A DNA stretch of 47,390 nt, taken from positions 1 to 47,390 of IMG/VR virus record IMGVR_UViG_3300042946_000447. One strand, 5' to 3'. Below the pieces are notes generated by a model that saw only the letters and a list, made by a program, of their open reading frames with translations, was not told the origin of the DNA and made no database searches. Position numbers and translations under genes: made by a program. The stretch is from a virus. Shown here piece after piece: positions 1 through 47,390 of this stretch; position 1 is the stretch's first letter; each line of letters begins with the position of its first letter.

Positions 1-127
1 TGCAGCCCCGAGACAACGATGCGAGACCGCCATGTGCAGATGAGGCGGTGCCGGTCCGTTCCGCTCCCCGGCAGACTTCCGGCTGATGGCGTCCACGTCG
101 CGACCGTGTTTGTCGCCGCCGTGTACT
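1..127. repeat. Left copy of 127-bp end overlap
   Basis: These 127 bases are identical to 47264-47390. The tail-hub gene is open through both copies and reads on correctly when they are merged, so the molecule is circular or circularly permuted with a unique length of 47,263 bp. The length equals a common assembler k-mer, which points to an assembly overlap and not a biological terminal repeat. Confidence 0.95.
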
Positions 128-593
128 TCTTGACCGACTCGCCGTCAGCGAAGTACAGAACACCGAACAGTTCCGCCGAGTCCACGAACGGGAACGTCGT
201 ACTGAGGGCGGTTGTCCCGCTTGTCGCTGCCGTGAATGATCCATTGCGGGAGAATGTCTTGACGTTGCCGTTGCTCACCGCCACCGCAGTTTGCGACCGC
301 ATCGCCGCACTACCTGAGGTCGTGTACGCCGCCGTCGAAGTGATGTGCGTGATGTGCTGGACCGGGTTTGTCCCGCTGTGCTGGGCGTTCAGGTATCGCG
401 TGTGGCCGCACCGCTGCGCACCACGCAATCGCCCATTGCGAGGATCGAACGCACGGACGTTGACGCATGACGCCGTTGTGGGCGCACCGTCCTGAGTCAT
501 CGGAGCCTGAGCCGAGTAGCTGCCGAATTCACTCAGTCCCCCGAACGGAAAGCGGAGGTCGATCATCAACTGTCTCGGGCCGGTGTTCCTCAT
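1..593 (-). CDS. Beta-propeller tail-hub protein, N-terminal part (gene crosses the contig joint)
   Basis: This is the 5' part of a gene that continues at 47263 and ends at 46252; the joined protein is 534 residues. I chose the ATG at 591-593: it follows an in-frame stop at 597-599 and has a strong GAGGGGG ribosome binding site 6 bases upstream. This start overlaps the glycosyltransferase gene by 65 bases. The alternative ATG at 564-566 has no such site. The segment begins MRNTGPRQLM and carries repeated short beta-strand blocks, including LYFADGE and TNTVATW, like propeller-type podovirus tail hubs of the P22 gp10 kind. The assignment rests on pattern and on position after the neck gene. A tail or neck structural role is fairly secure; the exact family is inferred. 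Confidence 0.75.
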   Translation of the reverse strand, partial: MRNTGPRQLMIDLRFPFGGLSEFGSYSAQAPMTQDGAPTTASCVNVRAFDPRNGRLRGAQRCGHTRYLNAQHSGTNPVQHITHITSTAAYTTSGSAAMRSQTAVAVSNGNVKTFSRNGSFTAATSGTTALSTTFPFVDSAELFGVLYFADGESVKKYTAATNTVATWTPSAGSLPGSGTDRHRLICTWRSRIVVSGL

Positions 594-1665
594 CCATCAC
601 CCCCTCGAAATAGCTGGTCCACCGATCCGCCATCCGTCTCGCCGTGAAGTTCTCGTGGCAGGCTGACGCTGCCGTGACGGTCATCTTGAAGTCCGAGATC
701 GCATCGAGAACCGCCCACGCCAGTTCCGCCGTGTTCTGCGGGTCGCGAATCAGCGAGCAGACTTTGCCGTATCGCTCGATGATTTCCGGGATGATTCCCG
801 TGTTCGTGCAGACCAGCGGAACACCGCGTGTCATCGCCTCGACTCGAACCAGCCCGAATCCTTCGACGGGCGACGCACACACGAGAACGTCCGCCATTGC
901 GAGGGCGTCCGCCACATCCTTCGGTTCCTTCCAAATCACTCTCTTTCCGAGCAGTTCCGTTACTTTCCGCTCAGTTTCCCCGCCGTCCATCCCCGTTCCG
1001 CAGTACATGGCGACGGTGTTTTTGCGGTGAGCGTTCAACTCTTTCACCGCTCTTGCCGCCGCAGTCGGGTCTTTCTCGGCGGAGAACCTGCCGATGTAGC
1101 CGACCACGGTTGTCTTCGGGCGAACGCCGTGTTGCAGCTTCAGTTCCCGCTGTGTGGCTCGCGGGCAGAGGCGGTCCAGTTCGACCCCGTTGTGGATCAC
1201 CACCGCATCCTTGCGACGGCCTAGCGGGATCGCCTTGAGGGCTTCCCGCGAGACCGCCACGTATCGAGTTCGCGGTCCGTCGTACTTCTCCATCTGCCGC
1301 CGGGACCAGTCCACCGCTCCGTGAGCGACGGCGACAACAACGCCCGTGTACCACTCAGGGACGGTCGTATCGCCCCAGACGAGCAGGATGTCGCAGTCGC
1401 AAACACGGTCGCACACCTCGGCGTAAGTGTCGAACCGATAAACAAACTCCGCCGAGTCTCTCCCGATATCCGAGAACCGCTTTGTCCCGAAGATCGGCAC
1501 AAAGTGCGAGAGTTCCCGTACTGAGTCCCGGTCTGTCGGAGCGCCGGGCGAGAGGCCCATGCCGACGATGCAGACCTGTTCCGGGAGATTCTTGGCGAGG
1601 GCAATCAGCCACCGCTCGACTCCCCCGGTGCAGAACACGGGACTCAGTACGCCGACTCGGATCAT
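529..1665 (-). CDS. GT4-family glycosyltransferase
   Basis: The 378-residue protein has the GT-B fold layout of group 1 (GT4) transferases. The N-terminal half starts MIRVGVLSPVF with a GGVERW loop. The C-terminal nucleotide-sugar half has GYIGRFSAEKD, then ASPVEGFGLVRVEAM near residue 270, which is the usual E-x7-E donor-binding motif. The family transfers a sugar from an activated donor to an acceptor. The ATG overlaps the stop of the upstream small virion gene (TAATG), and the 3' end overlaps the tail-hub gene, so it is translated as part of the virion operon. Its acceptor is unknown. Position suggests decoration of a virion protein, but host surface modification after infection is also possible. 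Confidence 0.88.
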   Translation of the reverse strand: MIRVGVLSPVFCTGGVERWLIALAKNLPEQVCIVGMGLSPGAPTDRDSVRELSHFVPIFGTKRFSDIGRDSAEFVYRFDTYAEVCDRVCDCDILLVWGDTTVPEWYTGVVVAVAHGAVDWSRRQMEKYDGPRTRYVAVSREALKAIPLGRRKDAVVIHNGVELDRLCPRATQRELKLQHGVRPKTTVVGYIGRFSAEKDPTAAARAVKELNAHRKNTVAMYCGTGMDGGETERKVTELLGKRVIWKEPKDVADALAMADVLVCASPVEGFGLVRVEAMTRGVPLVCTNTGIIPEIIERYGKVCSLIRDPQNTAELAWAVLDAISDFKMTVTAASACHENFTARRMADRWTSYFEGVMDEEHRPETVDDRPPLSVRGTE

Positions 1666-1901
1666 TACGGGTTCACCGCGTTGAAGTCGCAGGAAGCGAC
1701 CGTGCCTTCATTGACGTAGAACGACGTGCCGTCACCGCCGTCCAGATGCTGGAACGTGCAGCCCGGCATGTAGCCCGCCGAGCCATCCGTGGGCACCGTG
1801 TTCCCGGCGGCCTGAACCTTCTTGCCGTTGATGAACGCGATCGGGTACTCGTAGACACCCTGAGCGATCTGCACCGCAGCCAAATCCAAGGGACGACTCA
1901 T
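1665..1901 (-). CDS. Small virion-operon protein
   Basis: This 78-residue protein begins MSRPLDLAAVQ and is rich in Gly, Val and aromatic residues in a beta-like pattern (GVYEYPIAFING, GCTFQHLDGG). The start has GGAG 7 bases upstream and overlaps the stop of the neck gene (ATGA at 1898-1901). It lies between the neck protein and the glycosyltransferase. I recognise no family. A small head-completion or decoration protein is the likely role by position, and it could also be the substrate of the adjacent glycosyltransferase. Confidence 0.7.
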   Translation of the reverse strand: MSRPLDLAAVQIAQGVYEYPIAFINGKKVQAAGNTVPTDGSAGYMPGCTFQHLDGGDGTSFYVNEGTVASCDFNAVNP

Positions 1902-2872
1902 GGAGAATCTCCTGCTCCGCGATAAACAACTGGGTTTGACAACATGCGCATGCCGCTTGTTGTTCCGTTTCCGTTGTAGCCAAGGTTCCCAGACGACCCG
2001 TTTCGCTTGTCGCGCTCGATCGACGCCTGAAGGCTTTGCATGAACTTCTGGTGGGCCGGGCCTTGCTGCCCGTCAATATGAAACTCGAAGGCCGAGAGGA
2101 TCGAGTCCTTCAGTGTCTCGCTGTGGTCCGACGCGCCCCAGCCGTATTTGTTCGTCGTCGTCAGCACGTCGGGCCGCACTTCGTAGCGGTAGTAGATGAG
2201 CGTGGACGTGCGGACGTTCGGCCAGAACAGAATCTCCGACCGGCTGCCGAGAGTCGGGTCATTGACCTTGGCCCGGATCGCGTAGAGCGACGGGTATTCG
2301 AGGGCTGTTTCGTTGTCCGATTCCCGCAGATTGCGAATCTCGAACTCGGAGACCTGCCGCAACTCGCTTCGGACGGTCTGGCTCGGAGCGTAGGTCGGCG
2401 ATTGCAGCATGAAGCCGAAATCTTCCGGCAGGTCATAGTCGTCCTGCATCAGCGTGTAGGACGTGCCCGCCGCCGCCGTGACCGACGTATCAACCAGCGT
2501 GACCTGCGTGCCCGAGTCGCGGGTTGACACCTCGTAGTCCGTGGCGTTGACCTGGATCGTTCCAGCAGCCGCCCACGACGGGAATGTCCCACCCGCCAGC
2601 GTGACGACACCCGCCGCGATCGTGACTGTGCCCGTCAGGTACGGGGCCTGAAGCGTGATGATTCCATTCTTCCGCAGGAACGACCACGCATGAACGCGGT
2701 TGCCGATAGCGGGAGGCTGAAAGAACTGCCGCAGGCCAGCGTTGATACAGCGATCAACGCGGCTCTGCTCACCGGCTGTCAGGGCCGAGTAGTCCCCGGC
2801 CCCGCCGTAGAACTGCTCAACCGCGAACAGTCGCAGCGTTTGCAGGTCCAGTGTTAGCCCCGTTTCCGCCAT
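1898..2872 (-). CDS. Head-tail connector (neck) protein
   Basis: The 324-residue protein starts with a helical segment (TLRLFAVEQFYGG, then SRVDRCINAGLRQFF) that is typical of phage adaptor proteins joining portal to tail. A beta-rich insertion follows (TVTIAAGVVTLAGGTFPSWAAAGTIQV would be its core), and then a helical C-terminus (ETLKDSILSAFEFHID). It lies downstream of the capsid gene and upstream of the tail-hub gene, where connectors of podoviruses sit. AAAGG lies 6 bases upstream of the ATG. The start overlaps the preceding gene by 56 bases. The connector role is inferred from these patterns and synteny; no catalytic function is expected. Confidence 0.7.
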   Translation of the reverse strand: MAETGLTLDLQTLRLFAVEQFYGGAGDYSALTAGEQSRVDRCINAGLRQFFQPPAIGNRVHAWSFLRKNGIITLQAPYLTGTVTIAAGVVTLAGGTFPSWAAAGTIQVNATDYEVSTRDSGTQVTLVDTSVTAAAGTSYTLMQDDYDLPEDFGFMLQSPTYAPSQTVRSELRQVSEFEIRNLRESDNETALEYPSLYAIRAKVNDPTLGSRSEILFWPNVRTSTLIYYRYEVRPDVLTTTNKYGWGASDHSETLKDSILSAFEFHIDGQQGPAHQKFMQSLQASIERDKRNGSSGNLGYNGNGTTSGMRMLSNPVVYRGAGDSP

Positions 2873-3104
2873 TCGCTGCCTTTGCTGGGGTGGTCGCCTG
2901 TTTCACTTCGGCTACTGGCTCCGGAAACAGCGCCAACAAGAGCGCCATGTCGCGAAACGTCATTGAGTCCCCGCACGCTTGAAGCGAGTTGGAGAGGGTG
3001 GTCATGGCCTTGTCGAGACTTGGCCACGGTTTCCAGTCGGAGAGATGAGGTCGCCCCAGCATTTGCTGGAGCGCCTCGTTCTCCATCGCGCGATTTCTCG
3101 CCAT
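2817..3104 (-). CDS. Hypothetical virion-operon protein
   Basis: The 95-residue protein (MARNRAMENEALQ) is mostly helical with a low-complexity Ala/Gly/Asn/Thr tail (residues 70-95). It has no recognisable domain. The ribosome binding site is weak and the actual start could be the internal ATG at codon 7. It lies between the decoration-like protein and the neck protein, so a minor head component or assembly factor is possible. Confidence 0.6.
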   Translation of the reverse strand: MARNRAMENEALQQMLGRPHLSDWKPWPSLDKAMTTLSNSLQACGDSMTFRDMALLLALFPEPVAEVKQATTPAKAANGGNGANTGPANAATVRG

Positions 3105-3107
3105 TGA

Positions 3108-3908
3108 TTACGCCGTTTCCTGATGAACAAAGAGCCAGTCCGTATCGAGAGTGGCAGCAGCCGCACCCGATCCAACCAGCGCCCCGACGATGGGATTGAG
3201 AGCCACCGCGAGCGGGAACGTCGCCGCCGCAATGTTTGTCCCGGTGACGTAGGTCGTGCTTTCCACGCCGTTCACCAGAACACGGATTCGCTTACTCGAC
3301 TCAGCGCGGGGTTCGTAGACGAAACCCAGCTTCACGAACGTGTCCGCCGTCATGGTCGCCACGCCAGCAATTGCGGTCTGGAGAGCCTGACCGGTCTTGC
3401 GGTACACAAAGTTGACCGTGCCCCCGGCAGCGTTCAGAACCTGAAAGCCGATGAAGTCCACGTCAGCCAGCGCACCCGTCGAGTCCGCCAGCAGGGCGTC
3501 AGCGACGAGACCCTTCTTGCCCAGCCCGGCGACGAACGCCAGCGAGTTGTTCGACACGAGCGACTTCTTCAGTCGAATCTCGAACGCCACCCGCCCGACA
3601 TCACTCGCCGTGCTGATCGCGTACGGAGCCGAGTTGGCTTCCGCCGGACCCCAGTTCGCTTCGTCGTTGGCCGTTCCGTCCATCGAAATGCGGACGCCAC
3701 CACCAGCAAGGTCAGGCGTGCCCCCGACAGTACAGCCCGTTCCGGCGTGAGTCGTCAGTCCAGCCGTGGCCGTAAGGAAGTCGTTGAAGTAGGTGTAGCC
3801 TTCGCGCCCGTACAGGGTGCCACGCTCGAACGACAGGTTCTTCAGGATCGGTTCCGACACGCCCCGGTAGGACGAGGACGGAACCAGGATGCCGCCAACA
3901 TCTGCCAT
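3108..3908 (-). CDS. Jelly-roll (LamG-like) head decoration or fibre protein
   Basis: The 266-residue protein has a leader of about 50 residues, then a beta-sandwich pattern typical of concanavalin/LamG-like domains: alternating strands such as VGRVAFEIRLKKS, VDFIGFQVLN, VKLGFVYEP and RIRVLVNGV, with the customary FVYE...RVLVNGV pair near the end. It immediately follows the major capsid gene, with AGGAG 7 bases before the ATG. By position it is probably a capsid decoration protein. A lectin-type role in binding surface glycans is also possible. Confidence 0.65.
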   Translation of the reverse strand: MADVGGILVPSSSYRGVSEPILKNLSFERGTLYGREGYTYFNDFLTATAGLTTHAGTGCTVGGTPDLAGGGVRISMDGTANDEANWGPAEANSAPYAISTASDVGRVAFEIRLKKSLVSNNSLAFVAGLGKKGLVADALLADSTGALADVDFIGFQVLNAAGGTVNFVYRKTGQALQTAIAGVATMTADTFVKLGFVYEPRAESSKRIRVLVNGVESTTYVTGTNIAAATFPLAVALNPIVGALVGSGAAAATLDTDWLFVHQETA

Positions 3909-3964
3909 AATGAAACTCCTTCAGGAGAAAAATTCTGTGGGGAAGAAACGCGGTTCGCTTCTGG

Positions 3965-5038
3965 TTACGTGTCAGCCGAACCGCTCGTGCTGTTGTAAAG
4001 CACGAAGTTCTTCCGCCGGTTGAGGCAGACGAAGTTCCCTTCGGTGTAGACGTGAACCGTGTTCATCGTCGGCTGGGTCTTGTCCTTCATCGGGCGGTAG
4101 GTCTTCTGCTTCCACCCGTTGTGGTACTTGTAAACCCAGTCGTCGAAGCTGATCCCGTAGAACGGATTGTTCGTCGTGTTGGTCTGCAACCACGCCACGG
4201 CGTGAATCGGGTTGCCACGGTAGTGAGCCTTGCCCCAGTACAGGCCGAGGTCAGGAGCGCTTTCCGGGCCAATGTTATCCCGTCGCGTTTCCATCAACCG
4301 CACGATCTGCTTGTGGTTGTCCCACGTCGTGAAGTAGGCATGCTTCGGCATCTTGCTGCCGGTGCCCAACTGATTCATCGAGACCGGCGACTTGAAGGAC
4401 GTGTTCCACGTCGCATCGTCCAGCTTGTCGATGAAGTTCGGAATGTCGATCGCCGAGAACGCCCCGGTGTAGTTGCGCCAGTTCGTGGTCGTCGAAGGCG
4501 AAACACCCGCGACATCCGTGAATCCGCCGCCGGGCAACTGACCGTTGAACCCGAGGGTGGCGTTCTGGACCAGCCAGTATTTGATCCCGTTCATCGACAG
4601 GTTGTCAGTGCTGGAAACCGGGCGACCCCAGAACTGGTTTTCCACGACATCGGCCAGCGAACGCATGGCGTCCATCTGCCGCGTCTTGATCATGTCCACG
4701 ATCCGGCGCTTGCCGCCCTCGTTAGCCGACACTTCCTGATCGTCATACGACCAGTTCGTGTTCGCCTGACGGAACGAGATCGTCGCCTGCTGCTGCAGGT
4801 TGGCGATCGTCGGGTTGAGGGTCTGCCCCACGCCGACCATCTGCGCCGGGTTATTCGAGGACGTCACCAGATTCCATTTGTAGGAGTGGCTTTCGGCCCC
4901 TTCCGACTTCATCATGCCGATGCACTCTTCGGCCTTGTATTCCCGGAGCGTCTGGAACAAGTCGATGACGCCCTTTTCTTCAAACTCCGCGATCTGGCTG
5001 AGAACCAGGTCGGCGATATCCAGCAACTGAATTGCCAT
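3965..5038 (-). CDS. Major capsid protein
   Basis: The 357-residue protein follows the scaffold gene and has the size and layout of HK97-fold capsid proteins of podoviruses. It has an N-terminal helical arm (MAIQLLDIADLVLSQIAEFEE would span residues 1-21), a strand-rich E-loop-like part (SYKWNLVTSS), a long spine helix (RIVDMIKTRQMDAMRSL), and a C-terminal beta domain ending VCLNRRKNFVLYNS. GAGGAG lies 8 bases upstream of the ATG. Many such phage proteins share the GIKYWLVQN and FTTWDN patterns. It forms the icosahedral shell on the scaffold. Confidence is high from gene order plus pattern. Confidence 0.88.
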   Translation of the reverse strand: MAIQLLDIADLVLSQIAEFEEKGVIDLFQTLREYKAEECIGMMKSEGAESHSYKWNLVTSSNNPAQMVGVGQTLNPTIANLQQQATISFRQANTNWSYDDQEVSANEGGKRRIVDMIKTRQMDAMRSLADVVENQFWGRPVSSTDNLSMNGIKYWLVQNATLGFNGQLPGGGFTDVAGVSPSTTTNWRNYTGAFSAIDIPNFIDKLDDATWNTSFKSPVSMNQLGTGSKMPKHAYFTTWDNHKQIVRLMETRRDNIGPESAPDLGLYWGKAHYRGNPIHAVAWLQTNTTNNPFYGISFDDWVYKYHNGWKQKTYRPMKDKTQPTMNTVHVYTEGNFVCLNRRKNFVLYNSTSGSADT

Positions 5039-5053
5039 GTGCGATGCTCCTCA

Positions 5054-6064
5054 TTAGCGGTTCGAGAGAACCTGATCCCATTGGGCGTCAAGGCGTGACT
5101 GAGCCGACGCGGTAACTGCTTTCCGGGCCGGTGACGCAGTGGTTTGCCTCATCCGATCCGCCACGCGACCCTGAACCATGACCTTCTGCTGTTGAGTCAG
5201 CCGGTCGAAGAACAGTCCGTGGAACGCTCGCTTCGCCATCTGGTCCAAGGGCGGCATCGCATCGCCTCGGCTTCGGTGGTAAGCGATCTCCTTCTCAACC
5301 TGCTGGGCGACTTGCCTGCGGGCTTCCTTCTGCGACGCATCGCTCAGGGCGGAAACCTTCCCTCGCCCGACGATCGTCTCGTCCAATCCATCCAGTGCGG
5401 CATCGAACTGGTCGTAAAACGCCTGTTGCGCCGCTTGCTGGGCCGACTGCTGCATCTGCGCCAGATAGGGCAGGTGTTGCTGGAACTGATTCAGCACCGG
5501 AGCCAACTGCTGGAACCGCTGCTCGTAGTGAGCGTGAACACCCTGAAGGTGTTGGTTGAAGTGCCCAATCGCACCACGGATTCCTTCGTCGTACAATTCC
5601 TCGTCACCGGGCAGCTTGTACGGCTGGAACCCTTGGTACTGTTGTGCCGGAGTTTGTGGCGTTTGTGTCGGAGCGGCTTGCCTTTGCATCAACTCGCCGA
5701 AGCGGTTGACCATCGAGCGAAAGACGTTCGGGTCGCCGATCCGCTGCAAGTCCCGCTGGGAAACACCCAACGCCTGCGCGTACTGAAAATCCTGTTGCGT
5801 CCACTGGGCCTGCGGAGCATGTTGTGGCGCAGCCTGAGAACTCCCGGCCGGAGCAGCAGGCCGCTCCCCAGTAGCTACCGCGTCCGGCGCGGGAGACTCA
5901 GACGGTTCGTTTCGGGCGGTTTCGTCCGCCAAGACAGAATCCCACTGGGCTTCCAGTTGACTGGGAGCCTCGGGCGTGGAAAGCGAATCAGACGCATCGG
6001 CACCGAGCGTATCGGTGGACGCGGAAACATCTGCAGCCGCAGATTCGAGAACTTCTTCCGACAT
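5054..6064 (-). CDS. Scaffolding protein
   Basis: About 336 residues, Gln- and Ala-rich, acidic at the N-terminus (SASTDTLGAD, DSLSTPEAPSQLE), with long helices in the middle (QMQQSAQQAAQQAFYDQF) and a basic C-terminus ending AQWDQVLSNR. This charge layout and the place between portal and capsid genes are typical of capsid scaffolds. The frame is open up to a TTG at 6118, but that codon lies inside the operator, so I prefer the ATG at 6062-6064, which has AAGG 9 bases upstream; ATG 6070 is an alternative. The motif AQWD recurs near both ends. The gene has its own predicted promoter. Confidence 0.83.
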   Translation of the reverse strand: MSEEVLESAAADVSASTDTLGADASDSLSTPEAPSQLEAQWDSVLADETARNEPSESPAPDAVATGERPAAPAGSSQAAPQHAPQAQWTQQDFQYAQALGVSQRDLQRIGDPNVFRSMVNRFGELMQRQAAPTQTPQTPAQQYQGFQPYKLPGDEELYDEGIRGAIGHFNQHLQGVHAHYEQRFQQLAPVLNQFQQHLPYLAQMQQSAQQAAQQAFYDQFDAALDGLDETIVGRGKVSALSDASQKEARRQVAQQVEKEIAYHRSRGDAMPPLDQMAKRAFHGLFFDRLTQQQKVMVQGRVADRMRQTTASPARKAVTASAQSRLDAQWDQVLSNR

Positions 6065-6107
6065 ACCCATCAGCCTTGGGGGAGCGGCTGGGGGAAGGGC
6101 TTCGCCT

Positions 6108-6137
6108 AAATTAGACAAACTTGTCCGATTTTGTCAA
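6108..6137 (-). promoter_or_regulatory. Late promoter with palindromic operator, copy A
   Basis: On the minus strand, TTGACA (6132-6137) and TAATTT (6108-6113) are 18 bases apart, a sigma70-like pair. Between them lies a near-perfect palindrome at 6113-6126 (GGACAA-GT-TTGTCT). The same palindrome with the same AATTTAGG flank recurs at 11025-11038 and 35754-35767. The -35 box overlaps the stop codon of the upstream gene. A protein bound here would block the polymerase site, so it is a likely repressor target, or an activator site if the -10 is weak. Confidence 0.6.
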
Positions 6138-6436
6138 TCCCCATTGTCGTCGTAAACTACCCACCCCTTTTTTCGCAGCACCTGATCACGCTGCCGGTAC
6201 GACCGGAAGACCTGATTACCCTTCTTGTCGTACTCGACGTGCAGCCCGTACTTAGCCGCCTCGGCGACCGCTTCGGCGATCTGATTTGGCTGGACGCCCG
6301 AGGAGATGCTGTGAATCTGCGCGTTCGGTCGCAGGGTCATGCCGTGAATGGCAAGCTCCGTTGCCCGTCGCTCCTTCTGCTGCTTTGCCAACTGCTCGTA
6401 CACCTCTTGGGTGAACTCTCCGTTGAACTCCACCAT
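6134..6436 (-). CDS. Hypothetical protein between portal and scaffold
   Basis: The 100-residue protein has a long charged helix (EVYEQLAKQQKERRATELAIH), then AIAEAVAEAAKYGLHVEYDKKG-like helix and strand, ending GWVVYDDNGD. GAGG lies just upstream of the ATG. No domain is recognised. A minor head-assembly or portal-associated role is possible because of its place in the head module. Its stop codon lies in the promoter of the scaffold gene. Confidence 0.68.
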   Translation of the reverse strand: MVEFNGEFTQEVYEQLAKQQKERRATELAIHGMTLRPNAQIHSISSGVQPNQIAEAVAEAAKYGLHVEYDKKGNQVFRSYRQRDQVLRKKGWVVYDDNGD

Positions 6437-6470
6437 GTGAACCTCGCTGCGGGGAGCGGCGAGGGAAAAA

Positions 6471-8204
6471 CTACGCGGGCGACTGCGACCTGCCGCCTTG
6501 AGCCATCATCTGGTTGATCAGGGTCGTCTCGTCCCCCTGCATGCCCCCGGCCCCGCGCGACACGCGATTCTCGGTCGAGACTTTGACCGGCGGCGTCATC
6601 GGCGTTTTCTTGGACACGTCCGGCGTCCCCATCTGGAGCGGCTGGCCGTTGACCGTCACGAGGTCCGCGATCTCGGGCATGTTGCTGTAGCGGGCGATGA
6701 GCTTGAGGAACTCCGGCACGTTCGGGGTGATCCCAGCCTGCTGAAGCATCGGAGCCATCGGCAGAATGATTTGCGTCATGACCTGACTGACCTGCGACAG
6801 TTTGGCCGAAGGCGGCTGCTCGGTCATCGAGTACGGTTGCAGTTCCAGTTCGTTCAGGAAGAAGTCGTACCCCCGCTCGTCCGGTTGCAGCACGCTCGGA
6901 ATTGGACCCATCGGGGACTGAAGAATCACCTCGTACGTGATGGCGGGGTCGGTCCACATCCAATACGCGAAGTCCGTGACGACCCGCTTCGTGAACTCAC
7001 TCACCCGCGCCGACATGGCGGTGATGCGGGCCGATGAGTTGGTGTTGAGAATCTGGTCCTGCGTGGCGGTGTTCGCCATCGACCCCAGTCCGCCGAGGGT
7101 GTCAAGGTTCCCCGCCGCCCACGAGAACTCCTTCTTGAGTTGCATGAAGTAGGCAAAGTTCCGCTGGTCGATCCCGCCGTACTGCTGCTCGACGATCGCC
7201 TGCGGGTCCGCCGCCGACACAACTTCCCCGTCCTTCGCGTCCATGATCTTGCGGGCGTCGTCCTCGTTGTTGTTCGGGACAATGCCGATCTGCTTCGATC
7301 GCTCGGCCTGCCGGTGAATCTGGCGAAACACGCTGTTCGCCATCTCGTGCAGTGGCTTCCACGTCAACGCGGGAGCCAGCGGCATGCTGTTCCCTTCCAC
7401 GTCGTTGTAGAAGAGGGCGTGACACGGACCACCCGGCGGACCTTCCCAGTCCCGCACCATCAGCGGGGCGGTGAGGTAATCCGGGTAGTACGTCACAATC
7501 AACTTCTCGCGACGGAGAAACACTTCGAGAACACGGCACCACTTCCCGATGCGGCCCTCGGTCGGATCGCCAGACAGGTCATTGAGCGGATCGTCAGTCC
7601 CCGACTTCTTCTCTGTGGGGCGGATTTCCTTCCGCACCTGCTCGTCGAAGTCCGGGTTGTCCTTCAGGTCGTCGTACCGCATGTCGATGTAGTGGCCGTA
7701 GTAGTCGGCCTCGTCGATCGTCGCCGCCGACATATCCTGCACCCAGTTCTCCAGCAGGATCGGTTCGAGGTATGGGGTCGCGTAGTCCGTCTCCTCGCCC
7801 ATGACGGAGATCGTCCCCGCCGACTTGATGCCCACCTTCACCAGCCCCATGCCAAAGATCGACGCGATGACCGCACGTTGCAGGGCTTCCTTGATCGCGG
7901 GCGACTTCAGCTCCTGGTTGATGAGGGCTTCGAGTTTGAGAGACGCAGCCTTGTACCGATCCTGTTTCGTCCGCACCGTGACCTGCGGAGCCTTTGCCAT
8001 CAGGCTTTGGGTGTAGATCGTCGCCGCCACTTCGAGCAGATTCAGCGGATTTTCTTCCACGCCCACGGACGGCGAATAGCTGCTGCCGACGTACTGCGCG
8101 ATGAGTTGCTTGTAGTTGTCGCGGAACGGTTCCATCCGCAGATTCGACTTACGAATCGCGTTGTTCAGTTCCGTGAGTCCGACTTCCGATCTCGGGTCGA
8201 TCAT
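6471..8204 (-). CDS. Portal protein
   Basis: The 577-residue protein matches podovirus-type portals in size and layout: an N-terminal helical wing (FRDNYKQLIAQYVGSSY), the early APQVTVRT segment, a beta-rich stem region with VLEVFLRREKLIVTYYPDYL, and a long central helix run around ELKSPAIKEALQRAVIAS. The C-terminal part is Pro/Gln-rich (LPMAPMLQQAGITPNVPEF). The dodecameric portal forms the DNA entry vertex and binds terminase. The gene follows the large terminase; the ATG at 8202-8204 has GAGG 8 bases upstream and sits just past the terminase stop. An in-frame TTG six bases earlier is less likely. Confidence 0.87.
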   Translation of the reverse strand: MIDPRSEVGLTELNNAIRKSNLRMEPFRDNYKQLIAQYVGSSYSPSVGVEENPLNLLEVAATIYTQSLMAKAPQVTVRTKQDRYKAASLKLEALINQELKSPAIKEALQRAVIASIFGMGLVKVGIKSAGTISVMGEETDYATPYLEPILLENWVQDMSAATIDEADYYGHYIDMRYDDLKDNPDFDEQVRKEIRPTEKKSGTDDPLNDLSGDPTEGRIGKWCRVLEVFLRREKLIVTYYPDYLTAPLMVRDWEGPPGGPCHALFYNDVEGNSMPLAPALTWKPLHEMANSVFRQIHRQAERSKQIGIVPNNNEDDARKIMDAKDGEVVSAADPQAIVEQQYGGIDQRNFAYFMQLKKEFSWAAGNLDTLGGLGSMANTATQDQILNTNSSARITAMSARVSEFTKRVVTDFAYWMWTDPAITYEVILQSPMGPIPSVLQPDERGYDFFLNELELQPYSMTEQPPSAKLSQVSQVMTQIILPMAPMLQQAGITPNVPEFLKLIARYSNMPEIADLVTVNGQPLQMGTPDVSKKTPMTPPVKVSTENRVSRGAGGMQGDETTLINQMMAQGGRSQSPA

Positions 8205-8206
8205 GC

Positions 8207-9982
8207 TCAATACCTCGGGCGAAATTTTTGGCGGGACTCACGAGCTTCCTGCTGTCTCAACCAGCCGATACTGCCCACCGGGTAAGACGCCTGCGGGCGC
8301 GGCTCTTTTGTTTCGTTCCTGACGACGGTGGGCATGCACAGCATCGCCGCGATGGCGTCCGCAATCACGCGGTCCCCGTGGTTCTTCGCCCCGTCTTTCA
8401 TCATGGCCAGACGCTGGTGTTCAATTCGCCCGTCCGGCTGACACTTGAATTCCCGGCATTCCATCAGCGACTCGATCGACGGGTTGATGAACCGCCCCAT
8501 CCCGAGTGCCTCGCGGTACTCAATCAGCAGCGCCCGCTTGGAATCTTCCGTAGACATCCAGCCGGGAATGCGATCCTTCGAGACCTTGCCGGACCGCAGT
8601 TCATCCTTCCGGTAATAGACGTTGCGGAAGTTCAGTTCGTTCAGGATAACCTTCGCCAGCGACATCCCCGGCCCGTTCCCTTCCCAGACGAGGAACGCGG
8701 GCCGGTCCCCGAAGCTGAAGTAGTAGCACAGGGCGACCACCACACGGGCGAATTCATGAATGCTTGTGATATTGCTCACCCATTCCGCCACCTTTTCTCC
8801 GGTGTTTCGGTCCGCCACCACAGCGATCGAGTTTGACGCTCCGGTTCCGCTCGACACGTCGCACGCCACCACGAAATCGCGGTGACGAGGCGGGCCAGCG
8901 CCGAGATCAATCCAGCTTCGCAGCGGTCCCCCGTCCAGTTCCGTGAACGAACCTTGCTTGCCGTGCAGGGTCATGTCGCCCCGGTAGAGCGGTGGGCGAC
9001 AGTGCCGTTCCGCCAACCCTTCCAGTACACGGATGTCGAAGAACGGGTAATCGCTCCCGAGGTAGTCGATGTCCAACTCTTGGGCGATTTCCGTGGGATT
9101 CGGCGTTCGCTTGCATTCGTTGTCGTACCACGGAGAACGCAGCCCGTAGACCCCACCCGGAACGGACTGGACGTACTGGTAGTCGGCTGGGGCACCGCTG
9201 TCGAGAATCTGGATTCCCTGCCCTTTGACAACGCGGTACAGCCCGACGTTCTTCCGAGGGTGAACCGACCAGTGTGCCGAGAATGTCTTGGTCGTCTTGC
9301 GGGAATCAGCGAAGTAGTTCGACTCACCTTTCGGGGTCGAGTTCATGATTCGGCACAGCGTGTTGTCGCGGGTCGCACTCGCCACTTCGTACCCGCCATT
9401 CGGGAACGCCGCCGCCTCGTCCCAGAGGATCGCCGTTCGCCGTCCACCACGCCCGGCATCCGAGTTCGTCGACTCCCCTTCGATTGCCGACTGGTTTTCC
9501 TGATTGACCAGCGAGAGCTTCACCCGCGCATGGGCAGGCATCAGCCACGCAGGCATCGACCGCATGGCGAAGTCAATGTGCCCAAACAGGGAGTCGCTGT
9601 CGCCGTCCACCAAGTCCTCTTTGCGGCTCAGCATCAGGAACGACTGGTACGGCTTGAACCGCCATCGCCACAGCATCCAGAGGCAGACACACCACGACAC
9701 ACCCATATCGCGGGACTTCTCGATACGGAAGTCGTACCCGTTGTTGACCGCCGCATCGAGTTCCGTAATGAGGGTGTCTTGATACGAGTACGTAATGAAC
9801 GGCAGCTTGGCTGGGTCTCGGCGCGGGTCATGCGTGAACCCGAACACGTTGATGAAGAACAGCGGGTCAGACTCGCATTTCTTCAGCAGGTAGTCACGAA
9901 ATACCAGATCGCTCGCCGCCCGCTGAATGACGGACTGGCGGAACTTGAGGTTCGCAATCGGGTCTTTCGGGTAGTCAGGCAC
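8207..9982 (-). CDS. terL: Large terminase subunit
   Basis: The 591-residue packaging motor has an N-terminal ATPase. It shows a Walker A-like EKSRDMGVSW (residues 88-97, with M-G-V-S in place of the usual G-K-T, as in several terminase groups), Walker B TAILWDEAAAF (D188, E189), and a coupling-motif-like NSTPKGESN near residue 215. The C-terminal RNase H-like nuclease starts around VVACDVSSGTG (residue about 385) and has a later acidic stretch near DRVIADAIAAML. The GTG at 9980-9982 has GGAG 7 bases upstream and overlaps the stop of the 39-residue gene. It cuts and pumps genome DNA through the portal. Confidence 0.93.
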   Translation of the reverse strand: MPDYPKDPIANLKFRQSVIQRAASDLVFRDYLLKKCESDPLFFINVFGFTHDPRRDPAKLPFITYSYQDTLITELDAAVNNGYDFRIEKSRDMGVSWCVCLWMLWRWRFKPYQSFLMLSRKEDLVDGDSDSLFGHIDFAMRSMPAWLMPAHARVKLSLVNQENQSAIEGESTNSDAGRGGRRTAILWDEAAAFPNGGYEVASATRDNTLCRIMNSTPKGESNYFADSRKTTKTFSAHWSVHPRKNVGLYRVVKGQGIQILDSGAPADYQYVQSVPGGVYGLRSPWYDNECKRTPNPTEIAQELDIDYLGSDYPFFDIRVLEGLAERHCRPPLYRGDMTLHGKQGSFTELDGGPLRSWIDLGAGPPRHRDFVVACDVSSGTGASNSIAVVADRNTGEKVAEWVSNITSIHEFARVVVALCYYFSFGDRPAFLVWEGNGPGMSLAKVILNELNFRNVYYRKDELRSGKVSKDRIPGWMSTEDSKRALLIEYREALGMGRFINPSIESLMECREFKCQPDGRIEHQRLAMMKDGAKNHGDRVIADAIAAMLCMPTVVRNETKEPRPQASYPVGSIGWLRQQEARESRQKFRPRY

Positions 9983-10094
9983 GCCGACGCTCCAGGTCTC
10001 CGCAGTGCGGATGCTCGTACTCTTCCACCGCAACGGGATCAATCAGGTCAATCAACTCGGCGTTCTCGTCGATCTCCTCTTGGCTGATCGTCAC
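9975..10094 (-). CDS. 39-residue acidic peptide before TerL
   Basis: The reading frame starts at a GTG (10092-10094) that overlaps the TGA of the gene before it (GTGA), and ends in an overlap with the terL start. The peptide begins VTISQEEIDENAEL and is strongly acidic, with a His/Cys patch (EHPHCGDLERRR). Coupled starts on both sides support translation. No family is recognised. It could be a small terminase accessory peptide, or a spacer that keeps ribosomes on the message. Confidence 0.5.
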   Translation of the reverse strand: MTISQEEIDENAELIDLIDPVAVEEYEHPHCGDLERRRA

Positions 10095-11008
10095 TCCTCC
10101 GCCTCCTTCAGCATCGCTTCCATCAGTCGATCCAGTTCCTCCACTTGCCTTGCCGTCGCAACGGCAATCGCATCGCGACCCTTGGCATTGTCGTCTTCCT
10201 TCACCACCTGCGTTTGCCACGTCTTCCAGAACGTCTCCGGGTCTGACCGGGCATTGAGGTACATCGCCCACGCCCCCGGCCCCGGACAATCCGCCGGGGA
10301 AACTCCCGACAACGCCAGATGATTCTTGACCCACGTCATTTCCTCCCGGCCCGAGATCGGTTTCACGCCAGCCCATGTGTCTTTCGTGACCACATGCTCC
10401 TCAGGAGCCTTGAACTTGCGGGGAGCCTCATCCACCAACCCACCAGTCGGGGCACCTGGATCATCCGCCAGACTCACGGCCCCTTCGAGATCAACCGACG
10501 TTCGGGCAGGCAGGGTTCCCAAGACCTGATCGACAGCCTGCTGTTCCCTCACCATCCGCCCGTTGATCGACCGGATCGCATCAACCGCATCCACCGACAA
10601 GTCCAGTGCCGCCGCCGCCGCCAGATACCGCCGATGCAACTCCCCGGCCAACAGCGGTTTCCCGCGCGGGTCCGTGAACGGCATCTTACCCTTCGCGTCC
10701 TTCTGGTACTTCGGGGCATACAGCCGCATCGGGTTCGACAGGCAGAACTGTTCCACCCACAGCTTCCACTTCCGCTGCGGCTTCGTTGTCCCGAACTCCC
10801 GAAACACATACTGCATCGCCAGCAGCCGCCGCTCCTCACCCCACACGTGCGACTTCATGAAGTCCGTCACCTGCTTTGTGTAAACGTCGTAGAACTCCTT
10901 GGCCCCCAATTGCAGCAGAACCATCTTCACGAACAGGGTGGCGTTAGCGTTCATCGGCACAACCGTGCCGCCTTCCACCTCAAACGTCGATCGTGGCTTC
11001 GCTCCCAC
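10091..11008 (-). CDS. Probable small terminase subunit or packaging accessory protein
   Basis: The 305-residue protein is the first gene of the leftward virion operon and lies two genes before terL, the position of TerS. It starts at GTG with GGGGAG upstream. It is mostly helical, with WVEQFCLSNPMRLYAPKYQ, a variable middle (SLADDPGAPTGGL) and a long C-terminal helix (RQVEELDRLMEAMLKEAEE). I do not recognise a known TerS DNA-binding motif. The call is from synteny. Its own promoter and operator are directly upstream. Confidence 0.55.
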   Translation of the reverse strand: MGAKPRSTFEVEGGTVVPMNANATLFVKMVLLQLGAKEFYDVYTKQVTDFMKSHVWGEERRLLAMQYVFREFGTTKPQRKWKLWVEQFCLSNPMRLYAPKYQKDAKGKMPFTDPRGKPLLAGELHRRYLAAAAALDLSVDAVDAIRSINGRMVREQQAVDQVLGTLPARTSVDLEGAVSLADDPGAPTGGLVDEAPRKFKAPEEHVVTKDTWAGVKPISGREEMTWVKNHLALSGVSPADCPGPGAWAMYLNARSDPETFWKTWQTQVVKEDDNAKGRDAIAVATARQVEELDRLMEAMLKEAEE

Positions 11009-11024
11009 CTTACTCCCCTAAATT

Positions 11025-11066
11025 GGACACGATTGTCCTATTTACCATCTTCCCGTAAAGTGTCAA
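11025..11066 (-). promoter_or_regulatory. Late promoter with palindromic operator, copy B
   Basis: On the minus strand, TTGACA (11061-11066), a 16-base spacer and TAAATA (11039-11044) form a good sigma70-type promoter. The palindrome at 11025-11038 (GGACAA-TC-GTGTCC) begins directly after the -10 and covers the expected start site, followed by AATTTAGGGG, which also serves as ribosome binding site for the terminase operon. Binding here should block transcription start. Confidence 0.68.
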
Positions 11067-11939
11067 CGTCAATCGCCTCTTGACAGCCGCCCCCCATCTG
11101 CGAAGATGGCGACTCAGGCTCTGATGCCAGACAGGCTCAACGGTGGTGCTGCCTACCTCGCCCGCACAGGGCCCCAAAGGCACCACGAAAAAAGGACTTG
11201 CTCCGGGCGGCGTCTGAGACCCCAGCCCCTTGTAGCCACCAGACCGTGACACTCTCCCACGGCGGACAAACACCTGCCCTGCAACTCAGGGATAGCCAGA
11301 CAGCTTGCGATGGATTTCGCTCGCCTGGCCGCAAGTCAAAGGGGGTGGTCTCTCTCCACCACAGCCCCTGCCGCCTCACCAATCCCCAAGTGAATCGCCG
11401 CGCCCAAGGGGCCCTCGCCGGGGGCCCACGACCCGAACATTAAGCAGTATCGGGTTTGCTTATAGTGTGTGGGAGTGTGGGCGAGGGTCTACTTATATAC
11501 CGGGCGACGCGCGCGCCCGCGCCCTCGGGGCAAAAGGTCGCGCCACCTTTGGTCCGGGGGTCCCTGCGACGTCCCGCAACACGTTGGCGGACAACACGTT
11601 ACGGCGGATCGAGCGTAGGCTATCACGCGCGCGATAGGATATAACCACACGCGAATTCGCGCGCGAAACCAGACCAACACGCTCGCCCTCTGCCTTCCCC
11701 GCGCGGCTCGTGACCTGCCCTCGACGATCGACCTAGGCAGCAGCGCAGCAGGCTCGAAACGGGCGATCAACAGGCCGCAAACGACCTCGCAGGAGCATGC
11801 GATCGGCCTGCGATCAACCCCGAAACGAGGGTTGAATAGTCCTGAAACGGGCCTCAATCGAAAAGTTTTTTCTCCCGATGGCGTAACAGGTTATGAGCGG
11901 ATCGACCTGGCCTCGACCAGAAATCTTCGCCCTGTGGTG
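11067..11939. other. Non-coding control region with repeats and hairpins
   Basis: No convincing gene is seen across this region. It holds a hairpin CCATCT-GCGA-AGATGG (11094-11109), a GC-rich block around 11390-11560, and direct repeats of AACACGTT at 11578 and 11593. A stem CTATC...GATAG around a GCGC core lies at 11620-11637. There are three iteron-like copies of the type YGAAACGRG (11755, 11821, 11843) and two TGCGATC copies (11798, 11809). It lies between divergent promoters. It could hold the replication origin, the packaging start site or a small RNA; the sequence does not decide among these. Confidence 0.45.
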
Positions 11940-11968
11940 TTGACGGACTTTACGCCCGCCGATAAAGT
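11940..11968 (+). promoter_or_regulatory. Rightward early promoter
   Basis: TTGACG (11940-11945), a 17-base spacer and TAAAGT (11963-11968) form a sigma70-type promoter for the plus-strand early operon, 67 bases before its first ATG. An inverted repeat ACTTTA (11947-11952) / TAAAGT (11963-11968) lies over the spacer and -10, so it may be an operator. The ACTTTACG piece also occurs just after the -35 of the leftward terminase promoter. Confidence 0.65.
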
Positions 11969-12034
11969 TCCCTCAGTCGCAGGCCGTTGTGGACCAGTGA
12001 CGAACAACCTGCAAACCCGACTGGAGTTACCACG

Positions 12035-12280
12035 ATGAAGATTGTTCTGGAGTTTGATACCGCTGGCCGTTTGGTCACGCTGCTGACGCGCCACAGCGAA
12101 CACCTCGAATCGTTTCATCCTGACACGCGACTGGACCTACTGACAGGCTACCAGTATCAGTCGCCGATCTATCCTGGCCGTGTTCGCGTGACGGTTTCAG
12201 CGATGCCTGGTGGCGATCGCCTATTCCGTCACGTTCGCCGATCGCCAGCGTACTGTGAGGCTGTTGGACTGATTGGATAG
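12035..12280 (+). CDS. Hypothetical early protein 1
   Basis: The 81-residue protein (MKIVLEFDTAGRL) is the first gene after the rightward promoter. The ATG has GGAG 8 bases upstream, inside the shared leader motif AACCCGACTGGAG. The pattern is a short mixed alpha/beta fold with strands MKIVLEF and RVRVTVSAM. No family is recognised. First position in an early operon suggests a host-takeover or regulatory role, but that is only inference. Confidence 0.65.
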   Translation: MKIVLEFDTAGRLVTLLTRHSEHLESFHPDTRLDLLTGYQYQSPIYPGRVRVTVSAMPGGDRLFRHVRRSPAYCEAVGLIG

Positions 12281-12289
12281 ATCGCCTTG

Positions 12290-12368
12290 CCCTCTGATCG
12301 CGTAACCGGGCCTCGCAACCCGGCAGAGGGGATCGAAGTTTGAATCCTGTTCAAGCCCCGTTTGGAGG
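12290..12368 (+). promoter_or_regulatory. Structured leader of the AAA gene
   Basis: A two-part stem-loop is formed by CCCTCTG (12290-12296) with CAGAGGG (12324-12330), enclosing CCGGG (12306-12310) with CCCGG (12319-12323) around the loop CCTCGCAA. A second small hairpin TTGAA-TCCTG-TTCAA follows, then AGCCCCGTTTGGAGG, which holds the ribosome binding site. No poly-T follows, so it is not an intrinsic terminator. It may protect the message or control translation. Confidence 0.5.
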
Positions 12369-12376
12369 CCGTTTCA

Positions 12377-13021
12377 ATGCAGTTGTTTGAGCAATATCGC
12401 CCGAAAGACTTCTCGGAGGTCGTAGGCCAAGATAAGGCCATCACGCGCATTCTGGCGATCAAGGCCCGCACCGGCCTCGCAGGTCGCGCCTACTGGATCA
12501 GCGGCCAGAGCGGAACCGGCAAGACAACGATTGCCCGTCTGATCGCCAGTGACGTCGCGGAAGAGCTTGCCATCGAAGAGCTTGACGCAGGTAGCCTATC
12601 CGTCTCTGCCATCCAACAAATCGCCAGAGATTGCCGAACCCGAGGCATGGGAAAGCGCACGGGCCGCGTGTTCATCGTGAACGAGGCCCATGGGCTTCGT
12701 CGCGACGCAATTCGGCAACTGCTCGTCACGCTCGAATCAATCCCGGCCCATGTCGTCTGGATTTTCACCACGACGAACGACGGCGAACAATCGTTGTTCG
12801 ATGACACAGACGATGCGTGCCCGTTGTTGTCGCGTTGCCTGACGATCGCGTTGGCGCGCAGAGACCTGGCGAAACCCTTCGCCGAACGCGCTCGGGAGAT
12901 TGCACAGCGTGAAGGCCTCGACGGACAGCCTCTCGAGCGGTATATCCGCCTCGCGCAGACGCATAGGAACAACCTACGGGCGATGCTCAGCGCAATCGAA
13001 GCGGGCGAAATGGTAGCTTGA
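12377..13021 (+). CDS. Clamp-loader-like AAA+ ATPase (DnaX/RFC type)
   Basis: The 214-residue protein begins [15 protein letters not shown], the signature start of DnaX and RFC subunits. Walker A is GQSGTGKT (residues 43-50). Walker B is FIVNEAH (N102, E103), with Asn in place of the usual first Asp. Sensor 1 is TTTN (131-134), and the SRC arginine-finger motif is at 152-154. It lacks the collar and tau domains, so it is about a third of a normal DnaX. It may load or divert the host sliding clamp, or compete within the host clamp loader. GGAGG lies 8 bases upstream of the ATG. Confidence 0.88.
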
Positions 13022-13059
13022 CGCTTATGTAACAAATCAACTGTAAAAGGATTGCAATT

Positions 13060-13317
13060 ATGATCGGAGCAACTGACTTTTCCACGCCAGAGACACGGGC
13101 CGAAGTGGACTATCTTCACCGCGCGATTGAATACGCTCCCGCTGATCCTGGCCCGCTTGCGGCGTCTCTTGTGGGATGGTGGACAGCCCTAGGGAATTGG
13201 GTCTGCGCTCGGTGCGCGGGTCGGATCATGGCCCGAGGGTGCCGATTCCCGAAGTCGGAACCGAAGTGGAGAGACGACGTGGGGCCGCGCGGCGTCTGCT
13301 GCTGCTGCGACAAATAG
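13060..13317 (+). CDS. Cys-rich small early protein
   Basis: The 85-residue protein (MIGATDFSTPET) has an N-terminal helix and a Cys-rich C-terminal part with CARC near residue 49 and CCCC near the end, which may bind zinc. AAGGA lies 8 bases upstream of the ATG. It is followed by the first copy of a duplicated leader unit that begins at its own stop codon. Function unknown. Confidence 0.65.
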   Translation: MIGATDFSTPETRAEVDYLHRAIEYAPADPGPLAASLVGWWTALGNWVCARCAGRIMARGCRFPKSEPKWRDDVGPRGVCCCCDK

Positions 13318-13400
13318 ACGACATCTAGGCCGAAACTCGCGCGAGCGGGTCGCGACGTAAGGCGTCGCTTGAGAATGGCCCAGTAAACCCCGACTGGAGG
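13313..13400 (+). repeat. Intercistronic leader unit, copy 1
   Basis: The first 24 bases (13313-13336), starting at the stop codon of the previous gene, match 13715-13738 at 21 of 24 positions. Then come a palindrome CTCGCGCGAG (13336-13345), a hairpin GCGACG-TAAGG-CGTCGC (13352-13368), and the block AAACCCCGACTGGAGG (13385-13400) with the ribosome binding site. The unit separates two unrelated small genes. Confidence 0.65.
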
Positions 13401-13407
13401 ATGACAG

Positions 13408-13719
13408 ATGACAGAGCGATTCGAGTTTTCCGCAGTGATTGACACGGGCCGAGACGGAGACCAGATCGAGACTCACCGGTTTGATCGGTGCGCGGACGCT
13501 GTGCGATGCATGATCGAGTTTGCGGCGATCACTACCGATTCGATTGTCCGCGACCTGCGGACAGGGCGCGCCGTGGTGGAGATCGACCGAGACAGGTCGC
13601 TGTCCGATCATCGCTGGACCATGGAATTCCGATTCCCGCGACGATCCTGGAAGAACTGGACAGTAGCGTGCGCTCCATTCCGCCGCGTGCGAATGCTGCT
13701 GGCGAAAGATCGCCAATAG
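13408..13719 (+). CDS. Hypothetical early protein
   Basis: The 103-residue protein (MTERFEFSAVIDTG) has a strand-helix-strand pattern and many charged residues, with a basic C-terminus (FRRVRMLLAKDRQ). GGAGG is 7 bases before the ATG. It sits between two copies of the duplicated leader unit. Basic character would suit a nucleic-acid or host-protein binding role, but nothing specific is seen. Confidence 0.65.
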   Translation: MTERFEFSAVIDTGRDGDQIETHRFDRCADAVRCMIEFAAITTDSIVRDLRTGRAVVEIDRDRSLSDHRWTMEFRFPRRSWKNWTVACAPFRRVRMLLAKDRQ

Positions 13720-13800
13720 ACGCCATACAGGCCGAAACCGTCGCAAGGCGGTCTGCTGGTGATGCCAGCACTGACGAGGCCAATTTAACCCCGATGGAGG
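13715..13800 (+). repeat. Intercistronic leader unit, copy 2
   Basis: This is the second copy of the leader unit: a 24-base near match to 13313-13336, a hairpin TGCTGG-TGATG-CCAGCA (13754-13770) in place of the hairpin of copy 1, and TTAACCCCGATGGAGG (13785-13800). The ends of the unit are kept while its middle hairpin differs. Confidence 0.65.
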
Positions 13801-13808
13801 CAGAGACA

Positions 13809-14072
13809 ATGCAAGCGATCCAGACGAAGTACACCGGGCCGACGAATACTCGCGGCGCTCGCGTCAAAGCGTTCACCGAGGGCGGGGCAACGCTCACGGT
13901 CGGATGGAACCACGCCGTCAACCACGATGAGAATCACCGCCTCGCGGCGTTCGCGCTCGCCAAGAAACTCAACTGGGCCGGCAAGTGGGTCGGAGGCGGA
14001 ACCAAAACCGGAGCGGTGTACGTCTGCGAAACCCACAACGCGGACACGTTTACCATCCAGAAGGGTGAATAG
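13809..14072 (+). CDS. Hypothetical early protein
   Basis: The 87-residue protein begins MQAIQTKYTGPTN. The pattern YTGPTNTRGARVKAF is seen in small phage proteins of unknown function, in which a beta-sheet domain is followed by helix HRLAAFALAKKLNW and then strands ending TFTIQKGE. The frame is open further upstream, but the ATG at 13809 follows the leader motif and GGAGG, so I chose it. Confidence 0.72.
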   Translation: MQAIQTKYTGPTNTRGARVKAFTEGGATLTVGWNHAVNHDENHRLAAFALAKKLNWAGKWVGGGTKTGAVYVCETHNADTFTIQKGE

Positions 14073-14075
14073 ATC

Positions 14076-14327
14076 ATGACGGTTCAAGAATACCGAGACT
14101 TCACGAGCCACCTTTACCACGTCGCCCGCGAATCGTGCGGTCTGGTCGGTGCGCAAGAGAAGCGGCAGTGGGTCGGCAGAGTCGAGCGGCTACTGGTCGT
14201 CGCGCAAGTGTCGCAAGACGAATGCAAGCGGGCGACGAAAGCCGACCGGCTGAAGTTGTGGAACGCTCGCGCCGACTTGGCCGCGAAGTACCACCCGATT
14301 CAGGCACTGGTCGGCAGTCCTGAATAA
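14076..14327 (+). CDS. Hypothetical helical early protein
   Basis: The 83-residue protein (MTVQEYRDFTSHLY) is almost entirely helical and highly charged. It starts four bases after the previous stop, with AAGGGTGA upstream, so the two genes are co-translated. No family recognised. Confidence 0.62.
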   Translation: MTVQEYRDFTSHLYHVARESCGLVGAQEKRQWVGRVERLLVVAQVSQDECKRATKADRLKLWNARADLAAKYHPIQALVGSPE

Positions 14328-14428
14328 CCCACAAGCGGGCCGGGGTCGCCAGACGCCCGTGCGGATCGTACCGCGCCCCGCTTATCCCGGATTGACCGGG
14401 GGATGTTTACTTCACTGAGGGGATTGAC

Positions 14429-14812
14429 ATGGAATACGTACAAGAATGCGCGGCGATGGTGAAGCACACGCCGGGACCGTGGAAACAGTACCGATACGTA
14501 TGCTCCGAGACTGGCGAAACGCAATTTAGCGTGCAGACGGACAGGCCACCGGCTCTTTGCGATGACTCGCGTTCTATCGCAGTGATGACTGGTGCATACT
14601 TGACGCGACCTGGAAGCCGTGGTCGCGATGAGTTGATCGCAGAGAACGAAGCAAACGCCCGTCTGATCGCAGCCGCGCCGGAACTGCTGGCCGCCCTCGT
14701 GAAGGCGGTTGCGCGATACGAGGCCACGCTGGCGACGTGCCCGCACCGACACGAGACCCGCGAGGAACTGATCGTAGCCCGCGCCGCAATCGCCAAAGCA
14801 ACCGCCGAGTAA
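14429..14812 (+). CDS. Phage protein of the HTPGPW...NARLIAAAP type
   Basis: The 127-residue protein has KHTPGPW near residue 12 and NEANARLIAAAPELLAALV near residue 72. This pair of motifs recurs in many short phage and prophage proteins of unknown function. The C-terminal third is a helical region with CPHRH. GAGGGG is 6 bases before the ATG; the internal ATG before VKHTPG is the alternative start. The role of the family is not known to me. Confidence 0.75.
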   Translation: MEYVQECAAMVKHTPGPWKQYRYVCSETGETQFSVQTDRPPALCDDSRSIAVMTGAYLTRPGSRGRDELIAENEANARLIAAAPELLAALVKAVARYEATLATCPHRHETREELIVARAAIAKATAE

Positions 14813-14843
14813 ACCCACACGAACCCACACAGGAGATCAAACC

Positions 14844-15107
14844 ATGAAGTCTTACACGCTGAACATCGCAGGGACCGGGGAATGCTCGGAGTTCTTTGCC
14901 GAGAACGACACCGAGGCCGAGCGGATCGCCGAGGGGATGCTAGGCCGCGACGGTCTGGTTTTCTGCGACCAATGGGACGCCGACGGAGTGAACGACGACG
15001 ACGAACCTTGTAAGCGGCTGTTGATTTGGGCGAACGAAGAGGACGCGGAGAACGACGCCGGGGCGAAGTCTATCGCCCAGATCGAGACGATTGGCGACGA
15101 CGTTTAG
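14844..15107 (+). CDS. Acidic hypothetical early protein
   Basis: The 87-residue protein (MKSYTLNIAGTGECSE) is very acidic, with strings of Asp and Glu (DADGVNDDDEP, ANEEDAENDAG). Small acidic early proteins of phages often mimic DNA or bind host factors, but there is no direct evidence here. The leader ACACAGGAGATCAAACC is nearly the same as that of the next gene. Confidence 0.65.
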   Translation: MKSYTLNIAGTGECSEFFAENDTEAERIAEGMLGRDGLVFCDQWDADGVNDDDEPCKRLLIWANEEDAENDAGAKSIAQIETIGDDV

Positions 15108-15131
15108 CTATCACACACAGGAGATCGAACG

Positions 15132-15347
15132 ATGAAGAACCTAATCGAAAGAGGCATCAAGCGGATCGAGAAGGCGCTCGGCCCTGCGTTGTGCAGCGAC
15201 AGCAACCCTTGCGGCGCGGTCGTGCAGTACAACGAGGGCGAGGCGAAGGCGTGGCGAATCGCCGACGACCACGCCAGCGAGGAGTTTGCCCTGCTCGATT
15301 CCGCGTTGACCGCAGCGGAAAAATGGGCGTCGCATTATTCCAAGTAG
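15132..15347 (+). CDS. Hypothetical early protein
   Basis: The 71-residue protein (MKNLIERGIKRIEK) has a basic N-terminal helix, a short strand region with GAVVQYNEG, and a helical C-terminus. Its ribosome binding region ACACAGGAGATCGAACG copies that of the gene before it, so the two leaders probably arose by duplication. Function unknown. Confidence 0.65.
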   Translation: MKNLIERGIKRIEKALGPALCSDSNPCGAVVQYNEGEAKAWRIADDHASEEFALLDSALTAAEKWASHYSK

Positions 15348-15375
15348 ACTCACCCCAAAACAGGAGAACCACCCA

Positions 15376-15729
15376 ATGCCCTACAACGGACACGAAGCCC
15401 GCCAGAACCTCGACAAAAACCGCCTACACGGACCGCCCGGAACCGGCGGCCGTGGGATCACAGAGCGCGATTGGCTCCACTTTCTGTGGCTCTTTCACTG
15501 CGTTTCAATCGCTGCTTCACGCGACTTTCTGTACCAAGCCGGGTACAGGCCGAGCGCGGTGAAACAGTTTGCAGAGTACGCGAAGGAACTACCCGAGGAC
15601 ATGCGAAAGCGGCTGGCGGACGAGATCGCCCGCCGGATCATGGAGAACGATCGCAGCCTCGATCCGCCTGGTCATCGGGCCGATACGGCTTCGCTTGACC
15701 CGCACATTCGACGACGGCAGGAATCGTAA
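15376..15729 (+). CDS. Hypothetical last gene of the rightward operon
   Basis: The 117-residue protein (MPYNGHEARQNLDK) has an aromatic helix (ERDWLHFLWLFHCVSIAASRD would span about residues 31-51) and a charged helical C-terminal half (LPEDMRKRLADEIARRIME). The helix is amphipathic and not a clear membrane segment. CAGGAG lies before the ATG. An intrinsic terminator follows 28 bases after the stop. Confidence 0.62.
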   Translation: MPYNGHEARQNLDKNRLHGPPGTGGRGITERDWLHFLWLFHCVSIAASRDFLYQAGYRPSAVKQFAEYAKELPEDMRKRLADEIARRIMENDRSLDPPGHRADTASLDPHIRRRQES

Positions 15730-15756
15730 GACCGCCGATAGACGCCGTGGACGCCG

Positions 15757-15797
15757 CGCCCCGCCTGGTTCATCTCCAGAGCGGGGCGTTTTCGTTT
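15757..15797 (+). terminator. Intrinsic terminator of the rightward early operon
   Basis: A perfect 8-bp GC stem, CGCCCCGC (15757-15764) with GCGGGGCG (15781-15788), is followed by TTTTCGTTT. It stops the plus-strand operon before it meets the opposing operon at 15804. On the minus strand no T-run follows, so it acts in one direction only. Confidence 0.9.
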
Positions 15798-15803
15798 CCC
15801 GGC

Positions 15804-16112
15804 TTAGCGGTTGTACTCGGGGCGGATCGCCCGCAGATACGTGACGTTGAGTTTGGCCGAGGCCGTGGCTTCAATAAACCGCAGCTTGCTCAGGTTGCCG
15901 AAGTATTCCGTGGGCGGATCTCCGGCGTACAGAATCTCCCCGACAGACGCCGTAGGCGCGGTTTCGTCCGTTCGCATGCGCACGTTTTGAGTCTCCGCCT
16001 GCAATCGCACGCCAACACAGTCCCCGGTGATGCCGGTGAACGGGAGTGCCGTGGACGCCGACAGGCTGGTGAGTTGTTCGAAGTTGGCGATGTCGTAAAT
16101 ACCGTGAGCCAT
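15804..16112 (-). CDS. Virion-like small beta protein
   Basis: The 102-residue protein begins MAHGIYDIANFEQ. AGGGG lies 7 bases before the ATG. The pattern of strands (DCVGVRLQAETQNVRMR, GEILYAGD, KLNVTYLRAIRPEY) is like small structural proteins of phages in which a short sheet carries position-marking residues on fibres. It is the last gene of the leftward operon, after a protein with a jelly-roll-like half. A fibre or decoration subunit is the likely role, though it is transcribed with early genes. Confidence 0.6.
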   Translation of the reverse strand: MAHGIYDIANFEQLTSLSASTALPFTGITGDCVGVRLQAETQNVRMRTDETAPTASVGEILYAGDPPTEYFGNLSKLRFIEATASAKLNVTYLRAIRPEYNR

Positions 16113-16122
16113 TGCAATTCCC

Positions 16123-17367
16123 CTATGGAAGCCAGAAGACGGGCCGCTTAAGTAACCGTGCGCGGCGACCACGGGACGCCGTTGGAACATCGTCCTGCGC
16201 TGAAAACCCAGTTGCTTGGCTTTCACCGCCACCCGAATAACCGTGTACGCCAACACGCAGCCCGACTGTCACCGCGGTGTTGGACACCTGCAGGGAAATT
16301 CCGGTTGCCTGATCGTTGAAATAGATCGAGCTTCCACTTGCCCCTGCCCTCAGGTCGTCCCGTGTCTGAACGCTTCGCGTTGCCGTGCCGAGGGACGTGC
16401 CGACATTCGAGACCAGAGAGAAGGCCCGTAAGACCGTTGCTGATGCGTTGTCGCAGGTGTAGCCGCTGGTGCTGCCGTTTCCTCGAATGATCGGCCCGAG
16501 CGCAGGCTGACCGCCGTTCCTGGTAACGCTTTCAAGCACCGCCACATTGTTGGACGAAGACAGCGACGTCGGATGCCAGCCGTAATTACTGGCGTTGCCG
16601 ATACTGATGCCGCCACCGCCGCCGTCAAAGTACAATTTAGAACCGAGGCCGTCGCCGCTATTGCCCGTCTGGAATCGGTTTCCGTTCTCGCCTGCCACGG
16701 TCCAAGCACCACCCGCTCCGGATGGCGTGTGGGCTGACAGAAAGATAAACTCTGCGTTGTCGCGGAACGTGTCTGTAAAGCTCGTTTCGGGCCGTTCCGG
16801 GCGGATATCCCGCAGTTTGGCCCCCTTGCCGCGTAGCGTCACCGCGTCAATCCCCATGCGGTCCGCTTCAGCCTGAAGGAACTTGCCCAGCATCCGGCGC
16901 GGAATCGTCTCATCATCGACCATCCGGGCAAGGTCGGCGCGGATCAGAACTGCTTGCTTGAGTCGCTCCGTTGCCGTGGTCTGCCGCTCTTTTCTTCCGC
17001 CGAGGTGCAACTCCAGACGGTCCGGCCTGTGGCACCGCAATGGGCGACACGCAGCCTCTCCATCGTCGTCTGCACCGTCCGTCAGGTGAGACCAAACCAT
17101 CTCCTCGACCGTGTCCCCGCTGGGGCGGAAGAACAGCGCCCGTTCCCAAGCGTCTCGGTCCCGGGTGGCGTTGCCAGCGCCAAGTTCAATCGCGCCTTCA
17201 GGCAACTCGCCATCGACCACAGCCACCGCGTAGCCCAGCGCGGTCAAATGAACGTGCGTGGCGGTCGGTCGCAGGTCAATCGCGGACGTGACGTTATCCG
17301 GCAACGCCCAGTGAGGCATGCCGTCGTCTGTTTTCCAGCGGTAAGGCACCAGGGCCGTTGCCATCAT
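16123..17367 (-). CDS. Fibre-like protein with jelly-roll C-terminal half
   Basis: The 414-residue protein has a helical N-terminal part of about 170 residues containing charged helices (ERLKQAVLIRADLARMVDDE). The beta-rich C-terminal half resembles a LamG/concanavalin sandwich: FIFLSAHTPSG, GSKLYFDGGGGG, SSIYFNDQATG and VGLRVGVHGY. Such layouts are common in tail fibres and surface-binding proteins. The ATG overlaps the stop of the small membrane protein (ATGA). It lies far from the main virion operon, which is unusual. Confidence 0.6.
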   Translation of the reverse strand: MMATALVPYRWKTDDGMPHWALPDNVTSAIDLRPTATHVHLTALGYAVAVVDGELPEGAIELGAGNATRDRDAWERALFFRPSGDTVEEMVWSHLTDGADDDGEAACRPLRCHRPDRLELHLGGRKERQTTATERLKQAVLIRADLARMVDDETIPRRMLGKFLQAEADRMGIDAVTLRGKGAKLRDIRPERPETSFTDTFRDNAEFIFLSAHTPSGAGGAWTVAGENGNRFQTGNSGDGLGSKLYFDGGGGGISIGNASNYGWHPTSLSSSNNVAVLESVTRNGGQPALGPIIRGNGSTSGYTCDNASATVLRAFSLVSNVGTSLGTATRSVQTRDDLRAGASGSSIYFNDQATGISLQVSNTAVTVGLRVGVHGYSGGGESQATGFSAQDDVPTASRGRRARLLKRPVFWLP

Positions 17368-17459
17368 TTCTCCTCGCCACGCTCACACAACACGCCCAAA
17401 ACGATCACGACAGCGACAATCAGCAACACGGCGAAATCAACGTCCATTTCGTCGAGCAT
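17364..17459 (-). CDS. 31-residue single-span membrane protein
   Basis: The short peptide starts MLDEMDVDF, has one membrane segment (residues 9-24, AVLLIVAVVIVLGVLC) and ends CERGEEK. It starts three bases after the metallophosphoesterase stop and its TGA overlaps the ATG of the next gene. Coupling on both sides and the clear hydrophobic span support a real gene. A charged tail on each side of one span suggests a small holin-like or membrane-regulating peptide; function unknown. Confidence 0.6.
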   Translation of the reverse strand: MLDEMDVDFAVLLIVAVVIVLGVLCERGEEK

Positions 17460-17461
17460 GG

Positions 17462-18451
17462 CTAGTAGACCTTGCCCTTGATGACCTTCTTGTTTTCCAC
17501 CTTCCACGCCCCTTCTTTGTCGATCTCAACCATCGCGAACCCGTGCGTGCTGTTGCTGATTGGCCGATATCGGTATCTGGTTTGGCAGAGACAGGCCGTC
17601 GTGTATGTCGTGTGTTCGTGTTCCCCAAGCGTCTTTTCGCTATGTTCGCTTCGGCGGTGAACGTGACCACACATTGCCGACTCTTTTGTCTTGTTCCAGA
17701 GGCTTTTTGCTGGACTGGCCCCGCCCCCGCCGCCGCCAAACTCGTGACCATGAAGCACCGGCAGCTTTCCAATGTGGACTGGTCGGCACTCCTTCACGAC
17801 GTGGATGTCGAGCTTCTTCGTGTCGTAAATGCTGTCCCACTCAAACGCATTCACCCCCAAAAACTCCGGGGCTTTCTGCTGCATATACTTGTCGTAGCGT
17901 TCCTCGTGATTGCCCATCTTCCAGACGATCGTTGACCCAGGAAACTGGCCTCGCAGATACCGAAGCATCTCAATCGTCTTGTTGATCTCTTCGCCAAAGT
18001 TCCGCTCTCTCGGGTCGGTCTGCCAATGGCTGATTGCGTGTCCGTCTGCAATGTCACCATTCAGCAGAAGCCGATTGCATCCCTCTTTTTGCCCCCACTT
18101 AACAGCGGTATCGAGCGCAGTTTCATCATGAAACGGCACATGGATATCGCTTAGAACCAGCACTTTCGCTGGCCCGATCATCTGGTACGGCTTCCAGTCA
18201 ACAAACGTCGGAATCGAGGCAGGCATTCCAGCAACTGTGTGCTTCGTCGGCGCGTGGGTTGCTTTGTGCCTGTGTCCCTTACCCATCGCGCCCCTTGCAT
18301 ACCTGACCAGACACCGAGCCGCTTCAACGTCCGTGAACAACTTTGGCGAGTCTTTGTACGCCATCCGGGCAATCTGGCGGCTTGAGCTGTCTGGAAACTT
18401 TGCCAGCAGATCATGGATCAGCTTTCGCCCGTGCGGGTTTGCACTCGCCAT
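17462..18451 (-). CDS. Calcineurin-like metallophosphoesterase
   Basis: The 329-residue protein has the full metal-binding set: SDIH (D102, H104), NGDIADGH (D133), GNHE (180-183), HGHEF near 243 and CGHVH near 266. The first 80 residues are a separate helical, basic region (RQIARMAYKDSP) that may be a helix-turn-helix. The family hydrolyses phosphate esters, including nucleic acids and nucleotides, with two metal ions. The ATG at 18449-18451 has GAGGG 7 bases upstream. In a phage early operon a nuclease or 2',3'-cyclic phosphodiesterase role is plausible. Confidence 0.9.
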   Translation of the reverse strand: MASANPHGRKLIHDLLAKFPDSSSRQIARMAYKDSPKLFTDVEAARCLVRYARGAMGKGHRHKATHAPTKHTVAGMPASIPTFVDWKPYQMIGPAKVLVLSDIHVPFHDETALDTAVKWGQKEGCNRLLLNGDIADGHAISHWQTDPRERNFGEEINKTIEMLRYLRGQFPGSTIVWKMGNHEERYDKYMQQKAPEFLGVNAFEWDSIYDTKKLDIHVVKECRPVHIGKLPVLHGHEFGGGGGGASPAKSLWNKTKESAMCGHVHRRSEHSEKTLGEHEHTTYTTACLCQTRYRYRPISNSTHGFAMVEIDKEGAWKVENKKVIKGKVY

Positions 18452-18755
18452 CACCCGGCCCTCTGTACTGCATCACATCGAACAGGATCGCAGACAGTTC
18501 ACTCGCGACCGCTGACACCCACTCCTCGTTACAGTCGCTTCGCACCCCGTGTAGGAACTCGTGAATCAGCGTGTCGATCAGGTCTTTGCCGGCCAGTTTG
18601 TCGTAAACAAAAATCGTCCGAGCGTCCCAGTCACACAGCCCGTCAACGCGGTGAGATATCCCGTGTGATTTCGCCGTGTCCGTCAATCGTCGTCGGGGCA
18701 GCAGGACCAGCCGCCACGGCTTGCCCGCTACCGTGATTCGCTTGGCTGGCTGCAC
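18411..18755 (-). CDS. Small zinc metallopeptidase-like protein (HExxH)
   Basis: The 114-residue protein carries IHEFLHG (H65, E66, H69), the zinc-binding motif of gluzincin-like and SprT/IrrE-like peptidases, followed by acidic residues (NEEW) that can give the third ligand. The start is uncertain. I chose the GTG at 18753-18755; the frame is open to an ATG at 18836, and both overlap the upstream gene. Phage homologues have ITVAGKPWRLV-like starts, which fits this choice. Substrate unknown; such proteins often sit near repressor-cleavage or host-protein targeting systems. Confidence 0.75.
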   Translation of the reverse strand: MQPAKRITVAGKPWRLVLLPRRRLTDTAKSHGISHRVDGLCDWDARTIFVYDKLAGKDLIDTLIHEFLHGVRSDCNEEWVSAVASELSAILFDVMQYRGPGDGECKPARAKADP

Positions 18756-19014
18756 GGCTGGCTCCCGTAATGATGTCCAGACAATCCGAGTAGCCGCACA
18801 GGTCAACCATGCTGTCTCGGTGGTCTGGCGTCTCAACCAACCTCGCCACCTTCACCGCGAGCATGCACAGAACAACCTCGTGCGGTTCGATCTTCCGACC
18901 CAGAATCACTGTCCAGATCGCTGCGATGCGTTCATGATTCGGGCGAGGGTCGCCATAGTCCCGGCCCCGCTTGGCGACAATCTGCGTTGCCTCTTGAATC
19001 ACCGAAGCCATCAT
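18643..19014 (-). CDS. DUF6378 phage protein
   Basis: The 123-residue protein has the pattern KRGRDYGDPRPNHERIAAIW, then KIEPHEVVLCMLAVKVARL and HRDSMVDLCGYSDCLD. This is the conserved core of the DUF6378 phage family, mostly helical and resembling all-alpha nucleotide-binding proteins. The C-terminal 35 residues are low-complexity and overlap the metallopeptidase gene. GAGGGA precedes two adjacent ATGs. Function is not established; a role in nucleotide metabolism is a guess from its fold-like pattern. Confidence 0.82.
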   Translation of the reverse strand: MMASVIQEATQIVAKRGRDYGDPRPNHERIAAIWTVILGRKIEPHEVVLCMLAVKVARLVETPDHRDSMVDLCGYSDCLDIITGASRAASQANHGSGQAVAAGPAAPTTIDGHGEITRDISPR

Positions 19015-19124
19015 TCCCTCTGTGCGAAAAGGGCGTCCTTGCCCTTACAGCCCGCATCATGCGAACCGAGATATATCGCCCCCTCTCATACAGAGATGTC
19101 AGGGCGGCGAAATCTTGCTTCCTG

Positions 19125-19466
19125 CTACTGGCAGACCTGCTGCCACCCAAAGCGGGTCCAAACAAAGCGACATGTTGGTGCGGCGTACTGAATCGACTGC
19201 GGGGCGATCTGCTTTGGCGTCGGCTTCGGAGCGACCGGGACCGCGAGACTTGGAACTTCAGCGGGCTTACTGGCGACGACAGGCCCGACCGAGAACACAT
19301 CGAGCATCAGCAGCGGCCCCGTAGTACCCTCGCCGCACGAGAACACGTCCAGCATCAGCGTGTCGCTTTTGCTAGTCGTCGCCGGCAGCACTGCGAACAC
19401 GTCCGGCAGGTCATTGGCGTACGCTGGAGCGCAGCAGAGCAGGGCGGCAAAGAGAGTCGGTCGCAT
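19125..19466 (-). CDS. Secreted small protein with repeated DVF motif
   Basis: The 113-residue protein starts with a signal peptide (MRPTLFAALLCCAPAYA then ND), with a likely signal peptidase site after AYA. The mature part has three DVF copies (LPDVFAV, LMLDVFSCGEG, LMLDVFSVGP), then a Pro/Ala spacer, and a two-Cys end (CRFVWTRFGWQQVCQ). GAGGTGA lies 4 bases before the ATG, a very strong site. It follows the papain-like protease gene. It may be a periplasmic partner of that protease, for example a pro-piece or a spanin-like factor; this is inference. Confidence 0.7.
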   Translation of the reverse strand: MRPTLFAALLCCAPAYANDLPDVFAVLPATTSKSDTLMLDVFSCGEGTTGPLLMLDVFSVGPVVASKPAEVPSLAVPVAPKPTPKQIAPQSIQYAAPTCRFVWTRFGWQQVCQ

Positions 19467-19470
19467 CGTG

Positions 19471-20493
19471 TCACCTCGTGAAAGGAACGGTGGAAGCAAA
19501 CACGTCAATCGTGAGTTGTTGGGCAGGAAACCCATCGAAGTCCGAATAGGCCCACGAATCGCCCTGCCGCGTGATGTAATCCATGTCGCTGGCCTCGACC
19601 CAGAATCCGCCGGGAGGCTCGTCGGCAAGCGGGGCAGGGTGAGCAGCATCGCCCCAGCTATTCAAGATGTAGAAGCGACCCGCAGGCCCACGCGATCCGT
19701 CGTACGCGATCACGCACATCTGGTGCATCCAGCGGGTATTCCTGCGGGCGACCTGCTGCCCGTCACGCGGCTTGATGTCGGTGCTGCCGTAGTCGCTGGC
19801 AATCGTGACCGGATACCCGTTGCAGATGGCGTCTCGGCAATCTACGGCTGTCGCAACCGGGGCGGTCGTCTTGACCAGCCGCTGCATGGCGAGCCGGATC
19901 ATGTCATCCGGCGGACCATTACTGCCCCACTGGCGGGCGATGGCTCCCGAGTAAGGCGGACAACCTGGATCGTCGAGCGATAGCACGCCGTACTTGCTGA
20001 CGCCCTTCGCGGCCCAGGCTCCGACCGAGCCATCACCGCGAACGCGATTCTTGCCGATCTGGACCCGCGAGATACCGTAGACATACGCCGTCGAGACACG
20101 GCGGAACTCAGTCGCAGGCCCATCGCGGGCAATTCGGATACAGAGCAGGTATTCAATCGCGTTCTTGGTGCCGAAGCTCACACAATCCCCGACCTGCTGC
20201 GGGTAATTATCCGTGTGCCGACCCAACACTTTCGTCGTCGCGTCCCACAGCTTCACGACAGCGCGGCTGTTGTCTTGGTAGACCGGCACGCCGTCGGCGT
20301 TGACGACCTGAAACGGCGTCGATTCAGCGACAACCGGCGCGGCGATCTCCGCGTGGTTTTCGACCAGCCCGTAGCGGTGATCCTCGGGCGTGACCGATGG
20401 CGAAGCAGTCAGCCACACAGCCAGACCGGCAGCCATCACGCCGAGGAAGAACGGCGCGCCCCACTTCAGAATGGACCACTGGCGGCGAGACAT
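19471..20493 (-). CDS. Membrane-anchored papain-like (C1) cysteine protease
   Basis: The 340-residue protein has one N-terminal membrane anchor (residues 12-30), a linker, then a C1-type peptidase domain. The active site is visible: Q99/Q100 with VGDC (C104) and helix VSFGTKNAIEYLL, H257 in WMHQMCVIAYDG, and N278 in LNSWGD. Extra Cys pairs suit an oxidising compartment, so the enzyme should face the periplasm. It is neighbour to a secreted protein and a holin-like PKD protein. No lysozyme or amidase was found in the genome, so this may be the envelope-degrading enzyme. A role in superinfection or protein processing is the alternative. Confidence 0.88.
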   Translation of the reverse strand: MSRRQWSILKWGAPFFLGVMAAGLAVWLTASPSVTPEDHRYGLVENHAEIAAPVVAESTPFQVVNADGVPVYQDNSRAVVKLWDATTKVLGRHTDNYPQQVGDCVSFGTKNAIEYLLCIRIARDGPATEFRRVSTAYVYGISRVQIGKNRVRGDGSVGAWAAKGVSKYGVLSLDDPGCPPYSGAIARQWGSNGPPDDMIRLAMQRLVKTTAPVATAVDCRDAICNGYPVTIASDYGSTDIKPRDGQQVARRNTRWMHQMCVIAYDGSRGPAGRFYILNSWGDAAHPAPLADEPPGGFWVEASDMDYITRQGDSWAYSDFDGFPAQQLTIDVFASTVPFTR

Positions 20494-21222
20494 TTACACA
20501 AGCTCCAATTGCTTAGGGGCCGGTGCAGGCTCTTTGAACAGGTCGCACTTGGCGAGTCGCTCGGCTTCGCGGATTCGCTTCAAAGCGATCTCAAAGTACT
20601 TTGGTTCCTTCTCGATGCCGACAAAGCGGCGTCCGGTGCGGATGCATGCTACGCCGGTCGTGCCCGATCCAGCGAACGGGTCGAGGATCAGGTCTCCCGG
20701 CGTACTACCGACTTGCTCAAGGCACCAACGCATCAGGCAGACAGGCTTTTGCGTCGGGTGGTTTCGTGTGTCGCCTTTGTCCTCGCCCGCGCCTTGGCAC
20801 ATACCCTTCCAGACGTATGAGAAAATGCGAGACGCTCCCCGGCGGGAATGCCATGCGAACTCAACATCAGAAAAGCTATCCCACGGCTCCTTGTCGCCCA
20901 GCTTATTCCAAGCCAAAAAGCGACCATGCGGCAGACGCTGGGAGAAGTGATCGGCACCCCACATCAGGACGTTATCGCACAGGGATAGGAACGGAGCGGG
21001 GTCGAAGGGCTGATCGTCGCCCGCAATCGCTTCAATATTTCGCTGTTCACCTGCCTCGAACTTGACGCCGCAGTAGCCGCCTTTCTTTCCGCCAGTCCCC
21101 TTCTTGTACGAAATGCCATACGGCGGATCTGTCACGACCGCATCGACCTTGCCCAGCGTCGGCAGCACGTCCAGACAGTCGCCGAGGTACAGCGTGCAAT
21201 GCTCGGTATGTTCGACGCGCAT
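20494..21222 (-). CDS. DNA methyltransferase (beta class, N6-adenine or N4-cytosine)
   Basis: The 242-residue protein has motif IV TDPPYG (residues 32-36) near the N-terminus and motif I LDPFAGSGTTG (around residue 195) near the C-terminus, the order of beta-class amino-methyltransferases. HPTQKP stands before motif I. The ATG overlaps the TGA of the upstream gene. No restriction endonuclease is adjacent, so it is probably an orphan enzyme that protects phage DNA or marks control sites. The target sequence cannot be read from the protein. Confidence 0.93.
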   Translation of the reverse strand: MRVEHTEHCTLYLGDCLDVLPTLGKVDAVVTDPPYGISYKKGTGGKKGGYCGVKFEAGEQRNIEAIAGDDQPFDPAPFLSLCDNVLMWGADHFSQRLPHGRFLAWNKLGDKEPWDSFSDVEFAWHSRRGASRIFSYVWKGMCQGAGEDKGDTRNHPTQKPVCLMRWCLEQVGSTPGDLILDPFAGSGTTGVACIRTGRRFVGIEKEPKYFEIALKRIREAERLAKCDLFKEPAPAPKQLELV

Positions 21223-22451
21223 CAGGCCGTCCCCCACCGCAGGCCCGCAGCGACTTCGCGGAACAACCCCGCCCAGTCGTCGAGCGCCTTGAGTTGCGGG
21301 GCAATCTCTTTCAGCCGCGCATTGAGCTTGCCCACGACAGCCAGCAACGACGGGCGAGGAATGCCGATCTTGGCCAGAAACGCCCGCGCGATCTTGGCAG
21401 CCATCTCGTTGATATTCGCGCCGGTGAAGTTTGCGGGCGTTGCGACGATCTCCGCAGCCATCGCCTCACAGATTCCCGCGTAGGCAATGCGGTCGTCCTT
21501 CGAGATGTCTTTAGCCCACGTCGCAACGTCCCGAGTCAGGTTGAAACGCGACTCAGGGGGACCGGGCGGCACAGGGGGAGAAGGCTCCGGTGCCGGTGGT
21601 CCCGGCGTGGGCGTCGGTGCAGGCGACGGCGGCGTCGGTGTCGGCACCGGAGCGGGAGGGGATGGCGGGATAGGCGACGGCGTAGGCTGCGGTGTCGCGG
21701 GAATCGTGACCGTCCACGTCAGCAGGTCGGCCCCTTCGGCGTTCGAGACGACGAGCGTGTACTGCCACGAACCCGGCAGGCTCGCGATATTGATCCGCGA
21801 TCCATCCTCGCCGCACGTCCGAAACATCACGCGACCCGGCAAGTCAGGCTGAACACGCCAGAGATAGCGGACCTTGTCGCCCTGCGATCCAGAGGCGTCG
21901 AGCGTGAGCAGTTCGCCAGCCGTGCCCGTCGTCGGCCCGTTGATGACGGCTTTGGGGGCGGCGGCAGAGGCAGCACCGGCGATGGACAAAAACACCAGCA
22001 GGGACTTGGTAACTGCTGGTAAATCGACAATGCCGCTGTCGTCTTCGGTCGACTTCGGGACGAACGCCTGTCCGCTGAACCCGGTAATCGGCCCCTCAAA
22101 CTGCGGGAACACATCCGGCACAACCGGCGTCTGATACGGCTCGAACGCCTTCCGCACGATATCGACCAGCAACTGAAACGCTTCCGGCGTCAACTGCCGG
22201 CGAAAGCTCTCGATTGCCGACCGAAGCCCAGCAACCGCAAGCGATCCACCCAACCCCAGCAGCATCACCCACAGGTCGGGCGTCATCCAGGCAGGCAGCG
22301 CGAATCCGTCCGCGTTCATGATCCGTGGGCAGGTCGCGTAGTAGCCGACCGAGCCAGCCGCAATCAAGGCCGCACCCGCGTAGCTTTTAAACCCGTTCGT
22401 GGCCCGCCAGATAGCGAGGCCGACCTGCACCAGCGTGATAACCCAGCCCAT
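21222..22451 (-). CDS. Holin-like membrane protein fused to a PKD domain and Pro-rich linker
   Basis: The 409-residue protein has three hydrophobic segments in its first 90 residues (VITLVQVGLAIW, AALIAAGSVGYYA, LWVMLLGLGGSLAVAGL), then a linker, then a fourth hydrophobic segment near 150-165 (SLLVFLSIAGAASAAA) that resembles a signal sequence. It continues with a PKD/Ig-like domain (AVINGPTTGTAGELLTLDASGS, about 165-250), a Pro/Thr-rich stretch (about 254-300) and a helical end. GGAGGTG is 7 bases before the ATG. A surface-exposed or envelope-spanning role is likely. The holin label rests only on the N-terminal spans and neighbours. Confidence 0.65.
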   Translation of the reverse strand: MGWVITLVQVGLAIWRATNGFKSYAGAALIAAGSVGYYATCPRIMNADGFALPAWMTPDLWVMLLGLGGSLAVAGLRSAIESFRRQLTPEAFQLLVDIVRKAFEPYQTPVVPDVFPQFEGPITGFSGQAFVPKSTEDDSGIVDLPAVTKSLLVFLSIAGAASAAAPKAVINGPTTGTAGELLTLDASGSQGDKVRYLWRVQPDLPGRVMFRTCGEDGSRINIASLPGSWQYTLVVSNAEGADLLTWTVTIPATPQPTPSPIPPSPPAPVPTPTPPSPAPTPTPGPPAPEPSPPVPPGPPESRFNLTRDVATWAKDISKDDRIAYAGICEAMAAEIVATPANFTGANINEMAAKIARAFLAKIGIPRPSLLAVVGKLNARLKEIAPQLKALDDWAGLFREVAAGLRWGTA

Positions 22452-22513
22452 TCGCCTGCACCTCCGCACGAGTATTACCGCGTGCAAGTAGTGCAGCACA
22501 TCCAACTATTAAA

Positions 22514-22696
22514 TCAAGAGGCGTTCTTATCTCGATGTAACCTGTTACGCCGTTGACGCTTCGACCGCATGATAATCTCATGCAAGCAGCGCTTCTTTGT
22601 CTGGCCCGGCTTTTTGATGCTCTCGATATAGGCGTCGTCGTCGGCTGATATGCCGATTGTGGTGCCGGGTTTAGTCAGTTTGGGTAGTGGCATCAT
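22514..22696 (-). CDS. Small basic ribbon-helix-helix-like protein
   Basis: The 60-residue protein (MMPLPKLTKPG) has a strand TTIGIS, a helix DDDAYIESI, a turn and a second helix KKRCLHEIIMRS, then a very basic tail. This is the layout of Arc/MetJ-type ribbon-helix-helix DNA-binding proteins. It overlaps the end of the gene before it. A transcription regulator is the suggestion; the sequence is short, so confidence is moderate. Confidence 0.55.
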   Translation of the reverse strand: MMPLPKLTKPGTTIGISADDDAYIESIKKPGQTKKRCLHEIIMRSKRQRRNRLHRDKNAS

Positions 22697-22889
22697 GCCC
22701 CCTTTTCGTTGCTTGTTCAGCGTGGATCAGTTCCGCACGGGCGAGCCAGCCGTGCCATGCGTGAAACGAGCTTCCGTAGAAGTATTCGCCGTTGTCGCTC
22801 TGTCTGCGAAATGCGTGCGGTCGCCAGCCTTTCGACTTGCCCCACGCCTCAAACGCCACCCGCTCGGCTTCGATTTGGTCTGGTGTCAC
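22671..22889 (-). CDS. Hypothetical protein
   Basis: The 72-residue protein starts at GTG (22887-22889), which overlaps the preceding stop (GTGA). It reads VTPDQIEAERVAFEAW, then RRQSDNGEYFYGSSFHAWHGW, a pattern seen in small phage proteins of unknown function (a helix, a short sheet, then a second helix). Coupled start and position support a real gene. Confidence 0.68.
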   Translation of the reverse strand: MTPDQIEAERVAFEAWGKSKGWRPHAFRRQSDNGEYFYGSSFHAWHGWLARAELIHAEQATKRGHDATTQTD

Positions 22890-23212
22890 TCCCGCACCCC
22901 TTTCTCCGCAGCCTCGACCGCCGCTTTGATCGCGGCGAGTTGTGTTGGGCCTGAACCCATAGTCAGAGGCTCCCGGCCCGGCAGGCGAACCCACGCCCAC
23001 CATCCGTCATGGTCCTGTCCCGCCTCAAATCCGATGCAACGCGCCAGCAGCGCCCCGACTTCGGCGTGTTCGTTGGTGTTGTCGCTTTTCAACCCAATAT
23101 CCCAGAACGAACGGCAGGACGGACAGAAGCCCTCTTCGATATCGCTCGGAAGAACGGAATCGTACTTCTTGCCTTGCTCCCCACACTCCGGGCATTGATA
23201 CACACTCATCAC
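22886..23212 (-). CDS. Zinc-ribbon protein
   Basis: The 108-residue protein has a rubredoxin-like zinc ribbon at the N-terminus: YQCPECGEQGK (residues 5-15) and FCPSCRSFWD (29-38). The second half (GWWAWVRLPG, then a helix AAIKAAVEAAEKG) is a separate small domain found in phage proteins. The ATG overlaps the stop of the preceding gene. Zinc ribbons bind nucleic acid or proteins; no specific role is visible. Confidence 0.72.
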   Translation of the reverse strand: MMSVYQCPECGEQGKKYDSVLPSDIEEGFCPSCRSFWDIGLKSDNTNEHAEVGALLARCIGFEAGQDHDGWWAWVRLPGREPLTMGSGPTQLAAIKAAVEAAEKGVRE

Positions 23213-23541
23213 TCCCCCAGTGCCGCGACGAGGCGGCGAATGTCACGCATCTTGGCGATGCAAACGTCGTCAACGCCCAACTTAAAGAACCAGTCGCCAC
23301 CGTCTTCCACGACCTCGATTGTCAGATGCTCTCTCGGCGTGATGTACCACTTCGTGACATATTTGCTTTTAGTCCACCCGTCAGCCTTTAGGCGCTCGGG
23401 CGTCACCGGCTCGTCGTCGTCGGGGCGGACCGTGGTCATAACGTGATTGATAAGCGCTTGTAGGTCTTCCGATGAAATGCGGTTGACGTTCCATTCCTCA
23501 TTGACTCGTTCCGCCGCCTCAATCAGTTGCTTTGCGTTCAT
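23209..23541 (-). CDS. Hypothetical protein
   Basis: The 110-residue protein (MNAKQLIEAAERVNEEW) begins with a helical part and has a beta-hairpin-rich second half (YVTKWYITPREHLTIEVVEDGGDWFFKL would be its core). It is joined to its neighbours by ATGA overlaps at both ends, so it is translated in series with them. No family recognised. Confidence 0.68.
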   Translation of the reverse strand: MNAKQLIEAAERVNEEWNVNRISSEDLQALINHVMTTVRPDDDEPVTPERLKADGWTKSKYVTKWYITPREHLTIEVVEDGGDWFFKLGVDDVCIAKMRDIRRLVAALGE

Positions 23542-23774
23542 TCTTGCTCCCCCTTGATCTTCGCGGCCTCTGCCGCCATGCCGTCAACCGCCGCCTGGTA
23601 CAGACGCTCTGTGTGTTCCGGCGGCACGCCTAGCTGCGTCATCATTCCCGCTGACGCAACCATGCCACCGGCCTTAACCATGTGGATTGGAAATTCTGTC
23701 GTGTCCGCCATCGTGGCCCTGTATCGCAGACAGAGGCACATCATTTCCTCCATCAGTTTTGTCGCGTCGTTCAT
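23538..23774 (-). CDS. Small Met-rich helical protein
   Basis: The 78-residue protein starts MNDATKLMEEMMCLC and is mostly helical, with many Met residues (MEEMM, KAGGMVASAGMMTQ). The ATG overlaps the TGA of the tandem-repeat protein gene (ATGA). Function unknown. Confidence 0.62.
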   Translation of the reverse strand: MNDATKLMEEMMCLCLRYRATMADTTEFPIHMVKAGGMVASAGMMTQLGVPPEHTERLYQAAVDGMAAEAAKIKGEQE

Positions 23775-24391
23775 CTCGCCCCCAGCCTTTCGCAAAGTTC
23801 CACAGCCCAGCGATAGGCCCACCGCTCGACCTCGGCTGGCTTGTGCTGAATCAAACGCCACTCGTCGAGCGCTTCCTGTGCCACCATCGCGTTGCCGTCG
23901 TCGGGGTCGGGCGTGAGGGTCTTTGGCGTCGGCGGAATCACCGAAAGGTTTGCGGCGATTGACGTGTCCGTTACCGGGACGATTGGCTGCGGACCTTGCT
24001 GTAGCGTCGCAGGCTCGCTACGAACGCCCAGCCAGCCTCGTTCAATCATCTGCTCCGTAGACACCAGCCATGGGCTATTCTGGTCTTCCGCCCACCGCTT
24101 ACCGTTGAACCACGCTGGACGAACCTCGCCGTCTTCATGTGTCACGTCATAATCACCAGGCTCGTCTTCGCGCGGCCAAAAAAAAGCTGGCTCAGCATCC
24201 GCAGGCTCGCGGCGGACGCCGAGGTAGCCACGCTCGATCAATTGGGCTGTGAGCAACTGCCACGGAGCAAACGGACCTTCAGACCACTTTGATCCGTTCC
24301 ACCACAAGCGATGAATCTCGCCGTCGCTATGTGTCACCTCAAGCCAGCCACGACGCTCGTCAAGCGGCCATTCGTATTCCGCCTCACTCAT
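23771..24391 (-). CDS. Tandem-repeat protein with two WxNGxxW modules
   Basis: The 206-residue protein has two copies of a module of about 47 residues, at 17-63 and 81-127. Shared features are VTH-DGE, W-NGK/S-W, an SPW/APW step and a LIERG-LGVR end. The module looks like a small beta-sheet followed by a helix. A Pro/Thr-rich linker (NLSVIPPTPKTLTPDPD) and a helical C-terminus (EVERWAYRWAVELCERLG) follow. The ATG overlaps the preceding stop region. Function unknown. Duplication inside the gene is clear. Confidence 0.72.
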   Translation of the reverse strand: MSEAEYEWPLDERRGWLEVTHSDGEIHRLWWNGSKWSEGPFAPWQLLTAQLIERGYLGVRREPADAEPAFFWPREDEPGDYDVTHEDGEVRPAWFNGKRWAEDQNSPWLVSTEQMIERGWLGVRSEPATLQQGPQPIVPVTDTSIAANLSVIPPTPKTLTPDPDDGNAMVAQEALDEWRLIQHKPAEVERWAYRWAVELCERLGAR

Positions 24392-24584
24392 CCCCCACCG
24401 CCTTTCCGATCCACTCAATGGACAACTGCAACTGATCCGCATGGACCTTGAGCGGCGAGCCAGCACACTGGCGGATCGCCTCAGTCACATGGTCGTATTG
24501 CTCTTGATTCAATAGCACCTGATGGACGTTGCCATTCGACAGCTTGGCGATCACGCCAAACACGGGGGCGACTGTTTCACTCAC
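24384..24584 (-). CDS. Hypothetical small protein
   Basis: The 66-residue protein starts at GTG (24582-24584), which overlaps the TGA of the preceding gene (GTGA). It begins VSETVAPVFGVIAKL and has a beta-hairpin then a helix (QEQYDHVTEAIRQCA), ending with a strand. It is an ordinary small early phage gene with no recognised function. Confidence 0.65.
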   Translation of the reverse strand: MSETVAPVFGVIAKLSNGNVHQVLLNQEQYDHVTEAIRQCAGSPLKVHADQLQLSIEWIGKAVGDE

Positions 24585-24841
24585 AAGACACCGCCTTTCT
24601 TCGCCAGTTCGGCCAGTAGGGCGTCTGCTGCTTCGACAGCTACGTGAGACGCCACTGCATGCGACATCTGAACCGGCAAGCCCATCAATCCCTGCATCGC
24701 CATCGCGGCAAACAATTCGCGCTTTGTTAGGCCAATTTCCCAGCCCGAGTAGCTGCCCGTCTGCTGGCCTCGAACCTTGTCGTCTGGCCCAAATTGACAC
24801 TCGACCGGCATCGCTGGCATGTCTCCGTTTTCAATGCTCAC
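24581..24841 (-). CDS. Phage protein of the LTKREYFAAMAMQG type
   Basis: The 86-residue protein has MPAMPVE early and GLTKRELFAAMAMQGLMG in the middle, followed by a helix ending DALLAELAKK. This pair of motifs is very common in small phage and prophage proteins of unknown function. The GTG at 24839-24841 has AAGG 9 bases upstream; the internal ATG before PAMPVE is the alternative start. Confidence 0.75.
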   Translation of the reverse strand: MSIENGDMPAMPVECQFGPDDKVRGQQTGSYSGWEIGLTKRELFAAMAMQGLMGLPVQMSHAVASHVAVEAADALLAELAKKGGVL

Positions 24842-24909
24842 TCTGCACCGCCTTTCTCTCTCTGATGTCCCCGAAATCTGCCTCGGGAACATGCTGGGTT
24901 TTGCGGGAA

Positions 24910-25293
24910 TTACCGGGCCGACACATAGGCCACTGCGGCGGCGATTGCCTTGTCGTGGTCGTCGTAAAAGTCGCCGCCGATGCCATTTGTCATCGTGAAC
25001 AGGTATTGCACAGCCCGCACCATCGCACACCTGGCCGTCTTGCCGTCCACCTTCTCGACCGATCGCGCGATCACCGAGCCGTCGGCGCATTCCTCGATCT
25101 CGTGCAGCGGCTGGCAGTGGTACTTCTCAAACTTGTCTCGCATCGAGAAGCCCGTCTCTTGCGAAGAGAACGACGGCAGTTCCTGTCCATGCTGGTCCCA
25201 TCGCCGCATGAACTCTTGTGCCGAAATGATCCCAACAACCCCGTCAGCCCCCTCGCACACTTCGACCCCGCCGATCTTCTGCCAGTTCGACAC
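24910..25293 (-). CDS. Hypothetical protein
   Basis: The 127-residue protein starts at GTG (MSNWQKIGG) with AGGAG 6 bases upstream, two bases after the RusA stop. It has a mixed fold with the stretch LHEIEECADGSVIARSV and a C-terminal helical part (DHDKAIAAAVAYVSAR). No family is recognised. It lies in the replication and recombination cluster. Confidence 0.65.
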   Translation of the reverse strand: MSNWQKIGGVEVCEGADGVVGIISAQEFMRRWDQHGQELPSFSSQETGFSMRDKFEKYHCQPLHEIEECADGSVIARSVEKVDGKTARCAMVRAVQYLFTMTNGIGGDFYDDHDKAIAAAVAYVSAR

Positions 25294-25294
25294 G

Positions 25295-25657
25295 TCAGTC
25301 TCCTATCTCGCTCACCTCAACCATCACCCGACCATGCGGGGTTACGTCGCCCCGCTCCATTTCCAGCCGGTCAACCTGCGAGTCGTCATCCCACACGCCA
25401 GCCGCCGTCAGCCCGTCCAAGATTGGCTTGAGCAGGTTGTCCAGGTCTCGCTTCCGCTTGTCCGGCGGCATGATGCAGACCGACAGCTTGACCCGACCGA
25501 GCAACTTGCGAGACACCTTGCCAGCCAGATCGGCCAGCAGTTCCTTGCGGAATAGCTGTCCGTTCTTCGAGACCATCACGCCGCCGCGTCTCGTCCTGAT
25601 CCAGTAGTTGTTCACGCTGGGCGGCCACGGCAGCCAGAGACGCATCGGGCGAGCCAT
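25295..25657 (-). CDS. rusA: RusA-type Holliday junction resolvase
   Basis: The 120-residue protein matches RusA in length and core. It starts RLWLPWPPSVNNYW, and the catalytic part is KRDLDNLLKPILDGL (D71, D73, K77) with D90-D92 in VWDDDSQV. RusA cuts four-way DNA junctions as a dimer, here probably to resolve branched DNA before packaging. AAAGG precedes the ATG, which follows directly on the upstream stop. It works alongside the RecT/YqaJ pair upstream. Confidence 0.95.
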   Translation of the reverse strand: MARPMRLWLPWPPSVNNYWIRTRRGGVMVSKNGQLFRKELLADLAGKVSRKLLGRVKLSVCIMPPDKRKRDLDNLLKPILDGLTAAGVWDDDSQVDRLEMERGDVTPHGRVMVEVSEIGD

Positions 25658-25885
25658 TCACGCACCGCCTTTCAGGATGGCGTCGATTTGCTGCTTGGTC
25701 CTATTGGCTTCGCCGTGGTGCGCCAGCTTTGTCTTGATGTCGCGGAAATCCCCCGCGTCAAACATCTGTTGGCCGAACTCATCAATCAGCGACCCCAACG
25801 CCTCAAGCTCGGCGATCCGTGCCGTCTGCTCGACGATCCTCCCATGCGCCGCCTCGATGATTCTGACCGCTTCCAAATCCGTCAT
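25658..25885 (-). CDS. Coiled-coil hypothetical protein
   Basis: The 75-residue protein (MTDLEAVRIIEAAHG) is one long helical heptad region (RIVEQTARIAELEALGSLIDEF) with a helical tail. It lies between SSB and RusA. It may be a small accessory factor to either; nothing else is visible. Confidence 0.62.
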   Translation of the reverse strand: MTDLEAVRIIEAAHGRIVEQTARIAELEALGSLIDEFGQQMFDAGDFRDIKTKLAHHGEANRTKQQIDAILKGGA

Positions 25886-25895
25886 GCTGCACCCC

Positions 25896-26336
25896 CTAAA
25901 ACGGAACGTCTTCGTCGGCCCCGGTCACTTGTTTCTCCGCCGCTTCGGTCCAGTTGCTACTGCCCTGCGGCACTTCCTGCGGCCCATCCGGCTTCTCGCT
26001 CTTGCCGCCGACCATCACCATCCGCTCGGCCGTCACCTTGAGCTTGCTCCGCTTCTGCCCGGTCGCTTTGTCGTCCCAGGTGTCCATCGTCAGCCGACCC
26101 TCGATCAGCACAGCCCGGCCTTTCGCCAGATACTCGCCAGCAATCTCGGCATCGCGGCCCCAGAGCGTCACATCAACGAACGTCACTTCCTCTTTTTTCT
26201 GCTGCGTCGCCTTGTCGAACCACGTCCGGTTGACCGCGAGGCTAATCTCCGCGACGGCGCTGCTGTTCGGCAGATACCGTACCTGCGGGTCTCGCGTCAG
26301 GTTGCCCATCAGGATCACTTTGTTAAAACTTGCCAT
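25896..26336 (-). CDS. ssb: Single-stranded DNA-binding protein
   Basis: About 146 residues with the full SSB layout: [18 protein letters not shown] at the start, the OB-fold strands through [20 protein letters not shown] and RLTMDTW, then a linker and the acidic tip DEDVPF. The tip is the usual docking site for partner proteins. The ATG at 26334-26336 has GGGGAG 9 bases upstream; an in-frame ATG three codons earlier is less likely. It protects single strands during replication and recombination. Confidence 0.96.
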
Positions 26337-26354
26337 CTCTCCCATCTCCCCGTG

Positions 26355-26804
26355 TTAGTCCACTGTTAAACCCATGTCCTGCGCAATCTGCTTCACCACG
26401 TCCTTCCCTGGCTTTCCCATGTCGTCATCACCCGCCATCGGGACGTACGCCCGAGGCATCTTCCGCTGACAGAGCCTGAATAGGTCTGCGACCTCCGGGA
26501 ATCGCGTCTCCGAGGTTGCTAGCTCCACGACCGACAGATTGACCACCTTCGCCGGGAACCGCCGCAGAACGCAAAACCACGCGCTCAGTTGCTGCTTCGT
26601 AAAATTCGAGGTTCTTTTGAGCGTGGTGAGTGCCACCATCGCCCGGAAGAATTCCTTCTTCGATAGCCCAGTCGGCGAGGGCTGCGTTGTTAGCGGCCTC
26701 GCGGTCGTATTCGTGAGTTGCGAGTCCGCCACGCTTGCCGTGACCGGCGGTAGAGAAAACACCAGCCGCGTTGGCGTTGCCACTTCCGATTCGTCGCTCA
26801 GCAT
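26355..26804 (-). CDS. Candidate helicase loader (G39P-like)
   Basis: The 149-residue protein starts MLSDESEVATPTR, with a disordered first third. The core is GLSKKEFFRAMVAL, then QLSAWFCVLRRFPAKVVNLSVVELATSETRFPEVADLF. This resembles helicase-loader or inhibitor proteins of the G39P group, whose helical core has the W-x-x-x-L/F-P step. Its place right after the replication initiator gene is where loaders sit. It overlaps that gene by 377 bases in another frame, so both reading frames must be coding there. Alternative: only one frame is translated in the overlap. Confidence 0.65.
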   Translation of the reverse strand: MLSDESEVATPTRLVFSLPPVTASVADSQLTNTTARPLTTQPSPTGLSKKEFFRAMVALTTLKRTSNFTKQQLSAWFCVLRRFPAKVVNLSVVELATSETRFPEVADLFRLCQRKMPRAYVPMAGDDDMGKPGKDVVKQIAQDMGLTVD

Positions 26805-27552
26805 CGTTTTTCTCCCATGTTCGTACACACGCCTGCCAATCCTTGATCTGCCGCCCGTTGCTCATGACCCAGCCCCTGGCGGCGTAGTGATCCACGAACC
26901 GCTCAGGGTCCACGGCGTTGGCCCGCTCGGTGCAGTAGGCTCGAACTTCTTGGACGGTTGGAGCAACAAAGCGGCGGGACGGTTTCGGTTTCTGTTGCGA
27001 AGCAACCACAGATTCTGCGCCAGCAGAATCAGGGATAGGTACAGGTTTAGGTATAGGTATGAATGTTGCCCACTTACTTCCCGGTTCTTTCCCGGTTGTT
27101 ACCCCACTTAATTCCCGGTTGTCTCCCGGTTCTTTACCCACATCCTTAGTCAAATTTGACGTAGAAAGTGGGGTGACAAATTCTGCCATGTCGCCTTCGT
27201 CGGTCGGCGAGTCGTCCAATCCTTGGAATTTCACAGGCACTTCGACCCAGTACCGACCCGGCTTCGCTTTCGCTCCGGGGATGTAAACAAGCCATCCCGA
27301 CTCAATCGCCTTTTCTCTCTGGCGGTCCATTGCCTTGACGTTCGAGAACCCCGCCACCGCTGCCAGTTGCTCATTCCAGAACGTGACCTCGCTGGTGTAC
27401 TTCCGAGCGTCCTCAGTCATCGCAATTACGCACAGCAGCGAGAACACGCCCTGCCCGTGTTCCTGCGCAACGCAGGTCTTGACCATCGCCCGAATCGCCT
27501 TGTTGGCGAAGAACGGGGGTCGCTTCGGGTATGTCGGCGTCTCACCCGCCAT
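26428..27552 (-). CDS. DnaD-like replication initiation protein
   Basis: The 374-residue protein starts MAGETPTYPKRPPFFANKA. It has a winged-helix-like N-terminal domain (about 20-110, WNEQLAAVAGFSNVKAMDRQREKAIESGW), a variable linker, and near residue 210 the PTVQEVRAYCTERAN...FVDHYAARGW...KDWQACVRTWEKN core found in phage O-like initiators and DnaD-like proteins. It should bind the origin and recruit a helicase loader. After the WEKN core about 125 more residues overlap the next gene, which is longer than usual. The start lies 11 bases inside the gene before it. Confidence 0.8.
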   Translation of the reverse strand: MAGETPTYPKRPPFFANKAIRAMVKTCVAQEHGQGVFSLLCVIAMTEDARKYTSEVTFWNEQLAAVAGFSNVKAMDRQREKAIESGWLVYIPGAKAKPGRYWVEVPVKFQGLDDSPTDEGDMAEFVTPLSTSNLTKDVGKEPGDNRELSGVTTGKEPGSKWATFIPIPKPVPIPDSAGAESVVASQQKPKPSRRFVAPTVQEVRAYCTERANAVDPERFVDHYAARGWVMSNGRQIKDWQACVRTWEKNDAERRIGSGNANAAGVFSTAGHGKRGGLATHEYDREAANNAALADWAIEEGILPGDGGTHHAQKNLEFYEAATERVVLRSAAVPGEGGQSVGRGASNLGDAIPGGRRPIQALSAEDASGVRPDGG

Positions 27553-27844
27553 GGATATAAACCTTGATCTGCTTTTCAATGTCGTCCAAGACATTCCACT
27601 GCAACACCGTGAACTCTTTGCAGAACGCCAGCACCGTCTGCCAGCCGCCCAGACTGCCCGGCACGGCAACGATGTCGTCCATTGACCGAACCTCTTCGCA
27701 CCGCGACAAGATCAGTGGCACGGCACGCTCCATGACGTTGGCGTACCGCTGCCAGTGATTGTCAGCCCACGTCATGGCGATCAGGTGCCATTGCCGCTTG
27801 GTCAGGCTTACGGGGCGTTTGTCGGTCGCTGTGCTAGCGGTCAT
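27542..27844 (-). CDS. Hypothetical protein before the initiator
   Basis: The 100-residue protein (MTASTATDKRPVSL) is helical with several Trp (QWHLIAMTWADNHW, then WQTVLAFCKEF). It is coupled to the MazG gene by an ATGA overlap. No family is recognised. Its position suggests a DNA metabolism accessory function. Confidence 0.65.
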   Translation of the reverse strand: MTASTATDKRPVSLTKRQWHLIAMTWADNHWQRYANVMERAVPLILSRCEEVRSMDDIVAVPGSLGGWQTVLAFCKEFTVLQWNVLDDIEKQIKVYIHGG

Positions 27845-28179
27845 CGGTTGTCACCGCTTCCGCCGATCTTGTTGCGTTCCTGGCGGTCCGTCAGTTTGTC
27901 GATGTTCATCGAGGCGACCGCCCCCAGCGTTGCCTGAAGCTCGACCGCCAGTTGCGAGACGTACCAAAGCACGTCGCCAATCTCGTGCAGAATCGCCAGC
28001 CGAACTTCGTCGCTTAGTTCGCCGCCATCGTCGCGGATAACCTTTTTCCATTTCCCGGCGACCTCCCCGGCCTCGCTTGTCAGCCCGTGAATGCAGTAGT
28101 CAACGCCGCAATGCTTCGGGTACTTCGCGAACTCTTCCGCCATCACTTGGTATTCGTTCAGCCGCTTGATCCGTTCCAT
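27841..28179 (-). CDS. MazG-like nucleotide pyrophosphohydrolase
   Basis: The 112-residue all-helical protein has the MazG metal-binding pattern: GLTSEAGEVAGKWKK with E36 and E39, then HEIGDVLWYVSQLA with E66 and D69. The family hydrolyses NTPs or dNTPs to monophosphates. Phage versions may adjust nucleotide pools or interfere with the ppGpp response. AAGGGGA lies 4 bases before the ATG. The start is preceded by the structured tRNA-like region. Confidence 0.88.
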   Translation of the reverse strand: MERIKRLNEYQVMAEEFAKYPKHCGVDYCIHGLTSEAGEVAGKWKKVIRDDGGELSDEVRLAILHEIGDVLWYVSQLAVELQATLGAVASMNIDKLTDRQERNKIGGSGDNR

Positions 28180-28214
28180 ACAATCCCCTTCGTGAGAGAA
28201 GCCACCACATCAAT

Positions 28215-28299
28215 TAGCTGGCGTCGGATTCGCACCGACCAGACCTAAGCCAAGCCACCGCAATGGAAGCCCGCTGAATTCACTTCAGCCGCACCAGCT
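28215..28299 (-). ncRNA. tRNA-like structured element
   Basis: On the minus strand, AGCTGGT (28293-28299) pairs fully with GCCAGCT (28216-28222), like a 7-bp acceptor stem, with discriminator A at 28215. Next to it is a T-arm: GTCGG and CCGAC around the 7-base loop TGCGAAT (28223-28239). The 85-base length fits a class II tRNA. A hairpin GCTGAA-GTGAA-TTCAGC is in the D-arm place, but no proper anticodon stem with a 7-base loop can be formed. It may be a degenerate tRNA or a tRNA mimic. Confidence 0.4.
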
Positions 28300-28302
28300 A
28301 CC

Positions 28303-28346
28303 GACCGGTTTCACCAGTCCATTCCGAGGCGGGGGGTCGAACCCCG
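28303..28346 (-). other. Second T-arm-like hairpin and adjacent stem-loop
   Basis: On the minus strand, CGGGG and CCCCG enclose the loop TTCGACC (28330-28346), a perfect tRNA T-arm, followed by CCTCGGA, as in the 3' end of a tRNA. No matching 5' acceptor strand is found upstream. Directly downstream is a 6-bp hairpin, GACTGG-TGAAA-CCGGTC (28303-28319). A 3' half-tRNA is what an attP core inside a tRNA gene would look like, but the integrase lies over 5 kb away. Confidence 0.35.
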
Positions 28347-28413
28347 TGCATCCTGCGTCGCGATCCAGGCTCAGCCCTCTTGGCCGTGGCCTCTACGCCC
28401 CCGGTCCCGTCCC

Positions 28414-29337
28414 TTACTTCGCTTTCTTCAACGCATCCGCCCTCGCCCGCAGTTCGACGCCCAGGTCTGTCTTTTCCTTCGGCGTCAGCGTGTCGTCGGT
28501 CTTGATGTCGTTGTCGATGCCCGCGAGTTGATCTAACTGCGCCGTGCGAACGACATTCAGATATAGCGGATATTGCGACGGCATCTCTTGCGGTTGCTCG
28601 ACCGGCACAGGCTCGGCCTCGATCACTTCCGGCTCCGCGACAGCGACCGGCGTTGCCTGCGTCTCCATCGTCATCGCCAGCCGGTCGGACTTACTCGCCC
28701 CTTCCGTGTACGTCACCGTCACCTGAGGGCGTTGCTTCTCGGCCATCCGCTCCAGGTCGTCATCGGTCAGCACGCCCAGCACCACGTCAGACGCGAACCG
28801 CCGCGCCCACTTGATCGTTGCCGAGTAAACGAGTTTCTGGTCTGGGTCTTTCACCCACATTTCGTTACTGGTCTTGGCCTGTGCGACCGACAGAGAGACC
28901 GTGCGGACTTCCGTTTCGCCCTCGAACGTGCCCGAAACCGTCACCGTCCGTTGCGGCCCCTCGCCGGTAAACTTGTAGGACAGCCGGTTGACCAGCCCGG
29001 CCCGCTTGTTCACCAGCGCCTGAATTACCTTGCCCTGATAGGCCAGCTTGCCGCCGATCTCGTAGGATTCACCGGCCAGAGCGAACGGGTCCATCTGCCA
29101 CCGCATCGCCTGATTGACCACCAGGAACGAGTTAGCGACCACCTTCGACGGCGGATGCTCGATAAAGTTCCCGCCCTTCTTGGTGCCCCGCAGGTGTTGC
29201 GGCAGTAGCGGCGACTCAGCCATCAGCCGGGCGATTCGCTGCATGTGTTCAAACATGCCGGTGTCCATGACCGGAATCGGGTCCGAGACGATGATCTTTT
29301 GTGATTGCTGCGGCAGTGCCGCCAGTTCCGTACTCAT
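28414..29337 (-). CDS. recT: RecT-family single-strand annealing protein
   Basis: The 307-residue protein has the RecT core: PSKVVANSFLVVNQAMRWQMDPFALAG (about residues 63-89), then YEIGGKLAYQGKVIQALVNKR and KWARRFASDVVLGV. The C-terminal third is acidic and Pro-rich with a helical end. It anneals complementary single strands made by the YqaJ exonuclease upstream, whose stop overlaps this start (ATGA). Together they form a Red-like recombination pair. An SSB and RusA are further down the same operon. Confidence 0.93.
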   Translation of the reverse strand: MSTELAALPQQSQKIIVSDPIPVMDTGMFEHMQRIARLMAESPLLPQHLRGTKKGGNFIEHPPSKVVANSFLVVNQAMRWQMDPFALAGESYEIGGKLAYQGKVIQALVNKRAGLVNRLSYKFTGEGPQRTVTVSGTFEGETEVRTVSLSVAQAKTSNEMWVKDPDQKLVYSATIKWARRFASDVVLGVLTDDDLERMAEKQRPQVTVTYTEGASKSDRLAMTMETQATPVAVAEPEVIEAEPVPVEQPQEMPSQYPLYLNVVRTAQLDQLAGIDNDIKTDDTLTPKEKTDLGVELRARADALKKAK

Positions 29338-30227
29338 TTCTGTTTCACCTCCCGAATCGTGATGTATGAATTCCGCGTAAACGACGGCACCACCGTCTCT
29401 TTGACTTCTTTGCGCACCAGTTGCAGCGACTCACCCACGCCAGTCCCCGCGTTGCCTAGTGCGAAAGCGACCTTCGACCGGCACAGTTCCCGCTCTGTTT
29501 CGAGGCTCTTAATCTGCTGGGCCAACTCTTGCTGGCGACCCCACAGCGTTTCGATCTCGGCAGGCAGTTCAATCACCTCGTCGTTGACCGCCCGGTTGAG
29601 GCTCCGCACCAGATCGCGGGTCGCGTCGTGCTGCCAGTTCGGCTCCGGCGGATCGCGTCGCTGGATGCGGTCCCACAGTTCCGCCTCGGCTGCGGTGATG
29701 CGCTCGATCAACGCCTCGTTCCGCTCAACGTAGCCTTCCCAGATGCGGTCTTTGTCGATCAGCACAACCAAAAACATGGCTTCCAAGTCGCAAACCGCCA
29801 TCGCCTGTTGGCATTGCAGCACCCACTCGGCAGGGGCTTCGTCAGTGCCTTCCGCCCCAAGTTCTGCGGCTCGTCGCCATGTTGTTGACTTGATCTCGAC
29901 GCCTTCAAAGTCTGCCAGAATCGCGTCTGGCGTTGCTGTCTGAAACGCGAACCCGTCGCGGCGGTACATGGGACACGGGTACTGCAAAACAACCCGGCCC
30001 GTCTTCTCCATCCACCGCTCCAGAATCAGCGGCTCCAGTTGCCGCCCCCACCACATCGCATCCGTGTCTTCCATCTCTGGCAACTCGCCTGTCTTGCGAG
30101 CGTAGATATGGAGCGGTGTTTCGTACGATGACAGCCCGCACGCTCCAGCAGCCTCGCTCGACCCAATGCTAAACGGCCTCGCCGCAAGCCATTCCGGCGT
30201 TCCCGACATTGCTACTTCAATTGGCAT
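29334..30227 (-). CDS. YqaJ-family (lambda-exonuclease-like) nuclease
   Basis: The 297-residue protein has the D-ExK core of YqaJ/lambda exonucleases: IGSSEAAGACGLS near the start, GRQLEPLILERW (G61, R62, E65), TPDAILADFEGVEIKST (D101, E111, K113) and a following QCQQAMAV motif. It digests one strand from DNA ends, making substrate for RecT. The C-terminal part is a long coiled-coil-like helix (LWGRQQELAQQIKSLETERELC). GAGGGGGAG precedes the ATG. Confidence 0.94.
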   Translation of the reverse strand: MPIEVAMSGTPEWLAARPFSIGSSEAAGACGLSSYETPLHIYARKTGELPEMEDTDAMWWGRQLEPLILERWMEKTGRVVLQYPCPMYRRDGFAFQTATPDAILADFEGVEIKSTTWRRAAELGAEGTDEAPAEWVLQCQQAMAVCDLEAMFLVVLIDKDRIWEGYVERNEALIERITAAEAELWDRIQRRDPPEPNWQHDATRDLVRSLNRAVNDEVIELPAEIETLWGRQQELAQQIKSLETERELCRSKVAFALGNAGTGVGESLQLVRKEVKETVVPSFTRNSYITIREVKQK

Positions 30228-30531
30228 CGCTCCCCCTCGCTAAGTCTTCCTCACACAACTCCTCAAGCCGCTCCATCAGCAGTCGGCTACGCATCAACTT
30301 CCGCTTCCAATGCCCCTCGCACTCGGGCGGTTCGTCCGTGTCGTGCCACTCGATCCGCTCGCCGCCAACAACGCCGTAGGCATCGAGCCGCATTACCCAG
30401 ACGCTATCGACGGCATCCCCGATAGGCGGCGTGTCGTGGTCGCCCTTGTCGCCATTGCGCACCGAGTAGTGTGCGACCCCGCGATAGGCCCATTCGGAGT
30501 CGTCAATCTCAAAGCTAACGGCCCGCGTCAT
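30217..30531 (-). CDS. Hypothetical protein
   Basis: The 104-residue protein starts MTRAVSFEIDDSEWAYRG, has a beta-rich first part (VWVMRLDAYGVVGGERIEW) and a charged helical end (LMERLEELCEEDLARG). The start lies 17 bases inside the preceding ParB-like gene and the stop overlaps the YqaJ gene. No family is recognised. Confidence 0.63.
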   Translation of the reverse strand: MTRAVSFEIDDSEWAYRGVAHYSVRNGDKGDHDTPPIGDAVDSVWVMRLDAYGVVGGERIEWHDTDEPPECEGHWKRKLMRSRLLMERLEELCEEDLARGSDAN

Positions 30532-31321
30532 TGCCGCCCTCGCCAGTCGTCTGCCCTGACAGATGCAGAATCGCCAGATCAATCGACGATGCCGCGTGAG
30601 CTAGTTCCATGTCATCGCCTTCAATCAGCCCGTTGATGATGTCGTCTCGAATGTCGATCAACTGAACGACGAACACATTGACCTTTTCGCGAACAGCCTG
30701 GAGCGGCATCCGTCGCGGCTGCGTTCGCACGAATCGCGGCGCGGCAATCGGTTCTTCTGTGACAACTGGCACGGGCTCCGGTGCAGGCTCAGGCGGCTTG
30801 GCGGGTCGCTGCGGTACTGTTCGCGTCTTTCCGTCTTGCGATTGAACGCGGCGAGGGTGAGTCGCGTTGTCAACTGGATAATTATCCAGTTGCTTTGCCG
30901 GATACAGTTCCTCGCGAAGCGATGCGACAGTCGCGTGATGCACTTTGACCACATCAGCAATCCACCGATCCGACTTTGCTCGCCACTCCTCATCCCGCAG
31001 CAGAGTGTCAATGGCTCGTCGCTTGTCGGCGTTCGTCCTGCGGTGCCCGTGTGCTGCATTCGCTCCAGCCGCGTACAAGATCGCATCTCGCAACGTTCCA
31101 GCCTTGACCTCACACGCGATGTCAGCAGCACCCGCCCGGATGTGCGCCGCAAGCCTGTGAAATCCATCGGCCAAGATGTATCGCGACCCGTCGTAAAAAA
31201 CTGTGACCGGCGGCAGGCTATCCAGACACGCGGCGTAGTCGTCAACAATCTTGTCCATCACCTCGGCCCGCATCTGCGTGCCGCAGTTGTTGGCGACTCT
31301 CTGTAGTGGTATCCGTTCCAT
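30515..31321 (-). CDS. ParB-like protein 1
   Basis: The 268-residue protein has a ParB/Srx-like nucleotide-binding segment YILADGFHRLAAHIRAG (about residues 47-63), then a helix-turn-helix-like region (RWIADVVKVHHATVASLREEL), a Pro-rich linker (PAKPPEPAPEPVPVV) and a helical C-terminus. ParB-fold domains bind CTP and DNA, or in related families act as kinases or nucleases. Its ATG overlaps the stop of the second ParB-like gene (TAATG), so the pair is co-translated. Possible roles are partition, DNA modification or regulation. Confidence 0.8.
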   Translation of the reverse strand: MERIPLQRVANNCGTQMRAEVMDKIVDDYAACLDSLPPVTVFYDGSRYILADGFHRLAAHIRAGAADIACEVKAGTLRDAILYAAGANAAHGHRRTNADKRRAIDTLLRDEEWRAKSDRWIADVVKVHHATVASLREELYPAKQLDNYPVDNATHPRRVQSQDGKTRTVPQRPAKPPEPAPEPVPVVTEEPIAAPRFVRTQPRRMPLQAVREKVNVFVVQLIDIRDDIINGLIEGDDMELAHAASSIDLAILHLSGQTTGEGGNDAGR

Positions 31322-32211
31322 TACTCGCCTTTCTCCTCAACAACCGGCCAGACGGACCCAGGAATCTTAGACAACCCAACTGGAAACATTTCGGACTCAT
31401 TTCGACGCAGTGCGTGCATTGGTTTTCGGCTCAGGAAAGCTACGAGCGCGCTTGTCGTTTTCTCGTAGCATTCTTTTCGCTCCGCTGTTCCAGATGTTCC
31501 AAGCGCTCGCGAGATAACTGCATCGCGAAGACGCAAGGCCCCAAAGTCGCCGTCGTCGCGGCACTGGCCGTCTGACAATCGCTGGAGGAAATCCAGGACG
31601 CGGTCGCGATTCTGCCCAGACAGGATGGCGCGAATACAAATCGCAATCGCGACAGAATTGCACGCCTTGTGCGTAGAGAACGGCAAAACCGCTTCAAGTT
31701 CTTGGGACCAATCGTCGAACAGGTCGCGAATTTGTGACGGCGTGAGTCTGTTTGCAGCAACCCAATTTGGGCAAAGTGACTTACGCCCGCCAACAGCAAT
31801 ATTGAGCGTGGCGACAACGCTATTGCTAATCTTTCCGTAGCCCGCAACGCGGTAGTTATCTGCCGTTGATCGAGTCGTTCCTGTGTCGATGACCTCCCGG
31901 CTGGCGGTTGGCAGATTCCAAGTGACAAGCAACCACTGAGGCCGCTTGGTTTCAACAATCGCCTTGAGGCGATGTTGCCCATCGGCCAAACGCCCGTCAG
32001 TGTCAAACGCCACGCCCTGATGTGTCAGCCGGTACTGACCCGACTGCATCTGCCGCACCAGTCGAGACAGCGGATTAACCTTGACCCGCCGGTTAATGTC
32101 GTTCTTTTTGAGGAAGGCTTCCGCCACCTCTGGCGTGACCTCAAGCCACTGCGAATAAACCCCGTTCGGCCCAATGGCAACCGTGCTTGCCATCGCTGCT
32201 TTGTCGCTCAT
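31321..32211 (-). CDS. ParB-like protein 2
   Basis: The 296-residue protein starts MSDKAAMASTVAIGPNG and has a ParB-fold DGRLADGQHRLKAIVET core near residues 72-88, then TTRSTADNYRVAGY, a helical middle and a C-terminal segment. Many phages carry this type of ParB-like protein, in which the ADGQHR motif is kept and the DNA-binding half is variable. GGAG lies 8 bases before the ATG. It is the first of two such genes in a row. Function unproven. Confidence 0.8.
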   Translation of the reverse strand: MSDKAAMASTVAIGPNGVYSQWLEVTPEVAEAFLKKNDINRRVKVNPLSRLVRQMQSGQYRLTHQGVAFDTDGRLADGQHRLKAIVETKRPQWLLVTWNLPTASREVIDTGTTRSTADNYRVAGYGKISNSVVATLNIAVGGRKSLCPNWVAANRLTPSQIRDLFDDWSQELEAVLPFSTHKACNSVAIAICIRAILSGQNRDRVLDFLQRLSDGQCRDDGDFGALRLRDAVISRALGTSGTAERKECYEKTTSALVAFLSRKPMHALRRNESEMFPVGLSKIPGSVWPVVEEKGE

Positions 32212-32281
32212 CTCAAAAACTCCTCGCCTTGAATTGAACCGCCGCGACTCGCCAAAACTGGACTTGTCGTGCCTAGCCGTG

Positions 32282-32455
32282 CTACTTCTGCTCGCCTTCC
32301 TTCTTGATCTGCACCCAAACTTCCTCCCGATGAACCGGCACATCGAGTGGCGCTTCAATTCCCAGCCGCACCCGGTCGCCGACGATTGCGACGACCATCA
32401 CCTTTACGTCGCCGATTCGGATTGCCTCGTCCTTTTGTCGCGTTAGCACCAGCAT
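32282..32455 (-). CDS. csrA: CsrA/RsmA translational regulator
   Basis: The 57-residue protein matches CsrA end to end: MLVLTRQKDEAIRIGD, VVAIVGDRVRLGIEAP, and VHREEVW. The RNA-contacting residues L4, R6 and R43 (R44 in longer CsrA) are present. CsrA dimers bind GGA in loops, often over ribosome binding sites, to block or aid translation. AGGAG lies 7 bases before the ATG. It is the third gene of the leftward operon and overlaps the end of the gene before it by 101 bases. Here it may time phage genes or reset host metabolism. Confidence 0.93.
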   Translation of the reverse strand: MLVLTRQKDEAIRIGDVKVMVVAIVGDRVRLGIEAPLDVPVHREEVWVQIKKEGEQK

Positions 32456-32840
32456 CCTTGCGCTCCTTTGGGGTTTGTTTCTTCAAAACCTTCTGTGGTT
32501 TCTGGACTATCTGCCGCTCCAGGATGTCAATCACCCTGTCGGGCACTCCGTCAATCAGCTTTTCTTGTGCATGGTCCAGGTCGACGCCCATCGCATCGCA
32601 CAAAAACGCGAATGAGATTCCGCGTATCCCGTCGTGCGGCATCGTCAGCCAGTGCCACGCACGCTTGCCCTGCGACACCTTGTCGGCGTCTTCACGCCAA
32701 TAAGGGTTTCCTTCGATGTAGTTCCGTGCCGTCGTCACGTCCTCGACAGCCGCCTCAACCATTGCGGCGGCGAGCGTCATATACGGGGCCAGCGGTGAAG
32801 CGACCTCGGTGCGGTAGTCGTACGCTCCCTCGTGTGGCAT
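32355..32840 (-). CDS. Hypothetical protein with basic tail
   Basis: The 161-residue protein starts at the ATG at 32838-32840 (MPHEGAYDYRTEVASP). GGAAGG lies 7 bases upstream and the preceding stop overlaps it. The body is helical (MTLAAAMVEAAVEDVTTARNYIEG; ISFAFLCDAMGVDLDH; RVIDILERQIVQ). The last 40 residues are very basic (PNRRRKGDGRRNRRRP) and are read in an alternative frame over csrA. It is probably a nucleic-acid-binding protein. No family recognised. Confidence 0.68.
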   Translation of the reverse strand: MPHEGAYDYRTEVASPLAPYMTLAAAMVEAAVEDVTTARNYIEGNPYWREDADKVSQGKRAWHWLTMPHDGIRGISFAFLCDAMGVDLDHAQEKLIDGVPDRVIDILERQIVQKPQKVLKKQTPKERKDAGANATKGRGNPNRRRKGDGRRNRRRPGAAGN

Positions 32841-32938
32841 CACTGGCCCTTCCGTTCCTGCCACGCGAACCACGCGAGGCACGCCAGAACGGCGAGGCAT
32901 GGCCCAGCGGCTTTGAGTAGTTGCGGGTCGATACTCAT
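32840..32938 (-). CDS. 32-residue single-span membrane protein
   Basis: The short peptide MSIDPQLLKAAGPC-LAVLACLAWFAW ends QERKGQ and has one membrane span (residues 14-26). Its ribosome binding site is GGAGGTGATCT, nearly a full match to the 16S rRNA tail, and its TGA overlaps the ATG of the next gene (TGATG). Strong signal plus coupling support a real gene. A membrane micropeptide at the head of an early operon could modulate a host pump or receptor; this is inference. Confidence 0.62.
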   Translation of the reverse strand: MSIDPQLLKAAGPCLAVLACLAWFAWQERKGQ

Positions 32939-32990
32939 AGATCACCTCCGGGCGCACCGCGTGCGCAGAAGAACACTTGGGGAACGCCGA

Positions 32991-33260
32991 CTACGGCCAG
33001 ACGGTGTACGCCACGCTGCCGTTGCCGTTCTTGTCCAGCACCTCGACGGCGGTCACTCGCTCGCACTTGTGGAACGCGAGCGACACGGCGGCAAGATCGC
33101 TCGTGCCGTGAGCCACGCGGAGAGCGTCGATCAGGTCGCCCCGCTCGTACGTGGACTGGAGTGCCTCTTCTTCTCGCCAGACACGAATCGTCAGTTCGCG
33201 CGAGTAGAACTTGTGCATGGACTCGAACATGGGCGAGTCGGGAGAAGCGGTACGCTTCAC
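32991..33260 (-). CDS. First gene of the leftward early operon
   Basis: The 89-residue protein starts at GTG (MKRTASPDSPMFES), with AGGTG upstream; an internal ATG before FESMHKF is the alternative start. The pattern is short strands and helices (TYERGDLIDALRVAHG; RVTAVEVLDKNGNGSVAYTVW). It lies 88 bases downstream of the mirror promoter. No family recognised. Confidence 0.62.
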   Translation of the reverse strand: MKRTASPDSPMFESMHKFYSRELTIRVWREEEALQSTYERGDLIDALRVAHGTSDLAAVSLAFHKCERVTAVEVLDKNGNGSVAYTVWP

Positions 33261-33340
33261 GGAACACCTGGGGGCAGAAGGTTAATCGACTTCAGAACAC
33301 CATCCACACCTGAAGGTATCGAAACCTGTCGGGTGCTGGC

Positions 33341-33376
33341 TTGACGAATACTAAGCCCGAGCGTAGGATTCGTCAA
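33341..33376. promoter_or_regulatory. Mirror-image divergent promoter pair in a 9-bp inverted repeat
   Basis: TTGACGAAT (33341-33349) and ATTCGTCAA (33368-33376) are perfect inverted arms, 18 bases apart. Each arm holds a -35 box. Leftward: TTGACG (33371-33376), 17-base spacer, TAGTAT (33348-33353), which drives the long early operon. Rightward: TTGACG (33341-33346), 17-base spacer, TAGGAT (33364-33369), which would read antisense across the excisionase gene towards the integrase. The two overlap so that only one can be used at a time. The arms are also good operator candidates. Confidence 0.65.
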
Positions 33377-33594
33377 GTGAGTGTTTCAGATTTTTTCCGA
33401 CGGTACGGACTGGTCCGCCGATCTGGACGTGTTAGGAACTTCTGCACATCGTCCTCGTAAAAGAATGTCCGCCCGTGGTGTTTTTGGCCGATGAGGCCAC
33501 GGCGGACGTGATAGGACACGAGGTCTACGCTCGCTCCGACACGGGCGGCGAAGTCACTCAGCAACATCGGCAGTTCACGGGATGAGGTTTCCAT
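33373..33594 (-). CDS. Excisionase- or MerR-like DNA-binding protein
   Basis: The 73-residue protein has a winged-helix pattern of the excisionase/MerR kind: LPMLLSDFAARVGASVDLVSYHVRRGLI, then HHGRTFFYEDDVQKFL, with a basic tail (PYRRKKSETLT). It diverges from the integrase gene, the usual place of an Xis or a repressor. No larger CI-like repressor is seen in the window, so this small protein may also serve as the lysogeny regulator. The start sits 7 bases after a -10 box, so its message may be leaderless. Confidence 0.75.
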   Translation of the reverse strand: METSSRELPMLLSDFAARVGASVDLVSYHVRRGLIGQKHHGRTFFYEDDVQKFLTRPDRRTSPYRRKKSETLT

Positions 33595-33601
33595 GCCGGG
33601 A

Positions 33602-33629
33602 ATCTTACCCTATCGTGTAGGGAATTCAA
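33602..33629 (-). promoter_or_regulatory. Promoter of the excisionase-like gene, with short palindrome
   Basis: On the minus strand, TTGAAT (33624-33629), a 16-base spacer and TAAGAT (33602-33607) form a promoter, with the ATG (33592-33594) only 7 bases past the -10. A palindrome CCCTA-TCGTG-TAGGG (33608-33622) fills the spacer and could bind an autoregulator. The integrase ribosome binding site starts just to the right. Confidence 0.55.
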
Positions 33630-33643
33630 CGGGAGAAGGTGCG

Positions 33644-34573
33644 ATGAACAGCGGAGAAACGGCGTTGTCGGTGATTCTGGATAAATATGTCCAGAAACGA
33701 TTGCGGGACGCCAGCCCTTCGACGGTGGCCCAGTACCACCAGGCGATCCAGCGGCTGGAGAAGCACGTCGGGGTGACGCCCACGGTCGAGCATCTGGACG
33801 CGGACACCATCGAGTCCGTCATGTACTCGATGAAAGCGGTTGCGTTGGCTCCTCGGACGTGCAACAAGTTTCGGGAGAACGTCGTCGCCCTGTGGAACTT
33901 TGCTGCCAAACAGGGAATCACGAAGGATTTTCCCGACATCAAGCGGTTGAAGGAACCACGGCGGAAACCCAAAGCGTGGACAGGCGACGAGATTGATGCC
34001 CTGTTTGCCAGTTGCGGCCAAGCGGAAGGCGAGATCGGCGGCGCTCCGGCCCGGCTCTGGTGGCGGGGTCTGTTTCTCGTGATGTATGACACCGCCGAAC
34101 GGAAAGAAGCCGTGCTGCAACTGCGGTGGTCAGACGTAAAACTCGACACCGGCTGGGTCACGTTCCGCGCGGAGACGCGAAAGCGGGGCGCGGAAGACAG
34201 CCTATCCCGATTTCATCAGGCCACAGTGACGCTACTGAAACAGATGCGGCGTTACCAGACGCCGGGCGAAACGCTTGTGTTTCCGTGGACGCTCGGGTCA
34301 GGCACGATCTACCATTACCTGGACAAGATTCTGGTTCGGGCGGGCCTGCCAACTGACCGCTTCTCAAAGTTCCACTGCATGCGCAGATCGGTCGCCTCGC
34401 ACTTTGCGGCAGGTGGCGGGGACGCGACCCGGCTTCTTGGGCACGCGGATCAGCGGACGACGACGAAGCATTACCTTGACCCGAGGATTGTCGGGCAGCA
34501 GTCTGCGGCGGATGTACTGCGGAGACCGGACAGCGTTACCGAAGTTGTTGGCTTTTCTGAGGGGGTTGGGTGA
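33644..34573 (+). CDS. int: Tyrosine integrase
   Basis: The 309-residue protein has an N-terminal core-binding SAM-like domain (about 5-100, YHQAIQRLEKHVG) and a C-terminal catalytic domain with all active residues: R153, K180, H244-x-x-R247 in HCMRRS, H267 in LGHAD and Y277 in TKHYLDP. It inserts the phage circle into the host chromosome, so the phage is temperate. The ATG at 33644 has GGAGAAGG upstream; the frame is open 51 bases further, but no good site is there. The attachment site is not evident. Confidence 0.95.
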   Translation: MNSGETALSVILDKYVQKRLRDASPSTVAQYHQAIQRLEKHVGVTPTVEHLDADTIESVMYSMKAVALAPRTCNKFRENVVALWNFAAKQGITKDFPDIKRLKEPRRKPKAWTGDEIDALFASCGQAEGEIGGAPARLWWRGLFLVMYDTAERKEAVLQLRWSDVKLDTGWVTFRAETRKRGAEDSLSRFHQATVTLLKQMRRYQTPGETLVFPWTLGSGTIYHYLDKILVRAGLPTDRFSKFHCMRRSVASHFAAGGGDATRLLGHADQRTTTKHYLDPRIVGQQSAADVLRRPDSVTEVVGFSEGVG

Positions 34574-34821
34574 TGGCTGATGGTCAAATGCCGGAAGAGT
34601 GTTGCGGCAAGTGTAGATTCTGGTGGAGAGAGGCCGCTGATACCTACGGGGATGACGATCCTATTTTTGGGGATGAGGATTTTTCGCAGTGCCGCCGATT
34701 CCCTAAACAGCACGACTCGGCCTCGCGTGGATTTCAGTTTGAGTACGAGCCGTTTTACCACCCAATCACGCTCCAAAGCGATTGGTGTGGTGAGTTTCAA
34801 CCAAAAGAGGTGCAATCATGA
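34573..34821 (+). CDS. Four-Cys small protein
   Basis: The 82-residue protein (MADGQMPEECCGKCRFWW) has CxxC-type pairs at the start and CRRFP and WCGEF later. This matches small phage zinc-binding proteins with a CGxCxFW...CR...WCGE layout. The ATG overlaps the integrase stop (TGATG), and GGGGG is upstream. Function unknown; co-translated with the integrase. Confidence 0.75.
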   Translation: MADGQMPEECCGKCRFWWREAADTYGDDDPIFGDEDFSQCRRFPKQHDSASRGFQFEYEPFYHPITLQSDWCGEFQPKEVQS

Positions 34822-35111
34822 TGCGACGATACGGCATGGATTCGATGTGGCTCGCGGTAGCGTTCGGGCTTGGTTGCGGGCTGGGGTATGTCGCTGGCGT
34901 CATCCCCAAGGTCGAGCTTGAGGAGCAACTACTGAATCGGGGTATTCGCCGCATTCAGCGGTTGCCGAATGGTGCCGAGATCACCCGCTGGCCACCGATG
35001 GACAGCCACGGCAACACGGCTTGGCCGCAGTCGTGGGCAGGGTGGGGCCGTGAGGTTCCGCCGGGAGAGTCGCTGCCGGGGTGGGACGCAGCTACGTCTT
35101 CGCAACAGTAA
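34818..35111 (+). CDS. Membrane protein after the integrase
   Basis: The 97-residue protein has an N-terminal membrane span (about residues 9-28, MWLAVAFGLGCGLGYVAGVI) and a Trp/Pro-rich soluble part (ITRWPPMDSHG, AWPQSWAGWG). Its ATG overlaps the stop before it (ATGA). It is convergent with the receptor-binding-like gene and overlaps its end by 20 bases. It could be a superinfection-exclusion factor expressed in lysogens; there is no direct proof. Confidence 0.63.
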   Translation: MMRRYGMDSMWLAVAFGLGCGLGYVAGVIPKVELEEQLLNRGIRRIQRLPNGAEITRWPPMDSHGNTAWPQSWAGWGREVPPGESLPGWDAATSSQQ

Positions 35112-35739
35112 AGACGGCCGACGTAACCTCAACCGCTGGCCCGATGCCCACGAGGTCGATAATGAATATGGTCACTTCGTCCGTCGCGACGAGCGCGACG
35201 GAAGTCGAACCAGTCAGTGTAGTTGATCCTGCGCCAAATATATCGCTATCAAACATTGCCCCATTTTTGTAAAGGATAATGCTGGTAAGGCTTGCTCGCG
35301 AAACGATGTTGACGGTGTACTCAACGGAGTAGGTTCCGTCGCTTTGACAGACAATTTTTTCGGGCGGCGACCACATTGAGTTTGGGTCGTAGTTTACGGA
35401 ACTGAACTGAATCAGTCCCTGATAAGTGAATGACTGCGCCCCGCCCACGGCCTGCACGCTAAACGGTGCCCCACCACCAGCAAGCGACATCTGCGCCATC
35501 ATCGAAAAGTTCCGCCGCACGCCCCCCTTGGTAGTGCCCCGGCTGAACGTGTTCCCGCCCGACTGCTTGTCGTTCAGGATGTTCATCAACGACTGCGCCC
35601 GCCGAATCGAGGCAATCGTCGTCGGGCGCGGAATCACATTGCCGACGTTACCCTCGGACGCAGACTGGCTCGGCAGTCGCGACCCGTCACGCTTTCGCCC
35701 AGCGTTGTTTGACCCGCGATTGAATGCGCCGTTTGCCAT
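35092..35739 (-). CDS. Receptor-binding-like protein with C-terminal beta-sandwich
   Basis: The 215-residue protein begins MANGAFNRGSNNAG with a low-complexity N-terminus, then a helix (TTIASIRRAQSLMNIL). A C-terminal beta-sandwich of about 110 residues follows (YTVNIVSRASLTSIILYKNG, STTLTGSTSVALVATDEVTIFI), resembling C1q/TNF-like heads of phage fibres. It is the last gene of the virion operon and has its own operator copy. A fibre tip or head-fibre role is likely. Confidence 0.62.
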   Translation of the reverse strand: MANGAFNRGSNNAGRKRDGSRLPSQSASEGNVGNVIPRPTTIASIRRAQSLMNILNDKQSGGNTFSRGTTKGGVRRNFSMMAQMSLAGGGAPFSVQAVGGAQSFTYQGLIQFSSVNYDPNSMWSPPEKIVCQSDGTYSVEYTVNIVSRASLTSIILYKNGAMFDSDIFGAGSTTLTGSTSVALVATDEVTIFIIDLVGIGPAVEVTSAVFTVAKT

Positions 35740-35745
35740 GCGGTC

Positions 35746-35767
35746 CCTTAATTGGACAAGGTTGTCC
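35746..35767 (-). promoter_or_regulatory. Palindromic operator, copy C
   Basis: This is the perfect form of the element: GGACAA-CC-TTGTCC (35754-35767 on the minus strand) followed by AATTAAGG (35746-35753). AAGGG serves as the ribosome binding site of the receptor-binding-like gene. No clear -35 box is present, so this copy may be an activator or repressor site inside the operon, not a separate promoter. Confidence 0.55.
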
Positions 35768-35772
35768 GATTA

Positions 35773-38700
35773 CTACTTCAGGTGGGTGGCGAGCCTTGCC
35801 CTGTTTCTCGCGATCTCGTCCGCTGACTTCTTCGCGGCCCGCAGGTGAGTGTCGGCGATCCTCAGTAGTTCATTCTTGGGGATTCCGAGAGCTTCCCGAA
35901 ACGCCACGGATTCATCGCGATCTTCTTGCCACGCGGCGGCAGTCTCGGACATCGTCTTGCCCTGCGAAGCCTTGGGCGGTCGCGGCCTGAACCCACTGAG
36001 ACCATTATAAATCAGCCTGTTTGCCTCAGTTTCTTCGCCGTCAATTCGAGCCAGTTCCACATCGGCAAACCGCTTGACCGCCTTGTACCGGCTTGTCTCG
36101 AACTTCCCGGCCTTCAGGTCATTCATCGCATTGTCGGCGACCAGCGACATGGCGGACGCGACTGCCTTTTCGCCGTTGCGGTCTGGTGCCCGGCTTCGCA
36201 ATCGGCGTTGAGCGGAGATCGCTTCATTCGCGGCGTTGAGCAGCCGCAACGCATCCGCATCCTCTTTCGACAAAGGTTCCCGCTTGTCGGCGTCCCGCTT
36301 TTTCAGTCGGTCGAGTGTGGCGTAGAACTCCGTGCCAGCCTCACCGGGCCGCGACATCGTGCCCTTATCTTCCATTCGGGCGACCATACCCAATACGTTG
36401 GTTCGCCCCTGCACGATATCGTTGATCTTGGATGTGGTCCCGGCGGTGACGAAGTTCATCAAATGCTCGACACGCATCGGCGAACGCATCATGTTCATCG
36501 TGCCCGCCACGACAGCCCCGACCACCGGCATCTTTCGGACGTACCGCTCCACGCTATCCAGTTGCTCACGCCCCAGTATCGCCCCAGGTGTCTGGGCAAT
36601 CGCCTTAGCGACGGGGTTCGTTCGGTCCGAATACTGCTCTTCGGCGATCCGGTCACGGGGGGAACTGGCTTCGGCGTACCCCTTCGGCTTCTCGGAATAC
36701 TCCGAAACAATAGGCTTCCCAAAGCGGTCAACGCCCGTTCCCTGCTGCCACGCAAGCGACAACGCGGGAATTTCCCCGGTCGGCATCAAGTTGCCAATTA
36801 CCGACGTTGCCCACGCCCCAGCGGCTGCCGGGTCAGCGGTGTACATCGCAATGGCAATGGCTCGCGGCAGGCCCACGAACGTCAGCCCCAACTCGGTGTA
36901 ATTGGGGACCATCACCTGCTTGCCGTTCACTTCTGTAACGGTGTACCGCACCGCCTGATTTGGGTTCTGCTGCGCCCACTTGCGGTAGTCCTCGTCCTCG
37001 TGCAGCTTCCACAACTCCTTCAGCAAGGCGAGAGCGGCAAGAGGCAGGCCCAGCTTGAGGATCACCGCCGGGTTCTTCTTGAACGCACGAATACCAGACT
37101 TGGTATATCGCACCCCAACGGACGGCAGGAACATCCCCACGCGGTTCAGTGCCTTGCCGATAAGCGGGTCGTCGGCAGCGTCGCCTGTCACGTCAGTGAT
37201 GGTCTCCTTCATGGCCGAAATCTCAGCCATTGACAGCGACTCACCCCGGTCCAGCTTGGCCCGGACTTCCGGGTTGGCATCGAGGTATGCCGCTGCCGCC
37301 ACGGCTTGGTCAGCCACGAAGGTTGACTCGGCGATATCGCTTGCCTTGCGTCCGACGTTGTTCAGCCAGTCGATATGGCTGTCGAGCCAGCCAACCATGT
37401 CCTTTTCGTCACGCATCGCGGACCGGCCCAGCACCCGCCCGATCCGTGCGGCCTGCAGTTCGTCGCCGCGAATCCCGACGTTGTACTGCATCGCAGCACG
37501 ACCGACGAAATCGAGGAACTTTGCGGATTCCTTGCTGATTGTTTTGTCGAACGTGGCTTGAGCGAACGACTCAGCGGAGATCGAGAAGAACCGCTTGATG
37601 GACGTTGCCCCAATCTCGGCGGTTTCCTTGTACCCGGTCGCCCCCATCGAGGCTGGTGTCTTGAAAACCGCGTCGATGAAGTTACCCAGCGGTCGGTTGA
37701 GGAACATATACGTCGGGTTGAGCGCCAGTCGGAACAGCGTCACCATTTGCGTTGTCGTTCTCAGCCCGCCGTACACCATTCGCATCACGACATTCAGGGC
37801 ATCTCGGTCGGTCTGGTTCATTGCCCCGATAGCACGCTGCACGCGGGTGTTCAGGAGAACGTGAACTGATTTCCCGTCCCGCTTGAACTCGAACGTGTCG
37901 CGGGTCGGCGAGTCCAGAACCTGGATGTATTCCCCCAGCCCGTTCATCGGTCGCGACCCATCGCGGTCAACGACGAGATTCAGCATTGACTCGATAATGG
38001 CCTGCTTGTTCGAGCTTTCGATGCGCCGCTCCGTCTCCATCAGCACAGACGCGAGGATGTTCTTGATCGGCATTCCCGACCCGCGAAACTTCCAGCCGAC
38101 ATTCTGGCCGGTTCCGGTTCGTCGGCCTTCTTGTCGAAACGCGAAGTCGCTCAGGGTGATGTCGCGGCGCAGCGGAATCCACGCGCCGGGGTCCACCGCC
38201 TCGATGTCAATTGCCTGACTCGTGAACACGCCGGGCGCAGCCTGCACCATGTACTTCAGCGTGTTCTTGTTGAACTGGTCGAACTCCTTTGCGACCTGCT
38301 GGATTGTTGCCCAGTCCGATCCCGACTCAACTTCCGCCATGATCTGGCGGGCATCCGAAACAGACAGGCCGGTCTCGCGAGGGTTGATCGGGTCCATTCC
38401 CATCCACTGGCGATACACGTTGACCGCCGCCAACGAAGCGGGGTCCGCCACGGCGATTGTTCGGCGGGCGTACATATACGTCCAGAATTTCGCTTCCTGC
38501 TCGCCGAGAGATAGGGCCGAGAGAATCTTCTTCATGGACGGGCCGACGATGCCCATAAACGCATCGGTCTGGTTTGTGTCGAACCAGTATTTCGCCAGCG
38601 CAGTTCCGCCCGAGAACACACGGACGGCATCCATTAGCCGCTCGCCAACCGCCGTTTTCATCCCCCTCGCCTGCTCAATCCTCAGGTCGATGTCGGCGAA

Positions 38701-41586
38701 CACCTGCCGGGACGACCACACCCAATCCACGGCACTCATTCGAGCTTCGCGCAGGGCTTCGATCGACCGGGCAATCACCCCGCTTACTCCCCGTTGCTGG
38801 CTCGCCGCCCGCTGCTGGGAACCCATGTCCCGCCAGAATGTGTTTGCCAGTCGCTGGGCGTTCTCAAGCTCGGCCAGTGCTTCCGGGTTTTTCTCTGCCA
38901 GCCGCTCCTTGAACCACTTCGTAAACACCGGGGCTTTCTGCGCGGTCTTGGCGTCCCCTTCCTGCACCAGCAGGCGGACCGCTTCCGAAAAGCCTTCCCG
39001 TGTCTGAAGACTCGTGTTCCCGTCCGGGTACATCTGCCTGCCGAGTCGGACGAACTCGCTTTGAATCCGGTTCTTTCGCGGGTCGCCTTTCTTCCATCGC
39101 AGCACGTCCGAGAATCGCCAGATGGAGTGCGCCAGTTCATGCGCAGCGACAGGCATGTCGCTCCACGACTTCATGCGGATCGACTTACTTGAGCGGCGGT
39201 GATACCCCTCAAGGCTTGCGTCGCCTTGCCCTTGCTTGAATCCGCCTTCGCCGCGAGGTGTTTTCGATCCCGTCAGTTTCTCGTTCAGGCTTTCCAGTGA
39301 GTTGGAGATTTCCACCACAGACGCTTCTTCGGCGTCTGGGTTTGACTCCATGCGGACGTTTGTCACCTTGCCGGTCGGGACGGCTCTTGCCATCACGTCG
39401 CCCGCCCCGGTCGGGTTCAGAATCTCCGTGCCACCCTGTTCGTACGTCTCCGTCACTGGCGGGGCGTCGAGAGGAATTGGGCGGGGAGTTGGTGTCGGGT
39501 ATGAAGGCTCTGGCGGGTTCGTTTCTGGCGAGGTTCTGGATGACTCGGTTGTTCCGGCCCATCGCGGATCGTTTCGGTTCAACTCCTCAAACGACTTCAG
39601 CTTCGGGTTCCGCTGATTCACGCGAGGAACTTCTTCCCCTTCGCGTCGGGGCATGACAGTCCCGCGACCGCCCACGCGAGCCTCTTCTACATCGGGATTC
39701 TGGCTGTCATATACCGCCAGCGCCTTCGCCGCTTTTCGGCCATTCTCCGACTGGACGACATCCGGCAGTTGGTTTGGTTCGACCCCGAGAATCTTGGCAA
39801 ACGCGGACCGGCTTGGCGTCTTCATCGCGGCAATGGCTTGCTTCTGGTCGGGCGTGATCTCGGTGAGGAATGCCCGTGTCGTGGCAGCGGCAACCTTCAT
39901 TTCTCGCGGGGCGTCTTGTGGCGGAACCATCTTGTTGGGTTCAACCAATTGGTTAGCGGATCGGAACTCCTTGACAACAGCCTCGTAAGAATCTGCCGGG
40001 ACCACCGCGTTGATGTACTTATCGCCACGGTCAATTGCGGCGACAACGCGGTGCCCACCGTCAGAAACACCCCAACCGCCATCCTTTTTTCGCGGAAATA
40101 AAAGAACTGGGGCGTCAATCGCTTGGCCTCGATATGAATCGACTCGCTGCGCGTCAGTCGTTTCGCGCAAAAAGTCCACCACGTCTTGCGGAATTGCAGA
40201 CAAGGGGATGCGGGTAATTGCCTGCGGGGAACGAACAACCTCTGGGCTTTTACTTCCCTTGTTTTTTGACCGAGAGTCCCCAGCGCGGATGTTTGCCAAG
40301 AACTCCTCGGCCTGCTTTACGTCCATTGTGGAAGCGTCCCACTGCTCCCTTGATGGCGGGGCGGTCGCTTCAGCTACATCCATCTGCGGGGATGGCTGCT
40401 GGGCAGGCGTAAGCTCAGGGGCAACAGGCTCCTCGCGAACGGGTCTTTCTACTTCGGGTAGAATATCCGGTTGCTGCTGAGTAGGTGCTACGGGTGCAAC
40501 TTCAGGAGCTACAGGAGCAACTGCGGGTTCTGCGGGGCTTGTGGTCGGGGTTGCCGGGACTGCTGGAGCCACGGGCGCAACAGGCTGCTGCGGTTGCGGC
40601 TGAACCGGCTGCGCACCGATCTCCTGAATCGCCCGCCGCGTATTGACAAGTTCCACACCACCCTGGATCAATCCACCAGCCGCCGCGCCCATTGCAAACG
40701 CTTGGCCGATATCTGTCAGTCGCTCAGAAAACGAGGCGTACGGCTTCTCAAGATTCTTGTTGCCGGTGATCTCGGTCGTCGCTGCGTCGATGAACTGGTT
40801 CGCGATCTCCTGCACCGATTCTTCGGCACCTTCAGACGCGGACGTTCTGGCCAGCCGTGCGAAGATGGCTCGCGTCAACGGGACTCCGATATCGTCGGCA
40901 ATCGCCTTAGAGAACTGCCCAGTGATTGCAGACGTGGTCCCCGGCAGAACCTTCTCAACAACGGTCGAAACAGTTCCGGCCACGATGCCATAAGCGGCAG
41001 CACGGGACTTGGCTTGAATGTCTGTTAGCCCTTCTTCTCGGCCAATCTGGTACTGCTGCATCGCTGTTGGGACGGCGTTTACGGTCCCGACGGCAATTGC
41101 CCCGCCGACTGGGCCGCCCACCAGCGTTCCGCCAACTGCCGCCGCCGTGTTCGACACCACCGAGCTTACGACATTGCGGACAAATGAATCGACTCCGCCC
41201 TCGCCGCCCTCTTGGAGTAGCCGATTGTTCTGGACAAGCCGGTTGGTGATCGGCGTGCCGTAGCCCATGTAGGCAGCGGCAGGGTCAATCACCGTCGAGC
41301 CGAGAGTCGCCAGCCCTGTCGCTGCCCCCATCGGGATCGAGGTGACGAATTCGCTCACCTCGCCGTAGGCTGTTCTGGCGTTGCTCCCCGCCCGGTTGTA
41401 CTCGCCGGTGATCCGTGCGGACTCCTGCCCCGGAGTCTCCTGTGTGTAGCCCGGCAGTTCGCTCGGGCCTTTCGTGCGGATCGGTCCAGCGAGCGGATCG
41501 TCGGGCGCACGCGCACCTTCGACAATGCCGAGTCGGGCGTTGATCCGCTTCATCAGTTCGTCTTGCGACGGCAGCGTGTACGGCAT
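35773..41586 (-). CDS. Large polyvalent ejection-type virion protein
   Basis: The 1937-residue protein is the largest in the genome. The N-terminal about 330 residues have hydrophobic helices (GAIAVGTVNAVPTAMQQY). A Pro/Ala linker (about 330-430) follows, then a ParB-like domain (about 460-525, GVSDGGHRVVAAIDRG) and a zinc metallopeptidase motif AAHELAHSIW near residue 818. The long helical C-terminal region has an LPD38-like part (NPTYMFLNRPLGNFIDAVFK near 1300; KNPAVILKLGLPLAALALLKELW near 1520). Such proteins are packed in podovirus heads and injected with DNA, where their domains act on host defences or chromosomes. Confidence 0.85.
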   Translation of the reverse strand: MPYTLPSQDELMKRINARLGIVEGARAPDDPLAGPIRTKGPSELPGYTQETPGQESARITGEYNRAGSNARTAYGEVSEFVTSIPMGAATGLATLGSTVIDPAAAYMGYGTPITNRLVQNNRLLQEGGEGGVDSFVRNVVSSVVSNTAAAVGGTLVGGPVGGAIAVGTVNAVPTAMQQYQIGREEGLTDIQAKSRAAAYGIVAGTVSTVVEKVLPGTTSAITGQFSKAIADDIGVPLTRAIFARLARTSASEGAEESVQEIANQFIDAATTEITGNKNLEKPYASFSERLTDIGQAFAMGAAAGGLIQGGVELVNTRRAIQEIGAQPVQPQPQQPVAPVAPAVPATPTTSPAEPAVAPVAPEVAPVAPTQQQPDILPEVERPVREEPVAPELTPAQQPSPQMDVAEATAPPSREQWDASTMDVKQAEEFLANIRAGDSRSKNKGSKSPEVVRSPQAITRIPLSAIPQDVVDFLRETTDAQRVDSYRGQAIDAPVLLFPRKKDGGWGVSDGGHRVVAAIDRGDKYINAVVPADSYEAVVKEFRSANQLVEPNKMVPPQDAPREMKVAAATTRAFLTEITPDQKQAIAAMKTPSRSAFAKILGVEPNQLPDVVQSENGRKAAKALAVYDSQNPDVEEARVGGRGTVMPRREGEEVPRVNQRNPKLKSFEELNRNDPRWAGTTESSRTSPETNPPEPSYPTPTPRPIPLDAPPVTETYEQGGTEILNPTGAGDVMARAVPTGKVTNVRMESNPDAEEASVVEISNSLESLNEKLTGSKTPRGEGGFKQGQGDASLEGYHRRSSKSIRMKSWSDMPVAAHELAHSIWRFSDVLRWKKGDPRKNRIQSEFVRLGRQMYPDGNTSLQTREGFSEAVRLLVQEGDAKTAQKAPVFTKWFKERLAEKNPEALAELENAQRLANTFWRDMGSQQRAASQQRGVSGVIARSIEALREARMSAVDWVWSSRQVFADIDLRIEQARGMKTAVGERLMDAVRVFSGGTALAKYWFDTNQTDAFMGIVGPSMKKILSALSLGEQEAKFWTYMYARRTIAVADPASLAAVNVYRQWMGMDPINPRETGLSVSDARQIMAEVESGSDWATIQQVAKEFDQFNKNTLKYMVQAAPGVFTSQAIDIEAVDPGAWIPLRRDITLSDFAFRQEGRRTGTGQNVGWKFRGSGMPIKNILASVLMETERRIESSNKQAIIESMLNLVVDRDGSRPMNGLGEYIQVLDSPTRDTFEFKRDGKSVHVLLNTRVQRAIGAMNQTDRDALNVVMRMVYGGLRTTTQMVTLFRLALNPTYMFLNRPLGNFIDAVFKTPASMGATGYKETAEIGATSIKRFFSISAESFAQATFDKTISKESAKFLDFVGRAAMQYNVGIRGDELQAARIGRVLGRSAMRDEKDMVGWLDSHIDWLNNVGRKASDIAESTFVADQAVAAAAYLDANPEVRAKLDRGESLSMAEISAMKETITDVTGDAADDPLIGKALNRVGMFLPSVGVRYTKSGIRAFKKNPAVILKLGLPLAALALLKELWKLHEDEDYRKWAQQNPNQAVRYTVTEVNGKQVMVPNYTELGLTFVGLPRAIAIAMYTADPAAAGAWATSVIGNLMPTGEIPALSLAWQQGTGVDRFGKPIVSEYSEKPKGYAEASSPRDRIAEEQYSDRTNPVAKAIAQTPGAILGREQLDSVERYVRKMPVVGAVVAGTMNMMRSPMRVEHLMNFVTAGTTSKINDIVQGRTNVLGMVARMEDKGTMSRPGEAGTEFYATLDRLKKRDADKREPLSKEDADALRLLNAANEAISAQRRLRSRAPDRNGEKAVASAMSLVADNAMNDLKAGKFETSRYKAVKRFADVELARIDGEETEANRLIYNGLSGFRPRPPKASQGKTMSETAAAWQEDRDESVAFREALGIPKNELLRIADTHLRAAKKSADEIARNRARLATHLK

Positions 41587-42896
41587 TACATCCCCGCCAG
41601 TTCAGGCATCGCGTTGTTGTACGCGGAAATTGAATCTTTCATCCATGCTTGGTACGCCGACTGGGCCTGCTTGCGGGCCTCAGCCTCGGCAGCCTGTCGG
41701 TACTTGTCCGGGTCCACGCCGGGCGGCATCGGGGCGCTCATCGCCGCATCCAGTGCCGTGCGGTATGTCCCGTTGTATTCGTTCATCGCGAGCGACTGAT
41801 TCGTCGAAAGAATCTCGTTGTAACCCCGCTGCTCGATCTCCCGCTTCCGCTCGTTCGGGTCAGGCAACAGGTCGTACGATCCGTTCGGGTTGCGAATGTA
41901 GCTGACCCCGTTGTTGTTCACGAGGTTCTGCCGAAACTCCTGCTCGGCCTGCGTGTACAGCGGGGCGTTCGACTGAATCCCGGCAAACTCTTCCATCAGC
42001 CGCTTCTGTGCCGACTGGTACTCCGGGGTCTGCGGGCCGAATCCATTCTCGCCGAGCCACGCATTCATCGTGTCCCGCTTCTCGGCGAACGCCCGATTCG
42101 CCTGCTCAAACTGGCGGTCACTCATGACCTGATACGCGCTGCCGTATTCCCCCTGGAAATACTGCTGCCGGAACTTCTGGTCCGCCAATGCCGCCGAAAC
42201 CGAGAGTTGATCCTTCGAAGCGAGATTCATCGCCTGAATGCGGTTCGACTGGTCAATCTGCGACTGACGAGCCGACAGGTTGCTTTGCAGTCCCATCAGT
42301 CCCGCACGCTGAGACGTGTCCAGCATGGACATGCGTTGCTGCTGAACGAACTGGGCCTGTTGCTCCTGTTGCCGGGCCTGCAACTGCGTCAGCGTGTTGA
42401 CGCGATCCATCTGCAACGAGGCTTGCAGTCGCTGATTCTGGGCCTGAATGTTCCGCACTTCCGACAGATTCTGAAATTGAATCTGCTGGTTCTGCCGGAA
42501 CTGGGCATCCTGAATTGAATTCTGTTGGCTTTGCAGGTCAGTCTGTAGCCGCTGCGTCTGCATGTACTGATCAGACGCAACGCCGGTTGTGAACCGGTAG
42601 TTCTGGTTCTGGGCATCGAACGCGGCGAGACCCTGCTGCGCCGTAATGTTGCGGAGCTGCTGGGTCTGCGAGTCGGCGATGGATTCCCGCTGGCGGAACT
42701 GGGTATCCAGCACGCCGATTTTCTGCATGTACTGGTCGTTGGCGACATTCAGTACGGTCAGGTCACGCTGCTGGGCCAGTTGCTTTTCTTGGAACTGCTG
42801 CTGCTGTGCCCAGCGGTTGTAATCGCCCTGCCCGGAGACTTGCGCAGCCTGAGCCACGAGCGCCGCCGAGGGAGCGTATTGAACGGTAATCGCCAT
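41586..42896 (-). CDS. Gln-rich coiled-coil internal virion protein
   Basis: The 436-residue protein is very rich in Gln and has long heptad-like helices (QQLRNITAQQGLAAFDAQNQNYR and LTQLQARQQEQQAQFVQQQR stretches). It has no catalytic motif. It lies between the Gly/Pro-rich protein and the giant ejection protein. Podoviruses often carry two or three internal virion proteins in this place that form the DNA-ejection channel. AAGGA lies before the ATG, and the stop overlaps the next ATG. Confidence 0.72.
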   Translation of the reverse strand: MAITVQYAPSAALVAQAAQVSGQGDYNRWAQQQQFQEKQLAQQRDLTVLNVANDQYMQKIGVLDTQFRQRESIADSQTQQLRNITAQQGLAAFDAQNQNYRFTTGVASDQYMQTQRLQTDLQSQQNSIQDAQFRQNQQIQFQNLSEVRNIQAQNQRLQASLQMDRVNTLTQLQARQQEQQAQFVQQQRMSMLDTSQRAGLMGLQSNLSARQSQIDQSNRIQAMNLASKDQLSVSAALADQKFRQQYFQGEYGSAYQVMSDRQFEQANRAFAEKRDTMNAWLGENGFGPQTPEYQSAQKRLMEEFAGIQSNAPLYTQAEQEFRQNLVNNNGVSYIRNPNGSYDLLPDPNERKREIEQRGYNEILSTNQSLAMNEYNGTYRTALDAAMSAPMPPGVDPDKYRQAAEAEARKQAQSAYQAWMKDSISAYNNAMPELAGM

Positions 42897-42907
42897 GAGT
42901 CAGTTCC

Positions 42908-45900
42908 TTAGGCGGTGACGCCGTACTGGCCGAGGGACTGGTAGTAGGCTACTGGCTTTCGTTGGCCACTTGGTGCGGTGAACGTCGGAATCCCGTCCGG
43001 CCCGATGGAGACCTGATTCGCCTGCACCTGATCCGTACCGAACGGGAGCGAAGGCGGTTGATACGAGGACGGCGGCGGGGGCGTAGGCATGCCGCTCGCC
43101 ATGGCGCTCACTGGCGATGCGCCAATCGGCCCAGGTGCGGTTGCTCCGGGCGTGTACATACCTTGCGGTGGGGTCGCCACCATCGACGGCTTGTATCCCG
43201 ATTCAAACGTCTGGCCGACACCCCATGGAGTTCTCGGCCCGGACGAGGGGGGCGGCGCTGACAGCATCGCCATGTCCCGCGCCTGCGACATCATCTGCTG
43301 CGACTGTTGCGACGAATCCGGATAGCCCATCAGGCTCGGACCTACGGGCGTCGGTTGCGGACCCATGCCGGGCATCGTCAGCGGCGGTGCGCCAACAAGC
43401 GGGCGGGTCGCTGGCGTTGACGGAGCCATTCCGCCCGACATGAACGTCTGCCCGTTAATCGTCCCCGAGATCGAGGGTGGGGGCGGGTTCGGCATCCCAG
43501 TCTGCGACGGGTTCCGGTTGTTGATCGACTGCGCGCCGCCACCGCCGAACTGGGCCATGTCGATGCCGGCAGATGATCCCGGCGTGGTCAGCGGGTCCGC
43601 ACCACGGAGCGGTTGCGTCGGCGTGGTCAGCGACGGCGCGCCAACGAGCGGTTGATTCGGGGCGATGTACCGGGGGTTTGGAATATTTTTGCTTGGCAGT
43701 CCCGGCCTAGAGCTGTCGGACACCTGAATAAACTCAGGTTCCACGAAATTTGCCCGCCGGTCGGATTCAGCCTTAGCTGCCTGCGCTTCTTGTGCCCTCC
43801 AGTATTCTGGGCTTCCTGGTTCACCGGCGGAAAACGTCGGTGGCTTGTAATCCGCGCCCGTGTATGGCGTTCTGTTCGTTCGCTGGCCGTAAATGTCAAA
43901 CCCATCCGGCGGGGCATTCGCCGCCAATTCCGCCTTGTTTGCCGCCGTGTTCTGGCGGCTTGTGGTGTATCCGTTAATTGCGTTCTGGTAATTATCGCGT
44001 GCGCCGGAAAACATGTTCCGAATGTTGCTGATCTGCTCTGGCGTGTAGATTGACTCTGGGGACGATGGAGGCTCGGGGGTGTTTACGGGCGAGCTGCCCG
44101 ACATCGGTTGTGGCTGCGATGTTGCAGCAGATGTGAACGCCGACAAGTCCCGTGGCATCGAGACGGGCGTCGATCCGCCGTACCCGGCGAGGCTCGCGCC
44201 AGCCTGAGGAGCGGCAGTCTGCGGCGAAGCGGCTGGCTGGCTAATCGTCGGATTCGGCGAAGACGACTTGGTGAACGCCCCGTTCGGATTAGCTGGCGTC
44301 GTCACACGCGGCGCTGCTGGTTGAGTCGCAGGTTGTGTCCCGGCGGTCGGGGTTGTCGTCGCGGGTGTCGTTGCTCCAGCCGTGGGCGTAGTCGTCCCCG
44401 CAGCCGGCCCAGCCGCACCGACACCGCTCGCAAGGTTCGCCAACTGGCCGACATCCGGCCCCACGTCGTTGCGTGCCCCGAGCCAATCCACCATGCCCTG
44501 TTGCTGGCGGAAATTCTCGTCAATGTTCTGCCGCACCTGCGTGTCGGTGAATCGGTTACGTGCGGCCGTCTCGTCCGTCGTGTACCCTCGGAAGATTCCT
44601 TCCCGCACGGTCGTATTGCCGAGACCCCGGTTGATGAGGTCTTGATCGGCTCGCGAGCGCTGCTGGTCGTAGTTTCGACCGATATCCCGCATACCCTCGT
44701 TCGTGAGGTTCTGAATCGACGAACCGGCCTGTTCCGCCCGCTTCAGCAGCAACTCCAGCCCGGTCGCGAAACGGTTCTCGTTCGCCATGTTGGCTGAGTC
44801 AATGGCGTTCTGGTACGAACCGGCAAGTTGGCCGACGAGCGGATTCGTGCCAGTGCCAGTACCAGTACCACCGGTTGTGGTTGCAACGCCAGTTCCGCCA
44901 GTTGCTCCACTACCTGTAGTGCCACCGCCGCCGGTCGTGCCACCGCCACCAAGCGGATTCTCGAACGTCGGGAACGTAAACCCGCCTGTGCCCGTGCCGG
45001 CCCCTGTTCCGCCGCTTGTGCCCGTGCCGCCGCCAATGGTCGAGACATCCGGGAACGTGAATTCTGGGGCAGGCGGAATCGTGAACCCGCCGCCACCCGT
45101 GCCCGGTGCCGTGAAGTTGCCACCGCTGCCAGCCGTGCCGCCGCCACTCGGATATCCGCCGAGATCGCCGTATCCGCCGAGGCTCGGGCCACCACCGCCG
45201 CCCCCGCCGAAGTCGACAGGCCCGCCAAGGCCAGTGTTGACCGCGTTGCCCCAGCCGCCGACAGGAGACGTGCCCGCAGCGCCCGGCATGATCGCACCGG
45301 GGTTGTTGAACACGCCCGATCCGACGAAGTTCTGCTTGCGGTCGTCGATCCCGTTGTTGTCGTAATCACGCCAGCCCGCGAGGTCATCTTCCGGTCGCGG
45401 CGCACTGTTGTAACCGGGCGATCCGGGGCCACCGTTGGGGACATCGGGCGGGGCTGCCGGAGCGTTCACGCCAAACGGGTCGGACGACGGATTAAACCCT
45501 GCTGTTGGCTGACCGCCGTTCGCCGCCGCCTGCTCCGCTTCAGCAGCGCGATCTGGTGACGATCCTGCCCCGCCCATGTAGGCAGAGTATTCTTCCGGCG
45601 TCATCATCACGCCATTGACGTTGATTCGACCGGGGCTTTCCGTGCCGGAGCTTGGAGAACTTGCAGCGCCACGCTCGGCAGCGTCAGTGGAGCTTGGGTG
45701 TGGACCTGCGCCGCCAGCCGAAGCGGCATACCCTGCCAGCGAGTTCATCCCGCCTTGGACCGCCTGCCCGAGATTGTCGAGCATGCCCTGAAGAGTTCCC
45801 GCACCGGGATTCGTCGGGGCCGCGCCGCTTGTGTTGCTTTCGTCAAACGTGCCAACCTTGGGCGTGCTGGACGCAGGGCCAGCGACTGGCGGCAGAAGCA

Positions 45901-46252
45901 TCCCGCCAGCGACCTGATAGCCTTGCTTCACCGCTTGGTCGATCGTCTCCGGCATCAACTGCGATACGGGCGTAGGCTGGTTCGGCAGGGTTCCGCTGCC
46001 GGGCATCGGACCGTATCCAGACGTGTTCGTGGGGGACGCTGACGAACCGGGAATCGCGTTCGCCTGTGTCGGCGACATTCCGGGCGAGGCGGGACCGGAG
46101 ATCGGCGGAACCATCATCCCGCCAATCTGCTGATACCCCGCCGCTTCCGCCTGCGCGATCTGACTTGGGTCCAACGACTCCACTGGAACCGGCTTCGTTG
46201 GCAATTGCCCGTAACCCGCCGTCGTCGCTGCATTGGGTGTGAAGCCAGCCAT
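42908..46252 (-). CDS. Gly/Pro-rich internal virion protein
   Basis: The 1114-residue protein is low in complexity for most of its length: short proline- and glycine-rich blocks (GGGGGGGPSLGGYG near residue 355), with repeated phrases such as QPLVGAPSLTTP and RGADPLTTPG. In the middle (about 475-595) is a well-formed helical segment (LAGSYQNAIDSANMANENRF, then RSRADQDLINRGLGNTTVREGIFRGY) of a type seen in podovirus ejection proteins. GGAG is 9 bases before the ATG, which overlaps the tail-hub stop (TAATG). An internal, partly disordered ejection protein is likely. Confidence 0.72.
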   Translation of the reverse strand: MAGFTPNAATTAGYGQLPTKPVPVESLDPSQIAQAEAAGYQQIGGMMVPPISGPASPGMSPTQANAIPGSSASPTNTSGYGPMPGSGTLPNQPTPVSQLMPETIDQAVKQGYQVAGGMLLPPVAGPASSTPKVGTFDESNTSGAAPTNPGAGTLQGMLDNLGQAVQGGMNSLAGYAASAGGAGPHPSSTDAAERGAASSPSSGTESPGRINVNGVMMTPEEYSAYMGGAGSSPDRAAEAEQAAANGGQPTAGFNPSSDPFGVNAPAAPPDVPNGGPGSPGYNSAPRPEDDLAGWRDYDNNGIDDRKQNFVGSGVFNNPGAIMPGAAGTSPVGGWGNAVNTGLGGPVDFGGGGGGGPSLGGYGDLGGYPSGGGTAGSGGNFTAPGTGGGGFTIPPAPEFTFPDVSTIGGGTGTSGGTGAGTGTGGFTFPTFENPLGGGGTTGGGGTTGSGATGGTGVATTTGGTGTGTGTNPLVGQLAGSYQNAIDSANMANENRFATGLELLLKRAEQAGSSIQNLTNEGMRDIGRNYDQQRSRADQDLINRGLGNTTVREGIFRGYTTDETAARNRFTDTQVRQNIDENFRQQQGMVDWLGARNDVGPDVGQLANLASGVGAAGPAAGTTTPTAGATTPATTTPTAGTQPATQPAAPRVTTPANPNGAFTKSSSPNPTISQPAASPQTAAPQAGASLAGYGGSTPVSMPRDLSAFTSAATSQPQPMSGSSPVNTPEPPSSPESIYTPEQISNIRNMFSGARDNYQNAINGYTTSRQNTAANKAELAANAPPDGFDIYGQRTNRTPYTGADYKPPTFSAGEPGSPEYWRAQEAQAAKAESDRRANFVEPEFIQVSDSSRPGLPSKNIPNPRYIAPNQPLVGAPSLTTPTQPLRGADPLTTPGSSAGIDMAQFGGGGAQSINNRNPSQTGMPNPPPPSISGTINGQTFMSGGMAPSTPATRPLVGAPPLTMPGMGPQPTPVGPSLMGYPDSSQQSQQMMSQARDMAMLSAPPPSSGPRTPWGVGQTFESGYKPSMVATPPQGMYTPGATAPGPIGASPVSAMASGMPTPPPPSSYQPPSLPFGTDQVQANQVSIGPDGIPTFTAPSGQRKPVAYYQSLGQYGVTA

Positions 46253-47390
46253 TACAGTGTTCTCCTTGCTCGCGTGCCAAGCTCAGACGCCTGCACATAG
46301 CCTTCCTCGAAGGACCAGTGTTTGCCTTCGTCGGTGTTTGAAAACTTCAGGTACAAAGTGCTGCCGGTCGCCCGCTGCCGCTCCGAGTAGCGATCGCCGG
46401 TTGTCGTCTGCCAGCTTGCCGTTGCCGCCGAACCGAGGGCGTCTTCCGCCGTGTAGCCGTCGTGAATCGACATATCCACATTGGCGTTTGTGTTTGCCCC
46501 GAACGTCACGCGAGTTTCCGAAGCGCGAATGGGTAGCTTCGACCGAGACCGCATCGGACCGAGGTAAACGCTGCTGGCAATGCCGTAGCTCAGCGTCTGG
46601 TCGTCCCACGACACGGACGGGTCAATCGCCCGGATATATCCGTCGCGACAGCCCAGCAGCACAACGCGGTCGTCGGGGTCGTCGCCGTCCATCGCGTGAA
46701 CGGACGTAACGAACAAGTCGTCATCCTCGAACGTGTCCGGCCACCACGCTTTGTTTCGCGTGTCGTAGCAGTAGTTCGTCGTCGTCCCGCCAGCCAAGGG
46801 CGTGACGTAGATCATCACCGCCTGAAACTGGTCGTCCCACACGAGCTTGACCACGGATGTTGAGAGATTGATCGCCATCAACCGCTCTTGCACCGGATCG
46901 CTCAGCCGGATCGGCAGATTCCCCGGCGACATGACGTACAGCCCGCCGCGAGAGCCGAAGAAGTAAATCAGCCCCCCAGGGTCTTTGCACCAGCTTTGGC
47001 CGAACGCCATGCCGGTAATGTCGCTGATTCGGTCGATTCGCCCGCCAGCCATCGGGTCGTTCGTCATCTGCCAGATGGTATGGTCGCCACCAAACAGCAG
47101 TAGGTCGTCCGAGTACGGGATGAGTGTGTTAATGATGTCCGCTGTCTTGCCAGCCGACGAGTTGTTCCCTGCGACCGCCATCGTTTCCGTGACTGGATCG
47201 ACGCCGTAATCCCAGTCGAGAGCATCCCCGATCGCCGACATGAACCAGTTGTGCGGGTCCGATTGCAGCCCCGAGACAACGATGCGAGACCGCCATGTGC
47301 AGATGAGGCGGTGCCGGTCCGTTCCGCTCCCCGGCAGACTTCCGGCTGATGGCGTCCACGTCGCGACCGTGTTTGTCGCCGCCGTGTACT
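46252..47390 (-). CDS. Beta-propeller tail-hub protein, C-terminal part (gene crosses the contig joint)
   Basis: The frame is open from 47390 down to the stop at 46252 and continues the protein that starts at 593; the unique sequence is 47263 down to 46252. Propeller-like features are clear: ICTWRSRIVVSGLQSDPHNWF, then LIPYSDDLLLFGGDHTIWQ, GRIDRISDITGMAFGQSW, GLIYFFGSRGGLYVMSP and VVLLGCRDGYIRAIDPS. This is the pattern of P22 gp10-like hubs that close the portal and carry the tail needle or fibres. An ATG at 47239-47241 gives a shorter in-window version, but it is internal. It should be annotated as one 1605-base gene on the closed circle. Confidence 0.8.
   Translation of the reverse strand, partial: YTAATNTVATWTPSAGSLPGSGTDRHRLICTWRSRIVVSGLQSDPHNWFMSAIGDALDWDYGVDPVTETMAVAGNNSSAGKTADIINTLIPYSDDLLLFGGDHTIWQMTNDPMAGGRIDRISDITGMAFGQSWCKDPGGLIYFFGSRGGLYVMSPGNLPIRLSDPVQERLMAINLSTSVVKLVWDDQFQAVMIYVTPLAGGTTTNYCYDTRNKAWWPDTFEDDDLFVTSVHAMDGDDPDDRVVLLGCRDGYIRAIDPSVSWDDQTLSYGIASSVYLGPMRSRSKLPIRASETRVTFGANTNANVDMSIHDGYTAEDALGSAATASWQTTTGDRYSERQRATGSTLYLKFSNTDEGKHWSFEEGYVQASELGTRARRTL
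47264..47390. repeat. Right copy of 127-bp end overlap
   Basis: This is identical to bases 1-127. One copy should be removed to close the genome. Confidence 0.95.

Follow-up and report, generated by a model that had tools for sequence, protein, structure and literature searches.

A candidate lysis module built around a papain-type C1A protease in phages of planctomycetes

The window, the whole stretch of DNA that was analyzed, is an IMG/VR virus record of 47,390 bases (IMGVR_UViG_3300042946_000447). Its gene content is that of a temperate podovirus-like phage with an SU10-like portal, an integrase, RecT, YqaJ, SSB, and CsrA; the match to a major head protein is weak. The integrase (33,593–34,573) marks the phage as temperate. 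At 19,125–22,451, four genes follow one another as a coupled set, as the initial annotation described when it proposed them as a possible lysis set. They lie on the minus strand, and their start and stop codons touch, overlap, or lie a few bases apart. A 409-residue PKD/helical-domain membrane protein (21,222–22,451) starts at an ATG with GGAGGTG upstream. Its stop codon is overlapped by the gene for an N6/N4 DNA methyltransferase (20,494–21,222; PF01555, E 3e-26; phrog_67, E 2e-52). The ATG of a 340-residue, predicted signal-anchored C1A (xylellain-type) cysteine protease (19,471–20,493) directly follows the methyltransferase stop. The last gene encodes a secreted "DVF" protein of 113 residues (19,125–19,466), and the GAGGTGA before its start overlaps the protease stop.

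The residues Q99, C104, H257, and N278 of the protease correspond, in order, to the oxyanion Gln and the catalytic Cys, His, and Asn (within NSWG). A hydrophobic segment at residues 8–26 is a signal anchor predicted from hydropathy, in agreement with the description of a membrane-anchored C1 protease with a full triad. An N-terminal signal or transmembrane (TM) segment is present on the protease in 27 of 49 nonredundant loci, defined as those differing by >15%. All 96 full-length relatives, which represent 71 distinct sequences, retain the Cys, His, and NSWG motifs, a count made, like alignment A3, without selection for NSWG; alignment A8 required NSWG, and the conservation of N278 there is partly a product of that selection. 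One relative, from a 194-kb phage, carries an intein exactly at the catalytic Cys. The window protease alone matched no Pfam family at E ≤ 1, PF00112 included, and nothing in the PDB. A profile built from 21 relatives gave xylellain (3OIS) as the top PDB match (E 1.1e-5), followed by cathepsins, with the Cys, His, and Asn aligned. One relative matches PF00112 (E 2.6e-4). An AlphaFold (AF2) model computed from 42 sequences has a pLDDT of 90.5 and a pTM of 0.86 (an earlier run on 7 sequences gave a pLDDT of 43 and was discarded), and Foldseek with this model returned 3OIS first (E 2e-10, probability 1.00) and procathepsins next. The profile and the model place the window protease in the C1A papain family with a predicted papain fold of the xylellain type.

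The PKD protein is arranged as TM segments, a weak PKD domain, a proline-rich linker, and a C-terminal helical domain (21,225–21,530, minus strand; E 7e-10 to the domain profile). Hydropathy gives two clear TM segments (62–80 and 140–158). The earlier description of a multi-span PKD protein stands for these two, but further segments are marginal and the PKD domain itself is a weak match (Pfam PKD_4, E 0.011). The label "holin-like" is suggestive for the N-terminus, but the similarity to holins is not significant (E 2.8) and it is the helical domain that is the most conserved part of the protein. The neighbors of 101 protease loci were examined with a simple custom gene caller. The helical-domain family occupies position −1 relative to the protease in 79 loci, −2 in 9, −3 in 2, and +3 in 1; among the 49 nonredundant loci it is found at −1 to −3 in 44. 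The domain is usually preceded by a signal or TM segment and often also by an Ig/PKD domain and a proline-rich linker. That about 100 homologous loci share this partner in this position takes the finding beyond chance. No conserved residue of the helical domain points to a role. The idea that it is a hidden lytic transglycosylase was rejected, with no conserved catalytic-type residue and no meaningful PDB match.

Other neighbors recur as well. Of 42 loci with data, 32 have small TM proteins upstream. For the 68-residue protein of L020, the matches are to a PHROG holin family (E 0.0012) and to Phage_holin_10 (E 0.0085, below the cut-off), and in L180 the helical-domain protein carries this holin-like domain as a fusion. 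The L180 fusion resembles the arrangement of the PKD protein in the window, where the N-terminus itself gives no significant match. Directly downstream of the protease, 32 of 43 loci encode a protein whose N-terminus carries a signal or TM segment. The window DVF protein has three DVF repeats (DLPDVFAVLP, LMLDVFSCGE, and LMLDVFSVGP), and downstream secreted proteins elsewhere often repeat a similarly short motif: FAVF/FALF in Pan216, DWQFGL in L024, and FDVLAG in L186. L019 and L020 have the downstream repeat protein and the protease as a single fusion, which in L019 runs on into a thioredoxin domain. Thioredoxin-like motifs occur no more than four genes away in at least 9 of the 49 loci. The secreted small protein that was counted in the lysis set is present, but as a variable accessory. 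The methyltransferase drops out of the set: in L001, whose protease is 93% identical, the protease starts directly after the PKD stop with no methyltransferase between them. By this sequence comparison the methyltransferase is cargo, outside the module core.

Protease relatives were gathered in two scans of IMG/VR that returned 16 and then 109. The family comprises about 100 relatives, essentially all from planctomycete phages or prophages, and the phages that carry it reach 274 kb. A search of 84,980 species genomes gave five matches, four in planctomycetes and one on a phage-like contig in another MAG, the genes of which are nearly identical to those of phage L034. The protease is carried by 14 of 392 Planctomycetota genomes, and of the three copies in Pan216 one contains an in-frame TGA. 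A tblastn search of 50,697 annotated phages gave no match for the protease. The host of the window virus is a planctomycete. Nothing on phage lysis of planctomycetes was found in the literature searched. Planctomycete sacculi are peptidoglycan and are lysozyme-sensitive (PMC4432640).

Phages of 194–275 kb would be expected to carry recognizable lysins. PF01510 (Amidase_2) gave nothing above the cut-off in 22 protease-bearing virus records. PF01464 (SLT), PF00877 (NLPC_P60), PF01551 (Peptidase_M23), PF00959 (Phage_lysozyme), PF05257 (CHAP), and PF13539 (M15_4) likewise gave none above the cut-off in 32 records, which include three of 194–275 kb and, being IMG/VR records, are possibly incomplete. 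Control genomes were positive in these searches. Two M23 matches in G019 (E 0.003 and 0.013) were below the cut-off and were set aside. Pfam scans turned up no murein hydrolase in the window, G006, or G003; for two other phages, 25 of 42 families were listed. The original observation that the genome has no lysozyme, amidase, or transglycosylase is borne out by the Pfam scan of the window, and the broader profile search that had been recommended, with seven families and Pfam scans, returned nothing above the cut-off. The absence concerns recognizable murein hydrolases.

Phages that share the terminase, portal, and head genes of the window (TerL identity about 31–42%) lack the C1 protease. Amidase_2 is absent from them, and Pfam scans of two, G034 and G036, contained no murein hydrolase; the scan of G034 contained no protease cassette either. 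In place of C1, G036, G037, and the planctomycete prophage G428, all of the same virion family, encode a C39-like cysteine protease that is secreted or anchored; behind it come a thioredoxin-like TM protein and additional TM proteins. "C39-like" is a label assigned here from the Cys, His, Asp-Asn pattern, and no Pfam family matched. Another relative, G035, encodes a secreted trypsin-thioredoxin fusion adjoining an 89-residue TM protein. IMG/VR contains 70 loci of the C39-like family, in which the Cys, His, and Asp-Asn-Asn are invariant or close to it. The cassettes of this family also hold another papain-fold protein, C92-like in appearance. In the DNA examined, the two proteases never occur together: there is no C39 among 123 C1 loci, seven near-complete genomes included, and no C1 among 70 C39 loci. 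In close relatives they replace one another at the same place. L049 (C1) and L248 (C39) are 73.5% identical in DNA across 1,929 bases up to the cassette junction, a shared stretch that contains a 206-residue gene with 91% identity and reaches a tail-assembly-like gene. Past the junction, L049 has the C1 cassette and L248 has the C39 protease and a small TM protein. The swap is repeated at the same locus in L038/L254 and L098/L251. The comparison across related phages called for by the initial annotation gave a conserved partner, restriction to one phylum, a same-locus swap, and stand-alone chromosomal copies. That annotation had also named, as evidence against its own proposal, relatives that lack the cluster and have lysis genes elsewhere. 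Relatives without the cluster do exist, but most carry other extracytoplasmic proteases, and those scanned have no recognizable murein hydrolase.

The cassette sits among late genes or directly upstream of the terminase in some relatives. In two planctomycete genomes (L097 and G199) it stands alone between ordinary bacterial genes, with no phage genes recognized nearby. These stand-alone copies consist of three small TM proteins, a helical-domain lipoprotein, the C1 protease, and a thioredoxin, and they delimit the module core.

Taken at the level of sequence comparison, the protease family, its partner, the restriction to one phylum, the absence of known hydrolases, and the same-locus replacement are firm. 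A compact, movable unit that is mutually exclusive with another protease cassette, is swapped within a late locus, has holin-like companions, and occurs with no other recognizable lysin argues for a lysis module. We consider it reasonably probable, as one joint reading, that the window virus is a temperate planctomycete podovirus and that the cassette is its lysis cassette with the C1A protease as the putative lytic enzyme. Because they combine a protease module with no recognizable wall-cutting enzyme, this virus and its relatives may burst their hosts with the protease. The lysis set proposed at the outset is retained in its protease triad, its membrane partner, and the lack of a known hydrolase, and gains the swap as comparative evidence, but it is left without the methyltransferase and with the DVF protein as an accessory. 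The protease would sit on the outside of the cytoplasmic membrane, tethered by its N-terminal signal anchor, and act there as the lytic enzyme. The cassette's small TM proteins, which most phages encode separately and which here are apparently fused to the PKD protein, would be the holin or trigger. The proline-rich helical-domain membrane protein would be an obligate partner of the protease, either placing it or keeping it in check until the time of lysis. Once freed, the protease would cut an envelope component, either proteins linked to the cell wall or outer membrane or the peptides of peptidoglycan, and the DVF-type secreted proteins and thioredoxins may help, perhaps through the opening of disulfides. 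That a protein wall, the possibility first raised, is the only target is not established, given a planctomycete host with lysozyme-sensitive peptidoglycan (PMC4432640). Since the sacculi are peptidoglycan, the enzyme would have to cut peptidoglycan peptides or proteins whose loss bursts the cell; an enzyme of peptide bonds acting alone must break or bypass the peptidoglycan.

The same peptidoglycan (PMC4432640) speaks for another reading, in which the protease module would be an auxiliary lysis factor, spanin- or LysB-like, acting on outer envelope proteins while an unrecognized murein hydrolase encoded elsewhere cuts the wall. The many unannotated genes and giant virion proteins in all these genomes leave room for such an enzyme, and the C39-type cassettes hold their own C92-like papain-fold protein; searches with seven hydrolase families and full Pfam scans were nonetheless empty, even in phages of 194–275 kb, and we judge this explanation unlikely. 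The integrase and the predicted extracytoplasmic, anchored protease would also suit a device for lysogenic conversion or superinfection exclusion, in which a surface protease destroys receptors or protects the lysogen. Morons often adjoin lysis genes, and an isolated chromosomal copy is retained in two planctomycete genomes. Very large phages carry the module as well, however, and it sits with late genes or directly upstream of the terminase. It is exchanged one for one with a different protease cassette, never accompanied by it, and no other lysin is recognizable. An exclusion device is therefore improbable. The position upstream of the terminase in some relatives, together with the frequency of maturation proteases in phages, might instead suggest a protease for virion maturation or ejection with no part in lysis. 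The N-terminal signal or TM segments in 27 of 49 loci and the secreted partners indicate a location outside the cytoplasm, and besides the C1 cassette the L095 prophage has an S49-like protease of its own, adjoining the portal; a maturation role is very improbable.

Acquisition of xylellain-type C1A peptidases by Myoviridae and Siphoviridae has been reported, and the available part of that report gives no role for the phage copies (PMC10380794). The window family is closest by profile and structure to these short bacterial enzymes (MEROPS C1A, PF00112; 3OIS), with the same fold and Gln-Cys-His-Asn center. It differs in being predicted to be signal-anchored, in being tied to a helical-domain protein and small TM proteins, and in its restriction to planctomycete phages. 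The pseudomurein endoisopeptidases PeiW and PeiP (C71) of methanogen phages show that cysteine peptidases encoded by phages are able to lyse hosts whose wall is unusual (PMC4592898). The window protease is likewise a phage-encoded cysteine peptidase with a putative lytic role, but it belongs to a different family, and PeiW and PeiP cleave an isopeptide bond in pseudomurein; no C71 domain was matched in the window protease at E ≤ 1. CHAP and NlpC/P60 enzymes, also of the papain-like superfamily, are used in phage lysis. Neither family matched in the 32 records, and the C1A protease is distinguished by its Asn-Ser-Trp-Gly motif and by xylellain and procathepsins as its nearest structures. Like the holin-endolysin-spanin cassettes of tailed phages, the module is a compact, late, movable unit with small TM proteins and a predicted extracytoplasmic enzyme. 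Replacement at the same locus by an alternative enzyme cassette, a mark of holin-enzyme cassettes, was found in the three pairs L049/L248, L038/L254, and L098/L251. The differences are that the enzyme is a C1A protease, that its partner combines Ig/PKD, proline-rich, and helical-domain parts, and that thioredoxins recur.

A wider and quite tentative proposal is that planctomycete phages as a group dispense with murein hydrolases and lyse by extracytoplasmic proteases (C1A, C39-like, and perhaps trypsin-like) with thioredoxins that open disulfide-linked envelope proteins, and that some planctomycetes keep the cassette for their own controlled lysis. If the lysis reading is correct, many phages of one phylum would lyse their hosts by a papain-type protease and without a recognizable peptidoglycan hydrolase. 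The release-limiting layer of the planctomycete envelope would then be protein-dependent, or a C1A protease would be able to cut peptidoglycan, and either outcome would bear on the long debate over whether planctomycetes have a protein wall or peptidoglycan. A group whose phage biology is almost a blank would also gain genetic tools and lysins, and the six-gene cassette, self-standing on planctomycete chromosomes, would be a testable unit.

The window gene at 18411-18836 encodes a 141-residue protein whose HEFLHG motif is zinc-metallopeptidase-like, and this protein is kept alongside the C1 protease in the L010 group. The window also encodes a clamp-loader-like AAA protein (12377-13021) and a CsrA homologue (32282-32455).

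Other proteases are found in relatives of the window phage that lack the C1 protease. One of these, G035, fuses a trypsin-like protease and a thioredoxin domain in a single secreted lipoprotein (L154:15604-16572, which is G035 34604-35572), and its gene lies immediately upstream of one for an 89-residue TM protein. In G036, G037 and many relatives, a papain-fold protein of ~190-200 residues precedes the C39-like protease (L157:17833-18426 and L160:2517-3074). It has no Pfam match; it carries an SHVGIVG motif and looks YiiX/C92-like.

The C1 protease of the 194-kb phage L060 is interrupted by an intein exactly at the catalytic Cys (4561-6873), and a nearby 598-residue papain-like protein (7770-9566) also seems to have an intein at its Cys. 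One of the three protease copies in the planctomycete Pan216 (L184, 1102938-1103846) contains an in-frame TGA.

Two planctomycete genomes carry the whole cassette as a stand-alone unit of three TM proteins, a helical-domain lipoprotein, the C1 protease and a thioredoxin (L097:6168-8970 and L262, which is G199 C1:872.9-875.8 kb). Their C1 proteases are 86% identical, a U32-peptidase gene adjoins both copies, and no phage genes were recognized beside either. These stand-alone units are possibly domesticated lysis cassettes.
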